Positions 1 to 64,000 of a stretch of 64,000 nucleotides of DNA are shown here, piece after piece. The position numbers and the translations under genes are program-made. Positions within the stretch are counted from its first letter, which is position 1, and each line of letters starts with the position of its first letter. Below the pieces are notes generated by a model that did no database searches, was not told where the DNA came from, and saw only the letters and a list, made by a program, of their open reading frames with translations. Source of the stretch: Armatimonadota bacterium (GTDB taxonomy: Bacteria; Armatimonadota; Fimbriimonadia; Fimbriimonadales; Fimbriimonadaceae); contig JBAXHT010000001.1 in assembly GCA_037138755.1 (NCBI GenBank), positions 1,707,805 through 1,771,804 of the forward strand, given 5' to 3'.

Positions 1-667
1 CGAGAACAGAGAGAACATCCTTGAATCGAGAACTCAGCCAACAGCCGTCATCGGTCAGGCTTTGGCCCAAATTGGTGAAACTCCGCATTGGATCAACGGG
101 TCTGCAATCGGCTTTTATGGAAATCGGGGAGGTGAGATATGTACAGAGGAGACGCCTTCTGGAACCGGATTCTTGCCGGAGACCTGCGTTGAATGGGAAC
201 GCCAATTCCTCGAAAGCCCTGCTTACTGCCCGAAGTCCGTTGTGAGAATTGGCGTTGTCCTCGATCACGGCGGTGGAGCATTCCCAAAGCTTCAAACCTT
301 GACGAAAGCGTTTCTTGGTGGGCAAGTCGGCGACGGCGAGCAGTACATCAGCTGGATCCATATTAAAGATCTGGTCGCCCTCTTTTGTTGGCTTGTTGAA
401 AACGGTCAAGGAGGGGTATTCAATGGCAGCGCTCCGAATCCAGTCAAGAACCAGGAGTTCATGAGCGAGCTGAGGAAGGCCGAAAACCGCCCTTGGTCTC
501 CGCCAGTTCCGGCGGCATTGATGAGGCTCATCGGTGCGACCGTTGGCCCTGATGCTTCGCTATTGCTCGACTCGACAAGAGCCGTGCCCAAAGCGGCACT
601 CGACCTAGGTTTTACGTTCCGGTACCCAACCATTCGCGAAGCCCTGCAAGACCTCTGCACCAAGTAG
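1..667 (+). CDS. TIGR01777-family NAD-dependent epimerase (5' truncated by the window edge)
   Basis: The reading frame is open to the left edge, so the gene begins upstream. The TTG near position 62 is internal: codons before it read ENRENILESRTQPTAVIGQ, which matches the family's conserved helix before the active-site strand. The visible part has the SAIGFYG segment typical of YfcH/SDR39U1 proteins, where the catalytic Tyr sits, followed by the ISWIHIKDLVAL region and a C-terminal DUF1731 domain (about the last 50 residues). These are extended short-chain dehydrogenase/reductase proteins with a Rossmann fold. Their substrate is not established. The stop lies 54 bases before trigger factor, so co-transcription is possible. 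Confidence 0.85.
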   Translation, partial: ENRENILESRTQPTAVIGQALAQIGETPHWINGSAIGFYGNRGGEICTEETPSGTGFLPETCVEWERQFLESPAYCPKSVVRIGVVLDHGGGAFPKLQTLTKAFLGGQVGDGEQYISWIHIKDLVALFCWLVENGQGGVFNGSAPNPVKNQEFMSELRKAENRPWSPPVPAALMRLIGATVGPDASLLLDSTRAVPKAALDLGFTFRYPTIREALQDLCTK

Positions 668-721
668 GCTCCGCAAGGTACCCTTTATGGTCTAAAACCC
701 AACAGGTTTGCGCCCACCATC

Positions 722-2110
722 ATGCAAGTCACACGAGAAGATTTGAACCCTTGTACCGTCAAGCTAAACATCGCTTGCTCGCCTGACCAGGTCAAGGATG
801 CCTTCGATAAGGCAGTGAAGTCGATTGCCAAAGAGATTCGCCTCCCCGGTTTCCGCCCTGGCCACGCGCCGAAGGCGATGGTTGAGAAGTACATCAACCC
901 CGAAGAGCTTTACCGACAAGCCGCCGACGAGCTGATTCGACGCACCTATGACAAGGCCGTTGCCGAGCAGAAGCTGGATGTTGATGCCGGTGTTAGACCT
1001 TCGGTCGAACTGACTGCTTTGGACCGCGACAGCCACAAGGGCGAGTATTCCGCCAAGGTTCCGCTGCCTCCGAAGATTAAGCTTTCTGAGTACAAAGGTC
1101 TTTCTGCCAATCGCCAGTCACTTGACGTGACTGACGAAGAAGTCGAATTTCAGATTGATGAGCTCCGGAAGCGACAGTCGTCGCGTGAAGCGATCACTCA
1201 CCGTTCCGCTGGAGAGGGTGACTACGGAGTCGTCAACATCAAGCCAGAGGGCGATGCTGGTGAAGGAAAGAACTTCATGGTTGTTCTTGGTCAGACATTT
1301 GAAGGTCTCGACAATGCTCTGAAGGGCATGAACGCCGAGGAGATGAAGTCGACCGAACTCACCTTCCCAGACACCTTTAGCGATTCGACTTGGGCAGGGC
1401 GAAAGATGAAGGTTCAGGTCACCTTGAACTCCCTCAGCGCAGTTACTCTTCCGGCTCTGGATGAGTCGTTTGCCAAGTCGCTGAAGACTGAGAGTGTTGA
1501 TGAGCTGAAGACGCGAATGAGAGACAGCATCGTTGAGGCGAAGAAGCAGATGTCGAACGACATGCTTCAAGAGCAACTTCTTGAAAAGCTTCGAGAGTCG
1601 TCCGAGATTTCCGTCAGCGACAACATGTGGGAAGCCCTGGCAAACCAGCGGCTGACCGAGATTGCCGAGCAGCAAGCTCAGCAGGGCAAGTCGCTTGAGC
1701 AGTACGCTGCCGAGAACGGAATGGTCATCGATGACCTGGTGAAGGCTTGGCACGAGCAGGCCAAGGTTCACGTCGAGCGAGCGATGATCGTTCGGGAAAT
1801 CTTCTCGGCTGAGAAGCTGGCGATCACCAACGATGAGCTGAATGAAGAGCTCTTCGCAATGGCGCAGGAATATCAGATGGAGCCAATGGAACTTCTAGAA
1901 GCCATGCGCCGATCAGGTTCCTTGCAGGAACTCCAGTTCCGAGCGATCTCGCGAAAGGTAACCAACTTCTTGATCGAAAACGCGAACATCACCGAAGGCG
2001 AGGCTGCGGCCGAGAAGCCAGCAAAGAAGGCCTCGGCAAAGAAAGCTGACGCAGCTCCGGCTGAAGAAGCTCCCAAGAAGAAGGCTCCAGCTAAGAAAAA
2101 GGCTGAGTAG
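722..2110 (+). CDS. tig: Trigger factor, ribosome-associated chaperone and prolyl isomerase
   Basis: 462 residues, slightly long for the family (about 430-450). The N-terminal ribosome-binding domain carries the signature GFRPGHAP near residues 43-50. The middle is an FKBP-type PPIase domain (about 150-245, with VVLGQTFEGLDNAL), then the helical SurA-like C-terminal chaperone domain. It binds ribosomal protein L23 and shields nascent chains. The last 35 residues form a Lys/Ala-rich tail built from KKA-type repeats, a lineage-specific extension that could add nucleic-acid or ribosome affinity (inference). clpP and clpX, which often follow tig, are absent. Instead a strong terminator follows, so it is the last gene of its transcript. 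Confidence 0.97.
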   Translation: MQVTREDLNPCTVKLNIACSPDQVKDAFDKAVKSIAKEIRLPGFRPGHAPKAMVEKYINPEELYRQAADELIRRTYDKAVAEQKLDVDAGVRPSVELTALDRDSHKGEYSAKVPLPPKIKLSEYKGLSANRQSLDVTDEEVEFQIDELRKRQSSREAITHRSAGEGDYGVVNIKPEGDAGEGKNFMVVLGQTFEGLDNALKGMNAEEMKSTELTFPDTFSDSTWAGRKMKVQVTLNSLSAVTLPALDESFAKSLKTESVDELKTRMRDSIVEAKKQMSNDMLQEQLLEKLRESSEISVSDNMWEALANQRLTEIAEQQAQQGKSLEQYAAENGMVIDDLVKAWHEQAKVHVERAMIVREIFSAEKLAITNDELNEELFAMAQEYQMEPMELLEAMRRSGSLQELQFRAISRKVTNFLIENANITEGEAAAEKPAKKASAKKADAAPAEEAPKKKAPAKKKAE

Positions 2111-2134
2111 TGACAAGAAAAACTTAGAGAGTAT

Positions 2135-2172
2135 TCGATCATGGTTTTTACGGAACCATGATCGATTGTTTT
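2135..2172 (+). terminator. Intrinsic terminator after tig
   Basis: A perfect 12-bp inverted repeat, TCGATCATGGTT (2135-2146) and AACCATGATCGA (2154-2165), with a 7-base loop and a T-rich tail (TTGTTTT). It lies 25 bases after the tig stop codon. Confidence 0.85.
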
Positions 2173-2215
2173 GTGACGAGGAACTTTGCCGAGGAATGCA
2201 TGAGTAACTCAGGAA

Positions 2216-2620
2216 ATGCGATTGCTCAACTTGTTGGTGCCTTCGATCATCATTCTTCTCTCCGGTTGCGGGGGTTCCAGCCCGACTGAGTCGGCAACAC
2301 CACTTCCGCAGGTCCGTGGTAAATGGATTTTGGACTCGGGTGAGATTACTGCTCGATCCACCGTACCCCCTACCGTAGAGTTTGTTCCAAACCCGTGGGG
2401 TTTTGGTGCCACCGAAACCGGTACCTACATCTACACCTCGGCTTCCCTAGGGGTTGTCAGTTCAACCTACACACTGACAAAGTCCCAACTTTTTGTCTCT
2501 GACGGCTTGGGTAACACAGAAGTTTCATTCTTACCTGAGTCGGATGGTGCCGGAACCCTTAAGCTGACCGCGTTAGGCCCCCCCCCAGCTCAAGTCCAAT
2601 TCTGGAGATCGATCAACTAG
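2216..2620 (+). CDS. Small lipocalin-like lipoprotein, copy A
   Basis: 134 residues. A lipoprotein signal peptide ends in LLSGCGG (lipid-accepting Cys near residue 18), so it is membrane anchored. The mature part has GKWILD, PPTVEF, a Thr/Tyr-rich beta region and GTLKLTALGPPP ending in FWRSIN. This pattern is seen in lipocalin-like small beta-barrel lipoproteins, but no function is known. It is a paralogue of the gene at 3051-3416, sharing GKWILD, VPPTVEF, GTLxLT, GPPP and FWRSIN. A run of nine C (2578-2586) encodes part of the Pro cluster and could be slippery. The stop overlaps that of the decayed dioxygenase copy on the other strand. Confidence 0.75.
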   Translation: MRLLNLLVPSIIILLSGCGGSSPTESATPLPQVRGKWILDSGEITARSTVPPTVEFVPNPWGFGATETGTYIYTSASLGVVSSTYTLTKSQLFVSDGLGNTEVSFLPESDGAGTLKLTALGPPPAQVQFWRSIN

Positions 2621-3020
2621 CAAAGCAGATTGCGCTTGGGGTCTGAGCCAAGCACGATCAGGTCAAGATCCGCCCAACGCTCTTCTGCTGGCTGTGAATT
2701 GAATTGGTACCGGCTGTTGTTGGATAGTCTTCTGGGCCAACTCCTTGACGAGACTTCCGTGGATGGATTGCCTTGCAACAGTCAGCCTTTCGCCCGCACA
2801 GTAATCAGCTGATAGCTAACCCCTCCGAGCCTCGCTTTGAGCCCAAGTGATTCAAGATCGATTGCCCCCAATTCGCGGAAGCCCGAGAACGCGAGCTGTA
2901 CCTGCTTGTCTGGCAGGTTTCGACGAAATCCAAAAGTCTGTAGATCTCGTGAAGGTCAATCAACACGAGGGAGTGTCCGAAGATCACTAGTCCAGCGATG
3001 AGCGCATATAGGGAACTTTT
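2617..3020 (-). pseudogene. Decayed C-terminal remnant of a phytanoyl-CoA dioxygenase (duplicate of 3413-4288)
   Basis: Read on the minus strand, this stretch aligns over about 400 bases with the 3' half of the intact PhyH gene. Recognisable pieces are SLYALIAGLVIFGHSL against PLSIGGLLILENSHKL, LDLHEIY against LDLHQTY, ETCQT against AICQT, an IHGSL segment around the distal iron-binding His, and the terminal KRNLLC-stop against KRNLIC-stop. The frame is broken by an indel and by stops near 2805. The N-terminal half with the HxD iron site is missing, cut off where lipoprotein copy B begins. The terminal stop overlaps the upstream lipoprotein's stop in the same CTAG arrangement as the intact pair. 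This accounts for the gene-free gap between the two lipoproteins. Confidence 0.85.
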
Positions 3021-3050
3021 TCCAAGCTCGTATTCGTACACGTAGCAATC

Positions 3051-3416
3051 ATGAGGATTGCCCTTGCTGCGCTCTTGTGTCTCGCCCTCGTCGGTTGCGG
3101 TGGATCCACTTCCCAGATTTCGAACAATAGTAGTGTTGTTGGGAAATGGATACTCGACCTTGGTGCAAGTGAGTTGCCACCACCCGTCCCGCCTACTGTC
3201 GAATTTCGAGCCGACGGAACCTATACCCAGCGGTTTTCAGACTCAGAATTCGACTCAACTTACGAATTCAAAGAGGGAATTTTGACCACAGAAGCGGGGA
3301 TCGGGTTGGATCTCAAGAAGCAGTTTGTCCCCCAAAATGATAATGCAGGCACGCTACAGCTGACCGAAGTGGGTCCGCCTCCTAGCAGCGTCTATTTCTG
3401 GCGGTCAATCAACTAG
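3051..3416 (+). CDS. Small lipocalin-like lipoprotein, copy B
   Basis: 121 residues. The signal peptide ends in LALVGCGG (acceptor Cys near residue 16). The mature domain begins VVGKWILDLG and contains FRADGTYT and STYEFKEG, an alternating strand pattern common in lipocalin-like stress or cell-wall lipoproteins. It ends GTLQLTEVGPPP...FWRSIN, as in copy A at 2216-2620. It lacks copy A's Pro/Trp insert near the middle. It is convergent with the PhyH dioxygenase and the two stop codons overlap. Function is unknown. Membership of a duplicated [lipoprotein + PhyH] unit is seen directly in the sequence. Confidence 0.75.
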   Translation: MRIALAALLCLALVGCGGSTSQISNNSSVVGKWILDLGASELPPPVPPTVEFRADGTYTQRFSDSEFDSTYEFKEGILTTEAGIGLDLKKQFVPQNDNAGTLQLTEVGPPPSSVYFWRSIN

Positions 3417-4288
3417 CAAATCAAATTTCGCTTGGCATCTGCGCCGTGTGCGATCGGGTTCTCTCCAACCCAACGCTCGTCCGCTGGCTCTGAAGCGAGT
3501 TGGTAACGGCTGTCGCTTGACAGCCGAATCTGACATGAGCCGTTGTCGAGGCTACCGTGGATCGTTTGCATCCCAAAGATGAGTGCATCGCCTGCCCGAT
3601 AGTCCGCCGATAGCCAACGACCGCCGAACCGCGTCTGTAACCCAAGGAAATCCTTGTCAATCGCCCCGGACTCCTGGAATCCCGAGAACGCGGTTTGATT
3701 CTGGTCAGTCTGGCAGATTGCATCCACATCCATGCGCCCATAAGTCTGGTGAAGATCAAGCAGCTTATGCGAGTTTTCGAGGATCAACAGCCCGCCAATC
3801 GACAGCGGGACATCGCCATAAGGTACCCACATCGTCAACAAGTTCCGGGTTCCGCGACCCATGTACACGATGTCGCAGTGAGGGAACGTCCCTTTGCCGG
3901 GGGCAACGACTCGGAGCCAGGTGAAGTCGTAGTGCCTCGCCTCGCCGCCGAGCGTTTTGGAGAAGAACTCTATGACCCCTTCTGAGTAGATCAGCCTTTG
4001 GAGCGCAGCCGATGCGTTGCTGATATCGGGTCGGAACGTGAGGTTAAGTCCAGGTTTTGCGACGCATTGCTCAATCGGAAAACTCGGGTCTAAAAAGCCT
4101 TCGGCATCGAGTCGTTCCGCAATTTCCAGCCGAACGGCGAGAACGGCTTCGCGATCGAAGAAATCTCGCATGAAGGCGTAGCCGTTTTCTTCAAGTCTTT
4201 GGGGTGCCTCCGCCGCAGCGCACTCGCTGAGTAGGCCAAAGTGGCTCTCCTCAGTTCTGAGTTGCTGGCCTCCGGCGAATAACTGCAC
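3413..4288 (-). CDS. Phytanoyl-CoA dioxygenase (PhyH) family Fe(II)/2-oxoglutarate oxygenase
   Basis: 291 residues with a GTG start, 3 bases after the GH2 gene, with GGGAG upstream. The double-stranded beta-helix iron site is complete: His137-Cys-Asp139 (PHCD), distal His244 (TIHG) and Arg255 for 2-oxoglutarate (IRLSSDSRYQ). The family hydroxylates diverse small molecules using O2 and 2-oxoglutarate, and the substrate cannot be read from sequence. It is the last gene of a minus-strand operon with GH2, arabinose-5-phosphate isomerase and arginase, which hints at a carbohydrate or amino-acid derived substrate (inference). A decayed second copy lies at 2617-3020. Confidence 0.88.
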   Translation of the reverse strand: MQLFAGGQQLRTEESHFGLLSECAAAEAPQRLEENGYAFMRDFFDREAVLAVRLEIAERLDAEGFLDPSFPIEQCVAKPGLNLTFRPDISNASAALQRLIYSEGVIEFFSKTLGGEARHYDFTWLRVVAPGKGTFPHCDIVYMGRGTRNLLTMWVPYGDVPLSIGGLLILENSHKLLDLHQTYGRMDVDAICQTDQNQTAFSGFQESGAIDKDFLGLQTRFGGRWLSADYRAGDALIFGMQTIHGSLDNGSCQIRLSSDSRYQLASEPADERWVGENPIAHGADAKRNLIC

Positions 4289-4291
4289 TTC

Positions 4292-6502
4292 TCAGCTCCC
4301 CTTGGCAATGCGAATAAGGTCAGAGAGCAGAGTGAGCCCCGCCGGATTGCCGTTCGCGTAGGTTGGCTGCGAGCCGTGTCCGCCGTGTGGTCGGTAAGTC
4401 GTGAGTACGGTCTGACCGACGCGAGCGATGTAGGGGGCTTCCTCGTAAGTTCGAGTGTCGACGCGGGTCTGGAGCCACTCGGGCTTTCCGCCCTTCTCGA
4501 GCCATTTAGTATCCAGAACCTGATCCGGGCAGTAGGCAAGGGCTTGTTCCCAAGGGTCGCTGGGGGTCGTGATCGATTCGCGCCAGAAGGGAGCGGGTTT
4601 CCCGCCTTCACCGTCAACTAGAACAACGGTTGGCAACCCAGCCTTGGTTCTGGCCCAAACCGAATCTCGCCAACCGACGGCAATGCCGACTCCTTCGGTT
4701 CCGAACTTGACGCCATCGTATCGATCGTCGGGCCATAGCAAGTAGGCATCGTCGAATGAAGGTCTAGGATGGACGTGTAGGTTCCAGCGATTGTGGACTT
4801 CGCCGAACGAGACATCAAGCGCGTACGACCCGCTCGGCAACGTCTCGATGTAGATTTGGGCGACCTGGTGGCTTCCGTCGGCGACGGATATCTGGTTTTC
4901 GACTCCCTGCTGAATGACCTCGCCGCTCGGCTTGGTGATTCTCCAAATCAGCGCACCCTTCTTGACTTGCGGAGTCGCAAGTCCTACTTTGATGGAGATC
5001 GGATGCTCGGCAAAGAAGTTGAAGAGGTCGCGGTAGCCAACTCGGTTACCTCCGCGAGTCCACATCGGGTCGCGACTGGGGATGAGGAAAAGGACTTCAT
5101 CGGCGTTCCAATCTTGGAACTCGCAAGGAGAGAACCGCGGGCGTGCCCAGTCGGTTAACACGCCGCTGCTGCTGATTGGGGTGTCACGCAGTCCGGTAAG
5201 GATGTATCCGTTGAAGTCTGATCTCGCCCTGAGCTGTTCGGTGACCAGTTTCCTGATGAACAAGCCCTTCTCATGGCTGGCAACCATAAGAGCTTGGTGG
5301 CCATTCTGTTCTGGCTCATGGGCGAAGCGGTTTTTGTGAATGAACTTCGGGATGTCGTACTGCCAGCGCACTCCTTGCTCATTCAGCTCACTCATTGCGC
5401 TCGCCCAAAAAGGCATGATTTCAGCAACTTGAGCGAGGTCGCGGTGGAAGTCGTAGTCGTTTGTCTCGCCCAAAAGGATCGGCTTTTGGGTTCTTGCTCC
5501 CAAACTCAGGCTGTCGAACAGGCCCGTGAAGTGGTGAAGCTCGCCATAGGGATGGAAGTCCTCAAACGATCCAAACTCACGGGGATCGCCACCATACATC
5601 TCGGCCCCTCCCGAGTTGTCTTTCACGACGGGGCAGCCGGTGATCGCCTCGATCTTCCGTGTCCACCGATCTCGCCATTCGACGGGACCGTTGCTGAGCT
5701 CACAACCTACTGTCCAAGCAGTGATGTTTGGATGATGGGCGTACTGACGAACGACTGCCTCCAACTCCTTCTCAATCGCTGGGTCATCAAACATCTTGGC
5801 GGATGGCTTCCAGAAGGGAAGCTCAATCCAGGCGTGAAGCCCTTTCTTTTCAAGGGCTTCGAGGTAGTAATGAGGGGGGAGCCAGAGGCAGAACTTGACG
5901 GAGTTAAAGCCGAGCGATTCGATGTATTCGATCTCGCGATCGACCATATCGTTGGTTGGATGAGGTGATCCGGTTTCGGGATACCAGCCCCAATGAAGAA
6001 TTCCGCGCATCTGTAGCGGAACTCGGTTGCAAAGTAGCCTCTGAATTGCGATATCGTAGCGAGATTTGCCGACTCGGTGGGTGAGCGGTGCGTTTTCGTC
6101 AACAATTTCGACGGGACGGAAAATCCCTCCAAAGGTGTGGAAGACATATGGAAGGAACCCGGCAAGAGTCTCGGTGACTGGAAAAGAGGTGCCTCCATTC
6201 TTGGTGACCCGGACTACGATCTCAACCCGCTTTCCTCGAAAGGCTTCGAGAGATACATCGAAGGCATCCCAGATTCCTTGGTGTGTGGCGAATTTCTGTC
6301 CGTCGATTTCGATATCGCAATGGTACGAAACGCCATGGAATCTAAGCTTGCAGGCCCGAACAGGAACATCAACGATTGTTTTGTAGATCGCGGGGCCTTC
6401 CCAGCGGACGTCCACTTCTTGGCGCCAAGCGTGAGGGATGCGCACCTCGCGAACCTGGCCCTCGCCATAATCGACCGTCCAGCGTGTGACCTGCAAACTC
6501 AT
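4292..6502 (-). CDS. Glycoside hydrolase family 2-type beta-glycosidase
   Basis: 736 residues. An N-terminal jelly-roll sugar-binding domain (about 1-100, with GIWDAFDVSL) and an Ig-like domain precede a TIM barrel (about 170-400). WTVGCELSN carries the likely acid/base Glu268, and PILLGETNDYD the likely nucleophile Glu346. HPYGE and WIELPFW also fit clan GH-A. The C-terminal 300 residues form beta-sandwich domains. No signal peptide is obvious, suggesting cytoplasmic action on imported oligosaccharides. Activity could be beta-galactosidase, glucuronidase or mannosidase and cannot be resolved. It begins 8 bases after the KdsD-type isomerase stop, so the operon structure is tight. Confidence 0.85.
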   Translation of the reverse strand: MSLQVTRWTVDYGEGQVREVRIPHAWRQEVDVRWEGPAIYKTIVDVPVRACKLRFHGVSYHCDIEIDGQKFATHQGIWDAFDVSLEAFRGKRVEIVVRVTKNGGTSFPVTETLAGFLPYVFHTFGGIFRPVEIVDENAPLTHRVGKSRYDIAIQRLLCNRVPLQMRGILHWGWYPETGSPHPTNDMVDREIEYIESLGFNSVKFCLWLPPHYYLEALEKKGLHAWIELPFWKPSAKMFDDPAIEKELEAVVRQYAHHPNITAWTVGCELSNGPVEWRDRWTRKIEAITGCPVVKDNSGGAEMYGGDPREFGSFEDFHPYGELHHFTGLFDSLSLGARTQKPILLGETNDYDFHRDLAQVAEIMPFWASAMSELNEQGVRWQYDIPKFIHKNRFAHEPEQNGHQALMVASHEKGLFIRKLVTEQLRARSDFNGYILTGLRDTPISSSGVLTDWARPRFSPCEFQDWNADEVLFLIPSRDPMWTRGGNRVGYRDLFNFFAEHPISIKVGLATPQVKKGALIWRITKPSGEVIQQGVENQISVADGSHQVAQIYIETLPSGSYALDVSFGEVHNRWNLHVHPRPSFDDAYLLWPDDRYDGVKFGTEGVGIAVGWRDSVWARTKAGLPTVVLVDGEGGKPAPFWRESITTPSDPWEQALAYCPDQVLDTKWLEKGGKPEWLQTRVDTRTYEEAPYIARVGQTVLTTYRPHGGHGSQPTYANGNPAGLTLLSDLIRIAKGS

Positions 6503-6510
6503 CCCTAAGT

Positions 6511-7473
6511 TCAGACGATCCCCGAGCGCATAAGGTCTTTGAGCATTAGCAGGCCGACGACTTTTCCATCTTTAACTACAGGAAGCTCACCAATCTTGAC
6601 GGGATAGTTTTGGAAGACTTCTAATGCTTCAATCGCTAGGAGTTCGGGTTCAATGGTGCCAGGGTTCCTGGTCATGAACTCGGAGCTGGTTGCCTCAATA
6701 TTGATCGGGGTTTTGAGGAGGTGGCGTCTTAAGTCACCCTCAGTAACAAAACCTAGTAGCTCATGCTGCTGATTGAGGACGCATGCCGCACCGACCCCGG
6801 CGGTTGCGATTGACTTCATCACCTCTAGAACGGTGCTGTCCAGAGTTGCGGTGGCGGTTTCGGCAAGTGGGCGCATCACGTTTTCGACAGTTAGCAGAAG
6901 ACGCTTCCCGAGGGCACCCGCAGGGTGATACTTTGCAAAGTCTTCCTTTCCAAATCCTCGGGATTCCATCACAGCGATCGCCAGCGCGTCGCTCAGTGCT
7001 AGCATGACTGTGGTGCTGGTAGTTGGAGCAAGGTTGTTTGGGCAGGCCTCTTCTCTTACTCCGGTATCGAGAACTAAGTCGCTCAGGCGTGCGGCTGTTG
7101 AAGCAGGTCTTCCCGTAATGAGAATGGTTCGGGCTCCGGACGATCTAAAAGAAGGGAACAGGCGAACGAGCTCGTCGGTTTCTCCACTGTGAGTGTAGAG
7201 AAGGACAATGTCATTTTCCGTGACCATACCAAGGTCACCATGGACGGCTTCGGCAGCGTGAAGGAAGAAGGAAGGCGTGCCAGTTGAGGCGAGAGTCGCC
7301 GCCGTTTTATTGGCGATATGTCCGGATTTGCCGATACCGCAACAGATGACCCGACCCGGACAAGCGAGCATCCATTCGGTAGCCAAACGAAAAGGTTCGC
7401 CTAACGCATGGCGGCAAGCGACTAGAGCCTCGGCTTCTTGATCAAGGACTCGCTGCCCAATCAATAAACTCAA
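6511..7473 (-). CDS. kdsD: D-arabinose 5-phosphate isomerase (KdsD/KpsF family, SIS plus two CBS domains)
   Basis: An N-terminal SIS sugar-isomerase domain contains GIGKSGHIANKTAATLAST, HAAEAVHGDLGM and THSGETDE. Two CBS repeats follow (VMRPLAET...; FMTRNPGT...). The family interconverts ribulose 5-phosphate and arabinose 5-phosphate, usually for KDO/LPS synthesis. The chosen TTG at 7473 overlaps the arginase TGA by 4 bases (TTGA) with AGGTG just upstream, giving about 320 residues. A GTG at 7518 would add 15 residues but overlap arginase by 49 bases. Association with GH2 rather than KDO genes leaves a role in pentose phosphate metabolism possible. Confidence 0.88.
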   Translation of the reverse strand: MSLLIGQRVLDQEAEALVACRHALGEPFRLATEWMLACPGRVICCGIGKSGHIANKTAATLASTGTPSFFLHAAEAVHGDLGMVTENDIVLLYTHSGETDELVRLFPSFRSSGARTILITGRPASTAARLSDLVLDTGVREEACPNNLAPTTSTTVMLALSDALAIAVMESRGFGKEDFAKYHPAGALGKRLLLTVENVMRPLAETATATLDSTVLEVMKSIATAGVGAACVLNQQHELLGFVTEGDLRRHLLKTPINIEATSSEFMTRNPGTIEPELLAIEALEVFQNYPVKIGELPVVKDGKVVGLLMLKDLMRSGIV

Positions 7474-8423
7474 AACGCACCTCGCAAGATTCGCTTTCCG
7501 AACAAACTGGCTACCCACTCGACCGTGACCGTTGCCGTCTGGTTGTTGGTGTCGTGGATTGGAGACACTTCAACTAAATCGAGCCCAATCAGCTTGAAAG
7601 GAGCGTTTGGCGAGGACAGAGTGTCGTGCATGAGTTCAGCCAAGAGGTGAGCCTCGCGGTAGGTTAGTCCCCCACGGACCGAGGTTCCCGTTCCGGGCGC
7701 AAGAATCGGATCCATCACGTCAACGTCAAAAGAGACATAGAGATACCTACAGCCACAGTCTCTAATCCGCTGAACGATTCTTTCCCATGCATCCACGATT
7801 CCGTATCGGTCAATGCGATGCATCGAAATCGGAAAGCCGTGCCCAACCGGTTCCTGCTCTCCTTCGTCAACATCTCTCAGACCCAGCCACGAAACGTGCG
7901 GAATTGGAAGCTTAGTATCTCCAACTACTGATTGCAACCGAATCCAGTCTGAGTCAATGTTGTTATCACCTGATCCGCTATCCGCCCCGCTCAACAATGC
8001 CAATGGCATCCCGTGAACGTTTAGCGATGGACTGACTCCGGGCGTATTAACATCGGCATGGGCATCGATCCAGAAGACCGCAAGCTCCGAGCCATACTTC
8101 TCCAAACAAGCTGAGATGGGACCTACAGACAAACTATGTTCGCCGCCGAGCATCAACGGTAGTTTGCCAGCTTCCAAAGTGGCCAAAGTTGCCACCTTCA
8201 AAGGCTCCAACACTGACATCAACGGGTCGACAAAAGGTAATCCAGTATCGCTCCTTTCAACGTCAAGGTTTGTTGTGATTCGCTTGCCAACCGAAACGGT
8301 GCCTTCACCCAAAACATCGGTCAAAGTCGGCACCAATCCTGCAAGCCTCAGCGCATCCGGCCCGAGCCGACTCCCTTGTCGCGCGCCCCCTAGATCATAA
8401 GGAACGCTGTGTATCTCGATCAC
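7470..8423 (-). CDS. rocF: Arginase
   Basis: 317 residues of the ureohydrolase fold. Manganese ligands are intact: GGEHSL (His96), WIDAHADVN (Asp120, His122, Asp124) and SFDVDVMDP (Asp233, Asp235). NVHGMP, GGLTYREA and LDLVEVSP are the arginase-type substrate motifs, so arginase is favoured over agmatinase. It hydrolyses arginine to ornithine and urea in the cytoplasm. The start is GTG, 6 bases after a TACCCT -10 element, implying a leaderless mRNA. Only 25 bp separate it from the divergent pdxT, and the two -10 hexamers overlap. It is the first gene of the operon running down to PhyH. Confidence 0.9.
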   Translation of the reverse strand: MIEIHSVPYDLGGARQGSRLGPDALRLAGLVPTLTDVLGEGTVSVGKRITTNLDVERSDTGLPFVDPLMSVLEPLKVATLATLEAGKLPLMLGGEHSLSVGPISACLEKYGSELAVFWIDAHADVNTPGVSPSLNVHGMPLALLSGADSGSGDNNIDSDWIRLQSVVGDTKLPIPHVSWLGLRDVDEGEQEPVGHGFPISMHRIDRYGIVDAWERIVQRIRDCGCRYLYVSFDVDVMDPILAPGTGTSVRGGLTYREAHLLAELMHDTLSSPNAPFKLIGLDLVEVSPIHDTNNQTATVTVEWVASLFGKRILRGAF

Positions 8424-8429
8424 CCCAAA

Positions 8430-8439
8430 AGGGTACCTT
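8430..8439. promoter_or_regulatory. Overlapping divergent -10 elements for arginase and pdxT
   Basis: On the minus strand TACCCT (8430-8435) ends 6 bases before the arginase GTG. On the plus strand TACCTT (8434-8439) ends 9 bases before the pdxT ATG. The hexamers share the central TA of GGTACC, so both polymerases cannot bind at once. Inferred from position only. Confidence 0.55.
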
Positions 8440-8448
8440 GAAGGGTAG

Positions 8449-9012
8449 ATGCACGTCGGAGTTCTTGCGGTTCAGGGCGATTTTGAGAAACATATTCACT
8501 CTCTACAAAGCCTCGAAACCCCACCTCATACCTCAGAAGTTCGTACCGTCGAAGACCTTTCCCTGGTTGACCGACTTATCATCCCTGGTGGAGAAAGCAC
8601 GACGGTTGGTCTCCTACTGCAGCGATACGGTCTGGCTGAGGCTATCCAAGTCCGTGCTGAGGAAGGGATGCCGATATGGGGAACATGTATGGGGATGATT
8701 ATGCTTGCCTCGAAGGTTGAGGGCCGGGTGCAGTTCAGCCTTGGCCTCCTCAATATCACCGTTCGCAGAAACGCCTTCGGCGCGCAAGTTCACTCGTTCG
8801 AAGCTCCGGTTGAGATGAAAGGACTTCAAGAGCCGGTGCTCGGAGTCTTCATCCGGGCGCCCATCGTCACAGAACTGGACTCTCAAGTTGAGATTTTGGC
8901 AACTTACGATGACAAAGTCGTTGCCGTGAGACAGGGCAACATCCTTGGCACAAGCTTCCATCCGGAACTGACTGAGGACACTCGGCTTCACGACTGGTTC
9001 TGCAAGATCTAG
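8449..9012 (+). CDS. pdxT: Pyridoxal 5'-phosphate synthase glutaminase subunit PdxT
   Basis: 187 residues, the usual length. A class-I glutamine amidotransferase triad is present: nucleophile Cys80 in WGTCMGM, and His171/Glu173 in SFHPELT. The PGGES motif (47-51) is also conserved. PdxT releases ammonia from glutamine and channels it to PdxS, which makes PLP from ribose 5-phosphate and glyceraldehyde 3-phosphate. pdxS is not adjacent and must lie elsewhere. The canonical oxyanion motif GTCAGM reads GTCMGM here, a mild substitution. The gene is divergent from arginase, and its stop overlaps the stop of the convergent SGNH hydrolase. Confidence 0.93.
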   Translation: MHVGVLAVQGDFEKHIHSLQSLETPPHTSEVRTVEDLSLVDRLIIPGGESTTVGLLLQRYGLAEAIQVRAEEGMPIWGTCMGMIMLASKVEGRVQFSLGLLNITVRRNAFGAQVHSFEAPVEMKGLQEPVLGVFIRAPIVTELDSQVEILATYDDKVVAVRQGNILGTSFHPELTEDTRLHDWFCKI

Positions 9013-9689
9013 TCGCCGAGTAGCTGCTTCAAGGTCGGCTCCATTGCTTTTGCCCAAATTTCGTATCCGCCGGAATTCGGGTGCAGAAGGTCAGGCATCA
9101 GGCCGGTCCACATGTCGCCGTTTCGGGTCATGTAGTGCCGCCCAATATCGAGAAAGAAAACGTTCTTTCCGTCGGCCAAAGTCGAGAACTGTGATGTGGC
9201 CGAGGCGACGTCCATCCGCATCTTGTCGGTCGAAGTCGCTCCCCTTGGGAAAATGCCGAGTAGAAGAATCTTTGTAGCAGGCATCACTGATCGCAGTTTC
9301 CCAACGATGGTTTTCACTCCTAGTGCCGTCGCTGCGGCGTCCGACGAACCGTGTCCGATGTTGTTTGTGCCGATCATCATGACCGCAACCTTGGGCTTCT
9401 CGCCAACGATCTCGCCGTTCTCCATCCGCCACAGAACGTGTTCTGTTCGGTCGCCGCTAAAGCCGTAGTTGGCCGCCTTTCGCGAACCGTAATACTTGTC
9501 CCAAGTCGCCTTTCCGCCGCCTTCCCAACCCTGGGTGATTGAGTCTCCAATAAAGATCAACTCGTGGCCGCCTTGCTTTGTCTGCTCAACGCAGCGCTCG
9601 TGGCGAGCCTTCCACCACTCCTCATTCAGCCGATGAGCGGACGTGATCGAAACCTGTGCGGAGAAAATGATTGCAAGGGTGGTTAGCAT
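9009..9689 (-). CDS. Secreted SGNH/GDSL-type esterase
   Basis: 226 residues from ATG 9689. A signal peptide of about 18 residues ends near SITSA. Block I is FIGDSITQG (nucleophile Ser), block II is NYGFSGD, block III is GTNN, and block V is DLLHPNSGGY (catalytic Asp and His). The closest general types are PAF-acetylhydrolase-like or carbohydrate acetylesterases, so removal of acetyl groups from polysaccharide is plausible (inference). An upstream GTG at 9725 is rejected because it precedes the TATTGT -10 element. The terminal CTAG is shared with pdxT. Confidence 0.88.
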   Translation of the reverse strand: MLTTLAIIFSAQVSITSAHRLNEEWWKARHERCVEQTKQGGHELIFIGDSITQGWEGGGKATWDKYYGSRKAANYGFSGDRTEHVLWRMENGEIVGEKPKVAVMMIGTNNIGHGSSDAAATALGVKTIVGKLRSVMPATKILLLGIFPRGATSTDKMRMDVASATSQFSTLADGKNVFFLDIGRHYMTRNGDMWTGLMPDLLHPNSGGYEIWAKAMEPTLKQLLGD

Positions 9690-9702
9690 TTTCGTAGTTT
9701 GC

Positions 9703-9709
9703 CACAATA
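9703..9709. promoter_or_regulatory. Divergent -10 candidates between SGNH esterase and chagasin-like gene
   Basis: CACAAT (9703-9708) lies 7 bases before the plus-strand GTG at 9716. Its near-complement TATTGT (reverse of 9704-9709) lies 14 bases before the minus-strand ATG at 9689. The intergenic space is only 26 bp. Confidence 0.4.
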
Positions 9710-9715
9710 GGGGTT

Positions 9716-10108
9716 GTGAGAACACTTTCTTTTACCGTCGTTTTCGTTGCCGCCTCCGCCTTTGCTGGTCAGGGGAAACTACAGGTACTCACCGAGGAAT
9801 ATAATGGCCGGGAGATTGCGGTGAAGAAAGGAGAGAGCTTTGTCGTGAGCCTCAAGTCGAATCCCACAACGGGTTATCAGTTGCACATGATTTCGCGAGG
9901 AGATGAGCCCTGGAAGCTCATCAAGCAACAGTATCAATCCGAAGCAAACTCAGGCCGAAAGACCGGCGTTGGGGGAGTCGAACGGTTTGAGTTTAAGGCG
10001 ACAAGACCTGGAACTGCTCGACTCACGTTCGTAGACGTCCGTTCGTTTGACATGAAAGGGACGCTTGCGACAGCGACGCCTTGGCAAGTTTCCATCGTCG
10101 TGAAGTGA
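9716..10108 (+). CDS. Secreted chagasin-like protease inhibitor (I42 family)
   Basis: 130 residues. A cleavable signal peptide ends around AFAGQ. The mature domain has the three inhibitory loops of chagasin: NPTTGYQ (L2-type loop), GVGGVERF (GxGG-type loop) and RPGTARLTF (RPW/F-type loop). Members block papain-like cysteine proteases by inserting these loops into the active-site cleft. Bacterial members are thought to protect against self or foreign proteases. The start is GTG with a weak CACAAT -10 seven bases upstream. The sirtuin gene starts 9 bases downstream, so they are probably co-transcribed. Confidence 0.8.
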   Translation: MRTLSFTVVFVAASAFAGQGKLQVLTEEYNGREIAVKKGESFVVSLKSNPTTGYQLHMISRGDEPWKLIKQQYQSEANSGRKTGVGGVERFEFKATRPGTARLTFVDVRSFDMKGTLATATPWQVSIVVK

Positions 10109-10116
10109 CGGTAACC

Positions 10117-10788
10117 ATGAAGATTGTTGCCCTGACTGGAGCCGGAATATCGCGGGAGTCTGATCTGAAGACCTTTCGCGACGAGGATGGACTCTGGGAG
10201 GGTTATAGCATCGAAGATGTTTGCACCCCTCGCGCGTTCGCTCAGCATCCTCAGCGGGTGCTGGATTTCTATAACTATCGACGCCAGGAGGTTGCCAAAT
10301 CGGTTCCGAATGCGGCCCATTTGGCCCTGGCTGAACTCGCACAAAAGCACGAAGTCCGGATCATCACTCAGAACATCGACGACCTGCATGAACGGGGTGG
10401 AAGCTCGGAAGTGCTTCATATTCACGGCGAAATCTTCAAAGCCCGGAGTGTCTCGGACTTTGACGTCCAGCAGGAGATTCGACACAACATCAATGTCGGC
10501 GACCTCGCGGCGGACGGACACCAACTGAGACCCCATATCTGCTTCTTCGAGGAAACTCCCTATGATTGGGAAACGGCGATTCAGTTTGCCGAAGACGCCG
10601 ACATCTTCGTAGTGATCGGAACAAGCCTCACGGTCTACCCGGCTGCGGGTCTTCTCGACATTTCCCGAGCTAAGCGTCGAATCTTGATCGACCCAAAACC
10701 GAACTCTCGCGGACGGGGCGGGATCGAAGTGATCGCAGAACGGGCAACGGTCGGAGTTCCGCGACTCGTCGCGGAACTCCTCGGTTAG
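10117..10788 (+). CDS. Sirtuin-type NAD-dependent protein deacylase lacking the zinc site
   Basis: About 223 residues from ATG 10117. NAD-binding and catalytic motifs are present: TGAGIS (7-12), DLKTFRD, TQNIDDLHERGG, the catalytic His in HIHGE, GTSLTVYPAAG and LIDPKP. The segment between HGE and QLRPHICFFEE is only about 30 residues and contains no cysteine, so the structural CxxC...CxxC zinc ribbon of most sirtuins is absent. The NVGDLAADGHQLRP stretch resembles zinc-less Bacteroidetes CobB-like proteins. Removal of acetyl or other acyl groups from lysine is the likely reaction. It is convergent with the di-haem oxidoreductase, 1 bp apart. Confidence 0.87.
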   Translation: MKIVALTGAGISRESDLKTFRDEDGLWEGYSIEDVCTPRAFAQHPQRVLDFYNYRRQEVAKSVPNAAHLALAELAQKHEVRIITQNIDDLHERGGSSEVLHIHGEIFKARSVSDFDVQQEIRHNINVGDLAADGHQLRPHICFFEETPYDWETAIQFAEDADIFVVIGTSLTVYPAAGLLDISRAKRRILIDPKPNSRGRGGIEVIAERATVGVPRLVAELLG

Positions 10789-10789
10789 G

Positions 10790-12040
10790 TTACAGGCTCT
10801 TCAAGAACTCACGAATCGCTGTTCGATCATCCTCGCTTCCTCCGAAGTACCGACCCGCCGCTATGGAGGCCTCGCCACCGTGGTATCCCACTGCGGCATC
10901 AACGGTCGTTGCCCTTCCATCGTGCAGCAAGAACTTCCGTTTCGAGAGTCCCCAAAGTGGAGCTGTGCGGAACTGGTCGCCTTGCGCTGAACCCTGAATG
11001 ATGCCATCCGCTAGTCCTGAGCCCATTTTGTGAACCAAGAGATCGGAGTAGAGGTTGACGTTCTGGTTGCTTAGCGCGGGGTTCGCGTTCAAACCAGTGT
11101 TGTATTGCGGTGCGTGACAGTTTGCGCATCCAGTCGTTCCAAAAAGCTTCTCACCTCGTTGAGCCACGATCGACAGGCTAGATCGCGTTGGTGGGGCCAA
11201 GAACTTCATAAACGAGATGAAGAGTTCGACGTCCTCCGCGTCCTCTGGATCGCCGACTGGGTCGGCACCCGGCGCGATCGTATGTCCTTGTGGCTTCTGC
11301 TCAGTTGAGAAAAGTGGGGTCGTGATTCCCATTTCGTTCAGATAAGCGTCTGCCGCAAAGACTTCGATGGACGAAACTTGAGCTTTCCAACCGAATCTGC
11401 CGACCTCCTTAGTGTTCGTCGCAGGATTTGTCACCCAGTTGACGGTTCCGGAAACGCCATCACCAAATCGTTGCTGCGATCTCGCAACAATTGCCGACTG
11501 GGGGATGGCCTCGATCAAGCCCAATCCAAAGAGTGGAGTCGTGATTCGGAGCGAGACGAACTTCGCCTCTGCAGGTACGAACTCTCGTGAGTGTGGGAAT
11601 GCTGGGTTGAATTCTCGGTTTGAGCGAGACTGGATCACGGGGCCGCCAAGGTCTTCCAAGTCGCTGTACTTCCCATTCACAATGCCTCCAATCCGTGTCA
11701 CACGGGTTAGCGCTAGATCATTACCGGCACCTCCGATCGCGCCTTGGAAATGACACTGCCCGCAAGATTCGCCGTTGAATACGGGACCCAGCCCGTCGTC
11801 CGGTCCTTCGTTGCTCGAGAATGCGACGAGTCCGTCGTCGAAGTCCTTTGATTCCTGGCCGGAGAGGTTTGCAAGTTTGCTTCCTAGGGTGTAGCGCACC
11901 GCCGAGGGGTCGTCGGGAATGGTTCGCAGGTCCGCCTCGCCCGCAATGTCAGCAGTGCCGCTTCCGCCGCACGCTCCCACAACGAACAAGGTGAGTGCCG
12001 AGATTCCACCGAAGCCGGTGATTATTTTCTGGCCTTTCAT
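10790..12040 (-). CDS. Di-haem oxidoreductase lipoprotein (DUF1111/DHOR family)
   Basis: 416 residues. Start ATG 12040 is fixed by GGAG five bases upstream; longer readings lack support. The N-terminus ends in a lipobox-like VVGACGG, suggesting a lipoprotein outside the cytoplasmic membrane. Two c-type haem motifs occur, CGQCH (residues 93-97) and CANCH (about 312), with further conserved LFGLGLIEAIP, GRFGWKAQ and LWGL...LLHDGRA segments of the family. It resembles MauG-like or imelysin-associated DHOR proteins involved in electron transfer. Partner and substrate are unknown. A bidirectional terminator separates it from the upstream pilin operon. Confidence 0.85.
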   Translation of the reverse strand: MKGQKIITGFGGISALTLFVVGACGGSGTADIAGEADLRTIPDDPSAVRYTLGSKLANLSGQESKDFDDGLVAFSSNEGPDDGLGPVFNGESCGQCHFQGAIGGAGNDLALTRVTRIGGIVNGKYSDLEDLGGPVIQSRSNREFNPAFPHSREFVPAEAKFVSLRITTPLFGLGLIEAIPQSAIVARSQQRFGDGVSGTVNWVTNPATNTKEVGRFGWKAQVSSIEVFAADAYLNEMGITTPLFSTEQKPQGHTIAPGADPVGDPEDAEDVELFISFMKFLAPPTRSSLSIVAQRGEKLFGTTGCANCHAPQYNTGLNANPALSNQNVNLYSDLLVHKMGSGLADGIIQGSAQGDQFRTAPLWGLSKRKFLLHDGRATTVDAAVGYHGGEASIAAGRYFGGSEDDRTAIREFLKSL

Positions 12041-12151
12041 GTTTTCTCCTTTGTCTCTCCAGTTCTGCGTCATTGCTGAACTGTTGGCAGAGGGTCTTAC
12101 ATTGATGTTTGGAAAGTATTTGGAATGTGAAAAGAAGGGGGGAAAGATGCC

Positions 12152-12190
12152 AAAAGACCCGCCATATCCTGTCGGAAGGCGGGCCACTTT
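12152..12190. terminator. Bidirectional terminator between pilin operon and di-haem oxidoreductase
   Basis: Stem CCCGCC (12158-12163) with GGCGGG (12178-12183). On the minus strand the stem is followed by TCTTTT, and on the plus strand by CCACTTTTT. It most likely ends the pilX-pilW-pilV transcript. Confidence 0.6.
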
Positions 12191-12203
12191 TTCAATAGCG
12201 GAT

Positions 12204-13682
12204 TTAGATTTGTTTCCAGTTCAACATGTCGTACTTGCCCGTTGTCGGAAAGAATGGAGGTGGGGTATCCATCAATCGCTCATCGTAGTAGTAATCCTTG
12301 GTGAATCCTGACACCTGGGTATTTCCTCTGAACGTGCCTACTGCGCCACGAACTTTTTGGATGAGACCGCCGTTAATGATCAGGTCTCCCGGGCTTCTTG
12401 AGTCAAATGAGTCAGCACCGAAGCCGCCGTCTGTTCGATTCCCGGCTCCTGCCATCACGAGCGCATCAATCCGGACGTCCGATCCGGCGGCTGTTCCGAC
12501 ACGGATACGGTTTGCGTAGAGGCCCATGATTCCTGCGACTAGGTTTACTCCCTGATTGGGGGCAACCGCCGGATTGTTGGTTGTTCGGTATTCCAGGTCG
12601 CCAGTGATCGTGATTGTTCTACCGGCTGCAGCGTCCGCGGCGATTGTCATGGCGCTTTTGACTGGCGTCGTTCCGGAGATAGAGTTCGCCATCTGTCCTT
12701 TCAGGCTAGTGATGTCGCCGGTGACGAACACTACACCCGTCCCAAGACCGTTATGGTTCACAGTTCCGGAAGGGGATGTGACCGTTCGCAGGTTGTTTTG
12801 CAAGTCGATCGTGACCTGAGTTGTTGTAGACCCTTGAGTGATCTTGATAACTTGCGCGTGGGCCGACGGCGACTCGAGCAATACGCTGGCGTTCCCGACG
12901 ACGTAGACTCCGCCTGATGCCTGAACATAAACGCCTGTAGAAGTCGGATGCCCCGCGGTGGAACCCCAAGCCGCGTTCGCTTGGATCGAAGTCGTCGATG
13001 GCAACTCAATTCGATCGACCGAAAGTTTGACGGCGCCCCTACCTAATTTGAAGATTTTTAAGTAGTCTGCATCCGTCACAGGATCGGCCACCATGTAGTT
13101 GATCTCGTCCCCGTTCATATCAACCGTTGATTCAAAGATCGGTTCTGGTGGGTTCGTGTTATCAATGTTTGTATAGGAAGAATTCGAGTTGTTGGTGAAA
13201 AATGGTCCACGAATTTTGTCCCTTCTACCAAACCAGATCGGGCTGGACATCGGGTTTGCAGACTCTTGGTCCGAGAAGTAAGCGTATCGACCAAATGACT
13301 GCGAACGCATCTTCACATCAACGCTTTGAGTGACTCCACCAACGGAACCTACCGACCGAAGGACGTACATTTTCAGTGGCTTGTTCTGATTGCTCACGTC
13401 AGGGATGACCGATACAGTAAACGTGCCAGCCCCAAGCTGAATCGGGTTATCCAGAAGAGGAATTGTTTGGGTTCCGGCAGGAGGGGCAGACTGGTTGAGC
13501 AACCATCTTTGGGCAAACTCGATCCCGGATTCAGCTAGTGCAAATGCCTGCGCCTGCTTCCGAACTCGCTGAGCTTTGTAGGTCTCCGCCGTCTGGAGAC
13601 CAACCACCGACATACCGATCATCATGCAGCCGAAAACGGCTGTCATTCCAATCATTAGGGCACTTCCGCGTTGTCTTTTCAT
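12204..13682 (-). CDS. PilX-like minor pilin/assembly protein
   Basis: 492 residues. An N-terminal hydrophobic helix (about 8-28) follows a short basic leader, then KQAQAFALAESGIEFAQRWL, the hallmark of PilX_N proteins. The long remainder is rich in beta-forming Thr/Val/Gly segments and has no recognised domain. It probably sits at the tip of, or primes, a type IV pilus or type II secretion pseudopilus. It is the third gene of a minus-strand operon, overlapping the preceding prepilin gene by 4 bases (ATGA). Its large size for a minor pilin suggests an adhesin-like C-terminal region (inference). Confidence 0.75.
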   Translation of the reverse strand: MKRQRGSALMIGMTAVFGCMMIGMSVVGLQTAETYKAQRVRKQAQAFALAESGIEFAQRWLLNQSAPPAGTQTIPLLDNPIQLGAGTFTVSVIPDVSNQNKPLKMYVLRSVGSVGGVTQSVDVKMRSQSFGRYAYFSDQESANPMSSPIWFGRRDKIRGPFFTNNSNSSYTNIDNTNPPEPIFESTVDMNGDEINYMVADPVTDADYLKIFKLGRGAVKLSVDRIELPSTTSIQANAAWGSTAGHPTSTGVYVQASGGVYVVGNASVLLESPSAHAQVIKITQGSTTTQVTIDLQNNLRTVTSPSGTVNHNGLGTGVVFVTGDITSLKGQMANSISGTTPVKSAMTIAADAAAGRTITITGDLEYRTTNNPAVAPNQGVNLVAGIMGLYANRIRVGTAAGSDVRIDALVMAGAGNRTDGGFGADSFDSRSPGDLIINGGLIQKVRGAVGTFRGNTQVSGFTKDYYYDERLMDTPPPFFPTTGKYDMLNWKQI

Positions 13683-14161
13683 TTCTTTATCCAGTTTCGT
13701 AGTCGGACTTCACCCTTGTAACGAACCATCGGTTCGGTTGACGTTGCCGGGAAGTTCAGTTGATATGTCAAGCACCCATCGTTGATCTTTGTGAATGTAA
13801 AGGAAGAGAGAGCGGTATTGAGTTGAGGATCTGCTGTACCGTTCACAAGCCTCTGGACTCGGGGCGGAGTACTTGTTGTCAACTTGTATTCAACAACGCT
13901 GGCGACTCCGGTCGTGGTGTCCGTTGAGTTGAGTTTGATATTGCCGGTACTCACAACTTCAAGGCTTTCTGCTTGCTCTATGTCGTTTCGGAGCATCACT
14001 GAGAGCTTGTAAATCTCCCTTGAGGAACTGAATCTTGCGTTCGCCATAGACGACGCCGAAGTTGTAGCAAGAAACGCTGAGATTGCGATGCCGCCAACAA
14101 TTACGGCACTCCCACCCGCTGTAAGGGTTTCTGCGATTGTAAAAGCTCGTTTGCGTTTCAT
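13679..14161 (-). CDS. Type IV prepilin-like minor pilin (PilW-like)
   Basis: 160 residues starting at ATG 14161, which overlaps the upstream gene's stop as ATGA. The leader MKRKRA precedes FTIAET, so the mature Phe1 and Glu5 of a class III signal are present. The residue before the cleavage point is Ala instead of the usual Gly, which prepilin peptidase tolerates less well. A hydrophobic helix follows (GGSAVIVGGIAISAFL). The C-terminal part has the RNDIEQAESL and TYQLNF segments seen in PilW-type proteins. Its position between PilV-like and PilX-like genes supports the assignment. Confidence 0.72.
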   Translation of the reverse strand: MKRKRAFTIAETLTAGGSAVIVGGIAISAFLATTSASSMANARFSSSREIYKLSVMLRNDIEQAESLEVVSTGNIKLNSTDTTTGVASVVEYKLTTSTPPRVQRLVNGTADPQLNTALSSFTFTKINDGCLTYQLNFPATSTEPMVRYKGEVRLRNWIKK

Positions 14162-14604
14162 TGTCTTGCAATCAATCCTTGTAGTTCGTAGGAGCTCGGT
14201 GTTTGAGTCGAGCCTCCAGACTGCCAAGCCAGAGAAACGACCACTCTTTTGATGTCAGAGTTGTAATCTGAAATCGTGATCGTTCCCGTGGCGTTTGTTA
14301 CGGAATCCACGCCACCTTGCAGTGTGAACTTGAAAACGGTGTCCGACTCTCGGGTGCCGATGGCTGCCGCAACTATCTCTGTGGAGTTGAGTCGGCCATA
14401 TCCTAGATCCTTCAGGCGATCCATCTTGGCTTGCGCTACATCCGTCATTTGCAGATATTCGCGACTGGCCCTTTGGCCCTTTGTCGCCAAAGGAATCAGG
14501 GTAGCTAAGGTCGCGACTGCCATTCCTGACAGTACAATGCCGATCATCACTTCGATCAGTGTGAATCCTCGGCGCGAGCGCCGCCGGATATGGAGTGGGC
14601 TCAT
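14158..14604 (-). CDS. Type IV pilus minor pilin PilV-like
   Basis: 148 residues from ATG 14604, chosen because it places the basic leader MSPLHIRRRSRRG directly before the cleavage motif G|FTLIEVMIG (Glu5 present). A hydrophobic helix of about 20 residues follows, then an alpha/beta C-domain with LKDLGYGRL, typical of PilV/GspI-like minor pilins. It is first in the three-gene pilin operon and divergent from the hypothetical gene at 14725. Extending upstream to 14724 would add 40 non-conserved residues and abut the opposing gene. Confidence 0.78.
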   Translation of the reverse strand: MSPLHIRRRSRRGFTLIEVMIGIVLSGMAVATLATLIPLATKGQRASREYLQMTDVAQAKMDRLKDLGYGRLNSTEIVAAAIGTRESDTVFKFTLQGGVDSVTNATGTITISDYNSDIKRVVVSLAWQSGGSTQTPSSYELQGLIARQ

Positions 14605-14712
14605 ACCGCTTGTTTTCCTTCCTCGCGGAGGGAACTCGCTCCCACTTTTGCTAGGAAATGATAAAAACTTGTCGATTACTTGATTCAAAGCGTCGAAGAG
14701 CGTTGAAGCAGC

Positions 14713-14727
14713 TAGTCTCGGCACGTG
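14713..14727 (+). promoter_or_regulatory. Leaderless-type promoter of the 14725 gene
   Basis: TAGTCT (14713-14718) ends 6 bases before the GTG start codon, placing the expected transcription start on the codon itself. Confidence 0.55.
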
Positions 14728-15267
14728 TGTCAGAATCAGACTGTGAGTAAGGGCAAGAAGCTCGTGGCTGGGTGTGGAGCGCTTTTGTTGCTCGGCGGTG
14801 TCATCGCCTGGTTTAGCCCCGCCGGTGATGCAGTCCGCGATCTACTGAAGACAGGGATCCTTGAGAAGAACGAGGCAAATGCAAAATTTGAGGGGGACAC
14901 GATCGCTCACCTAAAGGCTCTTTACACGGCCGCCGAGGTTTTCCACCAGAGCGAAGAGAAGTTTCCAGATGCTGGAACATGGATGGACGACCTGCTACCT
15001 CGCTTAAAGACCGGCGACCTTGCCGCCGGCGAAGCCGAAAAGAAGCTCGTCAGGCCAGACTTGCTCACAGAAAATGGAAAGTACGGCTACGCTACGAACT
15101 CGGCGGTTGCGGGAAAGTATAAGGGCGACATTAGGGAAGACAAGGCAATCCTCTATTACGAGTGCACGCAAACAGGCAAAAACTATTCCGGAGATCCCGC
15201 GAAGGATGGCGTCAAGAGAGGGAAGGCCATCACCGTTAAGGGTGAAATCATCACCCTTAACAAGTAA
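14725..15267 (+). CDS. Membrane-anchored protein of unknown function
   Basis: 180 residues from GTG. A short cytoplasmic Lys-rich N-terminus precedes one hydrophobic segment (about 13-30, VAGCGALLLLGGVIAWF), and the rest is soluble and presumably extracytoplasmic. The region TIAHLKALYTAAEVFHQSEEKFPDAGTW resembles the helix and Asp/Trp pattern after the helix of small pseudopilins in this phylum, and CTQTGKNYSG occurs near the end. No family is assigned. It is divergent from the pilin operon. The final codons contain an 11-bp perfect inverted repeat (15235-15261) that may act as an RNA hairpin. Confidence 0.6.
   Translation: MCQNQTVSKGKKLVAGCGALLLLGGVIAWFSPAGDAVRDLLKTGILEKNEANAKFEGDTIAHLKALYTAAEVFHQSEEKFPDAGTWMDDLLPRLKTGDLAAGEAEKKLVRPDLLTENGKYGYATNSAVAGKYKGDIREDKAILYYECTQTGKNYSGDPAKDGVKRGKAITVKGEIITLNK
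15235..15261. repeat. Perfect inverted repeat at the 3' end of a coding region
   Basis: Arms GTTAAGGGTGA (15235-15245) and TCACCCTTAAC (15251-15261) with a 5-base loop. It is not followed by a T-run on either strand, so it is a hairpin but not a standard terminator. It sits between convergent genes. Confidence 0.6.
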
Positions 15268-15274
15268 CCCGTCA

Positions 15275-16657
15275 TTAGTTGCCTAGCTCGGCGGTGTAAC
15301 CAAACTCTGGAATTTCGACTTCCCAGCCGAGTTCGTCCTTGATTTTGGCCGCGAGCACTTCTTGTGCCTCTGGCTCGCCGTGAACGATGAACGTCTTCTT
15401 TGGCGGGGTTCGATAAAAGCTAAGCCAATTCATCATCTCCTTCTGGTCACAGTGCGCGCTGAGTGAGTTCAGTTTGTCAACTTTTGCTCGGACCGTGACG
15501 TCTTCGCCGAAGATCGAAACCGTCGGCTGACCTTCTATCAGATCCCGCCCGAGGGTGCCTTCGGCTTGATAGCCAGTAAAGAGAACAAGCGTGTTCTCGT
15601 TACCGAGCCGATTGCGTAGGTGATGCTTGATGCGCCCGCCGTTTGCCATTCCCGATCCGCTGATCACGATTTGTGGCCCATCCTGGCGGTTCAGGGCTTT
15701 AGATTGTTCCCGGTCGCGAACATAGTTGAGGTTCGCCGGTTCCAACTCACTTGTACCCTCCGCAATAGAAATCTTCATCTCGTCGTCGTGCTCTTCCTTT
15801 GCTTGGGCGTAGGCGTGGGTGGCAGAGACCGCCATCGGCGAGTCGATGAAGATCGGAATTCGGGGCATGCGTCCCGCGTCCTGAAGCTTTTTGAAGTAGT
15901 ACATCAGCTCCTGAGTTCGGCCAATCGCGAAGGACGGAACAAGAATCGTCCCGCCGTTCTGCCACGCCCAATTGCAAGCATCTTCCAGCCTGGTCATCGG
16001 GTCTTCGTCCGAGTGGATTCGGTTTCCGTAGGTGGATTCAATGACCAGGTAGTCGCAATAATCAACAACCTCAGGGTCCTTGATGATCGGGGTGTCGTAG
16101 CGTCCCAGGTCACCACTCATCATCAAAATCTCGCCGTTCGGCAACGCCATTTCCACGAGAGCCGAACCTAAGATGTGCCCGGCAGGTTTATAGACCCAAC
16201 TTGCCCCACCTGGCAAGTCATGCCGTTCATGGTACTTAACGGGCTTCATCAGCTTCAGAACCCGGTAAGCATCGTCCTCGGTATAAAGCGGTTCCGCACC
16301 AGCTCGAAGCCCCTTCTTGTTTTGAAACCGAGCTTCTTCCTCCTGGAGTCGTCCGGAGTCGGGAAGTGAAATTCGGCAGAGTGCAATTGTGGCAGCCGTC
16401 GCATAAATCGGCCCATTGAACCCATCCTTCACCAAGCGAGGAAGCATCCCGATGTGGTCGGTGTGGGCATGAGTGAGGACAACTGCATCGAGTTCGTGCG
16501 GAACAAAAGGAAACTCGTCCCAGTTAAGGTCTCGAAGCTGCTTGGCACCCTGAAAAAGACCGCAGTCTATCAGAATCTGGGCTTTGCCCACTCTTAGGAG
16601 GTGCTTAGAACCCGTAACCGTGCGGGTTGCGCCGAAAAACGACAGTGTTGGCGTCAT
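15275..16657 (-). CDS. Metallo-beta-lactamase/beta-CASP RNA-processing exonuclease
   Basis: 460 residues, the usual size for bacterial Ysh1/CPSF-like proteins. Zinc-site motifs are HAHTDHIG (near 64-71), GDLGR, and late-domain His in SLSAHCDQKE and FIVHGEPEAQ. The beta-CASP region has ESTYGNRIH, PSFAIGRTQE, DSPMAVSAT and SGSGMANGGRIKHHL. Such proteins are 5'-3' exo- or endoribonucleases. It is likely cytoplasmic. The start ATG lies 7 bases downstream of TACAAT, a strong leaderless promoter candidate. It is convergent with the unknown gene at 14725. Confidence 0.9.
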   Translation of the reverse strand: MTPTLSFFGATRTVTGSKHLLRVGKAQILIDCGLFQGAKQLRDLNWDEFPFVPHELDAVVLTHAHTDHIGMLPRLVKDGFNGPIYATAATIALCRISLPDSGRLQEEEARFQNKKGLRAGAEPLYTEDDAYRVLKLMKPVKYHERHDLPGGASWVYKPAGHILGSALVEMALPNGEILMMSGDLGRYDTPIIKDPEVVDYCDYLVIESTYGNRIHSDEDPMTRLEDACNWAWQNGGTILVPSFAIGRTQELMYYFKKLQDAGRMPRIPIFIDSPMAVSATHAYAQAKEEHDDEMKISIAEGTSELEPANLNYVRDREQSKALNRQDGPQIVISGSGMANGGRIKHHLRNRLGNENTLVLFTGYQAEGTLGRDLIEGQPTVSIFGEDVTVRAKVDKLNSLSAHCDQKEMMNWLSFYRTPPKKTFIVHGEPEAQEVLAAKIKDELGWEVEIPEFGYTAELGN

Positions 16658-16670
16658 TAGCCGGATTGTA
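16655..16670 (-). promoter_or_regulatory. Leaderless-type promoter of the beta-CASP nuclease
   Basis: TACAAT (16670-16665 on the minus strand) with a 7-base spacer to ATG at 16657. The spacer CCGGCTA contains no ribosome-binding site. Confidence 0.6.
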
Positions 16671-16678
16671 CTTGCAAG

Positions 16679-17146
16679 CTATTTGAAAGGTGGCCAGATC
16701 ATCTCATCTTTGTTGAGACGCGAGGAACGAAGAACTTCGCCCTTGTCAACAAACCACTTGCCAGATTTCTTGTTGCGCGACAGCTTGAGTCGCATGATCG
16801 GGTGATCGTAGCCTCCCCAACTCTCTGGTTCTTGGCTGACTAGAAGCACGTAGGCCGTCGACTTCGTCACGTGCATGACGCGAATCTCTTCGATTTTTCC
16901 TTCGAGTGGACACTCTGCCGTGACGAAGTAGGATTTGACCACCGGTACGATTGCCGTCTTGTGCGTCTTGCCCATGTACCACATGTATGCGTAAGGCAAT
17001 GTGAGAGTCAAGAAAATGCAAGCGAAGGCAACTTTGCCGAATGGGAAGTCGGGCTTTCCGGGGCCGACCTTGAATAGTGCGATGACGAACGCCAGTATCG
17101 CGCCCAAGACCCCTCCGGTAGCTAAATAGACCAGCCAGTCAATCAT
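16679..17146 (-). CDS. Small two-helix membrane protein of unknown function
   Basis: About 155 residues from ATG 17146, 22 bases after the cation exporter stop; a start at 17212 would overlap that gene. Two hydrophobic helices occupy roughly residues 5-25 (WLVYLATGGVLGAILAFVIAL) and 42-58. A soluble C-terminal domain follows, with EGKIEEIRVMHV and a repeated Trp/Lys pattern ending MIWPPFK. No family is recognised. It follows Nramp and CDF genes on the same strand and may belong to that transcript. A link to metal homeostasis is only contextual. Confidence 0.6.
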   Translation of the reverse strand: MIDWLVYLATGGVLGAILAFVIALFKVGPGKPDFPFGKVAFACIFLTLTLPYAYMWYMGKTHKTAIVPVVKSYFVTAECPLEGKIEEIRVMHVTKSTAYVLLVSQEPESWGGYDHPIMRLKLSRNKKSGKWFVDKGEVLRSSRLNKDEMIWPPFK

Positions 17147-17168
17147 CCCAGTAAGGATTGTTCCGTTT

Positions 17169-18074
17169 TCAGCTTGTTTCGTTACCCGTAATGTTGCTGG
17201 TACTTGGGACATCAGGATCTACATGGATGGTACAGATACACGGATTCAACTCAGCTTCAACGCGCTTTTCGATTCGATCAGCCAAATCGTGGGCCAGAAC
17301 TACAGTCCATTCTCTAGGGACAACGATGTGCATTTCCACAAAGTGATGCTCACCAGAGTGCCGTGTTCGCAGCTTGTGGTAGCTGATGAGTTCAGGTTCC
17401 TCTTTGAGAATCCCCTGAATCAGCGAGAGCTCTTCGGGATCAATGTGTTTATCAATCACTTGATCGAAAGCGGCATGGATCATCTTGACCGACGAGAATC
17501 CAAGCCAGAGGGAAAGCCCCAAAGCAAAGGCCGGATCGGCGTACTGCCAGCCGAGAAACTTTGTGACGAGCAAAGAGGCAACGACGCCAAGCGTTGTTAC
17601 AATATCCACTTGGATGTGCTGAGCATTTGACTGAAGCGCGAAAGAACCCGTTTCTTTCCCTGCACGCTGGACCACTCGCATCACCAAGAATCCAGCCGCG
17701 GCACAGATCGAAACGATCCCGATACCCCAGTCCAATTTCGCTACCTCTGGCTTCTGAAAGAAGTGGATCACGGCCATTCCTGCCGTGTAGAGAGCGAATA
17801 GGAACAAAATGATCGCCTCACTCAGTCCGGCTAAGGTATCAATCTTGCCGTGACCATAAGGATGTTCGTCGTCTGGCGGAGCCGCTGCCGCCCGTACACT
17901 CACAAGCGAAACGAACGAAGAGATCACGTCACTGACGCTGTGAAGGGCTTCGCTCAGTAGACTCACTGAACCAGTCAGGAGCGCCCCGGCTAACTTGAAT
18001 CCGGTCTGGATCAGGTTGAACCCAAACGATAGATTGGCGGCCGACTGGACTCGGTTGGTTCTGTCAGCTCGCAA
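17169..18074 (-). CDS. Cation diffusion facilitator (CDF) family metal exporter
   Basis: About 301 residues from TTG 18074, preceded by AAGGA eight bases upstream and overlapping the Nramp stop by 11 bases. An alternative TTG at 18134 overlaps more. The profile is six-helix. First metal site: SLLSEALHSVSDV; cytoplasmic HPYGHGK loop; second site: HIQVDIVTT. A C-terminal cytoplasmic domain with HSGEHHFVEMHIVVP follows. CDF proteins exchange Zn, Mn, Fe or Co for protons outward. Pairing with a manganese-type importer in one operon favours Mn or Fe. Confidence 0.85.
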   Translation of the reverse strand: MRADRTNRVQSAANLSFGFNLIQTGFKLAGALLTGSVSLLSEALHSVSDVISSFVSLVSVRAAAAPPDDEHPYGHGKIDTLAGLSEAIILFLFALYTAGMAVIHFFQKPEVAKLDWGIGIVSICAAAGFLVMRVVQRAGKETGSFALQSNAQHIQVDIVTTLGVVASLLVTKFLGWQYADPAFALGLSLWLGFSSVKMIHAAFDQVIDKHIDPEELSLIQGILKEEPELISYHKLRTRHSGEHHFVEMHIVVPREWTVVLAHDLADRIEKRVEAELNPCICTIHVDPDVPSTSNITGNETS

Positions 18075-19422
18075 TAGTGTCGTCCTTGGCCCGGTAGAGG
18101 AACTGTGCCCAGTATACAAAAACCAGGACACCAAGCGCTCCGACTGAAACGGTTGTCCACCCTACCTTGTCCGCCATAAAGTTGACATTCAGCAGCGTGA
18201 TGATCCCACCGATGAGGATTCCCAAAACCGTCATCCATCGGGGCGCTGCATATACGCCGAGAGAGGCTTTGCTTGCCGCGATCAGCACCAATGGAAAGAC
18301 GGCAAAGGGAAGTTGTAACGAGAGAATCACCTGAGAAAGAACCAGGCCGTCGATGTCTCTCCCCTCTGTCAGCGTAACGATCAAGATCGCAGGAACCAGT
18401 GCGATGCCACGCGTAATCATGCGGCGATACGCTGGCTTGATCTTCCAACTCATGAAGCCTTCCATGACGACCTGACCGGCCAAAGTTCCGGTGATGGTCG
18501 AGGACTGACCTGAGGCCAGAAGTGCCACCGCGAAAAGTGCCGCTGCCGCTGGTCCGAGGGTTGGAGTCAGAAGCTCATGCGCTTTCTCCAAGCTCGCAAC
18601 CGTTTCACCGCCCTTGTGGAAAACCGAAGCCGCAAGAACCAAAATGGCGGCATTGACGAAGAACGCTGCTCCGAGGGCAATCACGGTGTCCCAAGTCGCT
18701 GCTTTGATCGCCTCATGCTTCCGTTCTTCGCTAACTTGCCGACTTTGCACCACCGAACTATGCAGATAAAGATTGTGGGGCATGACAGTTGCCCCGATGA
18801 TTCCGATTGCGATCCGCAAAGCGTCGCCGCTCGGCTTCTCTCGCGGAATCAGAGACGACGCCACAGAACCCCATTCGGGCGAAGACTTGAACACGTTGAT
18901 AAACAGACAAACCGCGATTGTGCCAACCAACACGATGACCAGTGCTTCCAACTTGCGGAAGCCGAACTTCATCAGACCGAGTAGAAGCAAGACATCAAGC
19001 CCGGTGATGACGACTCCCGCGACTTTGTTGAGTCCAAAAAGGAGATTCAATGCGACGGCAGAGCCGATCACTTCTGCCACATCGGTTGCAATCATGGCGA
19101 TCTCTGCGAGAATCCAAAGCAGCACGGCGAGCGGTTTTTTGAACACCGCCCTGCACGCTTGGGCCAAGTCCATTCCAGCTCCAAGTCCCAGCCGAACGCA
19201 GAGAGTTTGAAGCAGAATGGCCATCAAATTGCTAGCGAGGATCACCCAGAGCAGCGTGTATCCGAATCGCGATCCACCCTCAAGGTCGGTCGCCCAGTTG
19301 CCGGGATCCATGTATCCGACGCTGACCATAAACCCCGGACCCAGAAACCGCAAAAAACGTGCACGACGAGACGGAGCATCTGTCGATACGGAATGGATGA
19401 TCTCGTTGGCTCCGTTTTTCAT
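18064..19422 (-). CDS. mntH: Nramp-family divalent metal importer (MntH-like)
   Basis: About 452 residues from ATG 19422. In-frame GTG 19476 and ATG 19443 are alternatives. Signature metal-binding helices are unwound at MDPGNWATD (TM1) and MPHNLYLHSSVVQSRQ (TM6), with about 11 predicted membrane segments. Asp, Asn and the TM6 motif match Mn/Fe transporters. It imports Mn2+ or Fe2+ with protons across the cytoplasmic membrane. A TAACAT -10 candidate ends 10 bases before ATG 19422, and a CATAGC...GCTATG palindrome overlaps the predicted transcription start, a good place for an MntR- or Fur-type repressor. Confidence 0.88.
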   Translation of the reverse strand: MKNGANEIIHSVSTDAPSRRARFLRFLGPGFMVSVGYMDPGNWATDLEGGSRFGYTLLWVILASNLMAILLQTLCVRLGLGAGMDLAQACRAVFKKPLAVLLWILAEIAMIATDVAEVIGSAVALNLLFGLNKVAGVVITGLDVLLLLGLMKFGFRKLEALVIVLVGTIAVCLFINVFKSSPEWGSVASSLIPREKPSGDALRIAIGIIGATVMPHNLYLHSSVVQSRQVSEERKHEAIKAATWDTVIALGAAFFVNAAILVLAASVFHKGGETVASLEKAHELLTPTLGPAAAALFAVALLASGQSSTITGTLAGQVVMEGFMSWKIKPAYRRMITRGIALVPAILIVTLTEGRDIDGLVLSQVILSLQLPFAVFPLVLIAASKASLGVYAAPRWMTVLGILIGGIITLLNVNFMADKVGWTTVSVGALGVLVFVYWAQFLYRAKDDTIAS

Positions 19423-19438
19423 AGCTAGGGCTATGTTA
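19420..19438 (-). promoter_or_regulatory. Promoter and palindromic operator candidate of the metal transport operon
   Basis: TAACAT (19438-19433 on the minus strand) overlaps a 6+4+6 palindrome, CATAGC (19420-19425) / GCTATG (19430-19435), which includes the start codon of choice. The position would block transcription initiation. Which metalloregulator binds is unknown. Confidence 0.4.
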
Positions 19439-19504
19439 CCCATAGTCCTATCGGTAGAAATGCGTTGGAACTTCACCTCATAGCAGGTAATCAGAGAAAT
19501 TCAC

Positions 19505-19840
19505 ATGGATCGCAACGAAGCCATTGATTTTGAGACTCGAAAAGCCAATGATGTTTTCTTGGTCATGGAAGACATCAGCCGCTCCGCAAGCTCACTCGCA
19601 ACCCAGTTTAAGGTCTGCCCGCTTTGTGGAGGAATCAATTCGGTTGAAGTCAGTTCTTGTTTCGTTTGTTCCTGGCACGGCGAGTTTGAGAATGATCCAA
19701 TTGCGATTGCGAGTTCGTTTGACGACCTTCTTGAGCGATGCCCCGGCCTGATGGAAGCTGTAATTCCGGCAACCAGGCCCTCAGTCTGGCAAAAGATTCT
19801 TGCGATGCTCGGCGTTCGGCGAGTTGACCTTTCTGCGTAA
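19505..19840 (+). CDS. Small zinc-ribbon protein upstream of dnaB
   Basis: 111 residues. A helical N-terminus (about 1-35) is followed by a double-knuckle zinc ribbon, CPLCGG (about 38-43) and CFVCSWHG (about 52-59), with correct CxxC spacing. An acidic segment (FDDLLERCPGLMEAVI) and a basic C-terminus follow. No family or function is recognised. It is divergent from the Nramp operon and 68 bases before dnaB, which has its own promoter. Another small zinc-ribbon protein sits directly after dnaB. Confidence 0.6.
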   Translation: MDRNEAIDFETRKANDVFLVMEDISRSASSLATQFKVCPLCGGINSVEVSSCFVCSWHGEFENDPIAIASSFDDLLERCPGLMEAVIPATRPSVWQKILAMLGVRRVDLSA

Positions 19841-19895
19841 AGTTTTCCCCGTATTGTTGGGGGCAACTTCGCGACTGAATCCGCTTCGAAAGGTT

Positions 19896-19911
19896 TATAC
19901 TTTGAGGAGTG
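19896..19911 (+). promoter_or_regulatory. Leaderless-type promoter of dnaB
   Basis: TATACT (19896-19901) with spacer TTGAGGA to the GTG start at 19909. The GAGGA abuts the start codon, too close to serve as a ribosome-binding site. Confidence 0.6.
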
Positions 19912-21312
19912 ATCGTCGACCCCCTTTCCCGCCAAGCCCTCTATAGCATTGAGGCTGAGATGGCGGTGCTTGGGTGCATGTTGCAATCGCCGAAGGCCGT
20001 TGATGAAGTTCTTGCGGTTCTCAATGAGGACGATTTTTACCGTCCGGCCCACGCGATCATCTTCCGGGCAATTCGTCAGCTGAACTCGAATCACCGAGAA
20101 ATTGACCACCTGACCGTTCGGGTTGAGCTCCAGGAGAGGGGTTTACTAACCGAAGTTGGTGGACAGAGCTACTTGTTCGACATCGAGCTGCAGGCACCGG
20201 CGATCTCGAACGCAAAATACTACGCAGACATCGTCATCGACATGGCAACCTTGCGTAGGCTTGATGTTGCTGCGAAAAACATCCAGGGTCATGTCGTCAA
20301 TCCGGACATTGATACGGTCGACGACAAGGTGGAACGAGCTGAGCAGGAAATCTTTGAAGTCGGTCGACGGCGGCTCGGAAAGCAGTTTGCCCACGTTTCG
20401 TCTCTCGCGAAGGAGTTCTTCGTTGACGTCGACAAAATTGTCGAAACCGGCAAGCCCCTGTTCGGACTCCCTACCGGCTTTATTGACCTCGACCGGATCA
20501 CCACCGGCTTCTACCCTGGCGACTTCGTCATCATCGGAGCCCGACCAGCGATGGGAAAAACTTCGTTGGTTTTGGACTTTGCCCTTAACGTCGCCCAAGG
20601 CGTTCGGCGAGAAGGCAAGAAGGGAACGATTGCCATTTTCTCGCTCGAAATGAGTTCAATTCAGCTCACGCGGCGTATGGTTTCCATGGTCAGTGGAATC
20701 TCGATGGGCGTGCTCAAGTCCGACAAGGGCCTCTCGGAGAAGCAGTATCTTGGGCTCGCCGATGCCTGCGAATCGCTTTATTCGATGCCGATTTACATCG
20801 ACGACGCCAGTGACACCACCCCTATGGAGATGCGTGGAAAGTGTCGCCGCCTGAAGGCGGAGCATGGGCTTGATATGGTCATCATCGACTACCTCCAACT
20901 CATGCGTGGTTCCAAGAAAACCGAGAACCGCGTTCAAGAGATATCCGAAATCGCGCGCTCGTGTAAATCAATGGCGAAAGAGCTGGATATCCCGGTCATC
21001 GCCCTTTCCCAGCTCTCGCGAGCGGTGGAGAACCGTGACGACAAACGTCCCCAACTCTCAGACATCCGCGAGTCGGGTTCGATTGAGGCGGAGGCTGACA
21101 TGGTTATGCTGCTTTATCGAGATTCTTACTACAAGGCGAAGGAAGAGCACAAGCCGGAGATCGAGTCGTACGAGGAAGTCCAGGAAGCCGAGGTGATCAT
21201 CGCCAAACATAGAAACGGCCCGGTCGGAAAAGTGATGCTCGGCTTCCAGCCTGCCTTTGCCCGTTATCGAAACCTGGACCGTTCTAGCGGCTACTCGCGA
21301 GACGAGGACTAA
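19909..21312 (+). CDS. dnaB: Replicative DNA helicase DnaB
   Basis: 467 residues, full length and without an intein. The N-terminal DnaB domain (about 10-110, EAEMAVLGCMLQSP) mediates primase and ring contacts. The RecA-like C-terminal domain has Walker A GARPAMGKTS (about 207-216), Walker B VIIDYLQLM, and the SQLSRAVENR and DIRESGSIEAEADMV signatures. It unwinds DNA 5'-3' at the replication fork as a hexamer. The start is GTG with a TATACT -10 seven bases upstream, predicting leaderless translation of an essential gene. Five bases separate its stop from the next small gene. Confidence 0.97.
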   Translation: MIVDPLSRQALYSIEAEMAVLGCMLQSPKAVDEVLAVLNEDDFYRPAHAIIFRAIRQLNSNHREIDHLTVRVELQERGLLTEVGGQSYLFDIELQAPAISNAKYYADIVIDMATLRRLDVAAKNIQGHVVNPDIDTVDDKVERAEQEIFEVGRRRLGKQFAHVSSLAKEFFVDVDKIVETGKPLFGLPTGFIDLDRITTGFYPGDFVIIGARPAMGKTSLVLDFALNVAQGVRREGKKGTIAIFSLEMSSIQLTRRMVSMVSGISMGVLKSDKGLSEKQYLGLADACESLYSMPIYIDDASDTTPMEMRGKCRRLKAEHGLDMVIIDYLQLMRGSKKTENRVQEISEIARSCKSMAKELDIPVIALSQLSRAVENRDDKRPQLSDIRESGSIEAEADMVMLLYRDSYYKAKEEHKPEIESYEEVQEAEVIIAKHRNGPVGKVMLGFQPAFARYRNLDRSSGYSRDED

Positions 21313-21316
21313 CCCT

Positions 21317-21658
21317 TTGAAACGCGTCAAGCCGCTCCAACTTGTGGCAATCAGTGCCCTGTTTTTCATGGCAAGTGGACTACTCTGGCCGACAGGACTG
21401 CTTTCCCGGGTGCTGTTGGTTCTCGCCGTCCCGCCGTTTTTGGCAAGCATTGGAATCTATGTCTACAAGAAGTTTGGCCCGGGTAAGTACGACCTGGAGG
21501 ATCTTCGAGAGCTGGTCCTGGAGGGCCAGTACGATAACACCGAGGTTCCTGAAGTCGACCCCGACGGCGACTTATTTTGCCAATGCTGCCAATCGGTCTA
21601 CAACGCCCGATTCGGAGTTTGTCCAACTTGCGCCACGCGGCAAACCCGAAAAAACTAG
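21317..21658 (+). CDS. Small membrane protein with C-terminal zinc ribbon
   Basis: About 113 residues from TTG 21317, 4 bases after the dnaB stop. A start further upstream would lie within dnaB. Two hydrophobic helices (about 9-26 and 31-48, with SALFFMASGLLWP and VLLVLAVPPFLAS) precede an acidic linker (LEDLRELVLEGQYDN) and a ribbon CQCCQSVYNARFGVCPTC that can bind zinc through two Cys pairs. No family is recognised. Probably translationally coupled to dnaB. A link to replication is only contextual. Confidence 0.55.
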   Translation: MKRVKPLQLVAISALFFMASGLLWPTGLLSRVLLVLAVPPFLASIGIYVYKKFGPGKYDLEDLRELVLEGQYDNTEVPEVDPDGDLFCQCCQSVYNARFGVCPTCATRQTRKN

Positions 21659-21707
21659 CAACCCGGTTCGGCAAGAAACCTGCTAAGATTCGCCTTAGGG
21701 TTACTAG

Positions 21708-22823
21708 ATGATGATCGCAGCAATGACATGTGCAGTTCTTGCCGGACAGTCGTCCCAAATCGGATTACGCCGGGACGCCGACCGAATCAATCTGACGCTA
21801 AGCGCCGCAATCCAGTCGGATTTGATCAGAGAAAACGCCGACAATGGTTCATATCGAAATGCTCTCGTCAAAAATCTTAACATGATCGGACCCGAGAACG
21901 ATCTAAAACCGGCCTCCATCTGGAAAGGGATCAACAACTACGACTTCTCAAAGCCCGACTACTTGCTCGGCGCTCCAGGGCAAACCGGATGGGCTCAGGC
22001 CAACCGAATGAAGGTTCGCGGGCACGTCCTGCTCTATCCTAACGAGCCTGGATATACGACTCCCCAGTGGCTACTCGACATGGAGTCGCAGCTGACCACC
22101 CAACAAGTCAGAGGCCTCCTGCGCGACTACATATATGCCACCGCTGGTCGGTACAAAGGCAAAATCGCGATGTGGGATGTGATCAACGAGGCGATTGCTG
22201 ACAGCCAAAACTCGCGACCATTTAACTTGAGAGACTCGTTCTGGTATCGCAAACTCGGCTCCCAGTTCATTCTTCTTGCATTCCAATATGCGGCCGAAGC
22301 CGACCCGGACGCAAAGCTCTACTACAACGACTATAACCTGGAGCGCGGCGGCTGGAAAGCGGACTCAGCGATCGCTCTTTGCAACTTTGTTCGCCAAAAC
22401 GGCTTAAGGGTTGACGGGATAGGGCTGCAGTATCACATTTGGATCAACGAGTCCATCGCGCCAAACGATGCTCACTATCAAGTCGTCAACAAGTTTGAGC
22501 TGAACAACTATGATTGGCAAATCACCGAATTGGATATCTCGATGCCCGTGGTGCAGTACCCATCGAACAACCCTCTTTTCGGTCTCGTGCCCGTCACTGC
22601 ATCTGATCTCGTGGTTCAGTCCAAGGTTTACGACAATGTGTTTAAACTCGGTCTGTTCAGTACGCGATGCAAGGGTATCCAAATGTGGGGAATCACCGAT
22701 CGCCGCAGTTGGATACCGAGTTTCACGAACGGTACTCGCGGAGCGGCGTTGATTCTCGATGCAAACTACGGTCGAAAGGCGGCTTATGCGAGTTTAACCA
22801 AGCTGCTGAGACTCCGCCGCTAA
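21708..22823 (+). CDS. Endo-1,4-beta-xylanase, glycoside hydrolase family 10
   Basis: 371 residues. A short hydrophobic N-terminus (MMIAAMTCAVLAGQ) suggests secretion. A single GH10 barrel is complete: WDVINEAI with acid/base Glu161, QITELDIS with nucleophile Glu274, plus RGHVLLYP, YYNDYNLE and CKGIQMWGITDRRSW. It cleaves internal beta-1,4-xylosidic bonds of xylan with retention of configuration, releasing xylo-oligosaccharides. There is no carbohydrate-binding module. The stop codon overlaps the stop of the convergent XRE-cupin regulator (CTAA). Confidence 0.93.
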   Translation: MMIAAMTCAVLAGQSSQIGLRRDADRINLTLSAAIQSDLIRENADNGSYRNALVKNLNMIGPENDLKPASIWKGINNYDFSKPDYLLGAPGQTGWAQANRMKVRGHVLLYPNEPGYTTPQWLLDMESQLTTQQVRGLLRDYIYATAGRYKGKIAMWDVINEAIADSQNSRPFNLRDSFWYRKLGSQFILLAFQYAAEADPDAKLYYNDYNLERGGWKADSAIALCNFVRQNGLRVDGIGLQYHIWINESIAPNDAHYQVVNKFELNNYDWQITELDISMPVVQYPSNNPLFGLVPVTASDLVVQSKVYDNVFKLGLFSTRCKGIQMWGITDRRSWIPSFTNGTRGAALILDANYGRKAAYASLTKLLRLRR

Positions 22824-23485
22824 GCTCGGGCCCTAACAGAAAGAATTAGCCCGACGATCTCGCCGATGGGCTCATAGGAATGCGGTTCGGTACCCCAAAA
22901 GACGAGTGATTCACCCGTTTCGAGGTAGTACGCACGACCAGCGACTGTCACTTGAACGGGACCGGCGAGCGCATAAACTAACTCTTCGCCAGGGTGTGAT
23001 CGGGCCTCACTCGGGACGTGAACTTCGATAACTGTACTGAGCAGAGTTCCTGCGTCAAGCCGACTCTTCAGGATGACGAGCGGATTTTGTCCTGCACTCA
23101 CCGCTATTTTTTTGCGATCCTCAGGGGGAACCACCCCATCGCCGCCTCCCATAAACCCTTCGGCATAGCCGTCTAGCAAGTGCCAGCGGTTGTCGGCCAG
23201 CGAATGCTTTGCCGCGACATCATCTTCGATCGCTTCTGCAATGCGATCAACGTGGATCTCCAAAGCCGCGCAGACCTTCACCAATGTAATCGCCCGAAAG
23301 GGCTGCCCGGCCTCAAGCCTAGTAATCGAGTGAGGAGAGAGATTTGCCCTCGAAGCGAGATCGCGGATTGAGATGCCGTGGGCAATGCGTTCACGGCGAA
23401 CCCGAGCACCAATCACCTCAGCACTCACGCGCTTCTGGATGTCTCTCACATCGCTCTCAGAATCCAGCAGCCCCTTGGACTTCAC
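22820..23485 (-). CDS. XRE-family transcriptional regulator with C-terminal cupin domain
   Basis: 221 residues from GTG. A helix-turn-helix of the XRE/Cro type (about 25-80: RVRRERIAHGISIRDLASRANLS, then SITRLEAGQ) is joined to a double-stranded beta-helix cupin (about 140-215: HPGEELVYALAGPVQVTV, YYLETGESLVFWGTEPHSYEP). Such proteins sense a small ligand in the cupin barrel and repress or activate nearby genes. Likely targets are itself and the divergent gene at 23538, and possibly the xylanase. The GTG lies 6 bases after a perfect TATAAT. Confidence 0.88.
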   Translation of the reverse strand: MKSKGLLDSESDVRDIQKRVSAEVIGARVRRERIAHGISIRDLASRANLSPHSITRLEAGQPFRAITLVKVCAALEIHVDRIAEAIEDDVAAKHSLADNRWHLLDGYAEGFMGGGDGVVPPEDRKKIAVSAGQNPLVILKSRLDAGTLLSTVIEVHVPSEARSHPGEELVYALAGPVQVTVAGRAYYLETGESLVFWGTEPHSYEPIGEIVGLILSVRARA

Positions 23486-23540
23486 AAATTCATTATAGCT
23501 AGTTGCATCATTTCTGAAATAATGGTACAGTGCTTATATG
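23483..23540. promoter_or_regulatory. Divergent leaderless promoters of the XRE-cupin regulator and the 23538 gene
   Basis: Minus strand: TATAAT (23497-23492), 6-base spacer, GTG 23485. Plus strand: TTGCAT (23503-23508), 17-base spacer, TACAGT (23526-23531), 6-base spacer, ATG 23538. The 52-bp region is the only candidate operator space for the regulator. Confidence 0.65.
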
Positions 23541-24491
23541 GTTACAATCCCGTTTGCTCTTGTTGCGATCAAGTTGCTTGTCGACGACATCACCATTTTC
23601 GACGTTCAGAAGAAAGTCGACATCGCGAAGACCGCCAAACCAGAGGAGCAGTCCAAGCTGTACTCCGAAGCGCAGTTGGCTCTTGAGTCGCTCATCAGCG
23701 GTGACAAACTCAAGTCAGGTTCTGATTTCCGTACGGCCGCCGCGCTCTTTGAAGTTCCCAATCGGTTCTTCGAAGGCGTACGGGTTCGCTACGAGTTGAA
23801 CCTCACAGCATTGAGGCTCGACGATGCCGTCGCTCGAAAGTCACTTCCAGCCGTTTGGGATGAGCTCGTCATTAGCCTGGGTCGTAATCAGCGATTTGGG
23901 TTCGGTAATGATTCGAAGATCAGTTATCCTGGACTGTATCGCGTCATATCTGCTCCGAAAGGCGTGACTCAGTTTTGGCGAGATGCTGAAGCGTCCGTTC
24001 GGCGGGCGAAGTCCTCAAAGGACAGCAAAGAAATCGAAGCAATCATGGCCGCTGACCAGAAGGCGCGAGACCAAGATTGGAGCAAACTCAAACCCAAAGA
24101 CTTCGAGCTGATCGCCAAGGGCGACGCGCAACGGCTGGCTCAAATCAAAAAGCTCGTCGCTAAAGGGAATCTCACCACCGCCGCCGACTACTTCAACGCC
24201 GCCCTGGTCTGCCAGCATGGCGGCGAGTTCGACGACTATGCCCTTGCCCACGAACTCAGCGTCATCAGCATGATTCTCGGAGCCAAATCTGGCTCATGGC
24301 TCGCCGCCGCGAGCTACGACCGAATGCTCCTAAACATGGGTCACCGACAAAGATTCGGAACTCAATACTACATGGTCGGTGGAAAGACTCTTCTGTCACC
24401 GATCGACGAAACGATGATGAACGAGACGCAACGATTTACTGTTGGACGAAGGAAGCTTTCGGAGATACGAGCAAAGGGGTACGGCGGCTAG
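23538..24491 (+). CDS. Protein of unknown function (DUF6624-like C-terminus)
   Basis: 317 residues with a short hydrophobic N-terminus, mostly helical and Lys/Ala rich. The end carries SWLAAASYDRMLLNMGHRQRFGTQYY, resembling the DUF6624 pattern (AAxxDRxLM..G.PQRFGTQ). That comparison is from memory and tentative. The middle has ADYFNAALVCQHGGEFDDYALAHELSV, which fits the helical repeats seen with that domain. No catalytic role is known. It shares a divergent regulatory region with the XRE-cupin regulator. Its stop overlaps that of the convergent glycosidase (CTAG). Confidence 0.55.
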   Translation: MVTIPFALVAIKLLVDDITIFDVQKKVDIAKTAKPEEQSKLYSEAQLALESLISGDKLKSGSDFRTAAALFEVPNRFFEGVRVRYELNLTALRLDDAVARKSLPAVWDELVISLGRNQRFGFGNDSKISYPGLYRVISAPKGVTQFWRDAEASVRRAKSSKDSKEIEAIMAADQKARDQDWSKLKPKDFELIAKGDAQRLAQIKKLVAKGNLTTAADYFNAALVCQHGGEFDDYALAHELSVISMILGAKSGSWLAAASYDRMLLNMGHRQRFGTQYYMVGGKTLLSPIDETMMNETQRFTVGRRKLSEIRAKGYGG

Positions 24492-26521
24492 TTGATCGGA
24501 TAGTAGGTCCAGCCTTTGGCGGGTATGTCCAGCTTGATTTGAATGTGCCCGTCGATCACCTTTTGGGACACCGGCTTGCCTTCCCGCTCGCTCACCTTAA
24601 CAGAAGAACCGCTCGCCGGAACTTTGATGACTTCGCTTAGGCGCTGCCCAGTCGGATTGTAAGCCACTAGCATCGCCTTCGGGGATGAAGCGGGGTTCAA
24701 GTGCAAAATGAAGTCCAAGCGACGCCCGTCCGCTCTCCGAAGGTGGATGACGTCTGACTCGAGAATATCTCGATACTTCTTGTACCAGGTCACCATCCGC
24801 ACAACCAACGCCTTCGTCTCGGGCGAATCATAAAGCCTCATGCCTCGATAGCAAGCCTGGGCTCCAAATCCAAAGTTGTTTGCCAAGTGGAGCTCATAGT
24901 CCAACAGGTGATCTTTCAAAGGCTCAATCGTGGCCGCAGCTCCGCCACCGTGGTACTCCACGAGAGGAACAAACATCCATCCCATCGAAGGGTTTTTGTC
25001 CCAAGTCCCATCGAAGAGGTTTTGGCGAGCATGGATATGTTGCTGCTCACGGGGAAGCGACCAGTTCGTCTCCCGGTAGCCCATTCCTGTCTTGTTCGAC
25101 CCCGCCAAGAAGTACAGGTCTGGCACATTCAGAAAAATGCCATTCGAGCGGCACCATCCGTAAAAATCGGTGATTAACTTCCACTGCTTCCACTGCGAGT
25201 CCTGGTAGTCGCGATGACCAGGGTGAGTTGTCGAGGCACATGCGTCTCCCGGGTAGTTTCCGTCGTGTTCCAGAACCTCAAATCCGGTCTCTGATATGAA
25301 CGTTTTGAGGTGTTCGAAATACTGTAAGCCCCACTGAGAGCAGAGACAAGGCGAGTTTCCGAAGATGGTTCCACCTGTCTTTCCCGTTTTGATATTGATG
25401 ACGTCATTCTCCTCGTCAATCCGGCGACTGGCCAGCAAGGAATAGCCCCCCAATCGCACGCCTTTAGAGGTTGCATATTCGCGGAGGCTCTTGAACTTTT
25501 TGATGTTCTCCGGTGAGGTGTCCTCCATGTTTAGCCCGCTGCCAAAGCTGAGAATCGCCACTTCGAAGCCACATTCTGCCGCCTGGTCGATAGCGGATCG
25601 AACCTTGGTGTCATCGGTTGAGACGATATGGAGCATGAGGGGATTCTGGTTTGTCCATGGGGCAAAACTGCGGAAGAACCCACGGACGTCCAGGGTTTTC
25701 TTCTCTCGCTCATCTGAAGCATGAAGCACCAAATACGATCTGATCGACTTGAAGTTCTGGTTGGGGGTCAGATCAAGGCCCGGTCCTACCGGCGGATGGA
25801 TGTCCAATACCGCAGGAGTCTTCAGCTCGTAGCTGACCTGGGTGTCATACCGAGGGTCGAGCTCCCAATGAACGGCCGAACCCGCGTCAACCGTGCCTCC
25901 ACCAAACGCCATGTCCGTCAACGCGGTGAGATTAGGCAGCCGCCAGGCACGAGCGGCTTCTACGTTGCTTTCGCCTTCGACAACGCTCAACCGCTCGCTC
26001 GAAATCTTCTCAAGCCGGACGGTCGCAGGTCCCCGGTTCACGACTTCGACCTGCTTCGCAAACACGGGCAGATTGTCGTAAACCTCATACCGAACTGCCG
26101 CGGCCAAGAGATCGCTCTTGAAGTAGAGCATCACAGCCTTACCTTTTGGCGGCCACGGAGCTTTCTCTGTGTTTTGATGCGGTACTGGTTTCATCAAAGG
26201 AACCTCTTCCAGCCCTACAAAGCGTAGCGATTTTTCATCAGCTTTCAGCTTTTTGAGCCAGGTTGGGTCGAGAAACGCTCGATTCGGCGGAGCCGATGTT
26301 CCTCCGAGCAGCACCGCCTTGCCATCGATCTGCAAAACCGCCTCTGGCTCAACCGAGCGAACGAACTCGGTTCCCGTATCCAATCGACGCAGGGAAGTGG
26401 TTGTGACGAATCGATCCAAATGGATTCGGCGTTCGACCAGCCCATTGGTGAGCACCAGCTCGGTTGGGGTTCGTTCGATTCGGGCGAGGTTCGACATCAC
26501 GACAGCAGTGGCGAGAAGCAC
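24488..26521 (-). CDS. Secreted TIM-barrel glycoside hydrolase-like protein (clan GH-D-like)
   Basis: 677 residues from GTG 26521. A weak signal-like N-terminus is followed by a large beta-sandwich domain (about 10-260, with FAKQVEVVNRGP), a barrel (about 280-560) and a small C-terminal beta domain ending in GWTYYPIN. The architecture and the FEVLEHDGNYPGD and LNVPDLYFLAGSNKTGMGY stretches resemble GH36/GH27-type alpha-galactosidase relatives, with Asp in EHDG a candidate nucleophile. Assignment to a specific family is uncertain. The GTG follows TAAACT by 6 bases. It is divergent from the RbsD-like gene. Confidence 0.6.
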   Translation of the reverse strand: MLLATAVVMSNLARIERTPTELVLTNGLVERRIHLDRFVTTTSLRRLDTGTEFVRSVEPEAVLQIDGKAVLLGGTSAPPNRAFLDPTWLKKLKADEKSLRFVGLEEVPLMKPVPHQNTEKAPWPPKGKAVMLYFKSDLLAAAVRYEVYDNLPVFAKQVEVVNRGPATVRLEKISSERLSVVEGESNVEAARAWRLPNLTALTDMAFGGGTVDAGSAVHWELDPRYDTQVSYELKTPAVLDIHPPVGPGLDLTPNQNFKSIRSYLVLHASDEREKKTLDVRGFFRSFAPWTNQNPLMLHIVSTDDTKVRSAIDQAAECGFEVAILSFGSGLNMEDTSPENIKKFKSLREYATSKGVRLGGYSLLASRRIDEENDVINIKTGKTGGTIFGNSPCLCSQWGLQYFEHLKTFISETGFEVLEHDGNYPGDACASTTHPGHRDYQDSQWKQWKLITDFYGWCRSNGIFLNVPDLYFLAGSNKTGMGYRETNWSLPREQQHIHARQNLFDGTWDKNPSMGWMFVPLVEYHGGGAAATIEPLKDHLLDYELHLANNFGFGAQACYRGMRLYDSPETKALVVRMVTWYKKYRDILESDVIHLRRADGRRLDFILHLNPASSPKAMLVAYNPTGQRLSEVIKVPASGSSVKVSEREGKPVSQKVIDGHIQIKLDIPAKGWTYYPIN

Positions 26522-26583
26522 GGTGCCAGTTTAGCCAACGACACTTGCGAAGGTAGGGACTCTGCGCCTATAGTGTCAGCATG
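26519..26583. promoter_or_regulatory. Divergent leaderless promoters at 26521/26581
   Basis: Minus: TAAACT (26533-26528), spacer GGCACC, GTG 26521. Plus: TTGCGA (26545-26550), 18-base spacer, TATAGT (26569-26574), spacer GTCAGC, ATG 26581. Both spacers are exactly 6 bases. Confidence 0.65.
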
Positions 26584-27117
26584 AAGGCTCATTTTCTTCT
26601 TCCAATGTTGCTGTTGGCCGCCTCTGCCATCGCTCAAGCCCCTTCGCTCGAGACCATGCTGAAGGCAAAACTTCCCGCACTCGGGCACCGAAATTGGATC
26701 GTGGTCGCCGACTCGGCTTACCCGCTCCAAACCGCACTGGGAATCGAAACAATCACGGTTAACATGTCCCAACTTGAGGCCGTTAAAGTGGTCATGTCGG
26801 CACTCAATAAGACGAAGCACGTTCGACCGAACATCATGGTGGACAAGGAATTGCAGTTCGTCCCGGAACGAGATGCAAAGGGAATCACAGCTTATCGCAA
26901 GTCACTCGATGAGATGCTCAAAGGAAAAGCCGTGTCTCGCGAGATGCATGAGGACATCATCGCCAAGCTCGACGAGGCGGGGAAGACGTTCAAAGTTCTA
27001 CTGATCAAGACTCCGCACATCCAGCCCTACACATCGGTTTTCTTCCAACTTGAGTGCGGTTACTGGTCAGGCGAAGCTGAGGCGCGAATGCGCGAGGCAA
27101 TGAAGAGTAGCGGCTGA
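26581..27117 (+). CDS. Secreted RbsD/FucU-like sugar mutarotase homologue
   Basis: 178 residues. A clear signal peptide (about 1-19, ending AIAQA) is followed by a domain resembling RbsD/FucU: KLPALGHRNWIVVADSAYP parallels the family's LGHGDxIVIADAxFP, and IQPYTSVFFQLECGYW parallels the C-terminal PYANIxLxxG. Cytoplasmic RbsD/FucU interconvert anomeric or pyranose/furanose forms of ribose and fucose. A secreted version is unusual. It overlaps the following gene by 1 base (TGATG). Assignment rests on motif resemblance. Confidence 0.55.
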   Translation: MKAHFLLPMLLLAASAIAQAPSLETMLKAKLPALGHRNWIVVADSAYPLQTALGIETITVNMSQLEAVKVVMSALNKTKHVRPNIMVDKELQFVPERDAKGITAYRKSLDEMLKGKAVSREMHEDIIAKLDEAGKTFKVLLIKTPHIQPYTSVFFQLECGYWSGEAEARMREAMKSSG

Positions 27118-27875
27118 TGCGAGACGAAATTCTGGGTCAACTGGCTCGAATCGAAAGCCAGGAACAGATTCGGGTGCTATTTGCCGTTGAGTCTGGTAGC
27201 CGAGCTTGGGGATTTGAAAGTGCGAATTCGGATTGGGATGTGCGATTCGTTTATGCGCGTCAACACGAGGACTACCTGCGGCTCGACGAGTTTCGTGATG
27301 TGATCGAGGAGTCTCTTCCGAACGATCTCGATGTTGTTGGTTGGGACCTGAAAAAAGCGCTCAAGCTAATGCACAAATGCAATCCGTCGATCATGGAGTG
27401 GCTGACCACAACGGAGTTGTATCGAGAGGATTCTCGGCTTACTTCGCAGCTGAGAGAGCTTGCGAAAGAGTATTTCCAACCTGTCGCGGCTCGACACCAC
27501 TACTGGAGCATGGCGCAGACTAATCTTGAACGGAACCTGAAAGGTGAAACCGTCTCGCTCAAGAAGTACCTCTACGTGATCCGTCCGATCTTGGCGTGTC
27601 GATGGCTGGAAACTCAGCCCGGTTGGCCCGCTGTTCGTTTTGAGGAGTTGGTGGAAAAATGCTTGCATGAGGAAGATGTCCGCGAGGCGATTGATCGACT
27701 CATCATGTTCAAGAAATCGGCACCGGAAAGCTTCGCTGGTCCGCGCGATCCGATCCTTCACCCATGGCTGTGGACTGCAATCGAGCGGCTGAGACCACAA
27801 AAAGGTGAACGAAAAGAATTCCGAAGTTGGGACAAACTAAACGAATGGTTCCGCCAAGTCCTGTCAGCACAGTGA
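27117..27875 (+). CDS. RlaP-type nucleotidyltransferase (DNA polymerase beta superfamily)
   Basis: 252 residues. The nucleotidyltransferase signature is GSRAWGFESANSDWDVRFVY (GS plus paired Asp for metal binding), with a third acidic residue in LDVVGWDLKKAL. Downstream helices contain IMEWLTT and KKYLYVIRPILACRWLE, matching YcgL/RlaP (PF10127) proteins, which in some bacteria are linked to RNA repair with RtcB/RtcA-type ligases. No ligase gene is near. Its start overlaps the preceding stop by one base, so it is translationally coupled to the secreted RbsD-like gene, an odd pairing. Confidence 0.8.
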   Translation: MRDEILGQLARIESQEQIRVLFAVESGSRAWGFESANSDWDVRFVYARQHEDYLRLDEFRDVIEESLPNDLDVVGWDLKKALKLMHKCNPSIMEWLTTTELYREDSRLTSQLRELAKEYFQPVAARHHYWSMAQTNLERNLKGETVSLKKYLYVIRPILACRWLETQPGWPAVRFEELVEKCLHEEDVREAIDRLIMFKKSAPESFAGPRDPILHPWLWTAIERLRPQKGERKEFRSWDKLNEWFRQVLSAQ

Positions 27876-27879
27876 ACGA

Positions 27880-28284
27880 ATGAAACCGACTCCTCCAAGC
27901 TCCAACTCTTGTTTTGTAACCGTTTTCAAGTTCGCTTTTGGCTGTGTAACGGTGATCGGTGCGGTTTACTGGTTGATGAACCGCTACATGGCTAGCGGAT
28001 ACGTTGTCAAATGCGGCTCCGACGCGGATGGTATCCGGTGCGGAAAGATGTTTGACAAGCCTTGGGTGCTGACGCACCTCCAGGTCGGAGGTGCCTTTGG
28101 TGTGTTGGAGCCTCCTTTAGCCAGAGTCGAATCTGGAAGCATCCGAGTTTCAAATGAGAAGCTCCGCAAGATGAAGTGGTTTTCAGAGACAGGTGAGGAA
28201 ACGACTGCGCCAACAAGCCTTGAGAATGTGCGAGCGATCTACTACTTCCCCGAACGGAGCGAGCGGAAATCCTCTGAAGAATAG
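27880..28284 (+). CDS. Membrane-anchored protein of unknown function
   Basis: 134 residues. One hydrophobic segment (about 13-33, VFKFAFGCVTVIGAVYWLM) precedes a soluble C-terminal domain containing two cysteines (VVKCGSDADGIRCGKMF) and a KKMKWFSETGEE-like acidic stretch. No family is recognised. It starts 4 bases after the RlaP gene, so it probably belongs to the same transcript. Confidence 0.5.
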   Translation: MKPTPPSSNSCFVTVFKFAFGCVTVIGAVYWLMNRYMASGYVVKCGSDADGIRCGKMFDKPWVLTHLQVGGAFGVLEPPLARVESGSIRVSNEKLRKMKWFSETGEETTAPTSLENVRAIYYFPERSERKSSEE

Positions 28285-28358
28285 GTTGAAATGTCCTGAA
28301 CAGCCAGGACGAATACGCCCAATCCGCCTCCGGCTGAGCATAATGAGTAGATCTTCCA

Positions 28359-28390
28359 CGAACCTGAGTAAACCCAGGTTCGTCTAAAAT
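28359..28390 (+). promoter_or_regulatory. Hairpin and promoter candidate before the SUMF-like gene
   Basis: CGAACCTG (28359-28366) and CAGGTTCG (28375-28382) form an 8-bp hairpin that may end the previous transcript. TAAAAT (28385-28390) follows immediately and ends 11 bases before ATG 28402, a plausible -10. Confidence 0.4.
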
Positions 28391-28401
28391 CTGAATCCAA
28401 G

Positions 28402-29124
28402 ATGCTCACAACGCTCCTTGCCGCCGCCGCTCTCCAGCAGGACATATTCTCCGAAACCTTCCCTCAAAACGGCGCTAGCTTCAAGATGGTGCGAATCCCC
28501 GACGGATTGCACAAAGGCACCCAGATCAAGGACATTTACGCCGCCCAGACAGAGCTGACCTGGGAAGTCTACGAGGTTTGGTTCCTCCAAAAGGATCAGA
28601 CGATCGAAGAGCAAACCACCGTCCGCCCTGACGCGATTTCGCGCCCAAGTCGCCCTTACGCAGTGATCTTCACCGGCTTCGGTCACCACGAATTTCCGGC
28701 AATATGTATCTCCCTGAACTCTGCTCAAGAGTTCTGTAAGTGGCTCTCCAAGAAGACAGGAAAGAACTACCGATTACCCACTCGCACAGAATGGGAGTAC
28801 CTTGCTGGAGCCAGCCCCGAAAAGCCTGACGAAACAAGCTGGCACTGGGATAACGCCGAAGACACCACCCATAAAATCGCGAACAAGAAGCCAAACGCCT
28901 TCGGCCTTTTCGACTGCTTCGGAAACGTCGCCGAGTGGACGCTTGACAAGGAAGAGTACGGCGTTGCCGGAGGCTCTTGGAAAACGAAGCCCGTCGACCT
29001 CAAACAAGAATACTGGCAGCCCTCCACTCCGAAATGGAATGAGGCTGATCCACAGACTCCCAAAAGCAAATGGTGGTTGGCAAACGGACAATTTATCGGT
29101 TTGCGACTCGTTTGCACAAAGTAG
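28402..29124 (+). CDS. SUMF1/FGE-fold secreted protein lacking the catalytic cysteines
   Basis: 240 residues with a short hydrophobic N-terminal segment (MLTTLLAAAALQQ). The formylglycine-generating-enzyme fold is seen in FKMVRIPDG, EFCKWLSKKTGKNYRLPTRTEWEYLAGA, NAFGLFDCFGNVAEWT, GGSWKTKP and GLRLVC. The Cys pair that binds copper and oxidises sulfatase cysteine in true FGE (in the RGGS...C....C region) is absent, so sulfatase maturation is unlikely. Binding or structural roles, as in other SUMF-like proteins, are possible. It is a paralogue of 44354-45118. It lies 16 bases before a Gfo/Idh/MocA gene. Confidence 0.75.
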   Translation: MLTTLLAAAALQQDIFSETFPQNGASFKMVRIPDGLHKGTQIKDIYAAQTELTWEVYEVWFLQKDQTIEEQTTVRPDAISRPSRPYAVIFTGFGHHEFPAICISLNSAQEFCKWLSKKTGKNYRLPTRTEWEYLAGASPEKPDETSWHWDNAEDTTHKIANKKPNAFGLFDCFGNVAEWTLDKEEYGVAGGSWKTKPVDLKQEYWQPSTPKWNEADPQTPKSKWWLANGQFIGLRLVCTK

Positions 29125-29129
29125 TGGGA

Positions 29130-29146
29130 TAACCTAGCGAGTGATG
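29130..29146 (+). promoter_or_regulatory. Promoter candidate of the 29141 oxidoreductase
   Basis: TAACCT (29130-29135) ends 5 bases before GTG 29141 and 8 bases before ATG 29144. Either codon could be the leaderless start. Confidence 0.45.
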
Positions 29147-30388
29147 GATATCACTCGACGCCAAGTGCTCGTCGGCGGAGCTGCCGCAGCACTCAGCAGC
29201 ACGTCCTTTGCGGGCGGTGTTTTTCAAGATAAACCGACCATTAAGGTGGGACTGATTGGATGTGGAGGTCGTGGCAGCGGTGCGATCCGAGACAATCTCG
29301 CCGCGGAGCCGGGGGCTGTTGTATGGGCGGTCGCGGACCTTTTCGGAGATCGGCTAGAGGGTGCGCTGACGGGACTGAAGAACGATTTGAAGGGTCGTTG
29401 CCAAGTCGGTGGTCGGTTCTACAGCGGATTTGATGCATACAAGCAGGTGCTGGCCGAGGACGTCGACGTTGTCATTCTGACCACTCCTCCTGCGTTTCGG
29501 CACATCCATTTCGCCGCCGCAGTTGCTGCGGGCAAGCACGTCTTCATGGAGAAGCCTGTCGCAGTCGATGGCCCCGGGATCCGGTCGGTGATGGCTTCCG
29601 CCGCACTTGCCAAATCTAAGAACCTCAGTGTCGTGGCCGGAACGCAACGAAGGCATGATGTTGCTTACAATGAGTGCATTAAGGCGATCAAAGATGGCGC
29701 AATGGGCGACGTTCTGCAGATGAACTGTTACTGGAACCAAGGCGGGCTCTGGCTTAACCCTCGCCAGCCATCGTGGTCCGACGTCGAAACTCAAATTCGA
29801 AACTGGCTCTACTACACCTGGGTTGGTGGAGACCACATCGTTGAGCAACACGTACATAACCTAGACGTCTGTAACTGGGTCATGGGAACCCATCCGGTGA
29901 AGGCAACTTCGATGGGTGGTCGCCAAACCCGAACGGACGCGGCATACGGACACGTATTCGACCACTTCGCAACCGAGTACGAGTACGCCAACGGCGTCAA
30001 AATGATGAGTTACTGCCGCCAAGCCGACGGCTGCGCTTCACGAGTCTCCGAGCAGATCATCGGTTCGAAGGGTCAAAGCAACGCTAATACCAGCATCAAG
30101 GGCGAGAAGAACTGGCGCTTTGAGGGTGATCGTCCGAATCCGTATGTCTTGGAGCACGGGCGTCTCTACAAGTCGATCAAGGCAAACGAAGGATTCAACG
30201 AAGGCGTCCAAGTTGCCGAGAGCACCCTGACCGCCATCATGGGCCGAATGAGCGCTTACTCAGGCGAAGAGATCACCTGGGAGAAGGCGCTGAACTCGCA
30301 GGTTAGCCTGATGCCAAATCCGCTTGGGTTCAATGACCTCCCAGTTCCCCCGGTAGCCGTCCCCGGAACAACTAAAGGCGTGTACTGA
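29141..30388 (+). CDS. Secreted Gfo/Idh/MocA family oxidoreductase
   Basis: 415 residues (GTG 29141 or ATG 29144). The N-terminus has a twin-arginine-like signal, TRRQVLVGGAAAALSS. The Rossmann dinucleotide site is VGLIGCGGRGSG (about 37-48), with EKPVAV containing the conserved Lys, and a C-terminal GFO_IDH_MocA_C beta-sheet domain. Members oxidise, reduce or epimerise sugars and inositols with NAD(P). Folding with cofactor before TAT export is typical of such enzymes in this group. It overlaps the next gene by 1 base (TGATG), suggesting a two-enzyme sugar pathway. Confidence 0.9.
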   Translation: MMDITRRQVLVGGAAAALSSTSFAGGVFQDKPTIKVGLIGCGGRGSGAIRDNLAAEPGAVVWAVADLFGDRLEGALTGLKNDLKGRCQVGGRFYSGFDAYKQVLAEDVDVVILTTPPAFRHIHFAAAVAAGKHVFMEKPVAVDGPGIRSVMASAALAKSKNLSVVAGTQRRHDVAYNECIKAIKDGAMGDVLQMNCYWNQGGLWLNPRQPSWSDVETQIRNWLYYTWVGGDHIVEQHVHNLDVCNWVMGTHPVKATSMGGRQTRTDAAYGHVFDHFATEYEYANGVKMMSYCRQADGCASRVSEQIIGSKGQSNANTSIKGEKNWRFEGDRPNPYVLEHGRLYKSIKANEGFNEGVQVAESTLTAIMGRMSAYSGEEITWEKALNSQVSLMPNPLGFNDLPVPPVAVPGTTKGVY

Positions 30389-31293
30389 TGGATCTTTCGA
30401 GACGAGAGCTGATGGCGGCGGGAGCCGCCCTCGGCGTGAACAAAATGGATGCAATCACAGAAATCGGCAACTCCCTCCGAGGCGAAAAATTCAAGGCTAA
30501 GTACGCCCCCCACTTTGGAATGTTCTCGAACCACGCAAAGTCGGATCTCGACCAGCTGAAGTTTGCTGCCGACGAGGGATTCCATGCCTGGGAAGATAAT
30601 GGGATGGCGGGCCGTCCAGTTGAGGACCAAGCGAAACTTGCCAAGACAATGAGCGATCTCGGGATCACTATGGGCGTTTTCGTGGTCAACCTCGGAACTG
30701 CCTGGAGTGCCACGCTAACGACCGGAAAGGAGGATTCGAGAAAGAAGTTTCTTGACGAATGTCGAGTGGCTGTAGACTGCGCGAAGCGGGTAAACGCCAA
30801 ATGGATGACCGTCGTGCCTGGAACCATTTCCTACAACATGGAGATGGGATACCAGACAGCCAACGTCATTGAGTCTCTGCGCTACGCAAGCGAGATTTTC
30901 GAGCCGCACGGGTTGGTGATGGTGCTCGAAGCCCTCAACTACCGCGACCATCCGAGTCTATTTTTGAATAAGATGGCCCAGGGTTTCGAGATATGTCGAG
31001 CCGTCAATTCTCCGAGCTGCAAGCTGCTTATGGACCTCTACCACCAGCAAATCCACGAAGGAAACCTGATTCCCAACATGGACGCCGCTTACTCCGAAAT
31101 CGGATACTTCCAAATCGGCGACAACCCCGGCCGCAACGAGCCCCTGACCGGAGAAGTGAACTACCAGAACGTCTTCCGCCACATTAAGGCAAAGGGCTTC
31201 ACCGGTGTTCTGGGAATGGAACACGGCAACAGCCAACGTGGCAAAGAAGGCGAGCGCAAGGTGATCGACGCTTATCGTTGGTGCGATCAGTAG
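30388..31293 (+). CDS. Hydroxypyruvate isomerase-like TIM-barrel sugar isomerase/epimerase
   Basis: 301 residues. The N-terminus MDLSRRELMAAGAALG looks like a degenerate TAT signal. The AP-endonuclease-2-type barrel has acidic metal/substrate residues in MVLEALNYRDHP, LMDLYHQQIHEGNL, FQIGDNPGRNEP and GVLGMEHGNS, the hydroxypyruvate isomerase pattern. It likely isomerises keto/aldo sugars or small hydroxy-acids. It is coupled to the preceding oxidoreductase and followed by a repeat element, not by another gene on this strand. Confidence 0.85.
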   Translation: MDLSRRELMAAGAALGVNKMDAITEIGNSLRGEKFKAKYAPHFGMFSNHAKSDLDQLKFAADEGFHAWEDNGMAGRPVEDQAKLAKTMSDLGITMGVFVVNLGTAWSATLTTGKEDSRKKFLDECRVAVDCAKRVNAKWMTVVPGTISYNMEMGYQTANVIESLRYASEIFEPHGLVMVLEALNYRDHPSLFLNKMAQGFEICRAVNSPSCKLLMDLYHQQIHEGNLIPNMDAAYSEIGYFQIGDNPGRNEPLTGEVNYQNVFRHIKAKGFTGVLGMEHGNSQRGKEGERKVIDAYRWCDQ

Positions 31294-31305
31294 TACGCAG
31301 TACCT

Positions 31306-31484
31306 CTCTGAGATCAGAGGGAGGGTCTGCGAAAAGGGTGCTCCAAAAGCACGCTCTTCGTGGAGGGTGAGCGAAGCGAACCGGGAGAGTTGAAGGCTTA
31401 GTAGCTTTTTGAGCTTCTGAGTGAGAAAGCTGGTCGGCAATCAACTCCCTCCCCCCTAACGTGGTACTCCCTCTGATCTCAGAG
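31306..31484. repeat. MITE-like element with terminal inverted repeats between isomerase and ilvD
   Basis: The 18-base CTCTGAGATCAGAGGGAG at 31306-31323 recurs as its exact reverse complement at 31467-31484. Each arm is itself a partial palindrome. A second, imperfect inverted pair lies inside (GGGAGAGTTGA near 31393-31403 and TCAACTCCCT at 31441-31450). The roughly 180-bp element has no plausible gene and no transposase, and sits just after both flanking genes end. It fits a non-autonomous mobile repeat; copies elsewhere could not be checked. Confidence 0.6.
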
Positions 31485-31495
31485 GGAGACTTGTT

Positions 31496-33162
31496 TCAAT
31501 GCGTCACCGCACCACGGCAAGCCGGACCGACCAGCTTCACGTACTTCGCCAAAACCCCGTTCGGATACGGCTCCGGCTGTTTCCAGCCCAAGCGTCGAGT
31601 CGCCAACTGCGAATCCGAAACCGCCATCGATAAGACGCCCGCCTCGGCGTCCACCGTCACCAGATCCCCGGTCTGCACCAAGGCAATCGGCCCTCCATCA
31701 AAAGCCTCAGGACCAACGTGGCCTACCATCAGTCCCTTCGTCGCTCCGCTAAACCGCCCATCGGTCAACAAGGCAACATCGTTGCCCAGCCCCTGCCCGA
31801 CAATCGCCGCTGTTACCCCAAGCATCTCCCGCATTCCCGGCCCGCCTTTTGGTCCTTCGTAGCGAATGACCACCACATCACCCGCCAGAATCTCTCGGTT
31901 CTGAACGGCACGCATCGCCGCCTCTTCGCCATCAAACACCCGGGCTGGACCGGTGTGGACCAATTTCTTAACGCCGGTCGTCTTAATCACGGCGCCATCT
32001 GGTGCCAAGTTCCCGCGAACGATGACTAAGCCGCCCGTTGCCTCGACGGCGTGATCTTTGTCTCGAACGACCTCGCCATCAGGAAGCGCGATGCCTTCTA
32101 GGTTTTCTGCCATCGTCTTTCCATTGACGCAAAGGCAATCGCCATGCAAATGCCCCGACTCTAACAGCGCCTTCAGCACCACCGGAACCCCGCCAATCTT
32201 GTGCATATCGAGCATCACAAACCGCCCGCCTGGGCGCAGGTCTGCGAGAGTTGGAGTTGCTCGGCTGATCCGGTCGATGTCGTCCAGCGTGATCTCGATC
32301 CCTACTTCGTGGGCGATCGCGGGGATATGCAGAGCAATATTCGTCGATCCACCAGTGGCGGCTCCAACCATAATCGCGTTCTCGAACGCCTTTCGGGTAA
32401 GGATCTGTCGGGGTAGGATCCCTGCCCGCAAAGACTCCAGAACCTGCAAACCAGTCTTCTCCAAGAACTCGAGCCGCTCCGCAGACTCCGCCGGGGGCGA
32501 ACTGGAACCAAGCACGGTCATGCCGAGAGCCTCTGCGACGCAAGCCATTGTGTTCGCGGTGTATTGCCCTCCGCAGGCTCCCGCGCCCGGGCAGACCGCG
32601 CACTCGACCGAGTGCAGTTCGGCGGCATCAATCTTCCCGGCGGCAAACGATCCCGCCGCCTCGAAAGCGTCTTGGATCGTCACGTCTTTATCCCGATGCC
32701 GTCCAGGCATAATCGTTCCTCCGTAGAGAAAGACCGAAGGCACATTGAGCCGAGCCATGACCATCAGCATTCCCGGCAGGCTCTTGTCGCACCCCGCGAC
32801 GCCAACCAACGCATCGTAGCAGTGCCCGCGCATCATTGCCTCTACCGAGTCGGCGATGATTTCGCGGCTGATGAGCGACATCCGCATTCCATCGTGCCCC
32901 ATCGCGATTCCGTCGGCGACTGAGATGGTGTTGAACCGCCGCGCCGTGCCGCCGTCGGCGTTGATCGCCTCGGCAACCTTGATCCCCTGGTAGTCAAGGT
33001 TCACGTTGCAAGGCGTCGCCTCGCTCCAGACGGTCGCGACACCCACCCAAGGCTGGGCAAGCTCCTTATCCCCTAGGCCCATCGCCCGAAGCATGGCGCG
33101 GTTGGCAGTCTTGTCGCTCCCTTCGGAGATGGTTCGAGATTTGTGTTTGACGTCAAATGTGC

Positions 33163-33166
<4 letters not shown>
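31496..33166 (-). CDS. ilvD: Dihydroxy-acid dehydratase
   Basis: 556 residues, normal length. Iron-sulfur and active-site motifs are present: [47 protein letters not shown] and [15 protein letters not shown]. It dehydrates 2,3-dihydroxy-isovalerate and -methylvalerate to the 2-oxo acids in valine, leucine and isoleucine synthesis. It is the last gene of the operon ilvB-ilvN-ilvC-ilvA-ilvD and its ATG overlaps the ilvA stop by 4 bases. The operon ends in the MITE-like repeat. The second IlvD/Edd paralogue at 39161 is from a different subgroup. Confidence 0.95.
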
Positions 33167-36201
<3,035 letters not shown>

Positions 36202-36205
<4 letters not shown>

Positions 36206-37899
36206 GCGTGCACCTCTTGCTTCTTGGGGAGATCAGGGTCGCTGATCACGTCGTCGTTTGCCGCTCCGGCGGGAACCATTGGGAACACGTTTTCTTCCAT
36301 CTCAACGATGAACTCGCAGAGGACGGGCCCCTTCGCTTTTCGAGCTTGCTCGAACGTTTCAGCTAGGTCGGCTCGGGACGAACATCGGAAGAATGTCACG
36401 CCATAGGCGTCGGCAAGTTTGCCAAAGTCGGGTGAGCCCATTGCGACGTGGCTGTAGCGGTTCTCATAAAACAGCTCCTGCCACTGGCGAACCATGCCGA
36501 GGAAGCCGTTGTTGATGAGGCAAATCTTGACGTCAAGCTGATTCTCAACCGCAGTTTGCAACTCCTGCAGAGTCATCTGGAATCCACCGTCGCCGACGAC
36601 CGCCCAAACTTCTGCACCGGGGTTAGCAAATGCCGCGCCCATCGCCGCCGGAAAGCCGAAGCCCATGGTTCCGAGTCCGCCGGATGATAGCCACTGGTAG
36701 GGGCGCTTGAACAGGTACTGCTGAGCGGTCCACATCTGGTGCTGACCAACATCGGTGCTGACGAAGGCCTCACTTCCCGTTGATCGGTTCAGTTCATCCA
36801 GCACGTGGCGGGCGAGGAACTTGGGAGACTCGGGGACGACGATTGGGTTGGCGTCCTGGATCACGCGAATCTTCTTCCACCATTCGGGGTTCGTCTTTGG
36901 AGCAACAGACTTGACGAATTCGGGAAGCGACTCGGCGAGATCGCCGGGGATCACGACTTCGGTTTCTACGATCTTGGAGAACTCGGAAGTGTCAATGTCG
37001 AAATGAATGATCTTCGCGGCGGGCGCAAATCCCGCGACCTTGCCGGTGAGACGGTCATCCCATCGCATCCCAATTCCGATGACGAGGTCGGCGTCTTGGA
37101 CGGCAAGAGTTCCCGTGACTTCGCCGTGCATTCCCATCATTCCGAGCGAGCGTGGGTCTTGGCGCGGGATGTTTCCTAGCCCGAGCAGAGTCGAAATGAC
37201 AGGGAGATCACATTTTTCCACAAGCTCTTGGAGGGCGTCGCAGGTGTTTGACCAAATGACTCCCGCACCGGCGATGACGATCGGCTGCTTCGCTTCGGCG
37301 AGTAGTTTCGCCGCTCGCTCAAAGCTGGTTGGGTTGATCGGCGCCGAGGGGATGTAGCCGCGCCGTACAATGGTATCTGGGAACGGGTTCTCCGTCTTGG
37401 CGATGAACACATCTTTGGGAATGTCGACCAGAACGGGTCCCTTTCGACCTGTGTTGGCAAGGTAGAACGCCTCTTCCAGAATGTAAGGCAAATCGGCAAC
37501 ATTTTTGACTAAGTAGTTGTGCTTGGTAATCGGGATGGTGATGCCCTGGATATCGGTCTCTTGGAACGCATCGGTTCCAATCGCCCAGCTATTCACGTTA
37601 CCGGTGAGGCAGACCATTGGAATGCTGTCCATCATCGCGGTCGCGATTCCGGTGACGAGGTTGGTGGCTCCTGGCCCACTGGTGGCGAGGCAGACGCCGA
37701 CCTTGCCGGTCGCCCGGGCGTAACCATCGGCCATGTGGGCGGCGCACTGCTCGTGCCGCACCAGGATATGCCGGATCTCCGGCCAGTTCAGAATTTCGTC
37801 ATAAAGAGGTAGCACCACTCCGCCGGGGTAGCCAAAGAAGGTGCCTATCCCGTGTCGGCTCAGGGCCTCCATCACTATTTTTGCTCCAGATCGATTCAT
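36202..37899 (-). CDS. ilvB: Acetolactate synthase large (catalytic) subunit
   Basis: About 565 residues from ATG 37899 (MNRSGAKIVMEAL), which has GGGAG nine bases upstream. In-frame codons extend to 37968 but add no conserved sequence. TPP-dependent fold: FGYPGGVVLPLYDEI, catalytic Glu in VRHEQCAAHMADGYAR, and the GDGGFQMTLQEL...NNGFLGM metal/TPP motif. It condenses two pyruvates, or pyruvate and 2-oxobutanoate. It is the first structural gene, preceded by the attenuator (37988-38044) and leader peptide (38049-38159), so expression should respond to charged Leu/Ile/Val tRNA. Confidence 0.95.
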
Positions 37900-37987
37900 C
37901 TTGCATAGTCTCCCGTAGCCCATCATCGGGCTCGTTTTCGCGACAACTGCGTCACTCGACTTTGACAAGACTCATCTTCGAGATGTC

Positions 37988-38044
37988 AAAAAAAATCGGT
38001 CTTCCCGTTTGGGAAGACCGATTCGTGTTGCTGTTGGTCTTCCC
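37988..38044 (-). promoter_or_regulatory. Transcription attenuator of the ilvBNCAD operon
   Basis: On the minus strand three mutually pairing segments are seen. Segment 1 is GGGAAGACC (38044-38036), segment 2 is GGTCTTCCC (38019-38011), and segment 3 is GGGAAGACC (38006-37998). Segments 2 and 3 lie in a 13-bp stem (AATCGGTCTTCCC, AAAC loop, GGGAAGACCGATT) followed by eight T, an ideal intrinsic terminator. Segments 1 and 2 can instead pair over 9 bp as an antiterminator. The leader peptide stop codon is only 4 bases before segment 1, so a ribosome at the stop would mask segment 1 and allow termination, while one stalled on the Leu/Ile/Val codons would leave it free. Confidence 0.88.
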
Positions 38045-38048
38045 AGGT

Positions 38049-38159
38049 TTAAGGCGTAATAATAAGCCCAATAAGGAGGACGCTAAGAATCCCAAGAAGC
38101 GAAAGACCAAGCGAATTGATCGCGTTGAAAACTCCCTTCAAAGACTTGCCGTTCAGCAT
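38049..38159 (-). CDS. ilv operon leader peptide (Leu/Ile/Val-rich attenuation peptide)
   Basis: 36 codons from ATG 38159 to TAA. The first half is ordinary (MLNGKSLKGVFNAINS). The second half, LGLSLLGILSVLLIGLIITP, has seven Leu, four Ile and one Val, directly before the attenuator. This is the expected composition of a leader that senses branched-chain aminoacyl-tRNA. TATAAT lies 8 bases upstream of the ATG with no ribosome-binding site between, so the leader itself may be translated from a near-leaderless mRNA. The coding sequence is too short for most gene callers. Function is inferred from composition and position. Confidence 0.85.
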   Translation of the reverse strand: MLNGKSLKGVFNAINSLGLSLLGILSVLLIGLIITP

Positions 38160-38167
38160 TGAGGTTG

Positions 38168-38173
38168 ATTATA
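38168..38173 (-). promoter_or_regulatory. -10 element of the ilv operon
   Basis: A perfect TATAAT on the minus strand, 8 bases before the leader-peptide ATG. No good -35 is seen at 16-18 bases (best TAGCAA). Confidence 0.65.
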
Positions 38174-38233
38174 GCGGAGTTATCCACATTTTGCTAGGGT
38201 GCCAGTAAATTTGTTCGGGTGTAATGATTTGAG

Positions 38234-39157
38234 ATGGCGATTTCGTTTGCGCACACGGCTGAGGGAATGATTGTGAGACGCCCAGAAGGGATGTTTTTCG
38301 TTGCTGATACCGACGGTCAGCTTGCGCCCTTTGCCCGTCAGCAACTCCGGGCTGAAGAGTTCTTTGAGGTTTGTCGCTCCGCAGCCGAGCCTTTCAATTT
38401 TTCAGACGACACTTTGCTGCTTCCAAACATCTTTCCGGGGATCACACCGGTGCTCGGGGCCGGAGTTACCTTTGCCAACTCACTCAGGGAACGACGACTT
38501 GAGACACTTCGGATGGGCTCGCTTGACTCAGTTAGCGATGACGGGAGGGCTACTCCTTACGATGTTGTTTACGATACAAACAATCCACCCGAAGTATTTT
38601 TTAAAGCGACGGCTGATGGACACATCGCGCCAGACAACGAAATCTGGATCCGGCCAGACGGTGCTCCGGGCGGAGGCATGGGGTCAAGCGTTCCAGAGCC
38701 GGAGAGAGTTCTATTGATCAACCGTTACGGGGAGATAATTGCTCACACCGTGGGTTCGGATACTACCGCAAGGCAACTAGAAAGCTTGAGCCCCCTTTAC
38801 CTCCCAGCTGCCAAGACTTATCCGGGGTGCACAACCCTATGTCATTGGTTCACGATCTATGATCCTGGACTTGAAGTAAGGATTTCGATGGAAGTATTAC
38901 GGGATGGAGTGCAATTGTACTACGATGAATACTCGAGCGCCACGATGAAGCGCACGCCAGAAAGTCTCGTGCGACACGCCAGAACCCTTGCACCTAATGG
39001 CCTTGGCTACTTCCTTCAAGGCTTCGCGCTCTTCACCGGAACCGGTATCATTCCCCCCGTCGAATTCTCCCTCCAAGCCGGAGATAAAGTGATCATCGAC
39101 AGCCCACAACTCGGCCGAATCGACGCGACAACAAAAATCGTCGAGTTCAACTTCTAA
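38234..39157 (+). CDS. Fumarylacetoacetate hydrolase-family protein, probable 2-keto-3-deoxypentonate dehydratase
   Basis: 307 residues. The FAH fold's conserved stretch is present: GAGVTFANSLRERR, FFKATADGHIAPDNEIWIR, and the Glu/Asp metal ligands in PEPERVLLINRYGEIIAHTVGSDTTARQLE, then SPLYLPAAKTYPGC. Close relatives include XylX/KdaD, which dehydrates 2-keto-3-deoxy-xylonate or -arabinonate to 2-oxoglutarate semialdehyde. The next gene, 3 bases away, is a sugar-acid dehydratase, exactly the preceding step. This makes a Weimberg-type pentose route likely. An aromatic-catabolism hydrolase is the alternative. Confidence 0.72.
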   Translation: MAISFAHTAEGMIVRRPEGMFFVADTDGQLAPFARQQLRAEEFFEVCRSAAEPFNFSDDTLLLPNIFPGITPVLGAGVTFANSLRERRLETLRMGSLDSVSDDGRATPYDVVYDTNNPPEVFFKATADGHIAPDNEIWIRPDGAPGGGMGSSVPEPERVLLINRYGEIIAHTVGSDTTARQLESLSPLYLPAAKTYPGCTTLCHWFTIYDPGLEVRISMEVLRDGVQLYYDEYSSATMKRTPESLVRHARTLAPNGLGYFLQGFALFTGTGIIPPVEFSLQAGDKVIIDSPQLGRIDATTKIVEFNF

Positions 39158-39160
39158 GCC

Positions 39161-41053
39161 ATGAGTGAACACCTTTTCCGAACGTCGAACCTCGACTTCC
39201 CCCTCAAAAGCCCAGGCCCTGACGGTTCGCTCGATTACACACCGGATGATCTACTCAACCGGCCGAGTGGCGATCTTTTTGGCATCTCGCAAAACGCCGG
39301 AATGAGCGGAAAGGGTAGCGGAGCGACCGACCCAAACATGGTCATTCTGAGCACCCTTGGCGGTTGGCCGGGAGCGGCTCTGGGTGCGCATACTGGACAC
39401 AACGAACTCTACAAGCTCGTCGAAACCGCCGCTCAAGAATTCAAGAACTTGGGACAGCTCCCTTTCGCCCTTTACACCAGCGACACTTGCGACGGGCGAA
39501 CTCAAGGCACCATCTGGGCAAACATCAGCCTTGCATCACGCAATATCATCTACAAGTCGCTGGCCACTCAGTTGAGAGGAATTCCTTGTGCCGAGGGCGT
39601 ACTTGGAATCGCAACGTGCGATAAAGGACTCCCGGCGATGACGATGCTCATCGCTTCACTTCGCCAGTTTCCGGGCAACCTACCCGGCATCATCGTCCCC
39701 GGTGGAGTCACCCTTCCGCCCGAAGAAGGCGAAGATGCAGGAACCATCCAATCCCTCGGGGCCCGGTTTGCCAAAGGTCTGGTGAACCTGGACCAAGCCC
39801 AAGATCTGGGCTGCAAAGCCTGCGCGACTCCCGGCGGCGGTTGCCAATTTTTTGGAACGGCGGCGACCGCGCAGTGTGTCGCCGAGGCAATGGGACTGGC
39901 ATTGCCCCACTCCGCTCTTGCGCCAAGCGGGTTTGACATCTGGACTGACCTAGCTCGCGATTCGGCTAGTGCTATCGTCCAGCTACGTGATCGAGGGATT
40001 GGCGTGAAGGACATTCTCACCGAGGCGTCGATTCGGAACGCGATGGTGATTCACGCAGCGATGGGCGGCTCAACGAATCTGCTGCTGCACATCCCGGCAA
40101 TTGCCCACGCCGCCGGGCTGCGGCGCCCGACTCGAGAAGATTTTCTGGAGATCAACCTCAAGGCTCCGCGGATTGTGGACTGCCTCCCAACCGGGGTACA
40201 CCCCACCGTTCGAGTCTTTATGGCGGGTGGTGTCCCGGAAGTGATGCTCCATCTCGCCGAACTTGGGCTCCTCGACCTAGAGGCAAAAACAGTCACCGGC
40301 CACACACTGGGCGAGAACCTAGAGGCATGGCGCAATTCAGAGCGACGCCGGATCTTGCGCGAAAGACTTCAACAAGAAGACGGTGTGGAGCCCGACGATG
40401 TGATTCTTCCGGCTGCTAAAGCCAAACAATTGGGATTCACCTCCACGGTTGCGTATCCGACGGGAAACATCGCCCCCGAGGGCAGCGTTGTCAAGGCAAC
40501 TTCAATCCATCCCCGACTCCTCGATGTGAACGGCGTCTATCACAAGGTCGCCCCTTGCCGGACCTTCACCAATGAGGCCAGTGCGATTCAAGCCGTGAAG
40601 GACGGCACGATCCAACCTGGAGAGGTCGTCATCATCATGTGCCGAGGCCCCCTCGGCGCGGGGATGCCAGAAACCTATGAGGTCACCGCCGCTCTCAAAG
40701 GCGTCCCCGAACTCTCTGACTGCGCCCTCATCACCGATGCCCGCTTCTCCGGCGTTACGACTGGCCCATGCTTCGGCCACGTTTCTCCCGAAGCACTGGT
40801 CCCCGGATCACCGCTCGGGAAACTTCAGGACGGAGACATGATCGAAATCAAGCTCGACACAAAGACGATGATCGGCTCCATCGATGCTCTCATCGATTTA
40901 GAATCTCGCGCGACTCGGACCGACTTGGAGCGCGACCCGTATCTTCCGGACTACATCCAGCAATGGGCTCTAGTTCAACACTTTAGCGGCGGCGTTTGGG
41001 GTGGCTGCGTCGAGGATATACGGGCCCTGACTTTGCTTCTCGACAGAAGCTAG
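39161..41053 (+). CDS. IlvD/Edd-family sugar-acid dehydratase (YjhG/YagF-like, probable xylonate dehydratase)
   Basis: 630 residues, longer than IlvD (556 here) and matching the YjhG/YagF subgroup. Cluster ligands occur in TSDTCDGRTQGT, GIATCDKGLPAMTM and CKACATPGGGCQFFGTAATAQ, with [21 protein letters not shown] and CRGPLGAGMPETYE downstream. Subgroup members dehydrate D-xylonate or related aldonates to 2-keto-3-deoxy acids. It is coupled to the FAH-family gene and probably works with the GH10 and GH51 enzymes of the window. Its stop overlaps that of the convergent NTF2-like gene (CTAG). Confidence 0.85.
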   Translation: MSEHLFRTSNLDFPLKSPGPDGSLDYTPDDLLNRPSGDLFGISQNAGMSGKGSGATDPNMVILSTLGGWPGAALGAHTGHNELYKLVETAAQEFKNLGQLPFALYTSDTCDGRTQGTIWANISLASRNIIYKSLATQLRGIPCAEGVLGIATCDKGLPAMTMLIASLRQFPGNLPGIIVPGGVTLPPEEGEDAGTIQSLGARFAKGLVNLDQAQDLGCKACATPGGGCQFFGTAATAQCVAEAMGLALPHSALAPSGFDIWTDLARDSASAIVQLRDRGIGVKDILTEASIRNAMVIHAAMGGSTNLLLHIPAIAHAAGLRRPTREDFLEINLKAPRIVDCLPTGVHPTVRVFMAGGVPEVMLHLAELGLLDLEAKTVTGHTLGENLEAWRNSERRRILRERLQQEDGVEPDDVILPAAKAKQLGFTSTVAYPTGNIAPEGSVVKATSIHPRLLDVNGVYHKVAPCRTFTNEASAIQAVKDGTIQPGEVVIIMCRGPLGAGMPETYEVTAALKGVPELSDCALITDARFSGVTTGPCFGHVSPEALVPGSPLGKLQDGDMIEIKLDTKTMIGSIDALIDLESRATRTDLERDPYLPDYIQQWALVQHFSGGVWGGCVEDIRALTLLLDRS

Positions 41054-41412
41054 TCGGCAACGACGTCCATTGAGAGAATCAGATCGCCTGCGAATTGGAA
41101 AGTGTGTTTCACTTGGGCATCTGCAAGCACGTCTCCCTCAAGGCTTTTGACCACCTGGTGGACTGTGACGACCACAGCGCCGTCAGGCGAAAATGCAAAC
41201 TCCACGGGCTCGACTTTGGGATCGATTTCGGACCATTGCTCAGTCCAATAGGCTCGAACTTCTTCACGTCCGGTCACATGGCCGCCCTTGAAAGCACGAG
41301 GCCAGGAAATATCGGATGCCATTATGGCCAGGGCTGCGTCGATGTTCCGCGCATTGAAAGCAATATAAGCACGTCGAAGGAGGTCGAATTTGAGTTCGAT
41401 TGTGTCTTGCAT
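41050..41412 (-). CDS. NTF2/SnoaL-like small cone-fold protein
   Basis: 120 residues, the size of a single NTF2-like domain: helix LLRRAYIAFNARNIDAALAIMASDISWPRAFKG, then GREEVRAYWTEQWSEIDP and beta strands (VEFAFSPDGAVVVTVHQVV). This fold serves as polyketide cyclases, isomerases or binding modules, and no catalytic role is certain. It is a lone minus-strand gene convergent with the xylonate dehydratase. Confidence 0.75.
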   Translation of the reverse strand: MQDTIELKFDLLRRAYIAFNARNIDAALAIMASDISWPRAFKGGHVTGREEVRAYWTEQWSEIDPKVEPVEFAFSPDGAVVVTVHQVVKSLEGDVLADAQVKHTFQFAGDLILSMDVVAD

Positions 41413-41494
41413 TTTAGGGATTCCTCGACAGGTCTGCTAGCATCACACTGCTCTCAGCAAGTCTTGATCTTCCTTTACGCCACGTTGGTTAACC

Positions 41495-41932
41495 ATGCGT
41501 CAAACTAACTCAGTGACATCTGGAAACTCTGAAAACATCGAGATCAGGCGAATCGGAGACGGTGAAATCGAAGTAGTAAGAGCACTGCTCCTTGCGAATG
41601 GTTGGGGTGCCCGACTGCGGGATGCTGATAGATTTCGAGAGGTGATCCATCGATCGCACTTCGCATTGGTGGCGGTCAGTGATTCCAAAGTCGTTGGCTT
41701 CATCAGAGCGATCAGCGATGGGTGGTACAACGCCTACATCTCCATGGTCGTCGTCCATCCCGAGTATCGCCGCCAGGGCATCGCCACAGCCTTGATGAAC
41801 CACATGATGGCCGACGGCGAAGAAATGACTTGGGTGCTGAGAGCGGGCAGGGACGGAGTCAGTGGGTTTTATGAAGGTCTCGGATTCTCCAATTCAGAAG
41901 TCGCGATGGAGCGCACGCGAAAGAGTAACTAA
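41495..41932 (+). CDS. GNAT-family N-acetyltransferase
   Basis: 145 residues. The acetyl-CoA binding motif A is SMVVVHPEYRRQGIATALMNHMM (RRQGIA loop), with the preceding strand VVGFIRAISDG and the terminal FYEGLGF motif B. Substrate (amine on a small molecule or protein) is unknown. Followed by an imperfect palindrome and the Gfo/Idh/MocA gene. Confidence 0.85.
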   Translation: MRQTNSVTSGNSENIEIRRIGDGEIEVVRALLLANGWGARLRDADRFREVIHRSHFALVAVSDSKVVGFIRAISDGWYNAYISMVVVHPEYRRQGIATALMNHMMADGEEMTWVLRAGRDGVSGFYEGLGFSNSEVAMERTRKSN

Positions 41933-41944
41933 TCCCTCCTCCAA

Positions 41945-41973
41945 GATGCGGTATCGTTCAGTTGAACCGCATC
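41945..41973. promoter_or_regulatory. Imperfect palindrome upstream of the 41987 oxidoreductase
   Basis: Outer arms GATGCGGT (41945-41952) and ACCGCATC (41966-41973), with an inner TTCA/TGAA pair. No T-run follows, so an operator is as likely as a terminator for the GNAT gene. Confidence 0.4.
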
Positions 41974-41986
41974 GAGGCAATCAACT

Positions 41987-43366
41987 ATGGATTTCGAGAA
42001 CCCAAAACTTCCTTCGCGCCGCACCTTGCTCAAAGCATCTGGAACCCTTGCCGCAGGCTCACTATTGCCTTCGCTAGGATTCGGAAATGTTCACATGAGC
42101 AACGACGAAACGATCCAGGTCGCACTGGTTGGATGTGGCGGACGCGGCGGCGGGGCGGCGGCAAACGCAATGTCGGTTCCCGGGCAGACCCTCAAGCTGG
42201 TGGCAGTTGCTGACGTATTCGCAGACCGCATGAACGATTGCGTCGGGAATCTTGAAAAAGGATTCAAAGCGAAAATGGATCTGCCAAAGGATCGGCAGTT
42301 CCTCGGTTTTGATGCTTACAAAGAAGCGATGGACTGCCTCAAGCCAGGCGACATCGTCATTCTGACCACACCTCCCGCGTTCCGTTGGGTTCACTTCCAG
42401 TACGCAATTTCGAAGAAGCTCAATATCTTCATGGAGAAGCCGGTGAGCACCGACGGACCTTCGGCTCGCAAGATGCTGGCGTTGGCAGAAGAAGCTGAGA
42501 AAGCTGGGCTTAAGATCGGGGTCGGCCTCATGTCGCGCCACTCGGTCGGACTTCAGCAACTGCACGAGAAGGTGACGAACGGCGATCTCGGAGAAATTCT
42601 TCTTCTGCGCGGCTACCGGATGCACGGCCCTGCCGCCTCGTTCGAGTCGACGCCGAAGCCAGACGGCATGACTCACTTGGAGTATCAGATCCGGCGATTC
42701 CACAGCTTTCTCTGGGCCTCAGGTGGATGCTTTAGCGATTTCTACATCCACCACGTCGATCATCTTTCTTGGATGAAGAATGCCTGGCCAGTGAGCGCGC
42801 AGGGAATGGGTGGGCGCCACTACCGAACAAACTCCGATGGAGTTCCTTTGATTGATCAGAACTTTGATTCGTACTCAGTTGAATACACCTTTGAAGACGG
42901 AACCAAGTTCATCTTCGATGGTCGCTGTGTCGAGGGTGCCCACGGAGTGTTCTCAAGCTACATTCATGGCACCAAGGGCTCGGCAATCGCAGCGCGGAGC
43001 GGAGACTGCAATGGGCCGTCGGCGACTTTTGCCAACCAAACGATGACTGGCACCCCAACTTGGATCGCGACCGACAAGAGCAACCCGTATCAGAACGAGT
43101 GGAACACGCTGGTGAAGAATATCCGTGCGAATACGGCCTACAACGAAGTCAAGCGTGGCGTTCATGCAAGCCTTGCGACGGCGATGGGCCGCATGGCGGC
43201 ACACACCGCCCAAGTAGTGACCTTCGACCAAATGCTGAACTGCGAGCACGAGTTTGCGCCTGGAGTGGATAAGCTGACGTACCAATCCGATTCGCCACTG
43301 ATGCCCGGAGCGAACGGAAAGTATCCGGTGCCTCAGCCGGGTCGATTGGTTGATCGGGAATATTAA
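41987..43366 (+). CDS. Secreted Gfo/Idh/MocA family oxidoreductase
   Basis: 459 residues. A twin-arginine signal, SRRTLLKASGTLAAGSLLPS, precedes the NAD(P) site VALVGCGGRGGG (about 48-59). MEKPVSTDGP holds the conserved Lys-Pro motif, and HHVDHLSWMKN, with candidate catalytic His/Asp, lies in the C-terminal domain. It belongs to the planctomycete/armatimonadete group of exported sugar oxidoreductases and is similar in design to 29141-30388 (shared VILTTPPAFR, MEKPV and AMGRM-type segments). An intrinsic terminator follows. Confidence 0.9.
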   Translation: MDFENPKLPSRRTLLKASGTLAAGSLLPSLGFGNVHMSNDETIQVALVGCGGRGGGAAANAMSVPGQTLKLVAVADVFADRMNDCVGNLEKGFKAKMDLPKDRQFLGFDAYKEAMDCLKPGDIVILTTPPAFRWVHFQYAISKKLNIFMEKPVSTDGPSARKMLALAEEAEKAGLKIGVGLMSRHSVGLQQLHEKVTNGDLGEILLLRGYRMHGPAASFESTPKPDGMTHLEYQIRRFHSFLWASGGCFSDFYIHHVDHLSWMKNAWPVSAQGMGGRHYRTNSDGVPLIDQNFDSYSVEYTFEDGTKFIFDGRCVEGAHGVFSSYIHGTKGSAIAARSGDCNGPSATFANQTMTGTPTWIATDKSNPYQNEWNTLVKNIRANTAYNEVKRGVHASLATAMGRMAAHTAQVVTFDQMLNCEHEFAPGVDKLTYQSDSPLMPGANGKYPVPQPGRLVDREY

Positions 43367-43372
43367 GGTATC

Positions 43373-43394
43373 CCCGGCGTCTCGCCGGGTCTTT
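43373..43394 (+). terminator. Terminator after the 41987 oxidoreductase
   Basis: Stem CCCGGCG (43373-43379) with CGCCGGG (43383-43389), 3-base loop, tail TCTTT. Confidence 0.65.
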
Positions 43395-43416
43395 CGATTC
43401 CGGGGGGACGCTCGAG

Positions 43417-44367
43417 TTACTTCGCGACTTTGATGAAAACTTGGGTGCCGGGATAGAGCCTTTGTAGCTTTGCTCGGCCCTTCTCGTCCAGCAGAGTCAG
43501 GGCGGTAGAAAGCGGATCGGTCGTGAAGCCGTTCGGGGCGATAATGGTCGCTTGAACCCGGTCGGAGAGACCATAACCGGTGCGGGTATCGACCACATGG
43601 GAATAGCGTACGCCGCCAATCTCGACAAACTGTTCGGTATCGCCAGATGACGAGACTGCACAATTTTTGAGATGGAGCGTTTTTGCGGCATTTGGAATCT
43701 CGACTTCCCAGCCTTCCTTCTCGGGTGGAGCTTCGCCAAGAACGAGGTCGCCACCCATTTCGATCAGGGCAATCTTGATGCCGTTAGTTTGCAATGCTCG
43801 AAGTGCCTGGTCGGAGGCGTAGCCTTTGGCGATCCCTCCTAGATCAAGCTTCATCCCGTCTCGGTCCAGCCAAGCGGTCTGGCTCCTCCGATCAAGATGC
43901 AGGAATCGATAACTGACCAAGCCTTGCGCGGCTTTGATCTCCTCGATGGAGGGAAGCACTTTGCTCTTCCGAGCTTTCCGCCAGAGTTGAACGAGTGGGC
44001 CGACCGTGCAATCGAATCGCCCGTCCGTCTGCTTCGATATGTGCTGGCTACGGTCAAGAACCTTGAATAGATCGGGTGATAGCTTGATCTTTGTGCCACG
44101 CGGTTTTGCGCAAAACTGCATGAGCTCGCTGCTTGGACGGTAGTCACTCATCGCCTGCTCAAGCTCAGCGATGCGTTTAAAGGCGGCCTCGGCAGCCCGG
44201 TTTGCGGCACCCTGTGACGAAGCGTATAGAACGATACGGGCATCGATGCCCATGTGGTACTCGACTAAGGTAAAACGGGTGAGTTGTTCAGCCTTCTGGG
44301 TCGTCTGACCTTGAGGGACTGAGAATGCCCCCACAAGCCCGAGCACACCTGCTATGACCACTCTCAT
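43417..44367 (-). CDS. apbE: FAD:protein FMN transferase (ApbE family)
   Basis: About 316 residues from ATG 44367, with AAGGG 5-6 bases upstream. An N-terminal hydrophobic signal (VVIAGVLGLVGAF) targets it outside the cytoplasmic membrane. Family motifs: LDLGGIAKGYASDQAL, SSSGDTEQFVEIGG, SHVVDTRTGYG and TTDPLSTALTLL (metal ligands). ApbE attaches FMN to Thr or Ser of exported flavoproteins such as NqrB/NqrC/RnfG; no such target is in the window. Its 5' end overlaps that of the divergent SUMF-like gene by about 14 bases. Confidence 0.88.
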   Translation of the reverse strand: MRVVIAGVLGLVGAFSVPQGQTTQKAEQLTRFTLVEYHMGIDARIVLYASSQGAANRAAEAAFKRIAELEQAMSDYRPSSELMQFCAKPRGTKIKLSPDLFKVLDRSQHISKQTDGRFDCTVGPLVQLWRKARKSKVLPSIEEIKAAQGLVSYRFLHLDRRSQTAWLDRDGMKLDLGGIAKGYASDQALRALQTNGIKIALIEMGGDLVLGEAPPEKEGWEVEIPNAAKTLHLKNCAVSSSGDTEQFVEIGGVRYSHVVDTRTGYGLSDRVQATIIAPNGFTTDPLSTALTLLDEKGRAKLQRLYPGTQVFIKVAK

Positions 44368-45118
44368 TGTTGCCCTTTCGCTCATATCGCCTGTTCAGGA
44401 TACGACAAAGAAGCCGGCTCCTTATACGGAATCGCTCCCTAATTCGGTGGTGAAGATCAACATGGTGCCGATTCCAGGAAGCAAAACGGTGAAACCGTTT
44501 TTTATGGCTACGACGGAAACTTGCTGGGAGGCGTTTGATGTGTTTCTGCAGAGCGGTCCACCATCTAAGCCTTATGAGCAGGCGGTTTTTGCCCCCGATG
44601 CTGTTGCAAGACCCAGCCGGAGCTACCACCTCCCGGATCGCGGATTCGGACATCGTGGATTTCCGGTTATCAGCGTAAGCTACACGAACTGCGAGATGTT
44701 TTGCCGGTGGCTCTCGTCCGTAACGAAGAAGAGGTATCGGCTCCCGACTGAGGCGGAGTTTCTTCATGCCGCAACCGCCGGGGCAAAGGTGCCTTGGAAA
44801 ATGACAGCAGCGGAGATTGACAAAGTTTCCTGGAACTATGCGAACATCGAAGAAATGACCAGTGCGGTCGCAAAGAAGGCACCGAACGCTTTCGGACTTT
44901 ACGACACGTTGGGAAATGTCGGCGAATGGTCAACGGATGTAAAGGGTGAGCCTGTCTTATGTGGGCCAACGTTCATGCAGAACCCCGAAGAAGTCTCGCC
45001 AAGCTTCAAGCAGAAATGGATTCCGGCCTGGCAAGAGTCCGATCCTCAGATCCCAAAGAGCCGCTGGTGGCTGTCCGATGGCCCTTTCTGCGGGTTCCGA
45101 ATCGTTTGTGAGGGGTGA
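44354..45118 (+). CDS. SUMF1/FGE-fold secreted protein lacking the catalytic cysteines (paralogue)
   Basis: 254 residues with a short signal (MTTLIVALSLISPVQ). FGE-fold segments: VKINMVPIPGSKTVKPFFMATTETCWEAFDVFL, FCRWLSSVTKKRYRLPTEAEFLHAA, NAFGLYDTLGNVGEWST and GFRIVCEG. As in 28402-29124, the active-site cysteine pair is not present at the usual place. Both share the end KSxWWLxxGxFxGxRxVC. It overlaps the ThuA-like gene by one base and is likely co-transcribed with it. Confidence 0.75.
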   Translation: MTTLIVALSLISPVQDTTKKPAPYTESLPNSVVKINMVPIPGSKTVKPFFMATTETCWEAFDVFLQSGPPSKPYEQAVFAPDAVARPSRSYHLPDRGFGHRGFPVISVSYTNCEMFCRWLSSVTKKRYRLPTEAEFLHAATAGAKVPWKMTAAEIDKVSWNYANIEEMTSAVAKKAPNAFGLYDTLGNVGEWSTDVKGEPVLCGPTFMQNPEEVSPSFKQKWIPAWQESDPQIPKSRWWLSDGPFCGFRIVCEG

Positions 45119-46062
45119 TGGTCTCGCTCGTAGCGGCCACGGTCTTGGGGCAGAGCACTTTTGAAGTCGGTCCGGCGACGGGCAAGCGCATTGTTCTGAT
45201 CGGAGGGGATGAGGAGTACCGCTCGGAGGAGATGCTCCCGCAACTAGCGAGGATTCTCTCAGATCGGCATGGCTTCCGTTGCGCGGTGGTGCTTTCGCAA
45301 AACGCGAATGGTGAGATCGACCCAGAAAACCAGACTTCTGCTCCAGGAATCTCAGCTCTGGACAAAGCGGATTTGTGCATCTTCATGATCCGATTCCGGC
45401 ACTATTCCGACGCTGACATGGGTCACTTCGTGCGCTACTTTGAGTCGGGCAAGCCGATCATCGCCATTCGGACTAGCACTCATCCGTTTCAATATCCTAA
45501 GGATTCCTACAGTCCGTACCGGTTGTGGAGTTGGGACTCGAAGCAGTGGCCTGGCGGCTTCGGTAAGCAGGTTTTAGGAGAGAGGTGGGTGAGCCACTGG
45601 GGTAACCATGGCGTTGAGGCAACCAGGGGAGTTCCCGTCTTGGGGCACCCAATTCTAGCAGGAGTAGATGGGCTGTTCGGGACGACCGACGTCTATGAGG
45701 CAGCACCCCCGCCTGATGCAAAGATTCTGATGCGAGGTGAAGTTTTGCGATCGCTCGACCCGAAGGCGCCCGCGGCAACGGGGTTGAGGAAAACCCGGAC
45801 TGGAGCAGAACAGGGCTTGAACGAGCCGATGATGCCAATCGTCTGGACCAGGGAAGTTCCCAACCGAGTCGTCACAACAACTTTTGGGAGTGCAACGGAC
45901 TTCCTTGATGATCGCTTCCGAGGCCTCCTTGTCAACGCCACTTTTTGGGGACTCAAGAAACAGGTTCCTCTAAGGGCAGATGTTCGATTCGTCGGTGACT
46001 ACCGCCCATCCCCGTTCGGTTTTGGCAAATTCAAACGAGGCGTGCGTATCGAGGACCTTTAG
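45118..46062 (+). CDS. ThuA-like domain secreted protein
   Basis: About 314 residues from ATG 45118 (TGATG overlap; GTG 45115 also possible). A short hydrophobic start (MVSLVAATVLGQS) precedes a flavodoxin/class-I amidotransferase-like fold: GKRIVLIGGDEEYRSEEMLPQLARIL, DLCIFMIRFRHYSD, GKPIIAIRTSTHPFQ. ThuA proteins (trehalose utilisation) are proposed to act on keto-sugars; biochemistry is sparse. The stop overlaps the DUF1501 stop (TTAG). Confidence 0.8.
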   Translation: MVSLVAATVLGQSTFEVGPATGKRIVLIGGDEEYRSEEMLPQLARILSDRHGFRCAVVLSQNANGEIDPENQTSAPGISALDKADLCIFMIRFRHYSDADMGHFVRYFESGKPIIAIRTSTHPFQYPKDSYSPYRLWSWDSKQWPGGFGKQVLGERWVSHWGNHGVEATRGVPVLGHPILAGVDGLFGTTDVYEAAPPPDAKILMRGEVLRSLDPKAPAATGLRKTRTGAEQGLNEPMMPIVWTREVPNRVVTTTFGSATDFLDDRFRGLLVNATFWGLKKQVPLRADVRFVGDYRPSPFGFGKFKRGVRIEDL

Positions 46063-47462
46063 GCCAAGATGTCCTTGACGATGTTTCCGTGAACATCAGT
46101 AAGCCGGTAGTTTCTACCGCCGTGGAAGTAGGTGAGTTTGGTGTGATCAATTCCAAGTAAGTGGAGCATCGTTGCGTGCAGATCATGGATGTGGACTTTA
46201 TCCTTCACGGCAAAGAACCCGTAATCGTCAGTCGCACCATACTTGATTCCCGCCTTGACTCCGCCTCCGGCAAGGATCGTCGTGAACCCGTGCGGGTTGT
46301 GGTCTCGACCGTCGGTTCCTTGTGCGACCGGCGTTCGACCAAACTCTCCGCTGATGATGACCAGGGTGTCCTTCAACATTCCGCGAGCCTTGAGGTCCTT
46401 GATCAAACCAGCGATAGGTTTGTCCACTTCCATGGCATTGCTGCCGTGATCCTTCTTGAGCGCTTCGTGCTGATCCCACTTGTAGGAGTGGGTGACTTGG
46501 ACAAAGCGAACGCCCTTTTCACTGAACCGACGGGCAAGCAGACATTGGTGTCCAAAATTGCGAGTTTTTGGATCATCCAGACCATACAGCTTCTTGGTCT
46601 CTTCGGATTCTCCTGCAATCTCTTGTAGCTCGGGGGCGGCGAGCTGCATTCGGAAGGCAAGTTCGTAGGAGTTGATCCTTCCTTCTAGTGCCGGATCTGG
46701 ACCGATGTGACCGAGCTGGTCGAGTCCCATTTGCCGCATCAGTTCGATTTCGAGTTTCTGAGCTTCGGCAGGGGTCTCGTCGTTATGGATGAACGGGATT
46801 CGAGCATTAGGGGCCTCGATTCCGGCGTTTCCGATCGGCGTTCCCTGGGTGTACGCGGGGAGGAATGCCGAGCTCCAGTTGTTGACCCCGCCGTGGCCCA
46901 GGGTCGGGCAGATGGTGAGAAAGCCGGGAAGGTTTTGGTTCTCGGTGCCAAGGCCGTAGGTGACCCATGATCCCATCGAAGGGCGGACGAATGTATCGGA
47001 GCCAGTATGCAGTTCGAGCAAGGCCGCGCCGTGGCGCGAGTTAGAACCGTACATCGAGTTGATGAAGCAAAGATCATCAACACACGAGCCGACATGAGGG
47101 AAGAGGTCGCTGACCTCGATTCCACTCTCGCCGTAGTGCTTGAACTCCCAAGGGCTTTTCAGAAGGTTGCCCGTAGGCGAAGAGACAATGCGTGGCATTT
47201 CGCCGGTGAACGGTTTACCGTGGTCGCGGGTCAGAAGAGGTTTGGGGTCGAACGTATCGACCTGCGAAGGACCACCATGGAGGAAGACGAAGATTACTCG
47301 CTTCGCCCGCGCCGGGTACATCGGTGCCTTTGGCGCCAGCGGATTCCTCGACTGCTGAGCATTGGCTTCATCGGCAAGCAAGCCGAGGAACGCCATGTTC
47401 CCAAATCCTAACGCACTTGCCCGAAGAAGGTCGCGTCTTGAAAGCTGGTCTCTATTCCACAT
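46059..47462 (-). CDS. DUF1501 protein with twin-arginine signal
   Basis: 467 residues. TAT signal: LSRRDLLRASALGFGNMAFLGLL. It belongs to the alkaline-phosphatase/sulfatase-like superfamily: FVFLHGGPSQVDTFDPKP (metal-binding strand), NSMYGSNSRHGAALLELHTGS, ISGEFGRTPVAQGTDGRDHNPHGF. Genomically it almost always partners with PSD1/DUF1549 cytochrome proteins, as here, where it overlaps the upstream PSD1 gene by 11 bases. The pair is common in Planctomycetota and relatives; hydrolysis of a sulfated or phosphorylated polymer is suspected but unproven. Confidence 0.9.
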   Translation of the reverse strand: MWNRDQLSRRDLLRASALGFGNMAFLGLLADEANAQQSRNPLAPKAPMYPARAKRVIFVFLHGGPSQVDTFDPKPLLTRDHGKPFTGEMPRIVSSPTGNLLKSPWEFKHYGESGIEVSDLFPHVGSCVDDLCFINSMYGSNSRHGAALLELHTGSDTFVRPSMGSWVTYGLGTENQNLPGFLTICPTLGHGGVNNWSSAFLPAYTQGTPIGNAGIEAPNARIPFIHNDETPAEAQKLEIELMRQMGLDQLGHIGPDPALEGRINSYELAFRMQLAAPELQEIAGESEETKKLYGLDDPKTRNFGHQCLLARRFSEKGVRFVQVTHSYKWDQHEALKKDHGSNAMEVDKPIAGLIKDLKARGMLKDTLVIISGEFGRTPVAQGTDGRDHNPHGFTTILAGGGVKAGIKYGATDDYGFFAVKDKVHIHDLHATMLHLLGIDHTKLTYFHGGRNYRLTDVHGNIVKDILA

Positions 47463-50415
47463 AAATAAACTCGTTCGCTCCGATCATGGTCTTGCACAGA
47501 CTCTGCCATGCACTCAGTTTAGGTTCTTTTGATTTGGCATAGGCCTGCTCAAACTTTGCGAGATAGGTTAATGACCGCTCAATCTCCTTCTGGCTCGCGA
47601 ACCGGCCGAAGCATGAGCGAAACAGATTCTGGATTCTTGCCCGATCGTCGATATCCTTTCTCTCCAACAGTTTGGTCGCCTGAGCCTTCGTTGCATTTAA
47701 AACGACTTTGCCGTTCAGCATAAACAGAGCCTGCGGAGCAACGGTTGTACTCGCCCGATCACCATTCATCACAGTTGGGTCGCCGAAGTCGAACGCGGTG
47801 TACACATCGTAGACTGCAGCTCGAATAACCGGAAGATAAACCGCTCGTCGTGGGCTGTCGTATTGGATAGGGTTTGCGCTCTGGTCGTTCGTCACGTAAG
47901 CACGAGGTGGCAGGTTGATCATTGTTCCTCCCATTTTCCTGTCCAGGGTTCCTGAAACGAAGAAGATGCTGTCCCGAATCGCCTCTGCTTCTAATCGCCG
48001 TCGATTGAATCGCCATAGGTATCGATTGTCTGGGTCTTGGTTCGCAAACTTGGCGTCGTATTGAGTGCTCATCTGATATGTGCTAGAGAGCATAATGCGC
48101 TTCTGCAGTTTCTTCAGGCTCCACTGATCCTCTTTGACGAAACTCGTAGCGAGCCAGTCGAGCAACTCAGGATGCGAAGGCAGATTTCCAAGGATTCCGA
48201 AGTTATCGACCGATCCGACAAGTCCTTTGCCAAACTTCCATCGCCATGTTCGATTGACAAACACTCTGGCAGTTAATGGGTTAGTCGGGCTGGTGATCCA
48301 ATTTGCCAATTCTAGGCGCCCGCTGTGATCCTTAGGAACGACGACTGGCTGATTCTTGGACATCACGACCGGAACTCCACGGTTGGTGTCTTCGCCGAGG
48401 GTCAGGTAGTTGCCTCGGAGGTGAACTTTCAAGTTCTTTGGAGCGGCCTCGCTCACCGCCATCGCGCGAGGAATCGTAGGCTTCGAGTCGTTCAGTCGTT
48501 TGATTTCTCCTTCAAGAAGTTTGAGCTCCCCAACTTTCTCAGGAGTGAAAAGGTGATCCGAGTTTTCGGGCAATTCTAGTTTTACGTCTGAGCCCGACCG
48601 GACTTGCTCGGCGACTCGAGCGACGACTTCGGGAATCAAGCCGGTTGGCACTTGCTTGGTCGGATGCATCTGTAAACGAGGAGTGAACAAGAAGCGATCA
48701 ATGTGCGGGAAAAAGTTGTCCCGTTCGAACCGGACTTTATTAGTTCCTTGCTTCAGGACGACGATGCCTTCTGCAAACCACTTCTGATGCTGAGGGTAAA
48801 AGCCGCCCGTGCTCTGGTTCGCGGCGGAGGCAAGTGCCAGTTCCCCATTGACGTACACGCGAATTGCTCGGTTCTCTCCTGAGGCATACCGAATGTCGAG
48901 CTGATACGATCCGCTTGTGGCAACGGTGACCGAGTACTCCGCGATATTGGGATACATTCCCGCATTGTGGATCACCCCAATTTCTGGGCCATAACCACTT
49001 TTGTCTCTGGCGACATTCCCTTGAGTGAAGTCTTCCGCTTCAAGCACGACGGCGCCTTCTGGGCGGGGTCCGTTTCGATCGGTCAGGACTGTTTTAAGCT
49101 CAGCTTGATCCTTTTCGGATTGCAGAAATTCCTTGGCTGCCTCAACGTAGGCAGGCTTTTCGCTTTGAAGACGGTTCAGTAAGTTTTGTCTTTCTGCTTT
49201 TCTGACTGTGTCGCGTTGCGCAGTTCTTTCCTTCAAAGTTGCTTCGATTTTCTTGAGCCGCTCTTGCGGTTCTTTTGGCCCAAGCATTCGCTCTTGCCAC
49301 TCGGCAACGACGGTGAACTTATCCATCGTCTTTGTTGACTTAAAAATCCCGGCCATCGAGTAGTAGTCTTTTGCGGTTATGGGGTCAAATTTATGATCGT
49401 GACACCGGGCACAGCCGACGGTCATCGCTAGCATCCCCTTGCTGAGGGTGTCAACTTGCTCGTCAATGATGTCAAGCTCTTGCTTTGCAGGATCATCCTC
49501 CGCAAGCATTTTTCCGCCCAGCGCGAGGTAACCCGTCGCAACAACCTGACTATCACCTGCCCCAGGTAGCAAGTCGCCAGCGATTTGCTCTTGGAAGAAT
49601 CGGTTGATTGGCATGTCTTGGTTTATTGCTCCAATCACCCAGTCTCGATATCGCCAAGCATTTAGATAAACGAGGTTTTCATCTAGACCGTTGGAATCGG
49701 AGTAACGCGCAACGTCCAGCCAGTGCCGTCCCCAGCGTTCGCCATAAGCGGGAGTTGCCAGAAGACGGTCGATGATTTTTTCAAATGCGTTTGGGGTCTT
49801 GTCTGCAATGAATGCGTCGATCTCGGCAGGTGTTGGTGGTAGCCCGGTGAGATCAAATGTTGCACGCCTAATGAGCGTGGCTTTGTCAGCCGCAGGAGCG
49901 GGCTTCATGCCTTTTTCTTCAAGTTTCGCGAGTACAAACAGGTCGAGCGGAGACTGAGCCCAGGCTTTGTTCTTCACCTTAGGCAGAACTGGGGTCGTCG
50001 GAGGAACAAAAGCCCAGAACTGCTGATTTGCTTTCGTCGCAACTTTCGCGGGCCAGGGCCCGCCTGCTTTTCCCCAAGCAGATACGGCGGCGATTTCTGT
50101 TGCGCTCATCTTGCCTCCCGGAGGCATCTTCGTCGAGCCGTTGTACTCCACCGCGGCAGCTACTTTCTTGGCCATGGCCGCCGAAATCGGCTTGTCCAAC
50201 CGGAGTCCGGCAATTTGCTGCTTGTCGCCGTGGCAAGCCAAACATTTCGAGACAAATACTGGCCTGACCTTCGACTCAAAATGAGCAGCCTGCTCGGGGG
50301 TCGCGGTAACCATTCCGACCTGCCCGGCGCTCGCAAGCGTGCCATACATTGCCAAGAACGATCCGGAAAGGATTGCTCCATTTCTGATTAGCTTGCTTTG
50401 TAGCTCGCGCGGCAT
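47452..50415 (-). CDS. Planctomycete-type cytochrome c protein with PSCyt1, PSCyt2 (DUF1549) and PSD1 (DUF1553) domains
   Basis: About 987 residues. ATG 50415 is chosen because TATAAT lies exactly 6 bases upstream; an upstream reading to 50529 would run through this promoter. The N-terminus is hydrophobic (AILSGSFLAMYGTLASAG). PSCyt1 haem motif CLACH lies near residues 58-62. DUF1549 holds GERWGRHWLDVARYSDSNG and CARCHDHKFDPI, a second haem site. A central PA14/CBM-like beta domain carries YQLDIRYASGENRAIRVYVNGELAL. C-terminal PSD1 has NRTWRWKFGKGLV and LPSHPELLDWLA. It is likely an extracytoplasmic electron-transfer protein acting with DUF1501. Confidence 0.92.
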   Translation of the reverse strand: MPRELQSKLIRNGAILSGSFLAMYGTLASAGQVGMVTATPEQAAHFESKVRPVFVSKCLACHGDKQQIAGLRLDKPISAAMAKKVAAAVEYNGSTKMPPGGKMSATEIAAVSAWGKAGGPWPAKVATKANQQFWAFVPPTTPVLPKVKNKAWAQSPLDLFVLAKLEEKGMKPAPAADKATLIRRATFDLTGLPPTPAEIDAFIADKTPNAFEKIIDRLLATPAYGERWGRHWLDVARYSDSNGLDENLVYLNAWRYRDWVIGAINQDMPINRFFQEQIAGDLLPGAGDSQVVATGYLALGGKMLAEDDPAKQELDIIDEQVDTLSKGMLAMTVGCARCHDHKFDPITAKDYYSMAGIFKSTKTMDKFTVVAEWQERMLGPKEPQERLKKIEATLKERTAQRDTVRKAERQNLLNRLQSEKPAYVEAAKEFLQSEKDQAELKTVLTDRNGPRPEGAVVLEAEDFTQGNVARDKSGYGPEIGVIHNAGMYPNIAEYSVTVATSGSYQLDIRYASGENRAIRVYVNGELALASAANQSTGGFYPQHQKWFAEGIVVLKQGTNKVRFERDNFFPHIDRFLFTPRLQMHPTKQVPTGLIPEVVARVAEQVRSGSDVKLELPENSDHLFTPEKVGELKLLEGEIKRLNDSKPTIPRAMAVSEAAPKNLKVHLRGNYLTLGEDTNRGVPVVMSKNQPVVVPKDHSGRLELANWITSPTNPLTARVFVNRTWRWKFGKGLVGSVDNFGILGNLPSHPELLDWLATSFVKEDQWSLKKLQKRIMLSSTYQMSTQYDAKFANQDPDNRYLWRFNRRRLEAEAIRDSIFFVSGTLDRKMGGTMINLPPRAYVTNDQSANPIQYDSPRRAVYLPVIRAAVYDVYTAFDFGDPTVMNGDRASTTVAPQALFMLNGKVVLNATKAQATKLLERKDIDDRARIQNLFRSCFGRFASQKEIERSLTYLAKFEQAYAKSKEPKLSAWQSLCKTMIGANEFIYVE

Positions 50416-50427
50416 GACCGAATTATA
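50413..50427 (-). promoter_or_regulatory. Leaderless-type promoter of the PSD1-DUF1501 operon
   Basis: TATAAT (50427-50422 on the minus strand), spacer TCGGTC, ATG 50415. Confidence 0.65.
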
Positions 50428-50731
50428 CATAGCGAACTGAGCGAGTCTTCTCTGAATCGGGAAACTAGGCGAGGATTGCTGGCCGCCGATTGCAACTTTC
50501 CAGAGTTCGAGAACTGAGAAGCAGTGCACTGCAGAGTCCGCACTTCAAACTATCGGGACAGCACAAATTTCGATAAACAGAAAAGTCGAGGTTGGGATTC
50601 ACTAGACAGGCAGGGAGCGTTGGCCCAAATACTTGGCGATCCTTGCAACTCTCGACTGATCGGAGTCCCGATCCGATCCGCGGAAAACCTAGTAGCTTTG
50701 AGACGCTCAGCCGCAGGGGAGTTGAAACCGC
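50428..50731. other. Non-coding gap between PSD1 and redoxin genes
   Basis: About 300 bases with no convincing gene. A perfect 12-base palindrome GCAGTGCACTGC lies at 50521-50532, and GATCGGA/GATCCGA repeats near 50657-50680. Short frames on both strands lack motifs. No U-rich terminator is recognisable after the redoxin gene. Confidence 0.5.
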
Positions 50732-51352
50732 CTAAGACTTTTCGGTCCGGAATATACAACCCACTGCTTTTGTTCGCGACATCTTGATGGGTTTGCGGAG
50801 TAACGTCAAATCAAGCGCCACCCTCAAGTCAAAGTGTTTGGGTTCCGCTCGAATCTTGCCAAAGTCAACAGCACGGTCGTCTATTCGACCTCGATAAATG
50901 ATCTGGCCCCCTTTCGAGATGACTACTGCCTCGGGAGAAACTGTTGCGCCAGCGCGTTTGGCGAGCGAATGAATCGAATCTAGGACAAGTGTGCAGTCAA
51001 GGCCATAGTCCCGAGCGTGTCGTTTTGCATCTTCCCGGTTCAGATTTGTGTCCGCGTAGACCACGGAAAATTGGACGCCTTTTTCCCCGTAGTGCTTGAT
51101 AATACGCTTCAACTCTGGCGCGAACATGTTGGCGATCGGACAGTCTGTCAAAACGAACAATAGAACCAATGGTTGTTCCTTAGGGACAAAAGGATCGAAG
51201 ATGGCTCCTTCGGTGGTCACCCATCGACCTGGTTTAAATTGTCGGTTCATTTGCCCAAGGGTGAAGCTGCCAATCAGCAGTAGTGCTACGGCTCCGAGTG
51301 CTGCCCTTACCCTGGCATAACCACCTGCCCGGATCCGCTGAGATTCTGACAT
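50732..51352 (-). CDS. Membrane-anchored or secreted redoxin/thioredoxin-fold protein
   Basis: 206 residues. A basic N-terminus and one hydrophobic segment (about 18-33, AALGAVALLLIGSFTLG) precede a redoxin domain: PLVLLFVLTDCPIANMFAPELKRIIKHYG, with a single peroxidatic-type Cys in DCPIAN, then FSVVYADTNLNREDAKRHARDYG and VSPEAVVISKGGQIIYRGRIDD. The same redoxin type is often fused to cytochrome c and copper monooxygenase-like domains in related phyla; here those are encoded by the divergent neighbour. Start codons are separated by 12 bp. Confidence 0.82.
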   Translation of the reverse strand: MSESQRIRAGGYARVRAALGAVALLLIGSFTLGQMNRQFKPGRWVTTEGAIFDPFVPKEQPLVLLFVLTDCPIANMFAPELKRIIKHYGEKGVQFSVVYADTNLNREDAKRHARDYGLDCTLVLDSIHSLAKRAGATVSPEAVVISKGGQIIYRGRIDDRAVDFGKIRAEPKHFDLRVALDLTLLRKPIKMSRTKAVGCIFRTEKS

Positions 51353-51367
51353 ACTAGGTGAATTATG
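51350..51367. promoter_or_regulatory. Symmetric divergent promoters overlapping opposite start codons
   Basis: Plus: CATACT (51350-51355), 9-base spacer, ATG 51365. Minus: CATAAT (51367-51362), 9-base spacer, ATG 51352. Each -10 contains the other gene's start codon. Confidence 0.5.
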
Positions 51368-52666
51368 CCGAATCTAAAATCCATGATTATCGTGCTGTCG
51401 AGCTTTGCAGCCTTCGGCTTCGGAACGTATCAAGCATCTTCAAGCCCGGACACCCCTACATTCTCGAAAGATGTCGCCCCAATTCTTTATAAGCGTTGCG
51501 CCTCCTGCCATAGTGACAGTCGCATCGCTCCATTTTCGCTTGTAGGCTACGCGAACGTAAAGAGCCGAGCGGACACTATCGTTGGCGTAACACAGTCCAA
51601 CTTCATGCCGCCTTGGAAAGCCAAAGCAGACTATGGCCACTTCCGAGACGTTGCCGCCTTGACCAAGCAAGAGAAGAATGTTCTAAAGCGATGGGCTGAA
51701 ACTGGGACAAAAGAGGGCAACCCGGCGGAAACGCCAAAGCCACCCACGGTAGTTCCTGGTTGGCGACTAGGCAAACCGGACTATCTTCTCGTGCCAGGCA
51801 AACTGACCCCGATTCCCGCCGAGGGCAGAGATTTCTTTCGTGACTACTTGATTGATCCGCAAGTCACAAAACCAACGTGGATCCGAGCAATCGACTTTCA
51901 ACCCAAAGAACAAGGCACCGTACACCATATCATTCCGTCGCTCATCAAGAAAGAGGAAGCTGAGAAACTGCGAAAGATCAAGTTTGATTTTGATGATGAC
52001 AGTTGGAAGCCAGAGTCGACGCAGAGCGCAGAGGTCTACAATGTTCTTGGATTCTGGTCGACAGGAGCACCGCCGTTCGAATCTCCGGAAGGGACCGCCT
52101 TTCTTGTTAATCCCGGAGACTGCTTTATCCTTAATGTTCACTACAAACCGAAAGGAAAGCCGGCAACGGAACAACCACAGGTTGCGCTCTACACCCAAGA
52201 GTCCGCCCCTAAAGATGAGATGTCGGTTAACGTAGTCGCGTCTGGTGACATCTACATACAGCCGGGCGAAAAAAATGCCCGATTCTACGCGATCGGGCCA
52301 GTAACCCAACACGATACAACGATCTATGCCGTTTGGCCGCATATGCATTACCTTGGGAAGACCTTCAAAGCTTGGGTCAAGTTTCCGGGCGGCTATTCAA
52401 AACCGTTAATAGCGATCGACAGTTGGGACCCGGATTGGCAACTGCTCTACTACCTCCAAGAACCGATGCAAGTTCCGAAGGGCTCCAAGATTTACGTGAC
52501 CGGCACGTATGACAACTCTAGAGACAATCCGCGAAACCCACATTCGCCGCCGAGCGTGGTCGAAGCTGGAGAATCATCACGAGATGAGATGCTCTTCTTC
52601 GAGGTGTTTCGGGTCGAGCACAAGCCGAAGGAGAAGGTCGAAACAAAAAAACCTCCCACTGGTTAA
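51365..52666 (+). CDS. Cytochrome c plus copper type II monooxygenase-like protein
   Basis: 433 residues. A signal-like N-terminus precedes a haem c domain: APILYKRCASCHSDSRIAPF (CASCH near residues 44-48). The C-terminal part resembles PHM-type copper monooxygenase domains: VHHIIPSL (His pair), NVHYKPKG, PHMHYLGK (HxH) and EMLFFEV (possible Met ligand). Such domains bind two copper ions and hydroxylate C-H bonds in eukaryotes; bacterial functions are unknown. It is divergent from the redoxin gene, and all three domains occur in one polypeptide in related bacteria. Confidence 0.8.
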   Translation: MPNLKSMIIVLSSFAAFGFGTYQASSSPDTPTFSKDVAPILYKRCASCHSDSRIAPFSLVGYANVKSRADTIVGVTQSNFMPPWKAKADYGHFRDVAALTKQEKNVLKRWAETGTKEGNPAETPKPPTVVPGWRLGKPDYLLVPGKLTPIPAEGRDFFRDYLIDPQVTKPTWIRAIDFQPKEQGTVHHIIPSLIKKEEAEKLRKIKFDFDDDSWKPESTQSAEVYNVLGFWSTGAPPFESPEGTAFLVNPGDCFILNVHYKPKGKPATEQPQVALYTQESAPKDEMSVNVVASGDIYIQPGEKNARFYAIGPVTQHDTTIYAVWPHMHYLGKTFKAWVKFPGGYSKPLIAIDSWDPDWQLLYYLQEPMQVPKGSKIYVTGTYDNSRDNPRNPHSPPSVVEAGESSRDEMLFFEVFRVEHKPKEKVETKKPPTG

Positions 52667-52678
52667 TCGCCGCTGAGC

Positions 52679-52700
52679 CAGGTTGTAAGCCTGTGTTTTT
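52679..52700 (+). terminator. Probable terminator after the cytochrome/monooxygenase gene
   Basis: CAGGTT (52679-52684) pairs with AGCCTG (52688-52693, one G-U), 3-base loop, tail TGTTTTT. Confidence 0.55.
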
Positions 52701-53018
52701 GGGGGGAAAGTGGGTCTGACGAGAATCGCTATTTATGTTTGGGTTCTTAGCAAGAAAACTCGGGTTAGAACCTACGAGTACTCACCGCTTACAGTCCCCA
52801 TTCCGCACGCAAATTGATAAGACTTCTCGAACCAGCTGTTGCGACGTTGCTCCGACATAAGAACTCGAAATCCTAGAACAGCGGTTGGGAGGAAGAAGCA
52901 AAGTCCTACTTGATCCAGACGATCGGTTCTCTTCTCACTCTTGCTCTGGCGGAATCGGTTACTTGAATTGAAGCAGAGGCCGCCGAAAACAGCTTTCGAC
53001 ACATCTATAGAGTTGAGT
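52701..53018. other. Non-coding region downstream of tRNA-Ala
   Basis: About 318 bases with no supported gene. A minus-strand frame here enters the tRNA and is not real. No known RNA motif was recognised by eye. Confidence 0.5.
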
Positions 53019-53094
53019 GGTGGAGAATAGGGGGCTCGAACCCCTGACCTCTTCCATGCCATGGAAGCGCTCTCCCAGCTGAGCTAATTCCCCA
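53019..53094 (-). tRNA. tRNA-Ala (anticodon GGC)
   Basis: 76 bases on the minus strand with encoded CCA. Acceptor stem GGGGAAT/ATTCTCC (one G-U), D-arm GCTCAGCTGGGAGAGC, anticodon stem CTTCC/GGAAG enclosing ATGGCAT (anticodon GGC, codons GCC/GCU), T-arm AGGGGTTCGAGCCCCCT, discriminator A then CCA. All four helices pair. It is a lone tRNA gene. Confidence 0.96.
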
Positions 53095-53197
53095 CTCGTA
53101 AGCTTTGGACCATCGGCCTTCGGCTTTCAGCGGATGTGGTCCACTAACCAAGATATTACCTCAGCGGTACATCGGGTGCAAGTGGCGGAGGGCACGG

Positions 53198-53213
53198 TAA
53201 TCTTCGGATTGTG
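53198..53213 (+). promoter_or_regulatory. Leaderless-type promoter of the LD-carboxypeptidase
   Basis: TAATCT (53198-53203), spacer TCGGATT (7), GTG 53211. Confidence 0.55.
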
Positions 53214-54230
53214 CTGACTCGCCGAGAAGCGATTGTGGGGATTGCCGCGATTCCTTTTGCCACGCGAGCTAGCTCCCCGAACTCAAGAAAGATGGTCTAT
53301 CCTCCTCGACTCAAGCCCGGCGACCTCGTCGCCATCCTCTCGCCGGCCGGGGCTGCGGAGTCCGAAGAGAGTTTGGCGCATGCCGTCTTGAACGTCGAGT
53401 CGCTAGGCTTGCGCGTCAAACGGATGCCGAATCTTGGCCGGCGGTGGGGGTACCTTGGCGGCACCGACGAGCAACGCGCGGGTGATCTCAACGAGGCGAT
53501 TCGGGATGATGAAGTGAAAGGGATTATCTGCTTGCGTGGCGGATACGGGACGATGCGGATTCTGCCAATGTTGGACTACAAGGGGTTCTCGCAGAACCCC
53601 AAAGTGCTGTTGGGCTACAGCGATATCACTGGATTATTGAATGCGTTCACTCGGAAGTCGGGCGTGGTCACCTTTCATGGCCCGATTGCTGAGGCTAAGT
53701 TATTGGGCTTCGAGGGCGAGAATGTTAGGCGCGCGATCATGGAGGGCGAAACACTTGATCTCTTTCCAAACCCGACCGTTTTGGCGGGAGAAGCAGTGTA
53801 TCCGCCACTCCGCACGATTCAACCGGGCACGGCCAAGGGCCGTCTGATCGGGGGGAATCTCAGTCTGATCGAGCCGTGCGCGGGAAGCCCTTATGGTTCG
53901 GATTTCAAAGACGCGATTCTATTTATGGAAGACGTAGCCGAAGCTCCGTATCGTGTAGACCGAATGCTCACTTCGCTCTGGCTCAGAGGAGAGCTGCAAA
54001 AGCTGAAGGGAATCGTTTTCGGCGATTTTCGGCTGCCTCGCGACGAGCCGGTCGATCCGGGCCCGGACTCTTTTTCGATGGACCAAGTATTCGATAATCT
54101 GCGGATGTGGGTGAAGTGCCCGATTTTTTGTGGACTCCATGCAGGGCATATTCGCGACAAGCTGACTTTTCCGATTGGGGGAATGGTTGAGATGGACGCC
54201 GATGCACGAAGCTTACGATTCCTTGATTAG
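53211..54230 (+). CDS. ldcA: LD-carboxypeptidase (peptidase S66 family)
   Basis: 339 residues from GTG. An N-terminal signal-like TAT segment, LTRREAIVGIAAIPFATRA, suggests export. Catalytic features: nucleophile Ser in GYSDITGLLNAF, Glu in MEDVAEAPYRVDRML, and His in GLHAGHIRDKLTFPIG; LRGGYGTMRILPMLDY is conserved. It removes the terminal D-Ala from murein tetrapeptides in peptidoglycan recycling. Export would differ from the cytoplasmic E. coli enzyme. A GTCTCGC/GCGAGAC inverted repeat follows the stop (54230-54259). Confidence 0.9.
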   Translation: MLTRREAIVGIAAIPFATRASSPNSRKMVYPPRLKPGDLVAILSPAGAAESEESLAHAVLNVESLGLRVKRMPNLGRRWGYLGGTDEQRAGDLNEAIRDDEVKGIICLRGGYGTMRILPMLDYKGFSQNPKVLLGYSDITGLLNAFTRKSGVVTFHGPIAEAKLLGFEGENVRRAIMEGETLDLFPNPTVLAGEAVYPPLRTIQPGTAKGRLIGGNLSLIEPCAGSPYGSDFKDAILFMEDVAEAPYRVDRMLTSLWLRGELQKLKGIVFGDFRLPRDEPVDPGPDSFSMDQVFDNLRMWVKCPIFCGLHAGHIRDKLTFPIGGMVEMDADARSLRFLD

Positions 54231-54322
54231 TCTCGCTGCTCTCGCCGGGCGGGCGAGACGCCCCGACTTCTTCGGGATGTACCACCTGCGGTCCCAGTAG
54301 ATGCTTCACATAGCCAACGGTG

Positions 54323-54341
54323 CATAATCATAGTCAGTATG
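54323..54341 (+). promoter_or_regulatory. Promoter candidate of the GH51 gene
   Basis: CATAAT (54323-54328) ends 10 bases before ATG 54339. Weak. Confidence 0.35.
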
Positions 54342-56609
54342 TTGGCGCTCCTCTTGCTTGCCCTGAACAAAGCCGCCATCGTCGATATGAAGGTTGACGC
54401 CACAAAGACCGGCGTCAAGGTGAGCCCGAGCCTCTACGGAATCTTTTTTGAAGAGATTAACTGTGCCGGCGATGGCGGAATTTATCCGGAGTTGGTGCGG
54501 AATCGGTCGTTTGAGGATAGCGACAAACTGGTCGATTGGAAAGTCGTCAAGGGTTCAGCCCGGGTGAGCAACGGAGCTGCCGAACTTGCTCCGGGGACGG
54601 TACTTACCAACCCTGGCTTCTACGGCATGAACGTCGTGAAGAATGACCGCTACCAATTTACGCTGCGCTACTCGGCTCCGGAAGATTTGATGGTCACGGT
54701 GATGTTCGAGGGAACCGGACAACCGCAGTCGAAGACGGTGGTTCTGAAAGCGGCCACTGAGGGGACGAAGACGTTTGACTACGAGGCAGTAGCGACCGAC
54801 CCCAAATCGTCGCTGTGGTTAGCGACCGATAAAGCCGTGAAGCTCGATTTCGTCAGTGTTTTCCCTAAGAAGACCTTCAAGAACCGCGAGAATGGGCTTC
54901 GCCCAGATTTGATGAACTTGCTGACGGAGATGAAGCCGAGCTTCATGCGCTTCCCCGGTGGGTGTTGGGTCGAAGGCGATACGATGGCGTTCGCCATGCG
55001 CTGGAAAACGACGATCAACGATTTGCACTTACGAAAAACCCTGCCCAACATCTGGGGTTATGTGAGCACCAACGGCTTGGGCTACCACGAGTACTTGCAG
55101 ATGTGTGAGGACCTCAAGGCCGACCCCCTGTTCGTGGTGAATGTCGGAATGTCGCACAAAGAAGTCGTCCCCATGGACAAGATGGGTGAGTTTGTAGACG
55201 ACGCGCTCGATGCGATTGAGTACGCAAATGGCCCTGTTACATCGCAGTGGGGCGCGGTTAGAGCTAAGAATGGACATCCAAAGCCGTTCAACTTGAAGTA
55301 CTTGGAGATTGGCAACGAGAATGGAGGGCCAGCCTACAACGAGCGGTACAAGCTGTTCTATGACGCGGTGAAAGCTAAGTACCCAAGCGTCATCACCATT
55401 GCGAACCTCTGGGGTGGACTACCGACCAGCGCACCCATCGAAGTGATCGACGAACATTACTACAACAACCCGTCGTTCTTCTTCCGGAACGCGAATCGCT
55501 ACGACAACTACGACCGAAAAGGTCCAAAGATTTATGTCGGCGAGTACGCCGTCACAAGCGGTTGCGGAAACGGCAACCTCATTGCCGCGCTGAGCGAGGC
55601 GGCGTTTATGACCGGAATGGAGCGCAACAGCGACGTTGTTACAATGTCGTCGTATGCTCCGCTATTTGCAAACGTCGATAAGAAAGCTTGGAACCCGGAT
55701 CTGATCTACTTCAATTCAAACCAGGCCGCCGGAACTCCGTCTTACTTCGTTCAGAAGATGTTTGCTCGGAATCGACCGGATGTCACGGTCGAGACCGACG
55801 TTCCCAAACTTCCAGAAGTGAAGAGCTACTTCCAACCAGGTGGAGTCGGGATCGGTACCTGGATCACCAAGGCCGAGTTCAAGGAGATGTCGGTCACCGA
55901 AAACGGCAAAACGACCCAACTCGACCCGGCGGCATTCAAGAAGGAGCGTGGAGATTGGACGATCAAGGATGGAGTTGCCACCCAGAATTCGATGAGCGAG
56001 CGATGTCGGCTCGTCTTGCCGATGCCTAAGTCGAACACGTATACGTTCCGAACCAAGGCACGCAAGATCAGCGGAAACGAAGGGTTCCTGCTCACCGTCG
56101 GTCACCAGGATGAGTCCCGATGGGTCTGGCTGAACCTCGGTGGTTGGCGCAACACTGAACACGGCGTTGAGTGGAACGGCTCGGGGCGGATCACGAACAA
56201 TATTCCAGGCAAGATTGAAGCTGGTCGATGGTACGACATCGAGATCGACTACTCGCCTGAGCGAATAGTCTGCAGACTGGATGGTGAGAAAATCTTTGAC
56301 GAAAAGGCTCCCAGTAGTCCGGTCTTTTTCCAAACCGCCGGGATTGATCGGCAGGCGAACGAACTCATCATCAAGGTCATCAACGGCAGTGGGGGATCAG
56401 TCAGCACCAATTTGAATCTGCAAGGTGCAAAACCTGATGGCGTAGCTAAGATTGAGATCCTTCGCCACGACGACCCGATGGCAGAAAACACGCTGGACAA
56501 TCCGAGAAATGTCGCTCCAATGCAGTCGAAACAGAGATACTCTGGTGGGCGACTCATGTACGATGCAAAGCCTTACTCACTGGGCATTGTTCGGGTTCCG
56601 CTACGATAA
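54339..56609 (+). CDS. Alpha-L-arabinofuranosidase, glycoside hydrolase family 51
   Basis: 756 residues with a short secretion signal (MLALLLLALNKAA). A CBM4/9-like beta domain (about 60-175) is inserted before the barrel. Acid/base Glu327 is in YLEIGNENGG and nucleophile Glu402 in KIYVGEYAVT; PSLYGIFFEEI and MRFPGGCWVEG are diagnostic. A C-terminal beta domain with LamG/DUF1080-like sequence (about 530-670) may bind glycans. It removes arabinose side chains from arabinoxylan or arabinan, complementing the GH10 xylanase. The 3' end overlaps the convergent metallopeptidase gene by 9 bases. Confidence 0.92.
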   Translation: MLALLLLALNKAAIVDMKVDATKTGVKVSPSLYGIFFEEINCAGDGGIYPELVRNRSFEDSDKLVDWKVVKGSARVSNGAAELAPGTVLTNPGFYGMNVVKNDRYQFTLRYSAPEDLMVTVMFEGTGQPQSKTVVLKAATEGTKTFDYEAVATDPKSSLWLATDKAVKLDFVSVFPKKTFKNRENGLRPDLMNLLTEMKPSFMRFPGGCWVEGDTMAFAMRWKTTINDLHLRKTLPNIWGYVSTNGLGYHEYLQMCEDLKADPLFVVNVGMSHKEVVPMDKMGEFVDDALDAIEYANGPVTSQWGAVRAKNGHPKPFNLKYLEIGNENGGPAYNERYKLFYDAVKAKYPSVITIANLWGGLPTSAPIEVIDEHYYNNPSFFFRNANRYDNYDRKGPKIYVGEYAVTSGCGNGNLIAALSEAAFMTGMERNSDVVTMSSYAPLFANVDKKAWNPDLIYFNSNQAAGTPSYFVQKMFARNRPDVTVETDVPKLPEVKSYFQPGGVGIGTWITKAEFKEMSVTENGKTTQLDPAAFKKERGDWTIKDGVATQNSMSERCRLVLPMPKSNTYTFRTKARKISGNEGFLLTVGHQDESRWVWLNLGGWRNTEHGVEWNGSGRITNNIPGKIEAGRWYDIEIDYSPERIVCRLDGEKIFDEKAPSSPVFFQTAGIDRQANELIIKVINGSGGSVSTNLNLQGAKPDGVAKIEILRHDDPMAENTLDNPRNVAPMQSKQRYSGGRLMYDAKPYSLGIVRVPLR

Positions 56610-57989
56610 GTCGGAAGTCTTAAACTCGAGGATGGCTGGCTCGAAAGGGAAGCCTTCCTTGCTTTCATAGGACTCGCCATACATGTTTCCAAACTGATAC
56701 CTGTACGCCTTGTTTGGTTCCAGTTTTAGGTTGAATTCGACTGACGTGCCATCGGGACTCCAATGGCCTCCGGAGGACCCGTCGGGCCAAGGCGTTAAGG
56801 TAGCGCCGATGAGTCCCTTGCGACCTGCGATCATAGGGCGATCAAACTTGACTTTCAGGATGTTGACGCCAGGGGAGACGGTCTCCCCGGCCCGGATCGA
56901 GGTGCTCTCAATCTTAGGAATCTTGGCCAGGTTAGTCTCGAGATCAGCCGCTTCCCTCCGGAAGAACTCAGCAACACGAGGCATGAAATCTTTGAATTTG
57001 GGATACTGCTTTCGCTCAGACTGAAACTGATCAATGAGATCAACGAGCCTCTTGGTCCAGAAAAAACCTCTTCGATGCTCGGCGGCGAGAGCTTCTTTGG
57101 CTTCCGACGACGACATTCTTTCTTGAGCGAACTTCACGGTCATTGCTCGCACCAGCGACTCTTGAATCATTACTTTTGCGCTGCCATACGCCTGATCGGC
57201 CAGGATCGCCTTTCTTGAAGGGAAAATTCTTTCTGCGGAGTCGCCAAAGGAGTCCCACGTGGCATCTACATATCCATTTGTGTATGTATGGCAAAACTCG
57301 TGGACGACGCGAGCTCGATCATCAGAATCATAAACTGGCAACCCAGTTGAATCGTAGACAGTCCCCAAAATGGGCAGAATCTCCATTCTTGCCCTCGGAT
57401 ACGTGACAGTCATCCCGTAATTGGCGCCGCCATTCAAGAGCCCTGGAATCGCGGAGAAAGGGGCGTTCTTCCTCACGCCGAACATTCCGTCGAACCAAGC
57501 AGAATAGGGGTACTTCGCAAGTTCGTGGGAGAGACTTTCTGCGGCTTGACGATAGAACTTCGCTTCCGACGCGAAGAATCCGTTCGCGTCCGTAGCCTTC
57601 GTGAACTGCTCCAAAAGTTTTGCAAACGCCTTCGCATCGTCGAGCTTCCACCGACTCGAGAGGCTCTTCCGCAAGTCGCTATCGGCCATTTTGAACGCGA
57701 AGTTATCTGTTCGTAGGTGGACCGCAAATGACGCGACAGCGTCAAATCCAATTCCACTCTCCTCGCGAACTTTGAGGGCGTACTTCACGGCGGGATGATC
57801 CTTGTACTTCCCGAAGTGGGAATCGACCCGCTTAACATATGGCGCGTCCGCCGGAGCCATGCTGTATTCGTCAGCTTCGGCGAGGCGGAAGATGATCGAT
57901 AAGAGCTCGACTCTCGGGTTGACCTGAACAGGTATGGAGTGCTGAACCAGAGTTCCAAGTATCGAGAGCACGACAAGCGGCATAACCAC
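56601..57989 (-). CDS. Secreted DUF4932-like putative metallopeptidase
   Basis: 462 residues (GTG 57989; ATG 57983 is equally likely). A signal peptide (MPLVVLSILGTLVQ) precedes VNPRVELLSIIFRLAEADEY, characteristic of DUF4932 proteins. A gluzincin-like zinc motif, VHEFCHTYTNGYVD (HExxH), lies near residue 230, with downstream Glu in MIQESLVRAM as possible third ligand. The C-terminal 110 residues look like a Big_5/Ig-like domain (ILKVKFDRPMIAGRKG). Peptidase activity is inferred from the motif only. Confidence 0.72.
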   Translation of the reverse strand: MVMPLVVLSILGTLVQHSIPVQVNPRVELLSIIFRLAEADEYSMAPADAPYVKRVDSHFGKYKDHPAVKYALKVREESGIGFDAVASFAVHLRTDNFAFKMADSDLRKSLSSRWKLDDAKAFAKLLEQFTKATDANGFFASEAKFYRQAAESLSHELAKYPYSAWFDGMFGVRKNAPFSAIPGLLNGGANYGMTVTYPRARMEILPILGTVYDSTGLPVYDSDDRARVVHEFCHTYTNGYVDATWDSFGDSAERIFPSRKAILADQAYGSAKVMIQESLVRAMTVKFAQERMSSSEAKEALAAEHRRGFFWTKRLVDLIDQFQSERKQYPKFKDFMPRVAEFFRREAADLETNLAKIPKIESTSIRAGETVSPGVNILKVKFDRPMIAGRKGLIGATLTPWPDGSSGGHWSPDGTSVEFNLKLEPNKAYRYQFGNMYGESYESKEGFPFEPAILEFKTSDLS

Positions 57990-58070
57990 TTTACGCGCCG
58001 CATGTTTGTAGGAGTTCCCCTGCAGAATCTGACGTAGGAATCGGGGAATGTTCCATCATATAGGGATTCT

Positions 58071-58991
58071 ATGAAGATTAACAAAACCTATGCAGCCCTT
58101 TACATTGACTTCGAAAACATCTATCACTATCTTCGCAAGCGAACGATTGATGCCGAGCGCACCCAAGATATCCTCCTCGAGCTAGTTCAAAACCTACGCA
58201 AGACTCTCAACGAGGAGCACGGGACAATGTGTATCGTCCAGTACGCCTACGCCGACTTCGAACAGATCGAGGTGAATGCGCAGGGTCAGCTCTTCCTGCT
58301 CGGCGTCGAAACCCGAAACGTGGTGGGTACTGAGCACAAGAACGCAGCCGATATGCGACTCTGCATCGATGTGATGGAGACAATGTACACCCGGAACGAG
58401 ATCGACACGTTCGTGTTGATGGCGGGCGATCGCGACTACATTCCGGTACTTCAACACCTCCGAAAGCATGCGAAGACGGTTCAAGTCGTGGCATTTAAGG
58501 AGAACATTTCCGGTGACTTGCTGACCCTCGTCGGTGATGGCTACATTGACGCCTTCTCGCTCCTGAGTAAGGTTGCGATGAGCGAACTAGAAGTCGGCCG
58601 CGAGCGACTGAGCGAAGCGATGGCCGTTCAACGCGAAGCAAGCAACGAGCGAGCCGAGCAGATCGCCGAGGCTCGTGCTGTCGGGAAAATGAAGAAGGTG
58701 ACCTTCGAGCGCGTCCAGCGAGTGGAAGATAAGAACATGCTGATTGCTCTCGAGGTCATGCTTCACAACTTTAAGGATAAACCCGAAGTCTGGTTCTCGC
58801 CATATCTAAATAAGCTCCGAAACGAGCTTCAGCACTTGGCGGAGTACGAGCGTAAAGCCATCGTTACGAATCTTGAAATGGCGGGGGTTGTTAAGGTCGA
58901 GAAACGGCGCGGAGAACCGCACGACTACTCGGTCTTGCTCGTCAACTGGGATCACCCGGACGTGCAAGAGCACAATCCTGACCTTCAGTAG
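58071..58991 (+). CDS. NYN-domain (PIN-like) ribonuclease with C-terminal winged helix
   Basis: 306 residues. The NYN/LabA-like PIN fold has its acidic triad at AALYIDFENIYHYL (Asp13), KNAADMRLCID and LMAGDRDYIPVL. An Arg/Glu-rich coiled coil follows (about 180-215, SEAMAVQREASNERAEQIAEARA). The C-terminal 80 residues form a winged-helix-like domain (YLNKLRNELQHLAEYERKAIVTNLEMAGVVKVEKRRGEP), resembling OST-HTH/LOTUS modules that bind RNA. Probably a cytoplasmic RNase. Its stop is 2 bases before the CCA-adding enzyme gene, suggesting a joint RNA-processing transcript. Confidence 0.85.
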   Translation: MKINKTYAALYIDFENIYHYLRKRTIDAERTQDILLELVQNLRKTLNEEHGTMCIVQYAYADFEQIEVNAQGQLFLLGVETRNVVGTEHKNAADMRLCIDVMETMYTRNEIDTFVLMAGDRDYIPVLQHLRKHAKTVQVVAFKENISGDLLTLVGDGYIDAFSLLSKVAMSELEVGRERLSEAMAVQREASNERAEQIAEARAVGKMKKVTFERVQRVEDKNMLIALEVMLHNFKDKPEVWFSPYLNKLRNELQHLAEYERKAIVTNLEMAGVVKVEKRRGEPHDYSVLLVNWDHPDVQEHNPDLQ

Positions 58992-58993
58992 CC

Positions 58994-60499
58994 ATGCATC
59001 CCGCCCTCGAAACCATCCGATCATGCGTGGTCGGAACGCCTTTCGAGGGCGATTTGTATTTAGTCGGAGGGGCAGTCCGGGATTCTTTGCTGGGGCTCGA
59101 CGGCTCAGATGACCTTGATCTCGTCTCGACTCAGCCCGCTTCCGCGCTGGTGGAGTTGCTTTGGAATCGTGGTGTCTGTGATTTCCATCCCGTCGTCTAT
59201 GAGCGGTTTGGGACAGCAATGGTATCGGTTGGTGGGCAGAAAGTCGAGGTAGTCCAGACTCGACGGGAGTCCTACTCTGCTCGTTCCCGCAAGCCCTCAG
59301 TTCAGCCAGGGACGCTTCGCGAGGATGCTGAGCGGAGGGATTTCACGATCAACTCCTTGATGAGATCGCTTAACGATTGGTCGCTTGTGGATCCGCTCGG
59401 ATGTGGCGTTGACGATCTTCAAAATGGTGTCCTCAGAACCCCGTTGGAACCTAGAAAGACATTCCACGATGACCCCCTCCGTATGCTCCGAGCCGTCCGA
59501 TTCCGGCATCGGTTTGGCTTCTCGTATTTCGAAGGATTGGCGGAAGCGATTTCTATTTCGGCTCCAAGATTGAAGATCATTTCGACGGAAAGGATTCGAG
59601 ACGAGGTGTTCAAAATGCTGCTACATCCTTCCGCGTCGGCTGCCTTGGACGACCTCTTGTCACTCGGCTTACTTGAGCAATTCTTGCCTGAGTTCCTTCC
59701 TCTCAAGGGTTGTGAGCAAGGGGAGTGGCACTACCAGGATGCCTGGGATCACACACGGCAGGTGGTGGATAACTTGCATAACCTATCAAGACGGATCGGG
59801 AAGATTCAGGTCGAATCGGTAGAGTCAGGCGAGGATCATGACTTGGAGCCAGTCGCCCACCTCACCCCCCAACCCCCTCTCCCCCCTGGGGCGGAAATGG
59901 GGAGTCCGGGCATTGCTACGCTCCTTGCCGGCCTCTTCCATGACGTTGCCAAACCGCAAACTCGCACCGAACCGGTGCCCGGAGAGGTGCACTTTTACGG
60001 CCACGATCATGAAGGGGCGAAGGTCGCCCGTCGGGTTCTGAAACGGCTGAAAGTGCCGGGAGACACTATCGACGTTGTCTCGATCCTGGTTGAAAACCAT
60101 ATGCGGCTGAGCAGTGCAAACGAGTTCGGAACTCCGGCGATTCGGCGGCTGATTCGGGATATGGGTGAGCAGTTGGATCCGCTTCTCGACCTCTGCGAGG
60201 CAGATCGACTCGCTCACAAGAATGGGGCTCCGCTGACCGATCTGCGCCAGCGGATTGACAAAGTCCGTAAAGAAACCCCAGCGGAGAGCCTGGAGAGTCC
60301 GCTGTCAGGCGAGGAGATCATGGAACTGCTCTCGCTCCCACCAGGGCCAGAGGTAGGCGTCTGGAAAAAGAGACTGGTCGAAGCCTTGATCGAAGGAACG
60401 ATTGAGGATCCTGACTCCGCTAGGGCCTGGCTACTCAATGGGATCGCAGTCGGGGTTACTTCAACATCGTCAGCAACAGATTCGCCGCAACAATCTTGA
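58994..60499 (+). CDS. cca: CCA tRNA nucleotidyltransferase with HD domain, carrying an in-frame repeat insertion
   Basis: 501 residues. Class II nucleotidyltransferase head: LVGGAVRDSLLG, DDLDLVS (metal Asp pair), RRDFTINSL and HDDPLRMLRAVRFRHRFGF. The HD phosphohydrolase part has LLAGLFHDVAKPQT and HDHEGAKVA. The encoded tRNA-Ala already has CCA, so repair is at least one role. Residues 289-304 (HLTPQPPLPPGAEMGS) come from a C-rich repeat (59861-59903) in a loop just before the HD motif. The 3' end overlaps the convergent transporter gene by 44 bases. Confidence 0.9.
   Translation: MHPALETIRSCVVGTPFEGDLYLVGGAVRDSLLGLDGSDDLDLVSTQPASALVELLWNRGVCDFHPVVYERFGTAMVSVGGQKVEVVQTRRESYSARSRKPSVQPGTLREDAERRDFTINSLMRSLNDWSLVDPLGCGVDDLQNGVLRTPLEPRKTFHDDPLRMLRAVRFRHRFGFSYFEGLAEAISISAPRLKIISTERIRDEVFKMLLHPSASAALDDLLSLGLLEQFLPEFLPLKGCEQGEWHYQDAWDHTRQVVDNLHNLSRRIGKIQVESVESGEDHDLEPVAHLTPQPPLPPGAEMGSPGIATLLAGLFHDVAKPQTRTEPVPGEVHFYGHDHEGAKVARRVLKRLKVPGDTIDVVSILVENHMRLSSANEFGTPAIRRLIRDMGEQLDPLLDLCEADRLAHKNGAPLTDLRQRIDKVRKETPAESLESPLSGEEIMELLSLPPGPEVGVWKKRLVEALIEGTIEDPDSARAWLLNGIAVGVTSTSSATDSPQQS
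59861..59903 (+). repeat. C-rich repeat inserted in frame within cca
   Basis: Polypyrimidine-rich stretch (CTCACCCCCCAACCCCCTCT then CCCCCCTGGGG) encoding LTPQPPLPPGAEMG. This matches the widely seen TPQPPLP-type translated repeat in bacterial genomes and is unlike the flanking codon use. Confidence 0.65.
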
Positions 60500-62096
60500 A
60501 CACCGTCGCGAACGGCGACGAAGTCGCGTAAGCCGTAGCCGGCAGTTCATTGCCAGTCTGTCCCACCGAAAAAGCCAGCGTGACAGGCTGGGTTTGAGCT
60601 GCGGCGTAGACTCCAAAAAGTGTGTTTAGAGGAATCTTCATCACATAGAATCCCCAAAACAATACGACCAGGCCACAAGCGAGGGAAGAAGCCACGCCCG
60701 CGATGAGCATTGGCACGGCCGCCCCGCTATGTAGAGTCTCCGAGAATTGGTAGCCCGACTTCAATCCAACTCCTGCGGCGAAGATCGCGAGTCCAAACTG
60801 GCGAAGCGTCGCATTCGCAGTGTGCGAGATGTTCCAAATAATCGGCCCCGTTCGCTGAAGGCGACCGAGGACAAGCGCAACCAGGAGCGGTCCGCCTGCG
60901 AACCCGAGCTTAAAGGTCGCGCCTCCCGGTGCCGGAAGAGGGATTTCGCCGATCAGGAGACCAAGCAGCATCCCGAGCCCAAGCGACGCTAAATCAGCGT
61001 CCATGAGCCCTCGGGGCTTATCTCCGAGAAACTTGCTGACCGCCTCATGCTGCTCCCTGCGAGCAAGTACCCGCACCCGGTCTCCTAGCTGTAGTACGGT
61101 TTCACCCGTCGGAATAAACTCAAAGTCGCCCCGCTTTACCCGAGTGATGACCGCGCCGAACTCTTTTGCAAGCTTGAGCTCGGACAAGGCACGACCGGCG
61201 ATCTTCGTGTTCGAGACGATAACGCGGCGGAAGTCGAGCTGCTCGCGGTCGTGCTCAAGGTGGACATCCGTCATCTCTCCGATTCGACTCGCAACTCGCT
61301 GAGCTTGACTATCCGATCCGATCACGCTGACCAAGTCGCCCAATTCAAAAGTGGTTCGACTGGTGACGACTTCATCGACACCTTCGCGCCGCCGCCGCCC
61401 GAAAGTGAAGGCATTGCCTAGTTCGCCGGCGATCTGACGAACTTCGAGGCCCACTGCACTCGGATCAGTTACTCGAACCGTAAACGCCTCTATCTTCTCG
61501 CTCATCAGTCGATGAGCAGGAATCGTCTTCGCCTCTTCTTTGAGGTTCACTCCAGTGAGTTTTCGGAACAGGGGAATCAAGAGCAAGGGAATCAGAATTC
61601 CGGGTGGGTAGCTGATGGCATACCCAGCCACGACCGGGGCCAACTGAGTCTCGCTCATCCCCCCTGAGCGAAGGGTATCGAGGGCAGAGGCAAGCGCCGG
61701 AGCGTTAGTAAGTGACCCGGAGAAGACAGTCGAAGCGATTCCACCGCTGAGTCCAAAGTGACGACCCAGAACCCAAACAGATCCAAACGAGACAAGTAGC
61801 GACCCGACCGCCAGCCCGCTCTGCCGGAGCCCTTGACGATTCAGAGCCCGAAAAAAGGATGGGGCCGATGAGAGGCCGACTGTATAAACAAACAGCGATA
61901 GCCCTAAGAAATAGATGAGGTCGGGCAGCTTGAGTCCAGGGTCCAATGAGCCTACGCCAATGCCAACGAACAGAACCATGGCAACCCCTAACTGAACGCC
62001 GGCTATTTTGATTTGACCGAGAACGAAACCGACGGCGACGACCAGGATCAGTAGGAGTAACGGGTTTGATTTCAGCAACTCGATGAGCCAGGTCAT
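60456..62096 (-). CDS. AspT/YidE-family transporter with two RCK_C (TrkA-C) domains
   Basis: About 546 residues from ATG 62096 (TTG 62114 possible). About ten membrane helices occur in two inverted halves (1-190 and 380-546), separated by a cytoplasmic region with two TrkA-C modules (EAFTVRVTDPSAVGLEVRQIAG; FRRVIVSNTKIAGRALSELKL). The duplicated GxSLTNAPAL and AAAQTQPVTLAF motifs are typical of aspartate:alanine exchanger relatives. Substrate unknown; likely an organic anion. TAAGCT lies 8 bases upstream of the ATG. Confidence 0.87.
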   Translation of the reverse strand: MTWLIELLKSNPLLLLILVVAVGFVLGQIKIAGVQLGVAMVLFVGIGVGSLDPGLKLPDLIYFLGLSLFVYTVGLSSAPSFFRALNRQGLRQSGLAVGSLLVSFGSVWVLGRHFGLSGGIASTVFSGSLTNAPALASALDTLRSGGMSETQLAPVVAGYAISYPPGILIPLLLIPLFRKLTGVNLKEEAKTIPAHRLMSEKIEAFTVRVTDPSAVGLEVRQIAGELGNAFTFGRRRREGVDEVVTSRTTFELGDLVSVIGSDSQAQRVASRIGEMTDVHLEHDREQLDFRRVIVSNTKIAGRALSELKLAKEFGAVITRVKRGDFEFIPTGETVLQLGDRVRVLARREQHEAVSKFLGDKPRGLMDADLASLGLGMLLGLLIGEIPLPAPGGATFKLGFAGGPLLVALVLGRLQRTGPIIWNISHTANATLRQFGLAIFAAGVGLKSGYQFSETLHSGAAVPMLIAGVASSLACGLVVLFWGFYVMKIPLNTLFGVYAAAQTQPVTLAFSVGQTGNELPATAYATSSPFATVFKIVAANLLLTMLK

Positions 62097-62130
62097 TACT
62101 GAGTAGCTTACCAAGCAAACAAAACAGGTC

Positions 62131-62136
62131 TATAAT
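62131..62136 (+). promoter_or_regulatory. -10 element of ftsK
   Basis: Perfect TATAAT with TTACCA (62108-62113) 17 bases upstream. The 19-base gap to ATG 62156 includes AAGG, so this gene is leadered, unlike many neighbours. Confidence 0.55.
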
Positions 62137-62155
62137 GTAGGAAGCGAGCACAAGG

Positions 62156-64000
62156 ATGGTGCGAAGTGAGAATAAAGTGAGCGCAAAACGGCGTTCGAGT
62201 CCGGCGAAGACCAAGCCGAGAAGCAAGGAAGCGACCTCCACAAAAGGAAGGGCCAGCCATCGGCGTTACGACATCGTCGGAATTGGCTTTTTGGCATTGG
62301 CAGCACTCTGTGTTGTAGCACTGATGTCTCGAAACGCCGGAGTCGTAGGCGGCTTCATGCGCGATGCCTTTGGACTATTGTTCGGACGCGGTGCCTGGGT
62401 GATGCCGGTAGCTTTTGCGGTTCTAGGTTGCACATATCTGCGAGGACATTCGAAATCCGGCTCGTGGATACCGGCCCTCGGCGTTTCCCTGTTGGTCTGC
62501 GCCTTGTTGGGTGGATTTGCCCGAGCGACAGGTGCGGACTATTTTGATCCGAAACAAATGGCTCTCGGCGGCGGCTACGTCGGCGCGCTCGTTGCATCGC
62601 TGTTTTCTTCTCTGTTTGGCGAAGTCGGCAAGATTGTGGCGTGTGTCGCGACGGGGCTGATCGGCACCGTTTTGTGTCTCGATAAGCCGCTTCGGGCACT
62701 GTACACCGATTTCCGTGACAGGGCCGCGCTTCCTGCCTATGAGGAAGAAGAGAGTGTTCCTCAAAGAGCGGTTCGCGCGGGCAGAGCTGTCGTCGGAATG
62801 CCCGAAGAAGAAGACCTTCGCAAGAAATCCTTGCCCCAGGGATTTGTTGAAGATCCAGTTTCTGAACCTGTCGCTAAGCGGTCTCCGATCATCCGAGATC
62901 ATACCGACGCTCCGCGCCCGGAGAAGGCGAAGCCAGAGTTTTCGATAGAGTCAACGACTCCCAAGGAGGGCTATCAGCTGCCATCCATTTCCGCTCTGAA
63001 CGAACCAGCTGAGAAGCCAAAGCGAACGGCGGCCGAGATGCAGCAAAACATCGAGACCATTGAAGGGACGCTTGAGCAGTTTGGCATTGATGCTAACGTT
63101 GTCGAGGTCGCCACCGGGCCGACGATCACCCGCTACGAAATTCAGCTTGGGGCAGGAATCCGGGTGGCTCGGATTGTCTCGCTGGCTGACAACATCGCGA
63201 TGGACATGGCGGCGACGATGGTTCGGGTCGAAGCCCCGATTCCAGGCAAGGCGGCGATTGGCTTGGAGATTCCAAATGCCAAATCGTCCATGGTAAATAT
63301 CCGAGAGTTGGTCGAATCGAAGGAGTTCATGGATCATCCTTCGCGGCTGTGCGTTGCGCTGGGCAAAGACGTTGCCGGAGTTAACCGCTACGCTGATCTG
63401 ACTAAAATGCCCCACCTGCTGATCGCGGGGGCGACTAACAGTGGAAAGTCGATTGGTCTCGCAACGCTGATTACTTCGCTGTTAATGCGCAACACGCCGA
63501 AGGATCTCCGGCTGGTCATGATCGACCCGAAGCGGGTTGAATTGACGCTATTCGATCAGATTCCTCACCTTCTTTGCCCGGTCATCAAGGACGTCAAGGA
63601 GGCACCAGGCGTTCTGATGGCAGTAAGAGCCGAAATGGATCGTCGGTATGACTTGCTCTCCGAGAAGGGAGTTCGTAACATTGACGGTTGGAACGCCAAG
63701 GCTTCGTATGCCGACAAGCTTCCGTACATCGTCGTCATTATCGACGAGCTTGCCGACCTCATGATGCAGGCCAAGCAGGACGTCGAGGGTTCGATTGTCC
63801 GGCTTGCTCAGCTCGCCCGGGCCGTGGGAATTCACCTCGTCATCGCCACTCAGCGGCCCTCGGTTGACGTGATTACTGGAACCATCAAAGCGAATATTCC
63901 TTCGCGAATCGCCTTCTCCGTGGCCTCGCAAATTGACTCGCGTACCATTCTTGACTCGAAGGGCGCCGAGGCACTCATTGGTCGTGGGGACATGCTGTAC
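62156..64000 (+). CDS. ftsK: FtsK/SpoIIIE-type DNA translocase (3' truncated by window edge)
   Basis: 615 codons are visible and the frame stays open to the edge. A Lys/Arg-rich N-terminus (about 1-38) precedes four hydrophobic helices (about 40-165) that anchor the protein at the septum. An acidic linker (EEEESVPQR, MPEEEDLRKK) follows, then the alpha domain (IDANVVEVATGPTITRYEIQL) and RecA-like motor. Walker A reads AGATNSGKS (near residues 424-432), with Asn where Gly is usual. VMIDPKRVELTLF, VVIIDELADLMM (Walker B) and ATQRPSVDVITGTIKANIPSRIAF are standard. It pumps chromosome DNA during division. The gamma domain is beyond the window. Confidence 0.95.
   Translation, partial: MVRSENKVSAKRRSSPAKTKPRSKEATSTKGRASHRRYDIVGIGFLALAALCVVALMSRNAGVVGGFMRDAFGLLFGRGAWVMPVAFAVLGCTYLRGHSKSGSWIPALGVSLLVCALLGGFARATGADYFDPKQMALGGGYVGALVASLFSSLFGEVGKIVACVATGLIGTVLCLDKPLRALYTDFRDRAALPAYEEEESVPQRAVRAGRAVVGMPEEEDLRKKSLPQGFVEDPVSEPVAKRSPIIRDHTDAPRPEKAKPEFSIESTTPKEGYQLPSISALNEPAEKPKRTAAEMQQNIETIEGTLEQFGIDANVVEVATGPTITRYEIQLGAGIRVARIVSLADNIAMDMAATMVRVEAPIPGKAAIGLEIPNAKSSMVNIRELVESKEFMDHPSRLCVALGKDVAGVNRYADLTKMPHLLIAGATNSGKSIGLATLITSLLMRNTPKDLRLVMIDPKRVELTLFDQIPHLLCPVIKDVKEAPGVLMAVRAEMDRRYDLLSEKGVRNIDGWNAKASYADKLPYIVVIIDELADLMMQAKQDVEGSIVRLAQLARAVGIHLVIATQRPSVDVITGTIKANIPSRIAFSVASQIDSRTILDSKGAEALIGRGDMLY

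Follow-up and report, generated by a model that had tools for sequence, protein, structure and literature searches.

The closest studied case is the ilvB1NC operon of Mycobacterium tuberculosis, in which a ribosome at the stop codon of the uORF masks the antiterminator and leads to termination, and a stall at the LVVI codons frees the antiterminator (PMC13236596). In Corynebacterium, the ilvB-II motif of ilvBNC joins a uORF for branched-chain amino acids (BCAA), conserved from start to stop, to an antiterminator and a terminator, once per genome and before ilvB (PMC10272879). Leaderless poly-cysteine uORFs of mycobacteria act as attenuators as well (Canestrari 2020, as cited in PMC9031893). 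The leader pattern alone is no proof of attenuation, since in related-looking ilvB leaders of Streptomyces changes of the regulatory codons gave no response (reported in PMC1262725).

The window, by which we mean the whole stretch of 64,000 nucleotides analysed here, carries a leader of this kind on its minus strand, upstream of an ilvBNCAD operon. We read it as a ribosome-mediated transcription attenuator of that operon, with a probability of roughly 0.88. This attenuation reading, already proposed in the initial annotation, is strongly supported by the L/I/V-rich leaders of 28 relatives and by the covariation of both alternative helices; starvation for Leu, Ile or Val codons is the probable signal. 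It is a known type of switch in a phylum for which the open-access papers searched gave no description of leader-peptide attenuation (Armatimonadetes). The locus extends this mode of control over branched-chain amino acid synthesis to the Armatimonadota, a poorly studied group. As the host is an armatimonadote, the comparison with Proteobacteria and Actinobacteria is one of analogy, not of kinship.

With M. tuberculosis ilvB1NC, the locus shares a BCAA-rich uORF, a predicted masking of the antiterminator at the stop codon and a position before ilvB, ilvN and ilvC; there, the leader measures 166 nt and senses through LVVI, whereas the L/I/V run is much longer here, with 13 of the last 20 codons (PMC13236596). 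It also differs in that the ORF starts 8 nt past the -10 element, ilvA and ilvD belong to the operon, and the leader continues behind the terminator with a dual hairpin. The Corynebacterium ilvB-II uORF is usually 15-17 aa long, against 31-47 aa here, and sequence and lineage differ (PMC10272879). The mycobacterial poly-cysteine uORF (cited in PMC9031893) is likewise a short ORF, lying at the very 5' end of its RNA, whose run of cognate codons senses an amino acid; that amino acid is cysteine, in place of Leu, Ile and Val, and here the leaderless status is judged from promoter spacing only. Mycobacterial cys operons have no obvious terminators upstream (PMC1262725), in contrast to the intrinsic terminator found here.

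The order of the operon, identified with NCBIfam, bears out the gene names given at the outset; all five genes lie on the minus strand. They are ilvB (acetolactate synthase large subunit, 37899-36202, TIGR00118, 716 bits), ilvN (acetolactate synthase small subunit, 35720-36205, TIGR00119), ilvC (ketol-acid reductoisomerase, TIGR00465; mechanical ORF 34674-35870, domain from about residue 65), ilvA (threonine ammonia-lyase, TIGR01124; mechanical ORF 33163-34911, domain from about residue 86) and ilvD (dihydroxy-acid dehydratase, 31496-33166, TIGR00110). Conservation across relatives places the ilvB start at the ATG at 37899, while the mechanical ORF begins at a TTG at 37968. This start is preceded by a Shine-Dalgarno (SD) sequence GGGAG at 37914-37910 (minus strand), and 25 of the 28 relatives have an SD-like site before ilvB. 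Outside our genome set, the closest named relative of IlvB belongs to an uncultured Armatimonadetes bacterium (69% identity). The gene upstream is divergent, starting at 38234 on the plus strand, so that a terminator on the minus strand can act on the ilv transcript alone. The divergent neighbours (38234-41053, plus strand) are a 307-aa protein without an NCBIfam family and a dehydratase of the YjhG/YagF type (D-xylonate), a relative of IlvD lying beside the ilv operon.

Direct reading of the minus strand reproduces every coordinate first given for the -10 element, the leader ORF, its stop codon, the following segment and the terminator. The -10 element TATAAT (38173-38168) is preceded by a weak -35, CTAGCA, and is separated by 8 nt from the leader ATG at 38159. 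The leader ORF (38159-38049, minus strand), of 36 codons plus a TAA stop at 38051-38049, encodes MLNGKSLKGVFNAINSLGLSLLGILSVLLIGLIITP and is supported by conservation in 28 relatives; it is not preceded by a Shine-Dalgarno sequence. Leu, Ile and Val make up 13 of its final 20 codons. No small ORF of 28-50 aa among 3577 from 400 kb of the same genome (a sample of stretches, C1:1-400000) reaches at least 13, the mean being 3.8, and 42 of the 3577 reach at least 9. A mechanical scan of 464 kb for a -10 element followed by a small ORF and a terminator gave 17 candidates, with regulatory codons in the ilv leader only.

From the promoter spacing, the leader transcript would begin at or near the start codon of the ORF. 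The initial annotation had called this arrangement unusual; in this genome it is common. For 169 genes with an upstream gap of at least 60 nt in the 400-kb sample, TANNNT lies at a spacing of 6-10 from the start in 50 cases, against about 12 expected from its density at 20-49 nt; spacing 6 alone accounts for 19 of the 50, a sharp peak. In the same genome, a -10-like box is found 10 nt before the leuA start and 12 nt before the trpE start. Together with the excess of 50 over about 12, these two genes indicate that a near-leaderless start is ordinary in this genome. Near-leaderless or leaderless genes appear common in the sample as a whole. The upstream regions of leuA and trpE contain no attenuator that we could find.

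By the initial annotation, a lack of conservation of the leader codons in relatives would have spoken against the proposal; the L/I/V-rich leader ORF is kept in 28 of 28. Relatives were located through the IlvB protein, because a search at the DNA level matched the nearest genome only. An ilvB gene was found in 30 of 85 genomes of the family, and the 28 readable leaders come from distinct genomes, that of the window included; L034 duplicates one genome under its public name, and two other leaders are cut short or were not recognised by the motif. At 1e-200, no ilvB match fell outside the family among 113 genomes of the order. Only 29 of the 113 have such a match, and all of them are members of this family; auxotrophy or a more distant enzyme may account for the rest.

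All 28 leaders follow the same plan: a -10-like hexamer, an L/I/V-rich ORF, a stop codon, segment 1 and a terminator hairpin. The hexamer lies 3-13 nt before an ATG or GTG leader start in each of them, and in 27 the best match carries A2 and T6; a good -35 at 17-18 bp, for example TTGGCA or TTGTCA, is present in several relatives as well. Leader starts in relatives were assigned manually, with the reading frame and the position of the -10 box as guides. The ORFs span 31-47 codons, are L/I/V-rich in their second half and have 9-14 L/I/V among the last 20 codons; an SD-like site is absent before 25 of the 28. The kept reading frame and L/I/V content agree with the leader being a coding sequence, as far as comparison of sequences can tell. 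The locus is a natural setting in which to ask if attenuation can be driven by a sensor peptide whose translation starts in the absence of a Shine-Dalgarno sequence.

Past the stop codon, the RNA contains three segments that form two mutually exclusive helices, segment 2 being common to both. The 5' arm of the antiterminator, segment 1 (TGGGAAGACC, 38045-38036), pairs with 38019-38010: GGGAAGACC at 38044-38036, 4 nt past the stop, faces GGTCTTCCC at 38019-38011, and 38045 with 38010 is a possible tenth pair. Segment 2 (38023-38010) supplies both the 3' arm of the antiterminator (38019-38010) and the 5' arm of the terminator (38023-38011). The intrinsic terminator is completed by segment 3 (38006-37994) and the T-run (37995-37988), in the span 38006-37988; its stem pairs 38023-38011 with 38006-37994 in 13 bp around a 4-nt loop, with eight T ending at 37988. 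All three segments are on the minus strand. Both conformations were folded, at -14.4 kcal/mol for the antiterminator and -23.7 kcal/mol for the terminator, in agreement with the alternatives first described, an antiterminator or a 13-bp terminator with eight T. The RNA from the stop codon to the T-run folds at -26.7 kcal/mol (z = -5.7).

The alignment of related ilvB upstream regions that had been suggested was carried out, and both alternative helices covary. As the whole-leader MAFFT alignment put segment 1 in a wrong place, we registered an 8-bp core by hand in 18 distinct leaders. Helix 1:2 is paired at 88%, and 7 of its 8 pairs have changed on both sides; for helix 2:3 the figures are 95% and 6 of 8. 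The percentages lean toward structure, since a hand-picked register favours pairing. The covariation score of either helix was matched by none of 500 shuffles, and a shifted register abolishes both. Individual leaders are weaker: the 1:2 pairing is poor in L032 and, in L012, not clearly better than that of shuffled sequence, a few other leaders are marginal, and T-runs are weak in several relatives. Swapping segments between leaders discriminates little, since CCGGGAAG is common to most relatives; the cognate 1:2 duplex came out ahead in only 6 of 28. The 28 leaders and their two covarying helices form a comparative data set good enough to test.

In the mechanism that we propose, transcription would start just past TATAAT, placing the ORF at or a few nucleotides from the 5' end of the RNA, and translation would probably begin by leaderless initiation. 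With ample charged Leu-, Ile- and Val-tRNA, the ribosome would reach the stop at 38051-38049 and cover segment 1; from the geometry, segment 2 would then pair with segment 3 and RNA polymerase would terminate at the T-run. With any of the three tRNAs uncharged, the ribosome would stall in the L/I/V codons and leave segment 1 free, so that the 1:2 antiterminator would form first and the operon would be transcribed. The same short segment would thus carry both states. Taking the 26-nt ribosome footprint applied to ilvB1 in M. tuberculosis (PMC13236596), we calculate that a ribosome halted on the stop codon would span about 38063-38037 and so hide nearly all of segment 1; one whose A site holds the last Ile codon would span about 38072-38046, segment 1 being just freed. 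The leader lacks a dedicated pause or protector hairpin, so that it is expected to read through when untranslated.

The anatomy described in the initial annotation holds for the attenuator; it missed a further conserved RNA element, which lies past the terminator and before ilvB, a dual hairpin that constitutes a new lead. In the window, its first hairpin H1 (GTGAC-GCAGTT-GTCGC, 37955-37940) and second hairpin H2 (AGCCC-GATGAT-GGGCT, 37932-37917), both on the minus strand, each have a 5-bp stem and a hexaloop with G1 and G4, and are joined by a linker of 7 nt. They were recognised by alignment, covariation and a covariance model. H2 ends 2 nt before the ilvB Shine-Dalgarno sequence GGGAG, a position that suggests an effect on ilvB translation. 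Over 19 aligned loci, loop position 4 is G in all H1 and in 18 H2, position 1 is a purine in both hairpins, and the stems covary, with 24 cells changed on both sides, a level that none of 500 shuffles reach.

The covariance model scores high at ilvB only, once per genome. The full element is missing from about a third of the ilvB loci: L009, L010, L014, L031 and L032 are without the dual hairpin, and in L013, L015, L019 and L025 the first hairpin is present with the second altered or missing. Matches outside ilvB are weak; in the genome of the window, one of the top two falls within an ORF and the other is a lone hairpin ahead of a glpX-like gene. Two matches came from a pattern search in which H1 by itself had to precede an SD. 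The single hairpin CCGAC-AAAGCT-GTCGG, which resembles H1, lies at C1:93984-94040 (L132:1501-1557), just before AGGAG; the glpX-like gene that follows is, by eye, a putative fructose-1,6-bisphosphatase class II.

Tandem hairpins of this layout are known from the RNA targets of ANTAR proteins. In the eut targets of Enterococcus, dual stem-loops carry hexaloops with A1 and G4 and are separated by a linker of 5-12 nt (PMC3369931). In actinobacterial targets the linker measures 2-25 nt and the loops are less strict, A1 and G4 being retained in just over 50%; these targets often lie at the ribosome-binding site (PMC8164766). The window element resembles eutP of Enterococcus in its tandem hexaloop hairpins with G4 in both loops, its linker being 7 nt (PMC3369931), and actinobacterial targets in its closeness to a ribosome-binding site (PMC8164766). 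It differs from ANTAR targets in having a purine for A at position 1 (G in the window) and in lying downstream of the terminator without overlapping it, and stands as a candidate known from sequence. Two stem-loops of at least 3 bp, hexaloops, a short linker, G4 in both loops and an ANTAR protein in the genome are all present; since A1 is replaced by G in both window loops, the element was not filed as an ANTAR target. By sequence it looks like one and may work like one.

Exactly one ANTAR protein occurs in each family genome searched (23 of 23), and the dual hairpin is a concrete candidate RNA target for it; as the protein is also present in family genomes without a full ilvB match, the co-occurrence proves nothing. 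In the genome of the window, the sole ANTAR protein is a REC-ANTAR response regulator of 211 aa (C1 about 1406417-1407052, L126:6418-7053, minus strand), with 72 bits to PF03861 and with Rv1626 and EutV as its closest solved structures. Aligned to EutV, it keeps R142, K143, K149, E160, Y164, M172, N173 and R175; K147 is changed to R, and R168 and R177 are replaced. In the EutV-RNA structure, G4 is stacked on Y164 and held by R142, K149 and E160, and A1 makes no specific contact (PMC8934654).

As an addition to the attenuator, the dual hairpin could be bound by the REC-ANTAR protein; such binding would mask or open the ilvB ribosome-binding site and let a second signal set translation. We hold this second layer of control as a hypothesis whose chances fall a little short of even. 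The tandem hexaloops with purine-1 and a near-invariant G4, their spacing in the window, the stem covariation, the single occurrence per genome before ilvB, the presence of one ANTAR protein throughout the genomes searched, its retained G4-contact residues (R142, K149, E160 and Y164) and the precedent of actinobacterial targets near ribosome-binding sites (PMC8164766) point toward it. The G at position 1 of both window loops, the third or so of ilvB loci without the full element, the replacement of EutV R168 and R177 and a fold energy near chance for the dual hairpin alone (z = -0.9) weigh against it. The composite picture, in which one leader stacks a near-leaderless Leu/Ile/Val attenuator and a dual hairpin read by the sole ANTAR regulator, with a two-component signal gating ilvB translation, is tentative and somewhat under even odds. 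No relevant report of ANTAR together with an ilvB leader peptide was found among the open-access papers searched.

Among explanations that would displace the attenuator, the one that survives best takes the leader for an arrest peptide, whose nascent chain stalls the ribosome on a metabolite, as in TnaC, and not by codon hunger. Geometry speaks for it to the extent that the choice between the helices would turn on a ribosome at the stop codon. Specific residues are usually conserved in arrest peptides, however, and here they are not: the peptide sequence drifts among relatives, only its L/I/V content is retained, and L, I and V interchange among close relatives. Compared with the nearest relative, the window shows 12 changes in the 111 nt of the leader and 3 in the following 161 nt. 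Six of the seven changed leader codons are replacements, and every one of the six involves L, I or V (among them I to L, L to I, S to I and I to G), and the count in the last 20 codons is 13 in both; this comparison also speaks for the attenuator. We consider an arrest peptide very improbable.

Slightly less probable again is that the ORF encodes a real small hydrophobic protein, membrane-like in character, and that the terminator is a constitutive part of the 5' UTR without any switch. The peptide is hydrophobic enough for a membrane segment, but such a protein gives no reason for segments 1 and 2 to covary, nor for the stop codon to keep its short distance to segment 1, which lies a few nucleotides past the leader stop in all 28. 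T-boxes control ilv genes elsewhere. Control by a riboswitch, a T-box or another known RNA family is nearly negligible in probability: ppGpp riboswitches do control ilvB in some bacteria (PMC10272879), but Rfam searches gave nothing relevant, Rfam 15 at gathering thresholds finding no family in the window except a tRNA, and a permissive search of eight ilvB loci only sub-threshold matches to unrelated families.

For the attenuator, codon choice in the leaders is a further observation. The Ile codon ATT is used at 79% in leaders and 29% in the genes of the window, and the Leu codon CTT at 48% and 18%, respectively. If the usual G34 tRNAs are present, both codons would be read by wobble, which could heighten the sensitivity of the sensor.
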